Notes under the pieces: model-generated | Databases searched by the model: none | What the model was told of the DNA's origin: nothing | What the model saw: the letters and a program-made list of their open reading frames with translations, nothing else | Virus record (IMG/VR): IMGVR_UViG_3300046517_001799 | Coordinates: 1-31,052 of that record | Length of the DNA: 31,052 bases | Reading direction: 5' to 3' (one strand) | Source of the DNA: a virus | Made by a program: the position numbers and the translations under genes | In this document: in pieces, positions 1 through 31,052 of the stretch | Layout: every line of letters begins with the position of its first letter | Numbering within the stretch: position 1 is the stretch's first letter

Positions 1-728
1 GGCACGCGGCCCTGCTTCAGGATCACCTCGTAGAAGTTGGTGTCGGGGTCGATCAGGATGAAGCTGCCGGCCTGGATCTGAAGTGCGGCCAGCGTCGACT
101 TGAGCGAGCTGGTCGCGAAGTCGAAGGGCAGGGTGATGTCCATGCCCGGGTCGCCCAGGTCGTTCACCACGAGCGAGCCGTTGGGCTGCGGCGTCTCGAG
201 CCGGTTTCGGTACTTGGAGAAGAGCGCTCCCGGCGAGTGGTAGACGCCGATGTCGGTCGGATCCCCAAGCCAGAGCCGCCCAATGGACCAGGGGTTTCCG
301 ATATGCGCGAACTGGAACCGCCAATAGCGATGCGAGACCGATGGGATGAGTAGTCCGGTGTCGCGCTGATCAAGAAGCGCGGAGATGGTGACCAGGCCCT
401 GGTTGTTCCACCCTGCCCCACCCCCGGGGTATCCCGCCCCCGATGACGCGGAAAAAACCTGGACAGAGGTCACGTCCACGGTTGAGCGCACTCTCAAGCC
501 GAGGACGGCGGCGGCGCTGATGGTCCGGTTCGCACCGAGGTCGAAGTCGATCTGGATCGGACTTGCGCCGGGCACCGTCTGCCAGACCGTATAGCGATCG
601 GTGTTCTTCACGTTCGTCATCACGTACGGGCTGGTTTCATCCAGCGCCGGCGCGCCGCCACCCGTGCCGTTCTTGAGCGTTGCGTTGGCGAGCTGGTTCG
701 TGGTCCCGATGAGCGTGTTGTTCGCCAT
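1..728 (-). CDS. Distal tail / virion-associated protein, 3' end cut by window edge
   Basis: An open minus-strand frame starts at ATG 728 and runs without a stop to base 1, giving 242 visible residues; the C-terminus lies outside the window. The ATG overlaps the TGA of the tape-measure gene by 1 base (shared position 728). After a Gly/Thr-rich N-terminus (MANNTLIGTTNQLANATLKN) residues 40-140 read as alternating beta strands with IQIDFDLG, VTSVQVFSAS and HRYWRFQF, which resembles the galactose-binding/discoidin-like beta-sandwich found in phage tail and receptor-binding proteins. Its position directly after the tape measure is where distal tail proteins are normally encoded. The fold is inferred from pattern only. 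No membrane segment or catalytic motif is visible. Confidence 0.8.
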   Translation of the reverse strand, partial: MANNTLIGTTNQLANATLKNGTGGGAPALDETSPYVMTNVKNTDRYTVWQTVPGASPIQIDFDLGANRTISAAAVLGLRVRSTVDVTSVQVFSASSGAGYPGGGAGWNNQGLVTISALLDQRDTGLLIPSVSHRYWRFQFAHIGNPWSIGRLWLGDPTDIGVYHSPGALFSKYRNRLETPQPNGSLVVNDLGDPGMDITLPFDFATSSLKSTLAALQIQAGSFILIDPDTNFYEVILKQGRV

Positions 729-2260
729 CAGGCCACCGCGCCGATCTCGAACATGCGGTCGTTCGCCTTCCGGAAGCTGCCGGTCGGGTTGACGAGCTCG
801 GAGAGCGTCGACTTCGCATCGAACGTCTGGATGACGTAGGTGTTGCCGCCGGCGCCGAGGCTCGCGACCCCGGCCCCGGGCACCGAGCCCGCAGTGACGT
901 TCCCGGAGAGCGTGTCGATCGCGCCGCTCGCGCCGAAGATGAACCCGAGGTTGCCGGTCACGGACGCCAGCGCGGCGCCCAGGAGCTTCAGGAACGCCTT
1001 GGTGATCGCCGAGGCGATGAGGTCGGCCATCGCCGCCAGGATGCCGTCCACGATGCTCCGCCAGATCGTCTTCATGGCGCTCGCGAACGTCTGCGTCCTG
1101 GTCGTCAGCTGCGAGAGCACGGTGAAGAAGCCCGAGTAGACGTGCTGGCCGATGATGTCGAACGAGTGCGCGACCTCCTCGGTGAACTTCTGGAACGCCT
1201 TCACCGCCTCGGGCAACTGGATCTTGATCTCGTCCATCATCTTGACGATGTGGAGCCCGCGGCCGGGGCTGTTCCTGTCCTGGTCGGAGAGCCGGGGGAA
1301 CCACTGCATGCCGCTGACATCGATCCACGGCGGCGTCGGGGGCGTGTGCGTCCGCCCGTTGGCGCGATCCAGCTCCTCCTGCGTCGGCGTGGGGCCGAGC
1401 ATGATGCCGGGCTTGAAGCTCGTGCCGTCCTGCGCGATCCCGGGCACGCCCGCGAGCCGCAGCCCCTCGAGGAGCACCTTCGCGAACCCGAGCGCGCCGC
1501 TCGCCGAGTTGTCGGCGGCCGAGGATGCGGCGCCCTTCATCTTCTCCAGCTTGTCGAGGATCTGCGTGAGCATCTGCAGGAACGTGGTCAGCGGCCCGGC
1601 GGCGAGCGCTGCGAGCCTCGAGCCGAAGCCCTCGAACGTCGCCGAGAGCCCGTCCGCCACCTTATCGAGATCCGCCATCCGCTTGAGCTCCGCGTCCGAC
1701 CAGATGACGCCGGCCTTCGCCGCCGAGCCCTGGATGCCGTCGTAGCCCGTGGCGATCTGCTTCAGGATCGGGATCAGCTGGAGGCCGCCGCGGCCGAAGA
1801 CCTGAAACGTGAGCGCGTTACGCTTGGCGATGTCGTCGGTCGAGGCGATCACCGTCGCGAGCTGGCGGAACGCCTGGAACGGGTCGCGCGAGGTCACCCC
1901 GAGCTTCCGGAGCTGGTCCGCGTTCCCCTCGAGCGCGCGGGACATGAACCCGAGCCCCTGCGCCAGCGACTGAACGTCCACGCCGCCCTGCCGGAAGGCG
2001 AACTGGAGCGCCTGGAGCCGCTGGGTCGAGACCCCCGTCGAGGCGGAGAGGTTGTCGAGCTGCTCCGCCTGCCCCGAGATGCGCTGCCCCATCGCCACGG
2101 CGGCGGTGGTGAGGGCGATCGCCGCTCCTGCGACGCCGGTCATCCCGAGCGTGACGCCGCCGAGCGACTGCGTGAACGCGGACACGGCATTACTGGCGCG
2201 CGAGAGCCCCGCCGTCATCTGGTCGTTCAAGAGCAGCTGCATCTCGATCGCGTTCGCCAC
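728..2260 (-). CDS. Tail tape measure protein
   Basis: This 510-residue protein is the likely ruler that sets tail length and leaves the tail during DNA entry. It begins with GTG at 2260, directly after the TGA (2261-2263) that ends the chaperone GT reading frame. The N-terminal 200 residues are helical, with NDQMTAGLSRASNAVSAF followed by a hydrophobic stretch at about 35-58 and a phage-tape-measure-like section around 60-190. A second hydrophobic, alanine-rich region lies near 395-440. A Gly-rich tail ends the protein. The order tail tube, G/GT chaperones, tape measure is strongly conserved in long non-contractile tails. At 510 residues it is short for the family; the usual rule of about 1.5 angstrom per residue predicts a tail near 75 nm. 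Confidence 0.9.
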   Translation of the reverse strand: MANAIEMQLLLNDQMTAGLSRASNAVSAFTQSLGGVTLGMTGVAGAAIALTTAAVAMGQRISGQAEQLDNLSASTGVSTQRLQALQFAFRQGGVDVQSLAQGLGFMSRALEGNADQLRKLGVTSRDPFQAFRQLATVIASTDDIAKRNALTFQVFGRGGLQLIPILKQIATGYDGIQGSAAKAGVIWSDAELKRMADLDKVADGLSATFEGFGSRLAALAAGPLTTFLQMLTQILDKLEKMKGAASSAADNSASGALGFAKVLLEGLRLAGVPGIAQDGTSFKPGIMLGPTPTQEELDRANGRTHTPPTPPWIDVSGMQWFPRLSDQDRNSPGRGLHIVKMMDEIKIQLPEAVKAFQKFTEEVAHSFDIIGQHVYSGFFTVLSQLTTRTQTFASAMKTIWRSIVDGILAAMADLIASAITKAFLKLLGAALASVTGNLGFIFGASGAIDTLSGNVTAGSVPGAGVASLGAGGNTYVIQTFDAKSTLSELVNPTGSFRKANDRMFEIGAVA

Positions 2261-2984
2261 TCACCCCTCGACGGCGCCGATCCCCAGGAGCGCGATCACC
2301 CGGCCGACGCCGAATGGATCCTTGTCTCCCTGCAGGGCTTTCAACGCCTCTTCGACCTGATGCTTCCGCCATCGCGCCCGGGACCGCAGCACGGTCACCG
2401 CAAAGCGCAGCGCCGTGAACGAGTCCAGGTTCTCGAGCCCCGGGATCACCGTGTGCGGCAGTCGAGGGAGTGCCGCGATGCTCCAGAGCTCGTTAGCTGT
2501 GCTGCCTGCTTCTTCTGCCCCCCAGCCCCTACTGAGCAGCCACTCCGCGAAACTCGTCCGCCTGCGCGGCGGCCTCCTTGGCGGCCGGCGCCGGAGGCGC
2601 ATCTCCGCCCGAGAGCCCCGAGAAGTCCATGATCTGCGAGACGATGAACTTCTGGTTCTCGAACCTGACGTTGTTCCAATCCGCCTCGCCCGGCTGCGGG
2701 TCGCCTTCGATCGAGAACTTGGGGTCGACCAGGCCGAGGGCGGCCACCTTCCGCATCGGGCCATCCTGCTCCACGACGATCGCGCGCGCCTGCTCGAACG
2801 TGGTGCCGCCAGCATCGCTCGGGCCCTTCGCGAGCTGCGGGATGCCCTCCAGCGCCTGGATCAGCTTGACCACGGGCACGGCGCGGATCCGCACCGTGAC
2901 CGTCTTCCCGTTCTGTGTCACGGGAAGCGCGATCTCCTTCGACTCGGGCTGCGCGAAGTCCGCAGCCGTGCTCACTGGTACCAT
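2261..2984 (-). CDS. Tail assembly chaperone GT fusion made by +1 (or -2) frameshift
   Basis: The frame that ends at TGA 2261-2263 has no credible start of its own. It is open from at least 2815, but there its sequence is an Arg-rich shadow of gene G; from about 2550 it becomes protein-like (AEWLLSRGWGAEEAG, then LPRLPHTVIPGLENLDSF). This is the layout of lambda-type G/GT genes, where a fraction of ribosomes change frame near the end of G to add the T domain. The T frame is +1 (equivalently -2) relative to G. A plausible site is TTT-C at 2552-2549 in the context GAG TTT CGC, where tRNA-Phe could re-pair on TTC, giving about 240 residues (145 from G plus 95). Most phages use -1, so the direction is unusual. 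The exact slip site is inferred. Confidence 0.75.
2529..2984 (-). CDS. Tail assembly chaperone G (short product)
   Basis: A 151-residue product starts at ATG 2984 and stops at TAG 2529-2531. It begins with a small beta region (KEIALPVTQNGKTVTVRIRAVPVVKLIQAL) and ends in an Ala/Pro-rich tail (GDAPPAPAAKEAAAQADEF). It lies between the tail tube and the tape measure, the standard position of the chaperone that coats the tape measure during tail assembly. The overlapping GT frame supports this role. No purine-rich site sits at ideal spacing before ATG 2984; an alternative GTG lies at 2975. The family assignment is by position and overlap architecture rather than by a diagnostic motif. Confidence 0.8.
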   Translation of the reverse strand: MVPVSTAADFAQPESKEIALPVTQNGKTVTVRIRAVPVVKLIQALEGIPQLAKGPSDAGGTTFEQARAIVVEQDGPMRKVAALGLVDPKFSIEGDPQPGEADWNNVRFENQKFIVSQIMDFSGLSGGDAPPAPAAKEAAAQADEFRGVAAQ

Positions 2985-2999
2985 CCGGGGCCCCCTGCG

Positions 3000-3977
3000 T
3001 TACGAGATGATGGTCGAGTTCGTGGTGTTGATGACCGTGATCTTGGCGCCCGTCGTGCTCGTCAGGATCGCCTCGAGCTCCGTCTCCTGGTAGGCGATGC
3101 CGAGGCTGTTGACGCCATGGTCCTCGCCCACGAGCCGGGCGGTGTTCATCTCGATCTGGAACTGGAGCGAGCCGCTCGTGAAGTTCAGGAGGGGCGCCTG
3201 GTTCGTCGCCGCGATGTACGCCGAGAGCGCCGAGATGGTGTGGAACTCGCGGCGGAGCTTCAACCGCGCCACGGTGAGCCCGTTCCGGAGCGGCTCGAGG
3301 ATCTGGCTCGACCCCGCATCCTCGCGCGAGGCGTCGAGCGAGTTGTCCATCGTGAACTCGAACGACTTGATGATCTGGTCGGCCGCCGCGTCACCGCTGC
3401 CGTCGACCGAGGTCGCCGTCGAGTGCGAGGTGAGCACGTAGGACGGGGTCGCCGCGGTGAGGGCGCCCGTGGGCGTCTGGTTCACCACCTTCTGCTTGCC
3501 GATCACGTCGATCTTGTACTTGACGATGCCCGCGGCCTCGCCCGAGATCGTGATGCTGCCGATCTTCCCGCCGAGGATGCGCTGGCACTTGGTCGAGGGG
3601 ATGTTCCCCTCGATCAGCTCCATCGTGTAGGAGTTGAAGAGCTCGCGGTCGGTGAAGACGTGCGTCCATGGGTTCGTGCCCGACGTGACGCCGCCGCTCG
3701 AGCCATAGGTGTCGGTGCCGAAGAGGCCATCGAGGAACATCAGCAGCTCGTTGTATTGCAGATAGCCCTCGATCGAGCCCTCGGCGCGCTCGCCGACGTT
3801 GACGATGTCGCGCGCGACCAAGCTGCCGGTCATGGACTCGTCCTTCACCTGCTTCATCTGCGAACGGATGTTCTGCGACAGGATGTTCAGCCGCTTGGTC
3901 GCGGCGACCGCGGTACCCCACGTCGCCTCGCGCCCGAACTGCAGGTAGCTCTTGAGACCGATGCCAGGATTCGCCAC
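3000..3977 (-). CDS. Major tail tube protein
   Basis: The 325-residue product starts at GTG 3977, preceded by GGGAGGG 11 bases upstream. The N-terminus (GIGLKSYLQFGREATWGTAV) is typical of tail tube proteins: an aromatic/Gly beta start followed by ATWGT. It is followed by strand-rich segments such as EGSIEGYLQYNELLMFLDGLF and KIGSITISGEAAGIVKYKIDVIGK, as expected for the stacked beta-barrel rings of the tail tube. It lies between the tail terminator and the chaperones, which is the canonical place. The C-terminus (TGAKITVINTTNSTIIS) is beta-rich. No separate Ig-like extension is obvious. Confidence 0.85.
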   Translation of the reverse strand: MANPGIGLKSYLQFGREATWGTAVAATKRLNILSQNIRSQMKQVKDESMTGSLVARDIVNVGERAEGSIEGYLQYNELLMFLDGLFGTDTYGSSGGVTSGTNPWTHVFTDRELFNSYTMELIEGNIPSTKCQRILGGKIGSITISGEAAGIVKYKIDVIGKQKVVNQTPTGALTAATPSYVLTSHSTATSVDGSGDAAADQIIKSFEFTMDNSLDASREDAGSSQILEPLRNGLTVARLKLRREFHTISALSAYIAATNQAPLLNFTSGSLQFQIEMNTARLVGEDHGVNSLGIAYQETELEAILTSTTGAKITVINTTNSTIIS

Positions 3978-3999
3978 TTCTCAATCCCTCCCGAATGCG

Positions 4000-4488
4000 T
4001 CAGGGACTATCCGTGTCCCAGAGCCACGTCGCGTTGAGTTCGAGCGAGGCCACCGAGAAGCCCGCCCCCGATAGCTCCACTTCCGGTTTGTAGCCGTCCA
4101 CGTGCACGTAGCCGGTCCCGAGCAGGTCGCCGAGCTGGTAGTCGGTCTCGATCGCCGCGATCACGTCCGCGCACAGGTCGTTCAACTCCTGCTCGGCCTC
4201 GCGCGAGGTGACGGGCTGGTCGACGATGGCGAGCACCGTGAACTGCGCCTCGGCGCGCACGTCGAGCCCGCCGCCCGCGATCGTCCCGTAGGGCGTGACC
4301 GGGCCCCAGCCGGCGGACATCAGGAACAGCGCCGGCTTCGGCAGGTTCGCCGCATCGACAGCGATCCCGCGCTGCACCGCCTTCGGACTCGAAAGCCAGA
4401 CCATGAGGTTCGACTTGCCGATGAGTTGCAGTCGCCCCAGGAGGGCGTCGGCGACGCGGTTCATCATCGCGTGGTTGCGCGCGGTCAT
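4000..4488 (-). CDS. Tail terminator / tail completion protein
   Basis: The product has 162 residues from ATG 4488, which overlaps the stop of the preceding gene in an ATGA (4485-4488). The order and size match the tail terminator (lambda U-like), which caps the tail tube and joins it to the head. Sequence features are an N-terminal helix (MMNRVADALLGRLQLIG), a central strand region with LDVRAEAQFTVLAIV, the helix EAEQELNDLCADVIAAIETD, and a C-terminal pair of strands (GAGFSVASLELNATWLWDT). The helix/sheet layout resembles terminators, but no residue is diagnostic, so the call rests largely on gene order between the HK97 gp10-like protein and the tail tube. Confidence 0.65.
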   Translation of the reverse strand: MTARNHAMMNRVADALLGRLQLIGKSNLMVWLSSPKAVQRGIAVDAANLPKPALFLMSAGWGPVTPYGTIAGGGLDVRAEAQFTVLAIVDQPVTSREAEQELNDLCADVIAAIETDYQLGDLLGTGYVHVDGYKPEVELSGAGFSVASLELNATWLWDTDSP

Positions 4489-5123
4489 GCGTTCGCCTTC
4501 TGGACGACCGTGCGGATCGCCCCGCGCGTGAGCTCCAGCACCTGCGGCCGCGAGCTGTCGCGCGTCCTGGCGAAGATGCGGCGCGGCTTCATGTAGGCGC
4601 TCTTCTTCAGGAGGTAGAGCAGCGTCAGGCTCTTGCCCCTACGGATGGCCGCCCAGAGGTTCCCGCGCTTCGACTTGAAGAGGAACGCGCCGGCGATGTC
4701 CTTGATGCTGCGGCCGGCGTAGCGGTCGACCCCGGCCCCCGTCTGCGCCGCCGCGGTCGGGATACGGAGGTAGCCCTTAGGCGACGTGCCGGAGATGGTG
4801 CCGCCGTCCTCGTGGAGCCGGAGGTGCTTCTCCGCCGAGCCGACGACGCCGATCAGCGTGGCGCCGTTCTGGTAGATCCGCGTGCCGGCCGAGAGGCTCG
4901 CGCGCGTCTTGCCGCTCCGGACCGAGAGCCCGCTCCCCTTGGCGCCCACCTTGCCCCAGAAGGCGTCGCGGGACTCGGGCGCGGTCAGCTCGGTCGTGAG
5001 CAGGCGGCGGACGAGCGCCACGGACTTGACCATGGCGCGGCGGCTCTCGACGGCGACGTTCTTCGCCGCGCCCGCCATGTTCCGGACCGCCTTCTGCGCT
5101 CCCTTGACCGAGACGCCGATCAT
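4485..5123 (-). CDS. HK97 gp10-like head-tail joining / minor tail protein
   Basis: The frame is open further upstream, but the credible start is ATG 5123, which overlaps the TGA of the connector gene (ATGA at 5120-5123) and gives 212 residues beginning MIGVSVKGAQKAVRNMAG. The N-terminal helix, the segment RVYQNGATLIGVVGSAEKHL-like (RIYQNGATLIGVVGS), and the basic C-terminal half with KPRRIFARTRDSS are typical of HK97 gp10-like neck proteins, which carry a conserved 'PxRPFL'-type segment near the C-terminus (here MKPRRIF). It sits between the connector and the tail terminator as in HK97-like phages. Confidence 0.7.
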   Translation of the reverse strand: MIGVSVKGAQKAVRNMAGAAKNVAVESRRAMVKSVALVRRLLTTELTAPESRDAFWGKVGAKGSGLSVRSGKTRASLSAGTRIYQNGATLIGVVGSAEKHLRLHEDGGTISGTSPKGYLRIPTAAAQTGAGVDRYAGRSIKDIAGAFLFKSKRGNLWAAIRRGKSLTLLYLLKKSAYMKPRRIFARTRDSSRPQVLELTRGAIRTVVQKANA

Positions 5124-5938
5124 CCCCACCGCCTGACGAACGGCGCCAGCATCGCGTACACGTCCTTGGGCATGTCGTAGTCGGGGATCGACGACGACAC
5201 GCCACCGGCGGAGAAGTTGTCGCTGCGGCCGCGGATCTGGAGCGCGTCCGTGAACAGGATCTCGGCGCAGCGCATCGCCGCCGACTCGAGCGCGCCGAAC
5301 GACCAGCTCCCGAGGTCGGTGGCCGTGGGCTGCGCGTACCCGCACCGCGCGTTCGCGACGATGTTCAGGTTCCCCTTCGGGAACGTGTCGTTCGCGAGCA
5401 CGATGCGGCCGACCTCATAGTCGAAGAAGGCCCCGGTGGTGTCGAGCGCCGTGAGTGTGCCGGCGTCGTCTCGGTAGAGCGAGAAGAGCTGGACGAGCGG
5501 GAACTCCGAGAGGTACGCCTCGGCCGTGCCGTCCCCGGAGAAGCGCAGCGGCAGCGAGCCGAACGTCACCGAGACGCCCGAGAGCGCCGCCGTGGTCTTG
5601 CGATTCGCCGTGAGCGAGGAAGCACTCGCGATGGCCGAGACCTGGGAGCCGACCTCGAGCCCGGTCCCCACCATGTCGTCGCCCACCTGCACCTGCGTCG
5701 TGAACGTGCTGCCGGTCACCGTCTGCGAGCCGCTCGAGGCGCTGCAGGCGATCGAGACCGCGGTGCGGTAGTTGCGTGCCTTGAGCCGCCGCTTCGTGAA
5801 GTTCTCCATCCACAGCGTCGCCGCGTTCACGGCATCCACGAGCCGCTGCTCGATGTCGTCTTCGGCATCGGTCGCGCGCTTCAGGCGCGGCTGCAGCTGC
5901 TCGGGCGAGATGAACGAATGCGGCGAGTAGGCGAGCAC
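5120..5938 (-). CDS. Head-tail connector (gp6-like adaptor) with inserted beta domain
   Basis: The 272-residue product starts at GTG 5938, immediately after the TAA of the small upstream gene. Residues 1-58 are helical with an N-terminal HSFISPEQLQPRLKR and MENFTKRRLKARNYRT, as in gp6/gp15-like adaptors that ring the portal. Residues of roughly 62-128 form an inserted module with the repeated pattern GSQTVTGSTFTTQVQVGD, GTGLEVGSQVSAIAS and LTANRKTTAALSGVSVTFG; this kind of beta insert recurs in unrelated virion proteins. The C-terminal third returns to helix (LGSWSFGALESAAMRCAEILF). Its location between the capsid gene and the gp10-like gene supports the role. Confidence 0.65.
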   Translation of the reverse strand: MLAYSPHSFISPEQLQPRLKRATDAEDDIEQRLVDAVNAATLWMENFTKRRLKARNYRTAVSIACSASSGSQTVTGSTFTTQVQVGDDMVGTGLEVGSQVSAIASASSLTANRKTTAALSGVSVTFGSLPLRFSGDGTAEAYLSEFPLVQLFSLYRDDAGTLTALDTTGAFFDYEVGRIVLANDTFPKGNLNIVANARCGYAQPTATDLGSWSFGALESAAMRCAEILFTDALQIRGRSDNFSAGGVSSSIPDYDMPKDVYAMLAPFVRRWG

Positions 5939-6118
5939 TTACTTCGCCTTCCCCTTGTCCGGCACCTTCTCCTCGGCCACGCGCTCGAACTTGCCGGCCG
6001 TGTCGCCCGCGCAGAGATGCGCCGCCTTCTCCTCCGAGACCTCGACCACCTCGCCCGGATGGACGAACAGCTCGCCGTCCGCGTAGATGCCCTCGGCCAC
6101 GTTCTTCACCTTCGGCAT
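5939..6118 (-). CDS. Small protein between capsid and connector genes
   Basis: A 59-residue frame starts at ATG 6118 after GGAAGGGGAG (spacing about 5 bases) and stops with TAA at 5939-5941, flush against the GTG of the connector. The protein reads MPKVKNVAEGIYADGELFVH, then PGEVVEVSEEKAAHLCAGD and a Lys-rich tail. This pattern (short beta strands, then PGEVVEVSEEKAAHL) is common in small phage proteins next to major capsid genes, which may be minor head components or beta-barrel decorations; I do not know a proven function. It is separated from the capsid gene by a strong RNA hairpin. Confidence 0.8.
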   Translation of the reverse strand: MPKVKNVAEGIYADGELFVHPGEVVEVSEEKAAHLCAGDTAGKFERVAEEKVPDKGKAK

Positions 6119-6149
6119 TGCCGCTCCCCTTCCTTGGGTGAACCGCTTC

Positions 6150-6190
6150 GGGCGGTGCCGAGGGCCCCATGCTTTCCCCCGACACCGCCC
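6150..6190 (-). other. Strong intercistronic RNA hairpin after the capsid gene
   Basis: Bases 6150-6164 and 6176-6190 can pair as a 15-bp stem around an 11-base loop in the leftward transcript. Thirteen pairs are Watson-Crick; the remaining two are U.G and G.U wobbles on the transcribed strand, but would be C/A mismatches on the other strand. That asymmetry implies the RNA of the late operon is what is folded. No U-run follows, so it is not a standard intrinsic terminator. It may stabilise or partly block the transcript so that capsid mRNA is in excess. Function is inferred. Confidence 0.6.
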
Positions 6191-6202
6191 TCCGCGACTG
6201 GA

Positions 6203-7765
6203 TTACAGGCCGACGCCGGCCACCACGAACGGACGCGTGTTGCTCGCCGCCACCAGGCTGCGGAACGCCACGCGCTGCTTCGAGCGCACGCCCACCTGGT
6301 CGTAGCTGAACCGCTCGCTGCGATCCACGTCGACCTGCAGGCCTGCCCGCACGCCGCCCAGGAACGGCCGCGTGTTGCAGAGCAGGATGCCCGTCTTCGT
6401 GGTCGTGACGCCGTCGATGATGCCCGCCGCGTTCATGTTCTGCGGGTAGACACCGCCGACCGTGAGCGGGTAGCCCATGAGGATGCCGACCGCCCCCGTG
6501 AACAGCGTCGCCGCCTCGCCCGCACGCTCGCGCGTGAGGTAGACGAGGTTGCCGTTGCCGTCCTTGAGGATGAGCGCCTTCGCGAGCCCGGCGTAGCCGG
6601 TGATGAAGTTGGCCTCACGCGGATTCGCGTACTTGCCCGCGATCTGGATCATCGAGGCGAGCTTCTCGGCCGTCATCCCGGCGCTGAAGTCCACCGTCGA
6701 CCCGACCAGGCTCGCGTTGTAGCGAAGCCCGTCGAAGTTGGCGCGGACATCGGTCGAACCGGGCGAGCTGCCCGAGTCGATCACGGCCGTCAGCTGGCCG
6801 TTCAGCACCGCCATGTCGATGCCGTACGCCTGCGCGTACGCCACCTCCTGGTCGAACATCGGCAGGATCGGCACGATCGAGTCCTGCTCCTCCTCGGGCG
6901 AGAAGTAGCTGATCGTCGCCACCTTCTTGGCGTCGAGCTGCCGGTTCGCCGAGGTGATGTCGCTGGCGGTGAAGATCGTGTTCGACGCCGCCGTGTTGTT
7001 GTTCGCCTCCGGGATCACGTAGGCGGTGAGGAAGCCGAGCAGCGTCGGGATCTTCCACGGGCTCTGCGGCATCGGCAGCCAGCGGAAGATGTTCGCGATC
7101 TCCAGCAGGTCGCGCGTGTCCGTCCAGCGGTCCGAGGAGAAGATCGTGGGCACCCAGTCCGCACCCGTGCCCGAGCCGCCCGTCGAGAGCGCGCGCTGCC
7201 CCTGCTTCCAGCACTCCTGGAGCGGCGCCCAGAGCGACGTGCCGCGGATGCCGCCGGCCGCGGCGTACGCCTCGCGCTTCGCCGGGTCGGTCTCCGAGAG
7301 GATGGACATGATGTGGTGCGCCGAGAGCGCCATGTTGTTCAGGCGCCGGAAGCGCTTCGCCCAGGACAGCGCCGCGCCGTCCAGGTAGAGCTCCAGCTCC
7401 TCGCGCGAGAGCGCCAGGAGGTTGAAGTACGTCGCCGGCACCTTGCCCTTGTACTCGTCGTCCTTCTCGACCCGGTGCAGCATCGGCAGCGAGCGGAGCT
7501 GGGCCTCGATGGCGTCGTCCGAGTGGATGCGGCCCTTCTCGTGGAGCGCCTTGATCGACTCCTCGAGCTCCTTCACGCGCTTCGTCGCCGCCTCGGCCTC
7601 CTGCTTCGCCTCGAACCCGACCTTCAGGTCGGCCGAGACCTTGCGGAGCGCCTCTTCGGTCGCCTCGCCACCGGCAACGACCGCAGCGCGGGTCTCCTCG
7701 ATGTAGACGCCGAGCTCCTTGTCGTTGGTCGGGAGTGCCGTCTGCTTGAACTCGATCTTCGCCAT
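6203..7765 (-). CDS. Major capsid protein, HK97 fold
   Basis: The best start is ATG 7765, preceded by GGAGGTGGGGGCGAG, a perfect ribosome site, giving 520 residues; the frame is open 12 codons further. Residues 10-85 are a charged helical coiled coil (EEALRKVSADLKVGFEAKQE, KRVKELEESIKALHEKG), matching the scaffold-like delta domain of HK97-family capsids that is usually removed by the prohead protease. The remainder carries typical capsid segments: PWKIPTLLGFLTAYVIPEAN, AKKVATISYFSPEEEQDSIV, and near the C-terminus GYPLTVGGVYPQNMN and RSERFSYDQVGVRSKQRVAF. The preceding gene is a prohead protease. 520 residues is long for the family, the excess being in the delta and middle regions. Confidence 0.92.
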   Translation of the reverse strand: MAKIEFKQTALPTNDKELGVYIEETRAAVVAGGEATEEALRKVSADLKVGFEAKQEAEAATKRVKELEESIKALHEKGRIHSDDAIEAQLRSLPMLHRVEKDDEYKGKVPATYFNLLALSREELELYLDGAALSWAKRFRRLNNMALSAHHIMSILSETDPAKREAYAAAGGIRGTSLWAPLQECWKQGQRALSTGGSGTGADWVPTIFSSDRWTDTRDLLEIANIFRWLPMPQSPWKIPTLLGFLTAYVIPEANNNTAASNTIFTASDITSANRQLDAKKVATISYFSPEEEQDSIVPILPMFDQEVAYAQAYGIDMAVLNGQLTAVIDSGSSPGSTDVRANFDGLRYNASLVGSTVDFSAGMTAEKLASMIQIAGKYANPREANFITGYAGLAKALILKDGNGNLVYLTRERAGEAATLFTGAVGILMGYPLTVGGVYPQNMNAAGIIDGVTTTKTGILLCNTRPFLGGVRAGLQVDVDRSERFSYDQVGVRSKQRVAFRSLVAASNTRPFVVAGVGL

Positions 7766-7870
7766 CTCGCCCCCACCTCCATGTGCTGGCCGCCGGGTCA
7801 TCCGTGACCCGTTCCGCCGTTCCCTGACGCCCTCGAGCGCCCCTCGTGCCGGTCGACCCGGCGACCTACA

Positions 7871-8587
7871 TCAACTCGCCTGCTTGAAGAACTTCTCGAA
7901 ACCGCTGCGCTTCTCCGTTGCCCGCGATCGCGCCGCCTGCACCAGCTCGAGCACGTCGCCGTCGCTCCGCGCCGGGTTCATGCTCGTGTTCTTCTGCCCA
8001 CCGCGGGCGACGATCGAGAACTCGTTCACCTCGACCACGTCGTCCATGATGCCGACGACCGTCTGCCCGTCCGGGAGCTCCTGCCCCGGGTAGTAGGGCG
8101 ACTCGTCGAACGGCTGGCCGTCGATCGAGTTCGTGAACGAGCTCATCCACCAGGAGAGCGACACCTCGCGCCAGATGCCGAGCGCGATCCGCTTCGCCAT
8201 GTCGTCGCCGAACTCGGTGCCGCGCTCCCAGTAGAAGCGCGCGCGCACGTAGATCCCGTCCGCCTGGCGCACGATCTCCGCCGCGAAGCAGCGGCCGATC
8301 GGGAGGTCGGACGAGCCGTACTCGGAGTGGTTCCGGAGCACGTTCGTCCCCGGCAGGAGCGCCACGATCTGCTCGAGCGCTGCCTCCGTGAACCGGGTCG
8401 AGTAGTGGTCGACCATGTCGTTACAGACGAGCGCACTCGCCACGTACACGTCGGCCTCGCTCGGCGCGGGCCAGCCGGCCGGCACCTGGGCGGCGATCAG
8501 CTTCAGGTCATCCCCGGAGGCGGCGAGGCCGGCGCGCTGCTCGAACATCGCCCGGCCGCTGCGCTTCAGGAGCTTCCGTTCGGTCAC
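7871..8587 (-). CDS. Prohead maturation protease
   Basis: The start is GTG 8587, overlapping the TGA of the zinc-ribbon gene (GTGA) with GGGGAGGG a few bases upstream; the product has 238 residues. The region DVYVASALVCNDMVDHYSTR, LLPGTNVLRNHSEYGSSDLP and IGRCFAAEIV has the layout of HK97-type (U35/S78) prohead proteases, where a His in a 'NH' motif (here RNHSEY) and a later Ser (here REVSLSWW) are catalytic. It would trim the delta domain from the capsid protein encoded directly downstream. Which Ser is catalytic is inferred. The C-terminal tail (RSRATEKRSGFEKFFKQAS) is charged and probably self-processed. Confidence 0.8.
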   Translation of the reverse strand: MTERKLLKRSGRAMFEQRAGLAASGDDLKLIAAQVPAGWPAPSEADVYVASALVCNDMVDHYSTRFTEAALEQIVALLPGTNVLRNHSEYGSSDLPIGRCFAAEIVRQADGIYVRARFYWERGTEFGDDMAKRIALGIWREVSLSWWMSSFTNSIDGQPFDESPYYPGQELPDGQTVVGIMDDVVEVNEFSIVARGGQKNTSMNPARSDGDVLELVQAARSRATEKRSGFEKFFKQAS

Positions 8588-8760
8588 TGCGTCCCTCCCC
8601 GCTTCACGAGCTTCAGCTTCGACTTCCGGAGCGGCCATTCGTTGCCGCACCAATGACACCGCCCGCGGTCCGCGCCGAGCGCGATCGTGACCGGCTTCGC
8701 ACATGCGAGGTTCGGGCACGTCGCATTGGTCCGGGCCGGGACTCCCAGAGCGCTCGTCAT
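8584..8760 (-). CDS. Small zinc-ribbon protein in the head gene cluster
   Basis: The product has 58 residues from ATG 8760, which overlaps the stop of the tiny gene before it (ATGA) and itself overlaps the protease start (GTGA). It holds CPNLAC and, 15 residues on, CHWCGNEW, a four-Cys zinc-ribbon arrangement, followed by a Lys/Arg-rich tail (RKSKLKLVKRGG). Small Com-like zinc ribbons are known in Mu-like and other phages, sometimes as translational regulators, but nothing here proves that role. An alternative upstream start at ATG 8787 would overlap the tiny gene heavily and is less likely. Confidence 0.75.
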   Translation of the reverse strand: MTSALGVPARTNATCPNLACAKPVTIALGADRGRCHWCGNEWPLRKSKLKLVKRGGTQ

Positions 8761-8828
8761 TGCGCCATCCATGCGCAGTTCGTGCACAGCAACAGCGCGA
8801 CCAGCGCCAGCGTGAAGAGCGCCCTCAC
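8757..8828 (-). CDS. Tiny hydrophobic peptide (23 residues) between portal and zinc ribbon
   Basis: A 24-codon frame starts at GTG 8828 in a GTGA overlap with the portal stop and ends at TGA 8757-8759 in an ATGA overlap with the zinc-ribbon start. The product reads VRALFTLALVALLLCTNCAW and three more residues: a single hydrophobic helix, or a lipoprotein-like leader with a Cys after LALVALLL. Perfect 4-base coupling at both ends, as everywhere else in this operon, is the reason to call it a gene. Function is unknown; it may simply couple translation, or act at the membrane. Confidence 0.65.
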   Translation of the reverse strand: MRALFTLALVALLLCTNCAWMAQ

Positions 8829-11014
8829 TTGGCGAACTCCGTCAGGCGGTTCGTGGGCTTCGTGTGCCCGTTCTTGCTCGGGAAGTAGAGCGAGAGCGGG
8901 CGCGCACGGCGCGCGCGGTCCGAGAGCACCGGCAGCAGCGTGCAGCGGCAGTTGATCGTCTCCTCCGGCGGCCCCGAGGGGTCTCCGGGGAAGGCGAGCG
9001 TCGAGCCGCCCACGTCGAAGCCCTCGTTGATGCCGGAGATCTCGCCGTCCGCGTCGGCATGGGTCGGTCGCACCGCCGAGTCGCGCGCCGAGAGCCACTC
9101 CATCTGCTCCACCTGCCCGCTCTGCCGCCATGCTTCAGCACTCGCGAAGTTGAACGCCGAGACCGCCTCGGTGCGCGCCACGGTCAGCGCCTGCCCGGTC
9201 CGCGCCTCATCGATGATCTGCGACGCCCGGCTCGCCAGCTCCGACAGGCTCTCGCTCAGACCCACGCCCTCGGCGAGCGACATCCTCACCCGGCCCATGA
9301 GCGTGTCGAGCGCGCCGTCCAGTCCCAGCGTCTTCCGCTGCTTGATGAACTCCTGCACGGAGCGGTTCTTCAGGTTCACCTCGAGCTCGAGCGCGATCTC
9401 GCGCGCCGCCTCGGCCCCGCGCTCGGCGATCAGCTCCTCGTAGATGCGCTGGAGCTTCGCCTCCTCGTCAGGGTCGGGGGCGAAGAGCTGCTCCAGGTCG
9501 ATCGTCCGCTTCGCCTGGAGCGCGCGGATTCCGCCAGCCTCGATCCGCTTCAGGAGCTCGGCCTTCCGCTCGCGCAGGAGGGCGTCGTAGGCAGCCTCGA
9601 ACTTGCGCTCATACTTGGACATGAGCTTGTCCTTCGCCCGCCACCGCTCCGCACGCTCCGGCGTGTCGATCAGCCGCTGCTTCGCCGCGGGCTTCGGATC
9701 CTTCGCCGGCTTGCCCGTGTCGTCCGGCACCGGCTGCGGCTCGCCACCCACCGGGATGATCTCGCGCGCGTTGATCGGCATCTGCAGCTCGTCCGCTGTC
9801 GGGTCGTCCGAGCGCTCGAGGCCCGAGAGCAGCCGCACCTCGTTGACCGTGAGCGGCGGCCGGCCGCAGAGCGCCACCGCCTGCTGCGCTGCGTTCAAGA
9901 GCGGCGCGTTCAACGCCGGCACGCTGGAGAAGTCGGTGCGCACGCGCACGCTCTTCTCGCCGAACATCGGCACCAGCTTCTCGGTCAGCATGCGGTCTCG
10001 CATGTCGGCTTCGACCTTCAGGTTCATCCAGTAGATGCGCTCGTCCGCCTGGGCGCTCTGGCCCGAATCGCCGAGCTTCGCCCCCTCCTTGATGCCGATG
10101 AGCCACGGGGGAACGCGCAGCACGCGGCAGATGTCGGCGTCGGAGAGCGCCGTGTTCTCGATGAACTGGAGCTCCTGGAACGTGAGCCCCATGCGGTCGT
10201 ACTGGAGCTGGTCCAGGATGGTCGGCAGGTCCGGGTTCGCGCGCGCGCGCCGGATCTCCTTCGCCATTGCCTCCTTCTGCGACTCCTTCAGCACGATCGG
10301 CACGCCGTTCGTGGGCTGCGTGACCCTGAAGTAGCCCGCCGCGGCGCCACCGTTCCGCACCACCTTCTGGAACAGCCGCATCAGGTCGTAGCGCGTTTCA
10401 TACTGGAACTGGACCGCGTCGAGCGGGCTGGCGCCGATCGGCTCGTCGTCCGGCTGGAAGTCGCGCCAGGCGATCACGTTCTCCGCGGGGATCGCGAACT
10501 CGACGCCGCTGATGCCGCCGACCCCGCCCTGGCGGAAGACGTAGAGCTTCGCCGTCCGCCGCTCGCCGGGGACGATGTCCACGAGCTGCGAGGGCAGCAC
10601 CCAGAGCTCGCTCGGCACCTTCATGCCGAACGTCTCCGCCACGAGGTAGGCGTTGCCGTGCGTCTTGTAGTTGGCGTGGAGGTCGCGAATGACCTCGGTG
10701 CCCGTCTGCCGCGGGTTCCCGGCATACCACACGTCCACGATGTTCCCGGGTGCGCGCTCGATCGGCTCCCAGCCGCTCGAGGTCTCGCGCTCGATGATGA
10801 CGGGCATCGAGGCGATGTCCTCGGCGCGCTGGAGGATGCAGGCGCGCACGGTGGAGATCAGCCGCACCGCCTTCGCGTGGTCGAACTTGAACGGCTCAAG
10901 CCGGTAAGGATGGTTGAGGATCGCCGAGCGCCAGCCGGGGACGACCGTGTCCGTGGGCTCGGGGTAGCCCATGATGGCGCGGCCGGCGGCGATCAGGCGA
11001 GAGCGCAGGCTCAC
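8825..11014 (-). CDS. Portal protein fused to MuF-like minor head domain
   Basis: The 729-residue product starts at GTG 11014 (GTGA overlap with the preceding gene). Residues 1-430 are an HK97-family portal: HAKAVRLISTVRACILQRAEDI, GNAYLVAETFGMKVPSELWV, WRDFQPDDEPIGASPLDAVQ and LRVPPWLIGIKEGAKLGDSG are typical. The portal is the dodecameric DNA channel. A charged helical linker (about 440-560) leads to a MuF/SPP1 gp7-like C-terminal domain: ARTEAVSAFNFASAEAW (from 613), WLSARDSAVRPTHADADG, FPGDPSGPPE and the signature INCRCTLLPV near 690. These are usually two adjacent genes. I see no stop or frame change between them. The fusion would place one MuF copy per portal subunit. Confidence 0.9.
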   Translation of the reverse strand: MSLRSRLIAAGRAIMGYPEPTDTVVPGWRSAILNHPYRLEPFKFDHAKAVRLISTVRACILQRAEDIASMPVIIERETSSGWEPIERAPGNIVDVWYAGNPRQTGTEVIRDLHANYKTHGNAYLVAETFGMKVPSELWVLPSQLVDIVPGERRTAKLYVFRQGGVGGISGVEFAIPAENVIAWRDFQPDDEPIGASPLDAVQFQYETRYDLMRLFQKVVRNGGAAAGYFRVTQPTNGVPIVLKESQKEAMAKEIRRARANPDLPTILDQLQYDRMGLTFQELQFIENTALSDADICRVLRVPPWLIGIKEGAKLGDSGQSAQADERIYWMNLKVEADMRDRMLTEKLVPMFGEKSVRVRTDFSSVPALNAPLLNAAQQAVALCGRPPLTVNEVRLLSGLERSDDPTADELQMPINAREIIPVGGEPQPVPDDTGKPAKDPKPAAKQRLIDTPERAERWRAKDKLMSKYERKFEAAYDALLRERKAELLKRIEAGGIRALQAKRTIDLEQLFAPDPDEEAKLQRIYEELIAERGAEAAREIALELEVNLKNRSVQEFIKQRKTLGLDGALDTLMGRVRMSLAEGVGLSESLSELASRASQIIDEARTGQALTVARTEAVSAFNFASAEAWRQSGQVEQMEWLSARDSAVRPTHADADGEISGINEGFDVGGSTLAFPGDPSGPPEETINCRCTLLPVLSDRARRARPLSLYFPSKNGHTKPTNRLTEFAK

Positions 11015-11238
11015 AGGCCGAGCGCCTCGATGTCCGTGAGCACGCGCTCGACCGTCTCCAGCTCCTTCTTGAGCGCATCACGGCGCTCGTGGAGTGCTTC
11101 GGAGACCGAGGTCGCGCGCGCCATCACGGCCTTGCGCGTCTTCCGCACCTTCGCCGGCTTGGCCGCCGCGGGCGCTGCCTCCTTGCCGCAGCTCCTCGCA
11201 TTGTGGCCCTCGACGCCACACTTCCCGCACTTGCTCAC
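11011..11238 (-). CDS. Small CCHC zinc-knuckle protein upstream of portal
   Basis: The 75-residue product starts at GTG 11238 (GTGA overlap) and overlaps the portal start at its stop. Residues 4-17 are CGKCGVEGHNARSC, an exact C-x2-C-x4-H-x4-C zinc knuckle of the kind that binds single-stranded nucleic acid. A basic Ala/Lys stretch (KPAKVRKTRKAVMARA) follows, then a coiled-coil helix (LHERRDALKKELETVERVLT) to the end. A nucleic-acid-binding, oligomeric accessory of DNA packaging is possible because it sits between terminase and portal, but that is inference. Confidence 0.75.
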   Translation of the reverse strand: MSKCGKCGVEGHNARSCGKEAAPAAAKPAKVRKTRKAVMARATSVSEALHERRDALKKELETVERVLTDIEALGL

Positions 11239-11435
11239 TCCACCTCCACGTGGTCGTAGCGGTAGATCGACAGGTGCTCGCTCTCGTGCACCTGGTCGTA
11301 GATGTAGCGCCGCGGCGAGCCGGGGATCACCGCGGGGATGCTGATCCGGTCCGGCATCGACACGTCGGTGCCCACGTCCACGCTCGCGCCGTCCATCGGG
11401 CCGCCAATGCACTCGACCGTGCGGAGGTGGATCAC
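11235..11435 (-). CDS. Small 'GGPxDG' phage protein after terminase
   Basis: The 66-residue product starts at GTG 11435 (GTGA overlap with terminase) and ends in a GTGA overlap. It reads VIHLRTVECIGGPMDGASVD near the start, then beta-type segments ending RRYIYDQVHESEHLSIYRY. The combination of an early C/L-x-GGPxDG turn and a late HLSIYRY-type strand recurs in many small phage proteins of unknown function. A second, divergent member of the same type may lie at 25861-26046 in this window. No motif indicates activity. Confidence 0.7.
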   Translation of the reverse strand: MIHLRTVECIGGPMDGASVDVGTDVSMPDRISIPAVIPGSPRRYIYDQVHESEHLSIYRYDHVEVE

Positions 11436-12973
11436 GCCGCCACCCACACGCTCGGGGTCGGTGACGCCTCGATCGAGTGCAGGATGTAGCCGAGCGCGTC
11501 GATCCTGTGGTTCGCCGCGTCCACCGGCTTCTCCTTCGGGTCGTCGCTCTGATTCCGGCGATTCTCGGCGAGCTTCTGCCACTGCAGTTTCGCCAGCTCT
11601 CGGGGGAGTGAGCTGGGCTGGCGCTGTGCCACCGCGAGCGGATCCTCGGCCACGAGCAGGCCGGGCTCGATCACCAGCATGTCGCGGTTCAGTGCCGACG
11701 CGATCGCACGGATGCAGGCGCCGATGTCCTTCCGCGCCGGCGTGGAGAAGACACCGTGGCGCGCAAGAGTGGCCGCGTCCTCGGCGTCGTGGTCTGCGAA
11801 GCTCGCGACCACGTTCAGCTCGTTCAGGTACGGCCGGAGCTCGAACGCCTGCTCCGGATCGCCGGAGAGGGCCGGCGCGTCACGGAGTGCTCGCAACTCC
11901 TCGGCCTCGAGCTTCAGGATCTGCTCGGCGTGGTCTTCCACCAGCCGCTCCGACATGCTCCACTCGCGATAGACGTGCCGGCGGCCCGTGGCCGGATCCT
12001 CCGCCACCCACAGGCATACGAACGGGTTCCGGTAGCCGAAGTCGATGCCGCGGTAGCGCGCCCAGTTGGGCGGCGGGTAGTTGTTCCATTTAGACCACGA
12101 CGCGGCCTCGGTCTTCAGGTGCCGCGCCGGGTCGTACATCGGGAACACCAGCCCCTCGGCGCGCGCCCACTTCCCCAGCACCAGGCGGTCGTAGTAGGGC
12201 GTGCCCTTCAAGCTCTCCAGCCGCAGATGATAGTCCGGCGGCAGGTGCTTCTCGTTGTCGTGGAAGCTGGAGAGGATGACCTCGTAGAGCGCGCGGCCTT
12301 CCGCGTCTCGCTCGACGCGCATGCCGCGGTCGGGGTCGAAGTCCTGGGCGATCCAGTGCTCCGAGTCCTCCGGGTTACAGGCGAGGCTCATCTGCCGCGC
12401 TGCGAGGCCCAGCTTCTCCGCACGCGCATTGATCCACGGGTCGTTCTGCCGGAGCCGCGTCTGGGCGAACGTGTAGTGTCGGCGGTCGAGCTGCTCCGCC
12501 TGGTCGATCGCGATCGAGCCGAACTCGGCCGAGAGGTGGCGCGCGGGATCGAGCCAGCCGAAGACGTGGAGCTTCGACTGCCGCACCACGCCGTCATCGC
12601 AGCGCACCTTGGGGCCCGAGAGGATCTGCTTCGACTCCGCCCAGTTGGCGGCGAGGAACTCGCCCGGCACGAACTTCTTGAACTCCTCGAGCGTGGTCGA
12701 CTCCATGCTCCGGGCTTCGAGCCTGGTGAGCGCGATCTTGATCCCGGGGAGCGCGCAGAACTTGACCCACTCGCTCGCGCAGATCACCCAGGTCTTGCCG
12801 CGGCCGACGCGCGAGCTCATCACGCGCACGGGTGCGGTCGAGCGCAGGTAGGTCTCCTGCGCGTAGTTCTCGGGCGCGATCACCTGGTGGGGAGACGAGG
12901 GTGCGGCGTCAGCCATCGTGGCCCACGCTGCCAGCAGCATCCATGCCGCCCATTTCCTGCCGCACCCCGTCAC
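11432..12973 (-). CDS. terL: Terminase large subunit
   Basis: The packaging motor and nuclease, 513 residues from GTG 12973 (GTGA overlap); an internal ATG at 12916 is an alternative start that would remove an odd hydrophobic leader (WAAWMLLAAWATM). The ATPase has Walker A SRVGRGKT at about 54-61 and Walker B IAIDQAE at 154-160 (D157, E160), then SLACNPEDSEHWI. The C-terminal RNase H-like nuclease has acidic residues in RGIDFGYRNP (D311), SFADHDAED (D394) and NHRIDALGY (D492). It is followed by the portal gene and preceded by a probable small subunit. Confidence 0.93.
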   Translation of the reverse strand: MTGCGRKWAAWMLLAAWATMADAAPSSPHQVIAPENYAQETYLRSTAPVRVMSSRVGRGKTWVICASEWVKFCALPGIKIALTRLEARSMESTTLEEFKKFVPGEFLAANWAESKQILSGPKVRCDDGVVRQSKLHVFGWLDPARHLSAEFGSIAIDQAEQLDRRHYTFAQTRLRQNDPWINARAEKLGLAARQMSLACNPEDSEHWIAQDFDPDRGMRVERDAEGRALYEVILSSFHDNEKHLPPDYHLRLESLKGTPYYDRLVLGKWARAEGLVFPMYDPARHLKTEAASWSKWNNYPPPNWARYRGIDFGYRNPFVCLWVAEDPATGRRHVYREWSMSERLVEDHAEQILKLEAEELRALRDAPALSGDPEQAFELRPYLNELNVVASFADHDAEDAATLARHGVFSTPARKDIGACIRAIASALNRDMLVIEPGLLVAEDPLAVAQRQPSSLPRELAKLQWQKLAENRRNQSDDPKEKPVDAANHRIDALGYILHSIEASPTPSVWVAA

Positions 12974-13398
12974 GTATCCGCCGGCCTCTCGAAGTTGCTG
13001 AACCGGACCTCGATCGGTCCCAGATGCTCCGCTCCACTCAGCTGCACCACCTCTGCCCGCGGCAGCCCGCCTCGATCCGCTGCGTAGTTCATCGCGTACT
13101 GCCAGAGCCGCGACCGCTCTTCGTTCAGCGGGATGATCTGCACCCCGTCTCGCGTCTCCACCTCGATCAGCTGCCAGGGCCCGCGGGCGATGATCTCGGT
13201 GATGTCCGCGATGCCGTACTTCGTGATCGCGACCCGGAGCCGGTCGCGGTTGTCTTCCTTCTCGTGCTGGCCGCGGCGCGCCTTGACGCTCGCCTCGGAT
13301 GCCTTCTTCAAGTTCTCGCGCGCCGCCGCCTTCTGCTCCTCGGTGCGCACGTAGCGGCCGCTGCCGCCTGTCCTTGCTGGACCTGGACTCCTCGCCAC
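12970..13398 (-). CDS. Probable terminase small subunit
   Basis: About 142 residues. I prefer GTG 13398, because GAGGTGA lies 5 bases upstream; GTG 13407 is the other candidate and adds three residues. The N-terminal third is basic and helical (EEQKAAARENLKKASEASVK), consistent with DNA recognition. The C-terminal part, LWQYAMNYAADRGGLPRAEV followed by EHLGPIEVRF, resembles the C-terminal end of small terminases, where a similar 'YAxDRxxGxP' segment precedes a beta strand. It directly precedes terL with a GTGA overlap. The same frame stays open for 47 codons upstream to the previous gene but without a normal start. Confidence 0.6.
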   Translation of the reverse strand: MARSPGPARTGGSGRYVRTEEQKAAARENLKKASEASVKARRGQHEKEDNRDRLRVAITKYGIADITEIIARGPWQLIEVETRDGVQIIPLNEERSRLWQYAMNYAADRGGLPRAEVVQLSGAEHLGPIEVRFSNFERPADT

Positions 13399-13548
13399 TG
13401 CTGTCACCTCACGCTTATGCCGAGGGGATCGCTTGCCCCGACTCGCGCTCCCTATCGACGCTCGGCCCGCCGTGTCCTGAAGCGTGGGCTCCCCATTCCC
13501 CGAGGCTTCGCGAAGGAGGTGTGCGCCAGCCGCCGCCCAGGACTCCAG

Positions 13549-13698
13549 CTACTCGTGACCACGGTCGAATGCGTCGATGGAGGGCCCGATCACCCGGAGG
13601 AAGAGCCACCGGAGCGCGCCATACGCCAAGACCTCGGCGCACAGCAGGCACACGGCCCCGAGCACGAACGCATCGACGCAGCCGACCGCCTTGCCCAT
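13549..13698 (-). CDS. Small membrane protein (49 residues)
   Basis: An ATG at 13698 follows the TAG of the exported-protein gene after only 3 bases; the frame stops with TAG at 13549-13551. The product begins MGKAVGCVDAF and holds one long hydrophobic helix (VLGAVCLLCAEVLAYGAL) followed by RWLFLRVIGP and a short polar tail. A single-pass inner-membrane protein is likely. Being coupled to the exported protein suggests a joint role, but neither is recognisable. No catalytic residues are visible. Confidence 0.6.
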   Translation of the reverse strand: MGKAVGCVDAFVLGAVCLLCAEVLAYGALRWLFLRVIGPSIDAFDRGHE

Positions 13699-13701
13699 CG
13701 A

Positions 13702-14349
13702 CTACGGCGCTTCCTGACGCTTCGGATAGACGATCGTGCAGCGAAGCCCCGAATTCTTGGGCGTCGTGCCGCTCACGTCGCCGAAGACGCGAAGGCGGAA
13801 GCGGGGCACGAGCCAGATGTTCGAATTGCCGGGCGTGTCAGGGTCGACCGGGAGCAGCGCCGACCACACGCCGAGCGCTCCGGAGTTGCCCGTGCCCTGC
13901 GGCAGCGCGTAGAGCAGCGTGCCCGAGCCGATCTGGCCGGCGGGGTTGTAGGAGAAGATCGTGTCCGAGACGGCCGAGCCGATGCCGCCAGCGCCGCCGC
14001 CCGCGCTCTGCTCGATCGTGAAGTACACGGTATCCGTGACGCCGTTCGAGACGGGCGCGGTGAAGTACACGCGCGCCGCCCAGGCGCCGGTCGCGACGCC
14101 GCCATTGGCCTGGCCGATCGCAGCCCAGTCCCAGTCGTAGGTGTCGATCGCCTGCGTTCGCGTCGTGTCCGCTTCGTCCGTGAGGAACGTCGTGTCTCCG
14201 GGACTGAGCGGCGAGTTCGCATCGCGCCAGGGGACGAGCTTGTTCGCCATGATCGGGCCGGCCAGCGCCTGCCAGGCGGTGCCACCGACCATCGCGGCGA
14301 TCGAGGCCGCCAGGATTCCCACCGCCAACAGTCGAAGATTCCGCTTCAT
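13702..14349 (-). CDS. Exported protein of unknown function, first gene of the late operon
   Basis: The chosen start is ATG 14349 after GGAGGGCGGAGCGAG; the frame is open 21 codons further. The 215-residue product begins with a clear signal peptide (MKRNLRLLAVGILAASIAAM, predicted cut near ALA/GP at about 31). The mature part is acidic and beta-rich with Gly/Ser/Asn repeats (VSNGVTDTVYFTIEQSAGGG, LYALPQGTGNSGALGVW) and ends VPRFRLRVFGDV then LRCTIVYPKRQEAP. It reads like a small secreted beta-sandwich. An exported protein at the head of a packaging operon is unusual; lysogenic conversion or surface modification are options. I do not recognise a family. Confidence 0.75.
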   Translation of the reverse strand: MKRNLRLLAVGILAASIAAMVGGTAWQALAGPIMANKLVPWRDANSPLSPGDTTFLTDEADTTRTQAIDTYDWDWAAIGQANGGVATGAWAARVYFTAPVSNGVTDTVYFTIEQSAGGGAGGIGSAVSDTIFSYNPAGQIGSGTLLYALPQGTGNSGALGVWSALLPVDPDTPGNSNIWLVPRFRLRVFGDVSGTTPKNSGLRCTIVYPKRQEAP

Positions 14350-14499
14350 CTCGCTCCGCCCTCCGTGGCTCGCGCTGCTGCCGCTCGCGCTCATGTCCCG
14401 CGTGTCTCTCACGCTTCAAGGACGAAGTTCCTGTGGAAGGTCGGTTCGGATTGCAAGCGGATTTTTTCGGGCCCGCGGTGTGGGGCGGTCGGACAGCGA

Positions 14500-14542
14500 C
14501 TCGGACAGCCAGTCCCGGTTTCACCGGGACAGGCTGTCCGAG
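14500..14542. repeat. 19-bp inverted repeat (one mismatch)
   Basis: CTCGGACAGCCAGTCCCGG (14500-14518) faces its complement at 14524-14542 across a 5-base TTTCA spacer, with one mismatch at the central A. Outside it, CGGACA (14490-14495) and TGTCCG (14547-14552) extend the symmetry imperfectly. There is no T-run, so it is not a standard terminator. The arms end in the octamer that makes up the array. Confidence 0.9.
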
Positions 14543-14600
14543 CGCGTGTCCGCCACTCCGCTGGTTGTCCGAGTCGTGGCCGAGTGGAATCGCTGAACAC

Positions 14601-14629
14601 CATTCATATTGTTGTCGCGCATATGAATG
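14601..14629. repeat. AT-rich 9-bp inverted repeat inside the octamer array
   Basis: CATTCATAT (14601-14609) and ATATGAATG (14621-14629) are perfect complements separated by 11 bases. This is an AT-rich island in a very GC-rich genome, placed in the middle of the octamer array. It could be a melting element of an origin, or a protein site. Confidence 0.85.
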
Positions 14630-14658
14630 CGGCACTCGGTCAATCGTCTCGGTCACGT

Positions 14659-14686
14659 CTCGGTCACCGTTTTTCGCGTGACCGAG
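14659..14686. repeat. 9-bp inverted repeat CTCGGTCAC / GTGACCGAG
   Basis: CTCGGTCAC (14659-14667) and GTGACCGAG (14678-14686) are perfect complements with a T-rich 10-base spacer that contains TTTTT. The left arm is also the second unit of the 11-base tandem repeat. Confidence 0.85.
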
Positions 14687-14688
14687 TG

Positions 14689-14725
14689 GCGTCTCGGACA
14701 CGCCGTTTTTCCGTGTCCGAGACGC
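14689..14725. repeat. Perfect 14-bp inverted repeat with T-rich loop
   Basis: GCGTCTCGGACACG (14689-14702) and CGTGTCCGAGACGC (14712-14725) are perfect complements around a 9-base loop containing TTTTT. It directly follows the previous inverted repeat and has the same design with GGACA in place of GGTCA. Confidence 0.9.
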
Positions 14726-14750
14726 GTGACCGTGTCGATTCTCTAACTTA

Positions 14751-14766
14751 TGTACCGTGAGGTACA
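14751..14766. promoter_or_regulatory. Palindrome TGTACC-N4-GGTACA, possible operator
   Basis: TGTACC (14751-14756) and GGTACA (14761-14766) are perfect complements separated by GTGA. It lies about 100 bases upstream of the plus-strand exported gene, beyond the octamer array. The size and symmetry fit a dimeric repressor or LexA-type site, but no regulator is assigned. I could not identify a convincing -35/-10 pair next to it. Confidence 0.45.
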
Positions 14767-14863
14767 CTCCTGAGCGTTGCAGATTTCGCACTAACGTGAC
14801 TTGACGACCATGGCCGGATCGTCGCGAAACGGGCATGGAGGCCCCTTCCGAGGAGGTCTCCCC

Positions 14864-15232
14864 ATGCATCGACGCACGCTTCCCGTGGTCCTCGCGGCAC
14901 TCGCCTTGGCGCTCGGCGCAGCGCTCGCGGTGCACGCTCAGTCGCCCGGCACGCGGGTCGTTGGCGACGCCCTCGCTGTCTCGGGCGGCCAGCTCTACGA
15001 GATCGACAGCGGCATCGGCTGGACCGCGGTGCACGGGCTACCGATCCCGGCCGACCAGGTCGCAGCAGCGCAGCGTGGCCCATCGCTGGGGCTGGTGCTC
15101 TCGATCATCGACGTGAACGGCAACGGCTGGGCCAACAACGGTGCTGGCTCGTGGACGAGCTACGGTCCGGTTCCCGGCGCGACGCCGGCGCTCAGGCAGT
15201 CGTGGAGCGAGCTCAAGGACCGTTTCAAATAG
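14864..15232 (+). CDS. Small secreted protein, the only plus-strand gene
   Basis: ATG 14864 follows AGGAGGT with 6 bases between, a near-perfect ribosome site; the frame is open upstream but without such a site. The 122-residue product starts with a classic signal peptide (MHRRTLPVVLAALALALGAA, cut predicted after VHA at about 25). The mature domain of about 97 residues contains GDALAVSGGQLYEIDSG, LGLVLSIIDVNGNGWANN and GSWTSYGPVPGATPAL, and ends in a basic helix. It reads divergently from the late operon, across the repeat array, and has its own terminator. This is the layout of an independently expressed moron. I do not recognise a family. Confidence 0.75.
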   Translation: MHRRTLPVVLAALALALGAALAVHAQSPGTRVVGDALAVSGGQLYEIDSGIGWTAVHGLPIPADQVAAAQRGPSLGLVLSIIDVNGNGWANNGAGSWTSYGPVPGATPALRQSWSELKDRFK

Positions 15233-15243
15233 AAACGGTTTTT
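15219..15243 (+). terminator. Rho-independent terminator of the plus-strand gene
   Basis: ACCGTTTC (15219-15226) pairs with GAAACGGT (15232-15239) around AAATA, followed by T at 15240-15243. The hairpin includes the stop codon of the plus-strand gene. It also separates this gene from the convergent replication operon, whose last stop is at 15248. Confidence 0.85.
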
Positions 15244-15247
15244 CCCG

Positions 15248-15628
15248 TCAAGCCTTGCGCGGCAACGACTTCGGGTCAATGCGCTTGCTGGCCGCCGCTG
15301 CGAGGAGCATTCGAGCGCGGCTCTCGGACTCGGTGCGGCTGCCAGGCTTCGACGCCTTCACGCCCGAATGCTTGATACCCCTGCCGGTGGTCCACGAGCC
15401 ATTGGCGCGCCTGACGGTGGAGTCGCCTGCCGGCATCCACTCGCCCATCTCCGCGACGGTGGGCGCGGCGCAGATGACGAAGAGGTCCGGGCGGGATCCG
15501 GCGAGGAAAACACCATCAGTATCGCGCTCGCGGCCAGTGCACCATTCGAACAGCGTTTCCTGCGGGAACCCGCGCCGCGCCATCCGCTCCGCCTGGATGA
15601 ACGGCGCGACCTGGTCTTCGATACTCAT
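15248..15628 (-). CDS. Unknown protein at the end of the replication operon
   Basis: The 126-residue product starts at ATG 15628 in an ATGA overlap with the helicase stop. The first half contains MARRGFPQETLFEWCTG and LFVICAAPTVAEMGEW, the second half is basic and polar (KASKPGSRTESESRARMLLA). The 'APTVAEMGEW' stretch resembles a short motif seen in unannotated phage proteins, but I know no function for it. It is the last gene of the leftward operon before the convergent terminator. Confidence 0.7.
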   Translation of the reverse strand: MSIEDQVAPFIQAERMARRGFPQETLFEWCTGRERDTDGVFLAGSRPDLFVICAAPTVAEMGEWMPAGDSTVRRANGSWTTGRGIKHSGVKASKPGSRTESESRARMLLAAAASKRIDPKSLPRKA

Positions 15629-17112
15629 GCCTCCTCCCTCATCCTCCACGTCCACACGCGCGGCGAGAGCCTCACGCGCTCGAGCCCGCGCTCCTCGAGC
15701 TTGCCGAGGATGCGACGAGCGCTGCGGATACTGATGCCCGTGGCCTGGGCAACGGACTCGCCGGTAACGCCGTGCGGGTTGTTCTGGGCGAACCCCCAGA
15801 CCGTCTCCATGTTCACGTCCGCGACCTTCTCCGGCGCGCTCACGAGCTGGGTGGGCCCGCCTTCTTCCGGGATCTCGTAGTGAATAGGCTCGGGCTCGCG
15901 GGCGTAGTTGGCCTTGTCGAAGTAGATGGTGCGCATGCGTGACTGGCTGCGGCTGACGGTGATGACCGTGTTGACATCGGTGGTGAAGCGCGTACCGCCG
16001 CGAACGAGCGAGATGCGATCGGTCTTCGAGCGGTCGTCGACCTTCTTCTCGTGGTGGATCAGCATGATGGCGCAGTTGGTGCTGTAGCGCACGTCGTCCA
16101 GGCCGGCGGTCATCTCGGAGATCACCTCGTTCTTTTCCTCGCGGCTGCCCATGCAGCGCGACAGGGCGTCGATGATGACCATGTTCAAGGACAGCGCTTC
16201 GATGGCATGGCGGAGGGCGGTGGTGCCGCGGCGATTAGTGAGGTCCAGGCCGCCGTCGATCTGCTGGCGCGTGAGCCAGTGGAAGGCGCCGCCGTCGCCG
16301 CGGAGGTCCAGGGCCCGGTAGGATTCGAGCAGGGCAGCGCGCTCCTTCGGCACGCGGCCGTCGCCGAAGACCTGGACGCAGCGCTCGAGCCAGCGGAAGT
16401 TATCGAACTCGAGCGCCATGTAGCCGACGCGGGCGGGGAACTGTGAAGTGACGAGTCCCATCCAGCGCTCGCCGCGGGCCATGGCGACGGCGAGCTCGAG
16501 CGCCAGGCGGCTCTTGCCCAGGCCCGGCTGGCCGGCGAAGAGGGCGAGGTCGCCGCCGCAGATCAGGCCATCGCCGAGGAGCGAGACCGGCTCGTTCAGA
16601 TCCTCGGCGGTGATGGCGAGCGAGGCGCCGAAGGCGGCGAGGAGGCCGCGGCGCGAGGCCCCGGCGGTGGAGGCGCCACGGAGCAGCGATGCGAACTCGC
16701 CGGCGGTCGCGGCAGGGTCTTCGGAGCTGCGAGCGGATTCGGCCAGGGCGCGGGCGTGGCCGATCAGCTCGCGCTGGCGTTCGGCGCGGACGATGAGCTC
16801 CGCATGCGCCTCGACGTTGGCGGAGGTGACGGCCTCGTCCATCAGGCCGGCGAGGTAGTCCAGGCCGCCGATGCGTTTCAGGTCGTCGGCGCGCTCGAGC
16901 TCATCGGCGAGCGTGATGAGATCGACCTCGGCGCCGCGGGCGTGGACCGAGAGGATGGCGCCGAAGATGATGGCGTGAGCTGTACGGTGGAAGCTGGAGG
17001 GCCGGAGCAGGCGCTGGGCGGTCGCTATCGCCTCGCGGCCGAGCAGCATGGCGGCGAGGATGGAGCGCTCGGCATGGATGTCCTGCGGCGGGGTGAGGGC
17101 GGTGGTGGTCAC
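15625..17112 (-). CDS. Replicative helicase-like protein: DnaB-type N-terminus, RepA-like ATPase, C-terminal winged helix
   Basis: The 495-residue product starts at GTG 17112 (GTGA overlap). Residues 8-105 (HAERSILAAMLLGREAIATA, GAEVDLITLADELER, GLDYLAGLMDEAVTSANVEA) are a DnaB N-terminal domain. The ATPase that follows is of the RepA/AAA_25 kind: GGDLALFAGQPGLGKSRLAL (Walker A near 195-201) and NMVIIDALSRCMGS (Walker B near 312). The C-terminal 60 residues (PHGVTGESVAQATGISIRSA, RRILGKLEERGLERV) form a winged helix-turn-helix. This would be a replication helicase or initiator with its own DNA-binding domain. It lies in a cluster with methyltransferase, nuclease, SSB and recombinase genes. 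Confidence 0.82.
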   Translation of the reverse strand: MTTTALTPPQDIHAERSILAAMLLGREAIATAQRLLRPSSFHRTAHAIIFGAILSVHARGAEVDLITLADELERADDLKRIGGLDYLAGLMDEAVTSANVEAHAELIVRAERQRELIGHARALAESARSSEDPAATAGEFASLLRGASTAGASRRGLLAAFGASLAITAEDLNEPVSLLGDGLICGGDLALFAGQPGLGKSRLALELAVAMARGERWMGLVTSQFPARVGYMALEFDNFRWLERCVQVFGDGRVPKERAALLESYRALDLRGDGGAFHWLTRQQIDGGLDLTNRRGTTALRHAIEALSLNMVIIDALSRCMGSREEKNEVISEMTAGLDDVRYSTNCAIMLIHHEKKVDDRSKTDRISLVRGGTRFTTDVNTVITVSRSQSRMRTIYFDKANYAREPEPIHYEIPEEGGPTQLVSAPEKVADVNMETVWGFAQNNPHGVTGESVAQATGISIRSARRILGKLEERGLERVRLSPRVWTWRMREEA

Positions 17113-17750
17113 AGTGGGAGCATCTCTTGCTGCAGGCGCTTCGCTGCGAGCTCGCAGTAGCGCTCCTCGACCTCGATGCCGATGGCGCTCCGGCCCTCAC
17201 GCTTTGCGGCGACGAGGCTGGTGCCGGACCCCATGAACGGATCCACGATCAGATCCTCGGCGTCGCTCCACCAGTGGACCAGCCAGTTCGCGGCCTTCTG
17301 CGAGCGCGGGCAGCGATGATCCATCGTTCGATCGTTGGCCTGGTAGGTGATCGAGAGACCGCCAGGGATGACGCGCCGGCCCGGCTTCGAGGACGGATGC
17401 GAACCGAGCACGTGGATCACCTCGCAGTCCATGAGGATGCGACCGTAGTAGCCCGGGATCGCGCGGCGCAGGATGACCGTCCGCTGATATGGAAGGTGGT
17501 CAAGCCCCCCCCGTAGCCATGCGCGGGGATCCGCTGTGCACGCGAGCCAGAGCAGGAGCCGGTCGCAGTTGAGCAGCGGCACGATCTCTGCCCAGAGTTC
17601 GAGCGCCCGCGTACAGCCCTGCACGATGTCGGTCTTCGCCGGCCAGGGCGGATCGGTCAGAACGACGGCAGCTCTCGGTAGCGCGGGCAGGACCTCGCGC
17701 GAGTCTCCGTGGTAGATGGTGATGCCACCGTGCTCGTAGTAGGGTTTCAC
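17109..17750 (-). CDS. DNA methyltransferase (N4-cytosine/N6-adenine, beta class)
   Basis: The 213-residue product starts at GTG 17750 (GTGA overlap). The catalytic motif is DPPW at 33-36 and the S-adenosylmethionine motif FMGSGTSLVAA lies at about 172, followed by GIEVEERYCELAAKRL. The catalytic motif before the cofactor motif indicates the beta class (N6_N4_Mtase family). Phages use such enzymes against host restriction or for regulation. Its gene overlaps a PD-(D/E)XK nuclease-like gene by 4 bases. Target sequence cannot be read from the protein. Confidence 0.88.
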   Translation of the reverse strand: MKPYYEHGGITIYHGDSREVLPALPRAAVVLTDPPWPAKTDIVQGCTRALELWAEIVPLLNCDRLLLWLACTADPRAWLRGGLDHLPYQRTVILRRAIPGYYGRILMDCEVIHVLGSHPSSKPGRRVIPGGLSITYQANDRTMDHRCPRSQKAANWLVHWWSDAEDLIVDPFMGSGTSLVAAKREGRSAIGIEVEERYCELAAKRLQQEMLPL

Positions 17751-18169
17751 CCGATCCGCGCCTTCATGCTCGGATCGTCGGCGAGCCGCGTCAGGTGCTC
17801 GTTGATGCGCACGTAGCCCGGGACGCCGCCGCCGCGGAGCGAGTTCATCAGCTTAAGGAACGTGGGCAGCGAGAGCACGACGCGGAACGGCGTGCTGTGC
17901 GAGCGCGAGCTCTGGCGCACGAAGGCGACCGGGATCTCGCTCGGGTCGGCGGCGGTGACGGCCTCCTCGAATGCGGCGAGCGGGCGCGGTGTGCCCATCT
18001 CCTTCACCTGGACACAGAGCCCGGGCGTGCCCTTGAGATCCCGGCCGAGCGTCTCGCCCTGGCCTTCTTCACCGGAGACGCGGCGCTGGGCGTCGGGGTA
18101 GACGGCCTGCAGGATGCGAGCGGCGGCGCGTTCGGCCTCGGCGCCCTTCGTTCGTGAGCGGCGGCCCAT
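17747..18169 (-). CDS. PD-(D/E)XK nuclease-like protein (possible junction resolvase)
   Basis: The selected start is ATG 18169, which overlaps the upstream stop by one base (TGATG), giving 140 residues; the open frame upstream is a shadow. The N-terminus KGAEAERAAARILQAVYPDA is a basic/acidic helix, and LGRDLKGTPGLCVQVKEMG provides D44 and the Q54-x-K56 pair of a PD-(D/E)XK core. This design fits small phage resolvases or repair nucleases. The other option is a restriction enzyme paired with the overlapping methyltransferase, but the size and phage replication context favour the first. Confidence 0.65.
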   Translation of the reverse strand: MGRRSRTKGAEAERAAARILQAVYPDAQRRVSGEEGQGETLGRDLKGTPGLCVQVKEMGTPRPLAAFEEAVTAADPSEIPVAFVRQSSRSHSTPFRVVLSLPTFLKLMNSLRGGGVPGYVRINEHLTRLADDPSMKARIG

Positions 18170-18600
18170 CAGCGGGCCCGCACGAAGCGATAGCGGGCCT
18201 TGAAGCGGAGGAGCGGCACGCGGGGGAAGCCGGGCGTGCTGGCCCCGTTCGAGGACGTGCGCCGGATGATGACCACGCCGCTCTCGATCGCGTGGATGGC
18301 GAAGAGCATGCCGTTCGGCGACCGCCACACCTGGCCGGGTGCCGGCTTGGCGGAGCCGACGACCGCGAACGGGTTCTCGGTGAAGGAGAATCCCGGCGGC
18401 AGGTGGCGGACCGGGAGCGGGCCCGTGTATTCGCCATTGCGCCCGGGCGAGGCGGTGCCCATGACCGCGTCGTCTCGGTTCCTGCAGCGCGCGGTCTTGT
18501 GGAGAGGGCTGCCGCAGTTCTCACAGCACGGCTCGTCCATGATGAAGTCGAGCGAGCTGCGGTAGCGCACACGGCGATCCGTGCCGTTGCTCAAGGCCAT
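18169..18600 (-). CDS. CCHC zinc-knuckle protein in the replication operon
   Basis: The 143-residue product starts at ATG 18600 after GGAGG with 6 bases between. Residues 26-39 (CENCGSPLHKTARC) are an exact C-x2-C-x4-H-x4-C zinc knuckle, the second in this phage. Downstream are beta-type segments PPGFSFTENPFAVVGSAK, VWRSPNGMLFAIHAIESG and VVIIRRTSS, then a basic end (RFKARYRFVRAR). A nucleic-acid-binding role is likely from the knuckle and basic tail. The central region (W-x-SPNG-x-LF-x-I) recalls small beta-barrel folds, but no family is recognised. Confidence 0.75.
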   Translation of the reverse strand: MALSNGTDRRVRYRSSLDFIMDEPCCENCGSPLHKTARCRNRDDAVMGTASPGRNGEYTGPLPVRHLPPGFSFTENPFAVVGSAKPAPGQVWRSPNGMLFAIHAIESGVVIIRRTSSNGASTPGFPRVPLLRFKARYRFVRAR

Positions 18601-18626
18601 CCCTGGCCTCCATGGTGGTGCGCGGG

Positions 18627-19523
18627 CTATCCGCGCGGGTGGTACTTCTTGCGCTCCTCGGCGAGCCGCCGGAGGTCCAGGTGGGTGTAGATCTCGGTGC
18701 TGCGGATGCTGGCGTGGCGCAGGAGCTCCTGGATGACGCGGACGTGGGCGCCGCGCTCCATGAGGTGCGTGGCGAAGCTGTGCCGCAGCATGTGCGGCGT
18801 GAGCTTGGAGAGCCCGGCCTGGGCGCCACGCTCGCCGACCATGCGATGGAGGCCGGCGTACTTGAGCGGTCCACCGAAGACGTTGGCCCAGAGGTGGTCG
18901 TGGCGTTCGCGGGCGATCAGGATCGGCCGGCCGTGCTCGAGATAGGTGCGGAGCGCGTCGGCGGCCGCGTCGCCGTAGCTGACGATGGCTTCGACGTTCC
19001 CCTTGCCACGGACCCTGAACGCCTTCGAGCGCTCGTCCACGTGCTTCATGCGCAGGCCCAGCAGCTCGGCGGCACGCAGGCCCGCGCCGTAGAGGAGCTC
19101 GAGGATGGCGCGGTCGCGGAGCGAGAGCGGGTCTTTTCCGGAGACGGTGTCGATCAGGTTCGCGGCCTGCTCCTGGGTGATGTGTTTCGGCAGCCGCTTG
19201 CCGATCCTGATGGGGATCCGCTTCTCGATCGGGTTGGAGCTGGCGGCGCCTTGAGCGGCGAGCCACTCGTGGAAGCGGCGGATGCCGGTCTGGTGCGATG
19301 CGATGGTGCCCGGGGCGTGGCCGCGGGACTTCAGCGACTGGAGGTAGCGGGCGATCGTGTCGCGTGTTGATTGCGACGGATCGCTCTCGGTGATGTTCAG
19401 GGCCTGCAGGTACATGCTCACGCTCGATGCGTAGATGCGGACGGTGGATTCGGTGACGCCTTCAGCTCTGAGGAAGTGGACGAACTGCTCGAGGAGTCTG
19501 CTGCGCATGGCACTGGGCTCCAT
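18627..19523 (-). CDS. Tyrosine recombinase, XerC/D-like (integrase)
   Basis: From ATG 19523 the protein has 298 residues, the usual XerC/D length; ATG 19508 is possible too (GGAG nine bases upstream). Residues 5-90 are the SAM-like core-binding domain. All catalytic residues are present: R150 (GAGLRAAELL), K174 (RGKGN), H244 and R247 (HMLRHSFATH), H270 (LLRHASI) and Y279 (EIYTHL). It could integrate the phage genome or resolve dimers at a host dif site. It sits inside the replication operon rather than at its edge, and no att site is evident nearby. Confidence 0.92.
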   Translation of the reverse strand: MEPSAMRSRLLEQFVHFLRAEGVTESTVRIYASSVSMYLQALNITESDPSQSTRDTIARYLQSLKSRGHAPGTIASHQTGIRRFHEWLAAQGAASSNPIEKRIPIRIGKRLPKHITQEQAANLIDTVSGKDPLSLRDRAILELLYGAGLRAAELLGLRMKHVDERSKAFRVRGKGNVEAIVSYGDAAADALRTYLEHGRPILIARERHDHLWANVFGGPLKYAGLHRMVGERGAQAGLSKLTPHMLRHSFATHLMERGAHVRVIQELLRHASIRSTEIYTHLDLRRLAEERKKYHPRG

Positions 19524-19554
19524 CGGGCGTGTTCCTGAGCCCTGTCCGTAGGGG

Positions 19555-19803
19555 TCAGCCGGCGCGCATCCAGTGGAGGATGAGGGCCTCTCGTTCGGGG
19601 ATTGTTGGCTTGTCGGGTAGCGGCGCCTTCTGCTTGAGTGAGACGAGCCGCTCACGTTGCTTTTGTGCACGCTCACGCTCCAGGCGGTCATTGACCGCAG
19701 CGCGGCAGCGCGGGCATTTGTCGAACGGATGGCCGCGACGGCGCCAGAAGCGGCGCGTGCAGCCGGGCGTGTTGCAGGCGAGAAGCTGCCGCGGGGATCT
19801 CAT
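19555..19803 (-). CDS. Small zinc-finger protein
   Basis: The 82-residue product starts at ATG 19803 (ATGA overlap). CNTPGC near residue 10 and CPRC near 30 form a four-Cys zinc ribbon with a basic loop between them (TRRFWRRRGHPFDK). A long charged helix follows (RLERERAQKQRERLVSL), then an acidic/hydrophobic end. DNA or RNA binding is plausible. No specific family is recognised. Confidence 0.7.
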   Translation of the reverse strand: MRSPRQLLACNTPGCTRRFWRRRGHPFDKCPRCRAAVNDRLERERAQKQRERLVSLKQKAPLPDKPTIPEREALILHWMRAG

Positions 19804-20312
19804 CGCGTGTCGCGCACCGCGCGGGCGATCTTCGTCAGCAGTCGCTCGGTGGCGCCGCGCCGGATGCTCACCTCGTTGAACTTCATCGCGACCGCTTCGC
19901 CGAGGTCGATCCCGAGACGAGCCGCCAGCAGGTCGGCATAGGTCACGAGGTCGGCCAGCTCGCGGCCAATCTCATCGAGCGGGACGGCCTCGCCCCGGCG
20001 CAGCTTCTTGATGAGGTTGCACGCCTCGCCGCACTCACCGGCCATCGCGCAGGCCCAATCGGTCGGCGTCCACGAAGCGATCGTGTGCCCGAACGTCGGC
20101 CCCTCGCAGCGCGAGACGTTCGCTTCCCGCAACTCGTCGAACGTCAGACCACTCGTCGCTCGTCCGACCGCTGGCTCGGGCTGCTTCGGCAGCTGCGGCT
20201 TCGGGCACGGTCCCGAATAGCCGTGGTAGTAGAACATCTCCTCGCCGGGCGGCATCGGTTCGCCGCACAGCGTGCACAGTGCTCTCTCGGGCTGCTTCGC
20301 TGGCTCGGTCAT
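19800..20312 (-). CDS. MazG-like NTP pyrophosphohydrolase with N-terminal zinc motif
   Basis: ATG 20312 follows GGAGGA with good spacing; 170 residues. Residues 80-160 form the all-alpha MazG fold: MAGECGEACNLIKKL supplies E93 and E96, and GRELADLVTYADLLA supplies E118 and D121, the metal-binding E-x2-E and E-x2-D pairs. Substrates of the family include (d)NTPs and dUTP. The N-terminus has CTLCGEP and a later C36, possibly a small zinc site, as seen in other MazG-like phage proteins. It may tune nucleotide pools or ppGpp signalling during infection; the substrate is unknown. Confidence 0.8.
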   Translation of the reverse strand: MTEPAKQPERALCTLCGEPMPPGEEMFYYHGYSGPCPKPQLPKQPEPAVGRATSGLTFDELREANVSRCEGPTFGHTIASWTPTDWACAMAGECGEACNLIKKLRRGEAVPLDEIGRELADLVTYADLLAARLGIDLGEAVAMKFNEVSIRRGATERLLTKIARAVRDTR

Positions 20313-20509
20313 CGGGGCTCCTCCAAGTTTCGCGGGATGGACACGGCGCCTGTCGATGCACCGTTCCCCGGGCTCTGCCCCGCTCGCCGGAGTCCTAGGC
20401 ACCGGCGGCAGTGCTCACCCTCAACCGTGGCGTGGTCGCGGTTCCCTGAAGTGGCCTCCGCAAGTGCCGGCCAATAAACGGCCCTTCCATGCCCATCCCG
20501 CACCATCAC
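20309..20509 (-). CDS. Small unknown protein coupled to MazG-like gene
   Basis: The 66-residue product begins at GTG 20509 in a GTGA overlap and ends in an ATGA overlap with the MazG-like start, so it is framed by translational coupling at both ends. It contains HCRRCLGLRRAGQSPGN, with one C-x2-C pair, and no hydrophobic segment. The coding quality is modest; the case rests on the overlaps. Function unknown. Confidence 0.5.
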   Translation of the reverse strand: MMVRDGHGRAVYWPALAEATSGNRDHATVEGEHCRRCLGLRRAGQSPGNGASTGAVSIPRNLEEPR

Positions 20510-21912
20510 GTCTTCCTCCGGTACACCGAGATCGTCCCGGTCGCGAGCAGGTCGTAGTCAGCGAGCGCCTGGTCGCGTTCGGCGAGTGAGCGGAACGGCG
20601 CGCCGGTGCCAGCGAACGCCTCCGAGCTGGAGATGACCGCAGGCCGCACGACCAGCCAGGTGGGCCGTTCGAGCTTCACCTCGTCCGCGTACCAACCGGC
20701 ACCGCGAGAGCGCAGCGAGACGAGCTGCGGCGACACGAGCCCGACCTCGTCGATGACGCGGAGCCCGGTGCGATAGCCCACGTAACCGATGGGCTCCAGG
20801 AACACCGAATCGGTGGACCGCGCGTTCTCAGCGATCAGCCCGGCGGCGCGGCCGAAGGAGTCCGCCTCGCTCCCCGCACGGCCGCCATAGAGGTGCGCGG
20901 CCGCGTTCCACGTCCCGAGCATCATCACCGAGACGGCGATCGGCAGCGCCCGCCCGCGTGCGATGTGCGGGAAGCCGCTCGCTCCGAGGAGAGCGAACGC
21001 CCCGAACGGCGGCACGATGTACCACCAGAAATAGGCGGTGCCGCTGGCGGCGTAGCCGAGCCAGATGGCAATCCCTGCACCAGCGGCCAGCGACGCCCCG
21101 GAGAGGCTCCGCCAGCCGAGCTCGCGCACGCCCACGACCGCCGAGGCAATGAAGACCGCCATCACCGGCAGCAGGTGCAGGCACTCGCTCAAACGTGGCG
21201 CATGCCCGCTGAAGAGCCCCGGGACCAGCCACTCGTACCAGAAGCTCCCGGCCAGCGGCCCCGGCGTGCCGTAGAGCGCCGCCTTGGCGATGACGCTCTG
21301 CGGGATGGGGCTCCCGAAGTAGATCGTGGTGGCCGCGACCGCGAGCAGGAACACGCACAGCGCGATCAGGCGCTCGCGCCACTCGGCCGCGAGCCCGATC
21401 ACCGCCGCGGCGAGCAGGCCCTCGGGCCGCATGACCGCGAGGAGCCCGAGCGCCAAGCCCGCCCGCGGTGAGTATTCGGAGACCTGGCACGCCGCGAGCA
21501 TGATGAGGAAGAGGAACGCGCTCGTCTCGAGCCCCGAGCCGGCGGCCGCAGCGAAGAGCGGCCATCCGGCGAAGAAGACCGAGAACGAGAGCCGCGCCGA
21601 GCCGGAGAGCATCTGCCAGCCGAGCCAGAGCGTGCCGAGATCGGCGAGCAGACTCGTGCCCCGGGTCCACGCGACAGGGTCGACGTGGAGCCCGAGGCCG
21701 AGCGCGCACCACAGCGTCCACGGGAGCGAGGTGAAGCCCATCACGCGCTCGCCGAGGTTGTAGACGAGCCCGTGCCCGGCGACGAGGTTCGCGGCGTAGC
21801 GGAACGTGATGTAGGCGTCCTCGATCGCGAGCGGCATGGCGAGCCAGAGCCAGAGGTGGCCGACGACCAGCAGGCCGGCGCAGGCGAGGAGCGGGAGCGG
21901 GACGCGCCTCAT
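20506..21912 (-). CDS. Multi-pass membrane glycosyltransferase (GT-C type)
   Basis: The 468-residue product starts at ATG 21912 (ATGA overlap). About ten membrane helices are visible, beginning LLACAGLLVVGHLWLWLAM. The first outside loop has EDAYITFRYAANLVAGHGLV followed by YNLGERVMGFTSLPW; acidic residues here plus 'FRYAxNLxxGxGLVxNxGExVxGxTS' are typical of GT-C enzymes that use lipid-linked sugar donors, such as the mycobacterial AftB/ArnT-like groups. The last 120 residues are soluble. In a phage it could modify the host envelope to change the receptor, in the manner of O-antigen converting Gtr proteins. It lies among replication genes, not morons, and no flippase or donor-forming partner is seen. 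Confidence 0.8.
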   Translation of the reverse strand: MRRVPLPLLACAGLLVVGHLWLWLAMPLAIEDAYITFRYAANLVAGHGLVYNLGERVMGFTSLPWTLWCALGLGLHVDPVAWTRGTSLLADLGTLWLGWQMLSGSARLSFSVFFAGWPLFAAAAGSGLETSAFLFLIMLAACQVSEYSPRAGLALGLLAVMRPEGLLAAAVIGLAAEWRERLIALCVFLLAVAATTIYFGSPIPQSVIAKAALYGTPGPLAGSFWYEWLVPGLFSGHAPRLSECLHLLPVMAVFIASAVVGVRELGWRSLSGASLAAGAGIAIWLGYAASGTAYFWWYIVPPFGAFALLGASGFPHIARGRALPIAVSVMMLGTWNAAAHLYGGRAGSEADSFGRAAGLIAENARSTDSVFLEPIGYVGYRTGLRVIDEVGLVSPQLVSLRSRGAGWYADEVKLERPTWLVVRPAVISSSEAFAGTGAPFRSLAERDQALADYDLLATGTISVYRRKT

Positions 21913-22340
21913 GCCTCGGCCTCTTCGGCGGAGTCCTCGTCCTCGAAGTCCATCTCCTCCTGGCGTTCCCAGTCCTCGATCTCGCGCGTCTGCAGCAGTT
22001 CGTGCGGCGCCTCGGCGTCGTAGAGCGCGACCGTGTCCTTCTCGTCGTCGGCGAACTTGAAGACGAGCCGGCGCTCCGAGAGCGCGCCCTTGGCGAGCGC
22101 ATCGGTGAGGAGGCGCTGGCGCGAGACGACCGGCCTCAGCTCCTCCTTCGCGGTCGCGATCGTCTCCCGGTGCTCCTCGGCCTTCGCGCCGAGCACCTTC
22201 AGCTCGTCGGCGATCTTCCGGAGCTGCGCGTCGTCGATGACGATGTCGACCCGCTCGTTACAGGTCTCATCGTCGCCGTAGCCGGCGATGAACCGGCCGG
22301 GCCTGTCGGGGTGCTTCGGCTTCCTGGTCTTCCGTGCCAT
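21909..22340 (-). CDS. Unknown coiled-coil, acidic-tailed protein
   Basis: ATG 22340 follows GGAGGAA with 7 bases between; 143 residues. The N-terminus is basic (MARKTRKPKHPDRPGRF), followed by VDIVIDDAQLRKIADELKVL and a heptad-like helix (KAEEHRETIATAKEEL). The C-terminus is very acidic (WERQEEMDFEDEDSAEEAEA), like SSB or host-mimic tails. It follows SSB and precedes the glycosyltransferase. No known family. Confidence 0.7.
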   Translation of the reverse strand: MARKTRKPKHPDRPGRFIAGYGDDETCNERVDIVIDDAQLRKIADELKVLGAKAEEHRETIATAKEELRPVVSRQRLLTDALAKGALSERRLVFKFADDEKDTVALYDAEAPHELLQTREIEDWERQEEMDFEDEDSAEEAEA

Positions 22341-22386
22341 TGGGGCGTTCCTCCGTGAGTGGGTGGCTACGTTGGCGCTCTCTCGC

Positions 22387-22434
22387 CGGGGCCTGATGGG
22401 CGCTCTTGAAGCGGGCACGCGCTCCCAGGCCCCG
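22387..22434 (-). other. Intercistronic inverted repeat after ssb
   Basis: CGGGGCCTG (22387-22395) and CAGGCCCCG (22426-22434) are perfect complements, 9 bp, in the gap between the SSB stop and the next gene. An inner GCGC pairing may lengthen the hairpin. No U-run follows on the leftward strand, so it is more likely an RNA-stability or attenuation element than a terminator. Confidence 0.6.
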
Positions 22435-22445
22435 ACGCGATTGCT

Positions 22446-22889
22446 CTAGAACGGGATGTCGTCGTCGGCGCCCGGCGCGCCGGAGGAGACCGGCGCCGCT
22501 GGTCCAGCCGGCTCCTCATCGAACGGGTTGTCGTAGGCGCTCTTGGTCGCCGGCTTGGCTCCCGGCGTCGAGAGGAAGATCACGGTGAAGGCGTTCACGT
22601 TCCACGCGCGGTGCTTGACGCCGTCCTTCTCGTACTCGCGCGACTGGAGCTTGCCCTCGACGTAGACGCGCGAGCCCTTGGCGAGGTGCTTTGCGCACGC
22701 CTCGGCCGACTTGGTCCACACCGAGATGTTGTGCCACTCGGTGCGCTCTTGGGTCTCGCCGTTCGCGTCGGTCCACTTCTCGGAGGTGGCGATCGAGAAG
22801 TTGCAGAACGGCTTCCCGCCCTGCGTGTGCTTCAGTTCGGGATCCTTCCCGAGGTTCCCGATCAGGCAGATTTTGTTGAGCGAGGACAC
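22446..22889 (-). CDS. ssb: Single-stranded DNA-binding protein
   Basis: The start is GTG 22889, overlapping the TAG of the ATPase gene by 1 base; 147 residues. The OB fold begins LNKICLIGNLGKDPELKHT and continues with FSIATSEKW, TEWHNISVWTKSAEACAKHL and GSRVYVEGKLQSREYE, all typical of bacterial/phage SSB. The Pro/Ala-rich linker ends in DDDIPF, the conserved tip that recruits repair and replication partners. The linker is short. It is paired with the Sak4-like ATPase upstream, a common phage recombination pairing. Confidence 0.95.
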   Translation of the reverse strand: MSSLNKICLIGNLGKDPELKHTQGGKPFCNFSIATSEKWTDANGETQERTEWHNISVWTKSAEACAKHLAKGSRVYVEGKLQSREYEKDGVKHRAWNVNAFTVIFLSTPGAKPATKSAYDNPFDEEPAGPAAPVSSGAPGADDDIPF

Positions 22890-24307
22890 TAGACGGCCGC
22901 CTTCTGGTTGATGGTGGAGTGGACCTTCACGAGCTCCTCGTCGGTGAGGTCGGAGACGCCGATCACGTCGCGCCCGGTCGCGTCCCAGAGGTGCTGCATC
23001 GCGGCCTGCGACTTGGTGTATTTGCCGTTCAGGTACTGCTCGATGCCGCGCCGCATCCGCTTGCGCGTCACCTCGTCCAGCGGCTTGACGACCGAGACCT
23101 CGGCCCCGGCGTCCGTGCCGGGGTCGGTGTGGCCGTTGCTCGCATGCGCTCCGGGAGCGGCCGGCGTCGGGTCGGGCGTGGGGTCGACCACGAGCCCCTC
23201 CGCGTCGGCCGCCTTCTTCTTCTCGCGCGACTTGGCGACCGCCGCCTCGACCTTCGCGAGCCCTGAGCGCAGGTGCTCGAGCTTCGACACCGTCACCTCG
23301 CGCCACGAGAGCGTGCCGAAGCAGCTCTCCAGCAGCCCCTGGCGGTAGCTCTTCTCCTGCGCCGTCTGGCCCGGAGCGGCCTTGCGGATCGTCTCCTCGA
23401 TCTTCTCGAGCAGGATCTCGCGGGCGAGCTTCTGCTTGTCGGCGCTGGCGTCGTCGTCGAAGAGCGAGCTGTCGTCACCCTCGGGCTCGGCCCCCGGGGT
23501 CGCTGCGACCGGGTTCGTGAGCAGGTAGTCGAACACGGGCGCGAACTCGACGCCGGTCGGGTTCTTGAGCGTCTTCCCATCGAGCAGCCCCGAGCGGTCC
23601 TTCAGCACCGTGCAGGTGCGATAGACCTTCTTCTCGTCCTCGAGCAGCTCCTCGAAGCGCTCCATGTGGAGCACGATGTCCGGCTCGTAGGCGGTCTCGC
23701 CGTCGACCTTCATCTTCACGCCGGACTTATAGATCTCGATCTTCTTCTTGCCCGTGCGCTCGTCGGTCGTCTCGGTCGAGTCGTACTCGTAGCCGGCGCG
23801 CCCGGTGAAGAGGATGTCGACGCGCGAGCGCACGAACCGCGACGAGAACTCGTCCTTCCAGCGCGGCTTGAGGATCCCCCAGTCCAACATCTCCAGCCGC
23901 GTGCGGTTCTTGGAGCGCTTGTAGACCTCGACGAAGTTCTCGTAGATGTGGGTGAGCGAGTCGAGCATCAGGATCGGCGCGTAGCCCGACTCGCAGAGGT
24001 CGATCGCGCGGATCACGTCGGTCAGCGACCGCGTCTCCTTGACCATGAGCTCGATGCCGGCGCCCTCGAAGACGCGGCGCAGGAAGCCGCTCGACTTCTC
24101 GGTGTCGATCATGGCGACCCGCATCGGGGTCGTGTCGTCCAGGCGCTTCCGCTGCTTCAGGAGCTCAGCGGCGATCTGCGACAGCGTGAACGTCTTGCCG
24201 GTGCCGGCGAAGCCCTGCGCTGCGACCTTCAGGTATGGCTTGATGTTGGCCGCTGGACTGAAGAAGTCAGTCGGCGCGGCTGCTGCGGTGTTCGGGGCGG
24301 TGCTCAT
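22889..24307 (-). CDS. Sak4-like RecA-fold ATPase (single-strand annealing recombinase)
   Basis: ATG 24307 follows AAGGAG with 8 bases between; 472 residues. An AAA_24-type RecA core has Walker A GFAGTGKT at 32-39 and Walker B PILMLDS (D116), with RVDILFTGRAGYEY as a later core strand. Sak4-like proteins of this type promote annealing together with SSB, which is encoded next. The C-terminal 180 residues are an addition: a helical region (KQKLAREILLEKIEETIRKA), a Pro/Ala linker, and a terminal helical domain (KRMRRGIEQYLNGKYTKSQA), perhaps for DNA or partner binding. It is about twice the length of minimal Sak4. Confidence 0.8.
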   Translation of the reverse strand: MSTAPNTAAAAPTDFFSPAANIKPYLKVAAQGFAGTGKTFTLSQIAAELLKQRKRLDDTTPMRVAMIDTEKSSGFLRRVFEGAGIELMVKETRSLTDVIRAIDLCESGYAPILMLDSLTHIYENFVEVYKRSKNRTRLEMLDWGILKPRWKDEFSSRFVRSRVDILFTGRAGYEYDSTETTDERTGKKKIEIYKSGVKMKVDGETAYEPDIVLHMERFEELLEDEKKVYRTCTVLKDRSGLLDGKTLKNPTGVEFAPVFDYLLTNPVAATPGAEPEGDDSSLFDDDASADKQKLAREILLEKIEETIRKAAPGQTAQEKSYRQGLLESCFGTLSWREVTVSKLEHLRSGLAKVEAAVAKSREKKKAADAEGLVVDPTPDPTPAAPGAHASNGHTDPGTDAGAEVSVVKPLDEVTRKRMRRGIEQYLNGKYTKSQAAMQHLWDATGRDVIGVSDLTDEELVKVHSTINQKAAV

Positions 24308-24369
24308 CGTTTCGTCTCCTTCGTTTTAGCGCCAGGGGAGGAGCTGTGGGTGGTGCGGCGTTTCGTTTT

Positions 24370-24442
24370 GGTGCCCCGGTGGGCCTCACCCACCGTCGCT
24401 GGCGGGCTCGCCCGGCCGCCCCGATATGCGGCCCGGGGCACC
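24370..24442 (-). other. Leader inverted repeats upstream of the Sak4-like gene
   Basis: GGTGCCCCGG (24370-24379) and CCGGGGCACC (24433-24442) are perfect complements, 10 bp. A second hairpin, GGTGGG (24378-24383) with CCCACC (24389-24394), overlaps the first by two bases, so the two structures compete. They occupy most of the 139-base gap before the ATPase gene. I see no coding frame of quality in this gap. Role inferred as post-transcriptional control. Confidence 0.55.
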
Positions 24443-24446
24443 GATG

Positions 24447-24644
24447 TCAGGCTCTCGGGCGGGCGCGCTCGCGGCGCCAGGCGATGCGGATGTCGCCGAG
24501 CAGCTCGGCCACGGCGACCTTGGCCTCGGGGGATGCGAGCGGCGCGACATCGAACGGCACGTAGAACTCCTCCTCGCGCGCGGTCCGGTAGCGCTTCTCC
24601 TTGGCGAGCCGCTCGAGCCATGCCTGGAAGCTGTGAAGGTTCAT
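24447..24644 (-). CDS. Small unknown helical protein
   Basis: The 65-residue product starts at ATG 24644, preceded by GGAGG at 7 bases and in an ATGA overlap with the upstream gene. It begins MNLHSFQAWLERLAKEKRYR, has a short VPFDVAPLASPEAKVAVAEL segment, and ends in an Arg-rich helix. No family recognised. It precedes a structured leader and the Sak4-like gene. Confidence 0.75.
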   Translation of the reverse strand: MNLHSFQAWLERLAKEKRYRTAREEEFYVPFDVAPLASPEAKVAVAELLGDIRIAWRRERARPRA

Positions 24645-24811
24645 CGTGAGCCTCCGAAGAGAGAGAGGGCGTCGTGGCCGGCCAGCCGGTCGGCGAGGCA
24701 GCCGGCAAGCCGGTGGAGCTGGCGGAAGCGGGCCTCAGAGCGCACCGTGAAGAGCCGCTGCATGGCGTTGAAGTAGGCGCGCTCGACTCGCGCGTATTCG
24801 CCGCGGCTCAC
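24641..24811 (-). CDS. Small Arg-rich helical protein (56 residues)
   Basis: A frame too short for usual calling starts at GTG 24811 in a GTGA overlap and stops at TGA 24641-24643 in an ATGA overlap. It reads VSRGEYARVERAYFNAMQRL and continues with a second amphipathic helix (ARFRQLHRLAGCLADRLAG). The perfect coupling at both ends and helical periodicity support it. Function unknown. Confidence 0.65.
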   Translation of the reverse strand: MSRGEYARVERAYFNAMQRLFTVRSEARFRQLHRLAGCLADRLAGHDALSLFGGSR

Positions 24812-24930
24812 GGCCGCACCATCAATGCGAGGAGCGCGCGAGTGGGGACGAGCGACAGGTAGCAGAGCGCTCCGATCGCGCCGCCGATGAGCGTGTAATA
24901 GACGAATCGCGCGAGGTCGCGGAGGTTCAC
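24808..24930 (-). CDS. Small membrane protein (40 residues)
   Basis: GTG 24930 overlaps the upstream stop (GTGA) and the TGA at 24808-24810 overlaps the next start (GTGA). The product begins VNLRDLARFVYYTLIGGAIG, followed by ALCYLSLVPTRALLALM: one, perhaps two, hydrophobic helices after a short amphipathic start. It lies in the early operon, away from the lysis genes. Function unknown; membrane recruitment or host takeover peptides of this size are common in phages. Confidence 0.65.
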   Translation of the reverse strand: MNLRDLARFVYYTLIGGAIGALCYLSLVPTRALLALMVRP

Positions 24931-25313
24931 AGCGCGCCCCGCTTCCGCAGCAGCTCTTCAGCGCGGTGCCGCGCGCACGGGCCCGTGTGCCAGCGGTCCG
25001 GCGTGACGCCGTGCGTGCAGACGCGGCAGCCGGGGACGGCGAAGATCCCTTCCTCGCGGTTGGACTCCTCGTCGTCCATCTGCTTCAGGAGGTCGCGGAG
25101 CGCTGCCTCCAGCTCGCGCGCGTTGCCCTGCATGGCGACGATCGTCTCGGCGTTGATGCGCGCGGAGAGCTCGGCGTCGGTAGGCGCGATGAAGCCGCAG
25201 AACTGGCAGCGGGTGCCAGGCGCCAGTAGATCGTGGCCGCTATGGCCGGTGTTGAGATAACAGTCCCGCGGCGTGTTCGCGCGGGTCGGTACTGCGTGCG
25301 TGGTATCGGCCAC
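24927..25313 (-). CDS. Zinc-motif protein of the early operon
   Basis: GTG 25313 follows AAGGAG with 8 bases between; 128 residues. It has a first zinc motif (CQFCGFIAP with upstream His residues in NTGHSGHDL), a helical middle (ARELEAALRDLLKQMDDEE) and a second cluster (GCRVCTHGVTPDRWHTGPCA). Two zinc sites around a coiled helix suggest a nucleic-acid or protein-binding adaptor. No family assigned. Its leader holds a promoter-like sequence overlapped by a palindrome. Confidence 0.75.
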   Translation of the reverse strand: MADTTHAVPTRANTPRDCYLNTGHSGHDLLAPGTRCQFCGFIAPTDAELSARINAETIVAMQGNARELEAALRDLLKQMDDEESNREEGIFAVPGCRVCTHGVTPDRWHTGPCARHRAEELLRKRGAL

Positions 25314-25383
25314 GGTCGCACTCCTTGGTTGTGACCGTGGAGTGCAGACTGCAAGGCCGAGCGTCTAAGTCGTTATGAAATAG

Positions 25384-25399
25384 AGTCAAGAATCTTGAC
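25384..25399 (-). promoter_or_regulatory. Palindromic operator candidate over a -35 element
   Basis: GTCAAGAATCTTGAC (25385-25399) is a perfect 15-base palindrome with a single central base. On the leftward strand it ends in TTGACT (25389-25384), a strong -35. The matching -10 (TAGACG, 16 bases on) is weak. The arrangement is that of a repressible early promoter for the gene at 25313. The XRE protein encoded at 26360 is the obvious candidate binder, but this is inferred. Confidence 0.5.
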
Positions 25400-25434
25400 A
25401 GAAACTCGACTCCGGAGACCTAGAACGCTGCGTC

Positions 25435-25785
25435 CTATGCAGCCCGCCTCCACAGGTCCAGTTGCGTGCTGCGAGAGAGCAGTGTCGCCTCGTCCCTGGG
25501 CGAGGGAAGTGAATCGGCGATGATCAGGCGGGCGCGGGCGATGGCCTTTGCTTCGACGCTGGCGTAGTGAGGTTGACCGCCTTCATGGCGTTCAACGAGG
25601 TCGGCCAGCTCCCCAAGCGCATTGATGGCATCGCGAGCGACTGCGAACTCGAACAGGCGGTAGATGAGCCGCACCTCGTCGGGATCCTCCCAAACCACGC
25701 GGCCCTGGTCGTCCGTGACCACGATGCGAGCCTCGTGGGTCGAGACCCGCAGTGCGTCCTTCTGCCGGTTCGTGAACTTCGCCAC
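25435..25785 (-). CDS. First gene of the early operon, unknown function
   Basis: GTG 25785 follows AAGGAG with 6 bases between; 116 residues. The N-terminal half is beta-rich (EARIVVTDDQGRVVWEDPDE), then helical (RLIYRLFEFAVARDAINALG, ELADLVERHEGG, EAKAIARARLIIADSL). It is preceded by the best promoter in the window. No family recognised. Confidence 0.75.
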   Translation of the reverse strand: MAKFTNRQKDALRVSTHEARIVVTDDQGRVVWEDPDEVRLIYRLFEFAVARDAINALGELADLVERHEGGQPHYASVEAKAIARARLIIADSLPSPRDEATLLSRSTQLDLWRRAA

Positions 25786-25828
25786 TTCGACTCCTTCACG
25801 GCCCCGCGTTTTCAGGCGCGGTGCGCGC

Positions 25829-25857
25829 AAGATAGGGGATGATGGAGAGCAAGTCAA
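25829..25857 (-). promoter_or_regulatory. Sigma70-like leftward promoter
   Basis: On the leftward strand TTGACT (25857-25852) and TATCTT (25834-25829) are separated by exactly 17 bases. The nearest start downstream is GTG 25785. This is the best match to a housekeeping promoter in the window and probably drives the early/replication operon. Confidence 0.65.
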
Positions 25858-25860
25858 CAC

Positions 25861-26046
25861 TCATTTTTGCGTCAGGAAACCCCTCGGGACTGGCGCATAC
25901 ACGGCAAGTAGTGTGCCATTGGGCATTCGTCCGCGGGGCGAATAGCGATGCAGGCTGCCGTCTCCTGCCACGGCATCGACCCATTCCAAAGCAGAGCGGC
26001 CCGTGGGGAGCAGATAGCCTCCGCACGGGCCGCCCTGAAGCAGAAT
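25861..26046 (-). CDS. Possible second 'GGPxxG' small protein, start unresolved
   Basis: A frame ending at TGA 25861-25863 is protein-like from about 26046: ILLQGGPCGGYLLPTGRSAL, then DGSLHRYSPRGRMPNG and TLLAVYAPVPRGFL. The early GGPxxG and the later HRY/VY strands recall the small protein at 11235. No ATG, GTG or TTG is in frame nearby; ATT at 26046 or CTG at 26043 would have to be used, or ribosomes would have to shift from the end of the regulator gene 9 bases upstream. A start lost by sequencing error is also possible. Confidence 0.4.
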   Translation of the reverse strand: MLLQGGPCGGYLLPTGRSALEWVDAVAGDGSLHRYSPRGRMPNGTLLAVYAPVPRGFLTQK

Positions 26047-26054
26047 CCGTCGCT

Positions 26055-26360
26055 CTACGCCGAGCGTCTCCTCGGCGGTCTCAGCACCGCGAGCTGCTCC
26101 ATGATCTCTCGCTGCTCGACCTGAAGGTGGCTCTTGCGCCCCTCGAGGTAGGCCGCGACCACCTGCTCCTTGCGGAAGCCGAGCTGCCGGGCGATCTCCG
26201 CGAGGAACTCCTCCGATGCCCGAGCGCGTCCCGACTCGACCGAGTTGAGACGCTGCACTCGGACCCCGAGCCGCTTCGCCAAGTCGAGAAGGCGTGGGCA
26301 GTTCGAGGACCGTCTGAGCATCGCAAGCGGGCTCTTGAGCACGGGACGCAGTATACACAT
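26055..26360 (-). CDS. XRE-family helix-turn-helix regulator
   Basis: The 101-residue product starts at ATG 26360 with GGAGGT two bases upstream (tight spacing). The HTH_XRE core is LLDLAKRLGVRVQRLNSVES followed by GRARASEEFLAEIARQLGF, the standard five-helix arrangement with 'S-x-E-x-G-R' after the recognition helix. The tail is a charged helix (QVEQREIMEQLAVLRPP). It is small for a phage repressor and lacks a peptidase domain, so it is nearer to Cro-like or anti-toxin-type regulators. A TTGCGG-N16-TATACT promoter-like sequence overlaps the start region; if used, a downstream start (GTG 26342 or ATG 26321) would apply. Confidence 0.75.
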   Translation of the reverse strand: MCILRPVLKSPLAMLRRSSNCPRLLDLAKRLGVRVQRLNSVESGRARASEEFLAEIARQLGFRKEQVVAAYLEGRKSHLQVEQREIMEQLAVLRPPRRRSA

Positions 26361-26438
26361 TTACCTCCGAGCCGCAACGCGAGATGCGCCTTTTTTACCA
26401 TCGGCCATCCCGCGTCGCGGCTTGAGCTTCCGCGCCCT
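26361..26438. other. Gap between regulator and helical-protein gene
   Basis: A 78-base gap with a run of T at 26391-26396 on the plus strand and no strong hairpin. On the leftward strand TTGCGG-N16-TATACT spans from here into the 5' end of the regulator frame and may be its promoter. Confidence 0.35.
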
Positions 26439-26705
26439 TCAGCCGACGAAGTCGACCGGCTTGTGGACCCGCGGCCCCTGGAACTTCTCGAAGATGGCCT
26501 GCACCTCGGCGAGCACGTCCGCCGCCTTGGCCGGGAAGTCGGTCGAGTCGAGCATCACCTGCAGCTGGTCAGCAGCCGCGGCCGCCTCGGCGGCGAGCTC
26601 TGGGTCGGTCGAGACCGCCGCGAACCGCCGGAGCTCATCGCGCACGGCCTCCGCGGCGTGGCGGATCCCGCCCACGACGCTCGATACAGCGGAGAAGTTG
26701 AGCAC
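26439..26705 (-). CDS. Small helical protein next to the beta-barrel gene
   Basis: The 88-residue product starts at GTG 26705, one base after the upstream stop. It is helical and Ala-rich (VVGGIRHAAEAVRDELRRFA, DPELAAEAAAAADQLQVML), ending in KFQGPRVHKPVDFVG. No membrane segment. It is the last gene of the rightmost block before the regulator. Function unknown; similar short helical proteins are common near phage tail and lysis genes. Confidence 0.7.
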   Translation of the reverse strand: MLNFSAVSSVVGGIRHAAEAVRDELRRFAAVSTDPELAAEAAAAADQLQVMLDSTDFPAKAADVLAEVQAIFEKFQGPRVHKPVDFVG

Positions 26706-26706
26706 G

Positions 26707-27423
26707 TCAGGAGTCCTTTCCCTTGAAGACGGGCACCGAGACCATGACCCGGCTCTCGAAGCTCTGGTCCGAGATCCCCACGTCGCCGGTCAGGCCGAGG
26801 TAGAGGTCGCGCCACAACTGGCGGCCGAGCGCCACGCCGGTCCGCCATTGCGAGCTCGCACCCGGGCCGATGTGCACCCCGTAGCCGAGCGTCAGCGACA
26901 GCGACTCGCGGCCGGCATCGAAGCGCCACCTCGCCTGCGGCTGGATGCGCCCGAGCTTGTTCCGGAAGCCGTAGGAGCCGGGCAGGGCCACCGCCAGGTG
27001 CGAGGCGAGCCCGTAGGAGACGATGCCGCCGACGAAGGCCGTGTTCTCCAGCGAGGGCGCAACGTCGCCCGCGTTCCACTCGGCGCCCGCGGTCGCGGCC
27101 ACGTCGAAGCGCTGGCCGTCGAACAGCGACTTGTCCGCGGGAGCCGGCGGAGCCGTCTGAGCGCTCACGGGCGCGGCCATGCACAGCGCCACGAGAGCGA
27201 CGAGGATGGGCACCGGCTTGAGTGCGACCGGCCCCGAGGGCGGAATCGCAGCCTTCACGGTCTTGCTGATGATGCGGCTGACCACGTAGGTGATGCCGGC
27301 CTTCGCGTAGAAGGCCATCTGCTGGTCGAGCAGCCCGTGGCCGACCAGGTAGTCGATCACCACCGATGCGATGCCGACGTAGAGCTCCGAGCTACGGAGC
27401 GCTGCCCTCCACAACTGCCCCAT
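26707..27423 (-). CDS. Holin-like segment fused to an outer-membrane-type beta-barrel
   Basis: ATG 27423 follows GGGAGGT with 6 bases between; 238 residues. Residues 1-60 (LRSSELYVGIASVVIDYLVG, AFYAKAGITYVVSRIISKTV) look like a phage membrane/holin-type segment. Residues 68-90 then form what reads as an internal signal peptide (PVPILVALVALCMAAPVSA, cut after VSA). The remaining 145 residues alternate strands with Gly/aromatic turns (ARWRFDAGRESLSLTLGYGV, WRDLYLGLTGDVGI) and end FESRVMVSVPVF, typical of an 8-stranded outer-membrane barrel of the Lom/Ail kind. No frame change is seen between the parts. Envelope disruption or surface alteration of the lysogen are both possible. Confidence 0.65.
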   Translation of the reverse strand: MGQLWRAALRSSELYVGIASVVIDYLVGHGLLDQQMAFYAKAGITYVVSRIISKTVKAAIPPSGPVALKPVPILVALVALCMAAPVSAQTAPPAPADKSLFDGQRFDVAATAGAEWNAGDVAPSLENTAFVGGIVSYGLASHLAVALPGSYGFRNKLGRIQPQARWRFDAGRESLSLTLGYGVHIGPGASSQWRTGVALGRQLWRDLYLGLTGDVGISDQSFESRVMVSVPVFKGKDS

Positions 27424-27442
27424 CTCGCACCTCCCTGTGCGG

Positions 27443-27514
27443 TTAGTGATTGCGCTTCAGGAACACGATCTTGAGGAACCCCACGGCCCAGAGCAGGAAC
27501 AGCACCGCGTTCAC
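27443..27514 (-). CDS. Tiny membrane peptide (23 residues)
   Basis: GTG 27514 overlaps the stop of the preceding tiny gene (GTGA); TAA at 27443-27445. The peptide begins VNAVLFLLWAVGFLKIVFLK and ends RNH: a single membrane helix with a basic end. It lies just upstream of the holin-like/beta-barrel gene. Such a peptide could be a pinholin-type or holin partner, but nothing proves it. Confidence 0.5.
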   Translation of the reverse strand: MNAVLFLLWAVGFLKIVFLKRNH

Positions 27515-27597
27515 AGCTTCCCCTTCCGCTTGGCCGACCAGTAGGCCCAGGCGACGATGGCGCAGACGCCGGCGACGACGCCCTCGATGAAGCTCAC
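27511..27597 (-). CDS. Tiny membrane protein (28 residues)
   Basis: GTG 27597 overlaps the stop of the Nmad1 gene (GTGA); ATG 27606 in the same frame is an alternative. The peptide reads VSFIEGVVAGVCAIVAWAYW then a basic end (SAKRKGKL): a Gly/Ala-rich membrane helix with positive residues after it. It is coupled to the next tiny membrane gene. Holin-like in appearance; function unproven. Confidence 0.55.
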   Translation of the reverse strand: MSFIEGVVAGVCAIVAWAYWSAKRKGKL

Positions 27598-28004
27598 GGC
27601 TGCCATCCCGGCCACTGGCCGGCGACGCAGAGGTGGATCATCAGCGCGTAGTTGGCGAGGTCGGAGCAGGTGTCGGCGAGCGTCTCGTCGGCGAAGTCGG
27701 CGGCCTTGTCGTCGCGCTTCGTCGCGAGCGTGCGCTCGAGCCGCGCCAGCTTGTCGTCCATGCGCACCAGGATCCCGGCCGGCCCGCGGCGCGCGATGTT
27801 GCCGCTGCCGTACTTTCGCTGGCGTTCCTTGAAGATCTCGAAGCAGCGGGCGAACCGCGCTGCCATCTGCCGCTCGAGCTCGGGCTCGCCGCTCGAGCCA
27901 TCGCAGCGCAGGACCACGTCCCGGCACGCCTCGACCTCGACTCCCGGAACCTCGGGCGCGTGGTAGCTGGGTGCAGCATCGAAGAGCTTGTTGGGGCCAT
28001 CCAT
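27594..28004 (-). CDS. Nmad1/DUF1599-like nucleotide protein
   Basis: ATG 28004 follows AAGGAGAA with 6 bases between; 136 residues. The core FEIFKERQRKYGSGNIARRG, AGILVRMDDKLARLERTL and ETLADTCSDLANYALMIHL match the DUF1599 pattern (K-YG--NI---G--GILVR--DK--RL ... DT--DLANYA), named nucleotide-modification-associated domain 1. The fold is all-alpha and related to NTP pyrophosphohydrolases. It may act on modified or unwanted nucleotides. It sits between the beta-helix gene and two tiny membrane genes, away from the MazG-like gene. Confidence 0.75.
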   Translation of the reverse strand: MDGPNKLFDAAPSYHAPEVPGVEVEACRDVVLRCDGSSGEPELERQMAARFARCFEIFKERQRKYGSGNIARRGPAGILVRMDDKLARLERTLATKRDDKAADFADETLADTCSDLANYALMIHLCVAGQWPGWQP

Positions 28005-28017
28005 GGCGTTTCTCCTT

Positions 28018-28827
28018 TTAGCGATGCATCCGATACGTGCAGTAGGGCTCCGCCCAGTTCTTGCTCGCCCGATCGTGCGCCGTGAACACGACCGCCGGGC
28101 CCGACAGGGCGTGGTCCTCGAAGTAGCAGTGGTCGAGCAGCGTCGAGACCGCGCCGACGCCTTCCACGTACGGCCTCGCGTTGTCGCCGGCCTCGAAGAT
28201 GCAGTCGCGGCAGCTCGTGGTGTCCGCGCCGTGCAGGTACAGCGCCCGGCCCTTGAAGTTGGTGAAGGCGCACTCGGTGAAGCGGTGCGTCGTGTTCCAG
28301 CGGCCGATGTAGGCGAGGCCGGAGTCGGGCACGAGGTTCGAGTCGAACCAGCAGCGCAGGTAGCTCGACTGGACCGAGATGCGGTCGAATGCGGGCTCAG
28401 CGATCAGGTGAGGGAACCCGTCCGGGACGTAGAGGGCCTCGCGCTCGGTCGCGGCGACGTAGCAGTCCTCCATGTGGATGCTGCTCAGGACTTTCCCGTT
28501 CGTCGGGTTGTTGATGACGACGCCGCGGCCAACTCCCTCTCTCTGTTGCGAGCCCTGGAAGTAGATGCCCTTCAAGCTCACGTGGCTGCGGGCGATGGTC
28601 AGGAGATCGATGTTCGGCGTGTTGGTGTAGATCACGGTCGAGTTGATGCCGTCGCCCTGGAGCGTCACCTGCGCGTTCAGGTTCGGGTTGTCCGTGTCCC
28701 AGAAGCGCAACCCCTCGCTCAGCAGGTAGATCCCAGCCGGGACATGGATGATGCCGCCGCCGCCGCCCGTCGAGGGCGAGCAGGCCGCGTCGATGTCCGT
28801 CTGGATGGTCGAGCCGTCGAGCGTCAT
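28018..28827 (-). CDS. Right-handed beta-helix protein (possible tailspike/depolymerase)
   Basis: ATG 28827 is in an ATGA overlap; 269 residues. The N-terminus is of the pectate-lyase type: TIQTDIDAACSPSTGGGGGI followed by IHVPAGIYLLSEGLRF, then VTLQGDGINSTVIYT, SHVSLKGIYFQGS, IHMEDCYVAATERE, RISVQSSYLRCWFDSN and HRFTECAFTNFKGRALYLHG, successive helix rungs. Phage tailspikes and depolymerases use this fold to bind or cut surface polysaccharide. The protein is short and lacks an N-terminal anchor, so it may attach through another protein or be soluble. Catalytic residues cannot be assigned. Confidence 0.75.
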   Translation of the reverse strand: MTLDGSTIQTDIDAACSPSTGGGGGIIHVPAGIYLLSEGLRFWDTDNPNLNAQVTLQGDGINSTVIYTNTPNIDLLTIARSHVSLKGIYFQGSQQREGVGRGVVINNPTNGKVLSSIHMEDCYVAATEREALYVPDGFPHLIAEPAFDRISVQSSYLRCWFDSNLVPDSGLAYIGRWNTTHRFTECAFTNFKGRALYLHGADTTSCRDCIFEAGDNARPYVEGVGAVSTLLDHCYFEDHALSGPAVVFTAHDRASKNWAEPYCTYRMHR

Positions 28828-29072
28828 CGCTTCGGCTTCTCCACCCAGTAGACCGGCGCCTGGTACTCGCGCCCGAGCAGGTTCGTGACGGTCCGCTGGC
28901 CGACGCGGAGCCAGCCGAGCGCGCGCGCCTTGTGCAGCATGGCGAGCGCCGTCTTCGGCGTCCGCTTCATCCGCTCGGCCCACTCGTTGACGGTGAAGCC
29001 CCTGTCGCTCTTCTTCGAGAGCTTCGCGAGCTCGTTCAGCCACTCGTCCACCTTGATCGTCGGGGCCATCAT
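28824..29072 (-). CDS. Small winged helix-turn-helix protein
   Basis: Start ATG 29072 (or 29069) follows GGGAGGG and overlaps the upstream stop; 82 residues. The sequence VDEWLNELAKLSKKSDRGFT, VNEWAERMKRTPKTALAMLH and ARALGWLRVGQRTVTN has the helix-turn-helix plus wing pattern of MarR/GntR-like DNA-binding domains. It lies between an enzyme and a virion gene, so a late-gene regulator is possible. Confidence 0.65.
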   Translation of the reverse strand: MMAPTIKVDEWLNELAKLSKKSDRGFTVNEWAERMKRTPKTALAMLHKARALGWLRVGQRTVTNLLGREYQAPVYWVEKPKR

Positions 29073-29908
29073 CCCTCCCTGGACCGTTCCAGACGCCACG
29101 TCTTGCGGCGCACGTAGAGCTCCTCGTCACCCTTGCGGATCAGGATCCCGCCGAACTGCGGCTGCGAGAGCCGCGCGCCCGGGATCTTCCAGGTGAACGG
29201 CGTCTTCGCTTGCCAGCCGGGCGTGACGACGGCCATGTAGTAGCCCTCGTCGCCGTCGATCTCGACGCGCAGGCCACGATGCCGGTGCGAGCGCACGATC
29301 ACCTGCGGCGGCTCATCACCCCAGCGCCCGGCCTCGACGAAGCTCTCGGTCAGCTCCTTGTGCACCGCGGTCGCTTCGTAGGCGGCGCTGCCGGTGGTGC
29401 CGATGTGGTGCAGGAAGTGACAGAGGTGGCCGCCGATCCGGAGCCACAGCTCCCAGCGCGCGTGCTGGCCGTCCTCGTTGGGAATCGCGCCCAAGAGCTT
29501 CGCCGCCCGCTCCTCGTGCTGCGCGGACGGGCCGACGTGCGCCTCGGTGCCGCGGACCTCGTAGAACGCCTCGGCCTTCGCCACCTCGGGCGCCATGATG
29601 CCGACGAACCCGTTCACCTGGTCGCCGATGTTGTGGCTGATCTGCGTGACCGCGCCGTGGTGGATGCCCTCGATGCCGTCGCCGTTATGGATGATGACGT
29701 AGGGCTCACCCTTCGTGACCCGCGGCACCCACTCGTCCCAGAACTCGCGCCACATCGCCCAGGTCTTCTGCTGGATGCGGCTGGGCGCGTAGCGGCCACC
29801 ATCATCGAGCGCGAAGCCCTCCGGCGGGCAGAGCCCGAGCCGGCAGCCGACGTGCGTGTCGCTGACGATGATCGCCTGCTGACAGTGGTCGCGGCGCCTG
29901 CGTCTCAA
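29069..29908 (-). CDS. Metallophosphoesterase (calcineurin-like)
   Basis: The best start is TTG 29908 in a TTGA overlap; 279 residues. Metal ligands are visible in order: IVSDTHVG (D17, H19), YVIIHNGDGIEG (the GD and N), GTEAHVG (GxxxH) and VIVRSHRHRG (GxH-like RSHRH). This is a complete calcineurin-type dinuclear metal centre. Phage enzymes of the family act on phosphoproteins, cyclic nucleotides or nucleic-acid ends. The gene follows an HExxH protease and precedes a winged-helix gene. The substrate is unknown. Confidence 0.85.
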   Translation of the reverse strand: MRRRRRDHCQQAIIVSDTHVGCRLGLCPPEGFALDDGGRYAPSRIQQKTWAMWREFWDEWVPRVTKGEPYVIIHNGDGIEGIHHGAVTQISHNIGDQVNGFVGIMAPEVAKAEAFYEVRGTEAHVGPSAQHEERAAKLLGAIPNEDGQHARWELWLRIGGHLCHFLHHIGTTGSAAYEATAVHKELTESFVEAGRWGDEPPQVIVRSHRHRGLRVEIDGDEGYYMAVVTPGWQAKTPFTWKIPGARLSQPQFGGILIRKGDEELYVRRKTWRLERSREG

Positions 29909-30264
29909 GCAGCCTCCCCCTTCAAGTGTTCGCTGATGGCACGGCGCCACCAGCGCACGCGCGCGCGGTCCGTGTTGATCCGCGCCATGAGCTCCTGCTC
30001 CATCGCCACGACGAAGGTCTCCTCGAACCCGCCCCAGCCGTAGAGCTTCCGCGCGTAGCAGGCGTGGATGAGCTCGTGGACCGTGCTCTCGATGTGGCCC
30101 CCCCTGAACGCGTCGACCACGATCAGGATCTCGCCGTTGTCGTAGTCGACCCACGCCATGACCGGCCCGTTCAACTCGCGCTCCTCGATGCGGAGCTTCG
30201 GGGAGCGCATGAGCTTCCGGAGGTCACGCTCGAGCGCGGCTACCGACCGGGGCGGCTGGGGCAT
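29905..30264 (-). CDS. HExxH zinc metalloprotease-like protein
   Basis: ATG 30264 shares one base with the upstream stop (TGATG); 119 residues. The motif TVHELIHACYARKLYG gives H63, E64 and H67, and GGFEETFVVAMEQEL offers E81 or E82 as third ligand, as in SprT/ImmA-like gluzincin-type peptidases. The N-terminal half is a strand region (PVMAWVDYDNGEILIVVDAF). Possible targets are a repressor, a host factor or a virion protein; none can be read from the sequence. Confidence 0.75.
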   Translation of the reverse strand: MPQPPRSVAALERDLRKLMRSPKLRIEERELNGPVMAWVDYDNGEILIVVDAFRGGHIESTVHELIHACYARKLYGWGGFEETFVVAMEQELMARINTDRARVRWWRRAISEHLKGEAA

Positions 30265-30365
30265 CAGTGGTTCGCGGCGACGCTGACCGCGTAGAGGATG
30301 AACAGCGCCAGGATGGTGAGCCCGGTCGTGGCGACCTGCGCGCGCTTCAGGCCGCGGATCGTCAT
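30264..30365 (-). CDS. Small membrane protein (33 residues)
   Basis: ATG 30365 overlaps the previous stop (ATGA) and the TGA overlaps the protease start. It begins MTIRGLKRAQVATTG and holds one membrane helix (LTILALFILYAVSVAA). It stands next to the spanin-like gene and the endolysin, so a holin or spanin partner is plausible. Too short to assign. Confidence 0.6.
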   Translation of the reverse strand: MTIRGLKRAQVATTGLTILALFILYAVSVAANH

Positions 30366-30562
30366 TCCCGCGGCCCCTCGCGCCGGGCGGCCTCGATCTG
30401 CGCCTCGTTGAACTTCCCCTCGAGCTCGTCGTGCTCCCTCCGGAGCTGCTCGAAGTCCTTGCGGTCCCGCTCCCGCATCGCCATCGACACGCGGGCGTTG
30501 GCGTACATGCCGACGACGGTTATCACCAGCATCCCGACTGCGGCCCAGTCCTTGACGGTCAT
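30362..30562 (-). CDS. Spanin-like membrane/coiled-coil protein
   Basis: ATG 30562 overlaps the endolysin stop (ATGA); 66 residues. An N-terminal membrane helix (WAAVGMLVITVVGMYANA) is followed by a charged coiled coil (RDRKDFEQLRREHDELEGKF) reaching the C-terminus. This is the inner-membrane spanin layout (Rz-like) though about half the usual length. It directly follows an endolysin gene. No lipoprotein outer spanin is evident within it. Confidence 0.6.
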   Translation of the reverse strand: MTVKDWAAVGMLVITVVGMYANARVSMAMRERDRKDFEQLRREHDELEGKFNEAQIEAARREGPRE

Positions 30563-31044
30563 CCACGCGGTTCCTCATATGGCAGATAGACGCCCTTCCT
30601 CGGGGAGAAGAGCACGGCGTTCCGATCCCCTGTCCCCGGGTGCTTCGCCGAGGGGATCGCAACGTGAAGCCAGACCGCCGTGGGCCGCGCCTCGCTGGCC
30701 CGGTGGTCTTCGAGGATCAGTTGCCCGTAGCGGCCGGCGAGATGCGTGCGCATCCAGCGGAAGAGCCGGAGCGTCGCGTCCTGCCACTCCTCGGGTGCTG
30801 CGCCATCGACCCAGATGTCCGCGGCGCGGCCGACCAGGTGGTCGCTCGTGGCGACGCCACCCACCGCGGCGTTCTTCTCCGGCGGCCGCCAGGCGTCCGA
30901 GATGCGGATCGCCCGCCCCATGTACGCGCGCGCGGGCTCCAAGAGCGTCTCGCAGAGCACGATCAGGTTGCCGAGCACCTCGGGCGGCACGGAGCCATCC
31001 CAGCCGTGCGGCAGGAACTCGGAGAGGCAGAAGTTGGGTGTCAA
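30559..31044 (-). CDS. M15-family peptidase, probable endolysin; 5' end at window edge
   Basis: The visible product has 161 residues from TTG 31044; the frame is open to the window end, so a start further upstream cannot be excluded. TPNFCLSEF at the N-terminus, RISDAWRPPEKN, SDHLVGRAADIWV (S67, H69, D76) and VWLHVAI (W125, H127) form the metal-binding core of the M15_3 D-Ala/L-Ala-D-Glu carboxypeptidase-like group that phages use as endolysins. It would cleave peptidoglycan cross-bridges at lysis and lies next to a spanin-like gene. Confidence 0.88.
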   Translation of the reverse strand: MTPNFCLSEFLPHGWDGSVPPEVLGNLIVLCETLLEPARAYMGRAIRISDAWRPPEKNAAVGGVATSDHLVGRAADIWVDGAAPEEWQDATLRLFRWMRTHLAGRYGQLILEDHRASEARPTAVWLHVAIPSAKHPGTGDRNAVLFSPRKGVYLPYEEPRG

Positions 31045-31052
31045 GGGCTGGC

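Follow-up and report, generated by a model that had tools for sequence, protein, structure and literature searches.

A dense array of short repeats in an intergenic gap of a temperate phage genome fragment is probably an iteron-type replication origin, read by the C-terminal domain of the phage's own DnaB-like helicase, as judged from sequence comparison, a structural model and analogy with known systems. The array lies near the gene of a helicase with a predicted winged helix, and in relatives its layout is conserved while its motif has changed. Arrays of this kind recur at helicase 3′ ends in other phages, and in one near-identical pair the array and the helicase C-terminus have changed together.

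The window analysed here is a 31,052-base virus record, identified by gene content as a fragment of a temperate siphovirus. It encodes tape measure, tail, head, portal and TerL proteins, a DnaB-like helicase, a methyltransferase, RusA, a tyrosine integrase, SSB and an M15 peptidase. The array gap separates the replication genes from the structural operon (Table 1). An earlier note on this DNA had placed the array where transcription diverges; this is correct locally, owing to one small plus-strand gene for whose product no relatives were found, but the flanking helicase, integrase and structural genes all lie on the minus strand. No near DNA relatives of the window were found in INPHARED, searches of the window with Rfam and for tRNAs matched nothing, and the exact array string was not found in viral contigs. 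Genome scans for a host identified none and gave a single weak match, to a Bacilli MAG. Elsewhere in the window, a second gene-poor stretch (25363-25414) holds the peak AT content (68% in 40 nt). The product of 29069-30154 had no family match; compared with G005 it shows 84% identity over the C-terminal 282 aa, well above the 59-67% of the head and portal proteins.

Table 1. Features of the window that bear on the proposed origin (near, near copy of the octamer;., no strand assigned).
Feature	Position	Strand	Remarks
terL	11432-12973		after terS in structural operon
terS	12970-13407		after exported protein gene in structural operon
Exported protein gene, head of structural operon	13705..14349	-	array flank kept in relatives
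CTTGCAATC	14449..14457	-	between array and exported gene; identical in window, L022, L002 and L001
Iteron array, proposed replication origin	14488..14734	.	from octamer counts, repeat scoring and comparison with relatives
Octamers, first set	14488 + (near), 14500 +, 14535 -, 14547 - (near), 14566 -, 14577 - (near)		
Long terminal hairpin	14490..14552	.	30 bp arms, 83%; core 14500-14542
Spacer between site sets	14587..14634	.	holds AT-rich inverted repeat; candidate melting zone
AT-rich inverted repeat CATTCATAT/ATATGAATG	14601-14629		in spacer
Octamers, second set	14635 +, 14648 +, 14659 +, 14679 -, 14693 +, 14714 -, 14727 - (near)		
Hairpin, exact 9-bp arms, T-rich loop	14659..14686	.	arms 14659-14667/14678-14686
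Hairpin, exact 14-bp arms, T-rich loop	14689..14725	.	arms 14689-14702/14712-14725
Small predicted exported protein	14864..15232	+	between helicase and array; outside proposed origin
DnaB-like replicative helicase	15625..17112	-	DnaB N domain, RecA-like AAA_25 core (Pfam), C-terminal winged helix; proposed reader and loader
C-terminal winged-helix domain, residues 430-491	15640..15825	-	predicted structure; proposed iteron-binding domain
Tyrosine integrase	18627-19691		

The octamer CTCGGWCA occurs exactly 14 times in the window against 3.9 expected, a count reached by none of 100 dinucleotide-preserving shuffles. Nine of these copies fall within 222 bp (14500-14721) and are accompanied by three to four near copies, whereas the other five are scattered at chance level; likewise, 12 of the 64 CGGWCA hexamers fall inside 243 bp. 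Scored for clustered short repeats, the array gap ranks first in the contig (25; runner-up elsewhere, 12), and there is no second CTCGGWCA cluster in the 31-kb fragment. The genome-wide count called for in the earlier note thus gives a clustered rather than an even distribution, and its description of nine exact octamers with near copies holds.

The nested hairpins and the 11-base tandem repeat (CGTCTCGGTCA, at 14645 and 14656) were likewise recovered by a repeat search. Octamers sit in the arms of the long hairpin, the core of which has 20-bp arms with one mismatch and a 3-nt loop; among near-perfect inverted repeats across the contig this core ranks best, and the hairpin with 14-bp arms ties for second. 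The inner stem of the long hairpin is CCCGG(T)/(A)CCGGG, and its counterpart in relatives has a different inner stem. The T-rich CCGTTTTTC loops of the other two hairpins match each other (14667 and 14703). Compared with shuffled sequences, DNA folding gave z scores of -7.3 for 14485-14580 and -8.0 for 14630-14745. Between the two sets of sites, AT content reaches 57% against a genome average of 32%; the spacer is only mildly AT-rich and is not where AT content peaks in the window.

Relatives (L002, L021, L022 and L023) came from TerL searches, at 61-62% identity. The order helicase, array, exported gene, TerS, TerL is common to the window, G005/L022 and L023, with the helicases of L022 and L023 54% identical to that of the window; in L002 the gap, the array and the genes downstream of it are likewise present, on a contig cut before the helicase. 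In G005/L022, L023 and L002 the array upstream of the structural operon is built not from CTCGGWCA but from GTCACGGACA, with the variants GTCGCGGACA and GTCACGGCCA. Its layout is that of the window: in one reading direction, four sites, three reversed sites, a site-to-site spacer of 54-56 bp, four sites and one reversed site, seven plus five sites around the spacer. In the window, one site of the first group of four has the opposite orientation, and two sites of the second such group do not reach the octamer threshold. When each array was searched with its own octamer, allowing one mismatch, 9 of the 12 sites were in register (strand, and spacing within 3 bp), an agreement found in 0 of 3000 shuffles of intervals and strands and in 0 of 3000 random placements. 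These comparisons indicate that the layout is old and that the motif changed in all copies together, as would be expected if a single protein reads the array and co-evolves with it. The paired change in hairpin arms, noted earlier as duplication followed by change, is best explained in the same way, by a joint shift of all copies that keeps pace with their reader. Comparison of homologous gaps therefore revealed conservation of array, layout and hairpins but not of the motif, and the earlier proposal that an unconserved motif would refute a function would mislead, because the motif changes while the rest persists. In L001, L003 and L021 the left contig end falls inside or close to the array or the exported gene, where hairpins may break assembly; in the L003 contig no helicase homologue was detected, and an SSB-like gene is present.

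The C-terminal domain of the window helicase was modelled as a winged helix with a pLDDT of about 90. The full-length AlphaFold model was weak overall (pLDDT 61), and the C-terminal fold alone was used. In Foldseek searches this domain matched mostly winged-helix DNA-binding regulators, and the best matches of the helicase were DnaB structures. Among the relatives' helicases, Pfam placed HTH_11 above cut-off in G005 and HTH_DeoR in L040. Structure prediction covered the window protein; for L119, L099, L100, G041, G034, G083 and G060 the winged helix is read from sequence or assumed. The presumed recognition helices of the window (SIRSARRIL) and L022 (SVRSVRRHL) are similar, as are the motifs (TCxCGGxCA core), whereas both the helix (VSEQTIRDDM) and the motif (ACGAACAAAG) of L040 are unlike these. 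This parallel variation of helix and motif across the window, L022 and L040 is suggestive. A Pfam scan of the helicase revealed no primase domain, and no initiator family match was found beside it, its neighbours matching a methyltransferase, RusA and integrase.

Arrays also occur at helicase 3′ ends in further phages. In L040 (portal 43% identity) the helicase is followed by a ACGAACAAAG array with a long GC hairpin, and then by the exported gene, TerS and TerL. Further helicases were collected by a wider TerL search and then a Pfam AAA_25 search over those records, and their 3′-end arrays have motifs of their own: GGTGCTTCC in L119, TACCA in L099, AAACCGGT in L100, AGGGGAAA in G041, CGTTCCCC in G034, TTCCCGG/GGAAACC in G083 and CCAACTC in G060. 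The helicase 3′ end holds the contig's strongest cluster of short repeats in both orientations in L040, L119, L099, L100, G041, G034 and G083. Nowhere else in the contig scores as high in the window, G005, L040, L119, L099, L100 and G041; in G034 and G083 the top cluster is inside the 3′ coding end, and 'far' windows with higher or equal scores peak in that same cluster. In G060, 8 of the 11 copies of CCAACTC in the contig lie in the 330 bp after the helicase, forming a mainly direct array below the 8-mer detector. The array is adjacent to the helicase in L040, L119, L100 and G041 and starts about 0.25 kb past the stop codon in G005 and 0.9 kb past it in the window, where two small genes intervene; because of the small genes, the zone searched after the stop codon was enlarged to 1.3 kb in these two contigs. 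In L022, L002, L040 and L119 the best hairpins lie within the array, and in L099 the second best does. G005, L040, G041, G034, G083 and G060 were picked by homology or Pfam AAA_25, while L119, L099 and L100 were noticed via their repeats and so are not independent of the detector. Closeness to the terminase is partly by construction, because all the other loci were found through structural genes. The DnaB-like helicases of the Arthrobacter phages ArV2, MrSmee and Pitbull, which are 407-442 aa long against 479-495 aa, have no array, and in Pitbull the gene beside the helicase is annotated as a separate initiator.

Several other repeats were set aside. G013 was left out of the count as its protein matches FtsK/SpoIIIE better than AAA_25; this FtsK/SpoIIIE-like motor gene (L132 / G013, 34477-37932) has a CCGAAACC-type repeat array directly after its stop codon, an arrangement that we take to be reminiscent of actinomycete TraB/clt. 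The repeats of L013 are unrelated tandem repeats, and those of L056, L114 and L108 are coding-like or not beside a helicase. L054 has a series of five units in tandem at 2256-2650, each roughly 70-95 bp long (TGTCAA ... TTATCAA ... TGCAACCC), which precedes a plus-strand gene and looks like a structured repeat family. L118 (4070-4450) has hairpin-forming GAGAATCTCTTCAGGTG repeat units, partly in an ORF ahead of TerL.

The proposed reader and the array can change jointly. The helicases of G034 and G083 are 95% identical over residues 1-440, but identity drops to 48% in the C-terminal domain (481-545), and the two arrays are different. Part of this 3′ region encodes protein and array at once, such that changes in the array carry over into the protein tail beyond residue 545; residues 481-545 themselves come before the bulk of the repeats. 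L099 and L100 have 4094 bp in common at 100% identity through TerS-TerL, while upstream the helicase C-terminus and adjacent array differ. L099 retains a relic copy of the L100 array, which is included in its repeat score, its own TACCA array being smaller (4 + 2 copies); L099 is possibly a chimeric assembly.

Coding-strand GC skew at 4-fold sites was -0.35 in the early and +0.05 in the late genes of the window, -0.34 and +0.02 in G005, and -0.43 in the helicase against about +0.1 in the portal gene of L040. In these three the sign changes across the gap although the flanking genes share one strand, and the cumulative skew has its minimum near the gap; in the window the skew decays within 6-8 kb. 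The inflection that the earlier note proposed as a check is present in the close family, but no skew switch was found at the array in the distant contigs G041, G034, G083 and G060. GC skew was accordingly rejected as a general origin marker, and supports an origin in the close family only.

Of the three functions proposed earlier, an iteron origin is favoured by the comparative evidence, while an operator or a partition centre gains little support. A multi-site operator, at which a phage repressor or late activator would bind the octamers and control the structural operon and the small divergent gene, is unlikely. The array does lie just upstream of the structural operon, the promoter-like CTTGCAATC is invariant in relatives and may be a promoter or other control element of that operon, and clustered inverted sites are common among phage regulators. 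However, 12-13 sites over 245 bp with multi-layer hairpins exceed the needs of most operators, and the arrays track helicase genes despite different downstream genes in L119, L100, G041, G034 and G083. Neither the XRE protein suggested earlier nor another regulator was found among the ORFs scanned, a subset of all ORFs, and a stoperator-like role fits poorly with sites that are concentrated in a single gap instead of genome-wide. A dual role in origin function and autoregulation is possible. It is very improbable that the hairpins act in a transcript, as a structured RNA or as a terminator or attenuator. They are very stable, the last could end the helicase transcript, and pRN1 too has a terminator at that place; yet there is no Rfam match, no U-run follows the hairpins, the T-rich loops of the window and L022 are on opposite strands relative to the operon, and sites in both orientations also occur outside the hairpins.

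That the small terminase subunit recognises the array as a packaging (pac/cos) site has a slimmer chance again. Such a site would account for an array about 1.1 kb upstream of terS/terL and for the contigs of L001, L002, L003 and L021 that end near it, but these ends scatter over hundreds of bases, and hairpins are places where contigs would be expected to end. Moreover, L099 and L100 have different arrays beside their helicases despite identical TerS and TerL, and in G041 the helicase and array are >25 kb from the terminase locus. Slimmest of all is the chance of a partition or incompatibility centre serving a plasmid-like prophage state: multiple inverted repeats can be parS- or inc-like, but the phage encodes a tyrosine integrase, and those ORFs that were scanned with PHROGs and Pfam gave no match to ParA/ParB, in what is possibly an incomplete fragment.

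Taken together, the comparisons argue for an iteron origin and lend good support to the earlier suggestion that the helicase C-terminal domain is the binder; binding, melting, loading and origin activity are what we infer from them. To the C-terminal winged helix the octamers would present about 12 half-sites for binding, one group on each side of the AT-rich spacer. Many bound copies could then position the helicase and help to open the spacer or extrude the hairpins, and the helicase ring would load without a separate initiator gene. More broadly, and with somewhat less than even confidence, we propose that many temperate phages carry a DnaB-type helicase with its own origin-recognition domain, dispensing with a separate initiator or even a loader, and that its fast-changing winged helix and the neighbouring iterons form a specificity cassette whose parts co-evolve and are swapped. 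Most uncultured phages have no known origin, and a simple rule for finding origins would be to take the strongest cluster of inverted and direct short repeats at the 3′ end of a RecA/DnaB-type helicase gene with a C-terminal winged helix. The natural reader-site pairs could also be used to decode winged-helix specificity. If the model is correct, origin recognition would be a fast-evolving and perhaps attacked part of phage genomes, cf. PLE/ICP1.

The closest parallel is found in SaPI/PICI elements, in which short iterons immediately 3′ of the gene for an initiator helicase are recognised by the C-terminal domain of that helicase (PMC7581432) and origins always have two iteron sets around an AT-rich region (PMC6092414). 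Here too the array is 3′ of the helicase gene and the sites form two sets around a spacer, although this spacer is not the strongest AT peak. SaPI/PICI Reps are DUF927 or D5/Primase_Cterm proteins rather than Pfam DnaB N plus AAA_25, and the elements are satellite islands, whereas the window has a full phage gene set (portal, major head protein, TerL and tail genes). By analogy, the system appears to work like a SaPI/PICI Rep-ori, yet it is not a member because helicase family and kind of element differ.

As in known helicase-fused initiators, the helicase carries its own DNA-binding domain, the predicted C-terminal winged helix. P4 replication needs two sites, ori and crr. In P4 alpha, which carries a Toprim primase, the replicative helicase has a fused winged-helix domain, and this domain binds origin repeats (PMC4234260). 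Here a helicase-fused winged helix likewise lies beside repeats that it is proposed to bind, but the helicase lacks a primase domain and the fragment holds one cluster. The pRN1 origin is a large stem-loop just 3′ of rep, whose product ends in a winged helix, and stem-loops of this type are conserved in structure and not in sequence (PMC4234260); pRN1 differs in its prim-pol and SF3 helicase and has no iterons. In the PLE RepA-ori of Vibrio cholerae, the initiator's DNA-binding region and the origin iterons covary, and modules are exchanged (PMC8263062), a covariation resembling that proposed here, although RepA is a separate initiator with no helicase fusion. Lambda O and P22-type systems have a separate initiator gene with internal iterons, whereas the present array is intergenic. 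Within the partial literature covered, we found no account of iterons beside a DnaB-type phage helicase that has an origin-binding winged helix of its own, which is weak evidence of novelty. The layout is known from other helicase families, and its basis in a DnaB-type helicase would be the new element here, extending the plan of a self-loading helicase, if true, from SF3-type Reps to the DnaB class.
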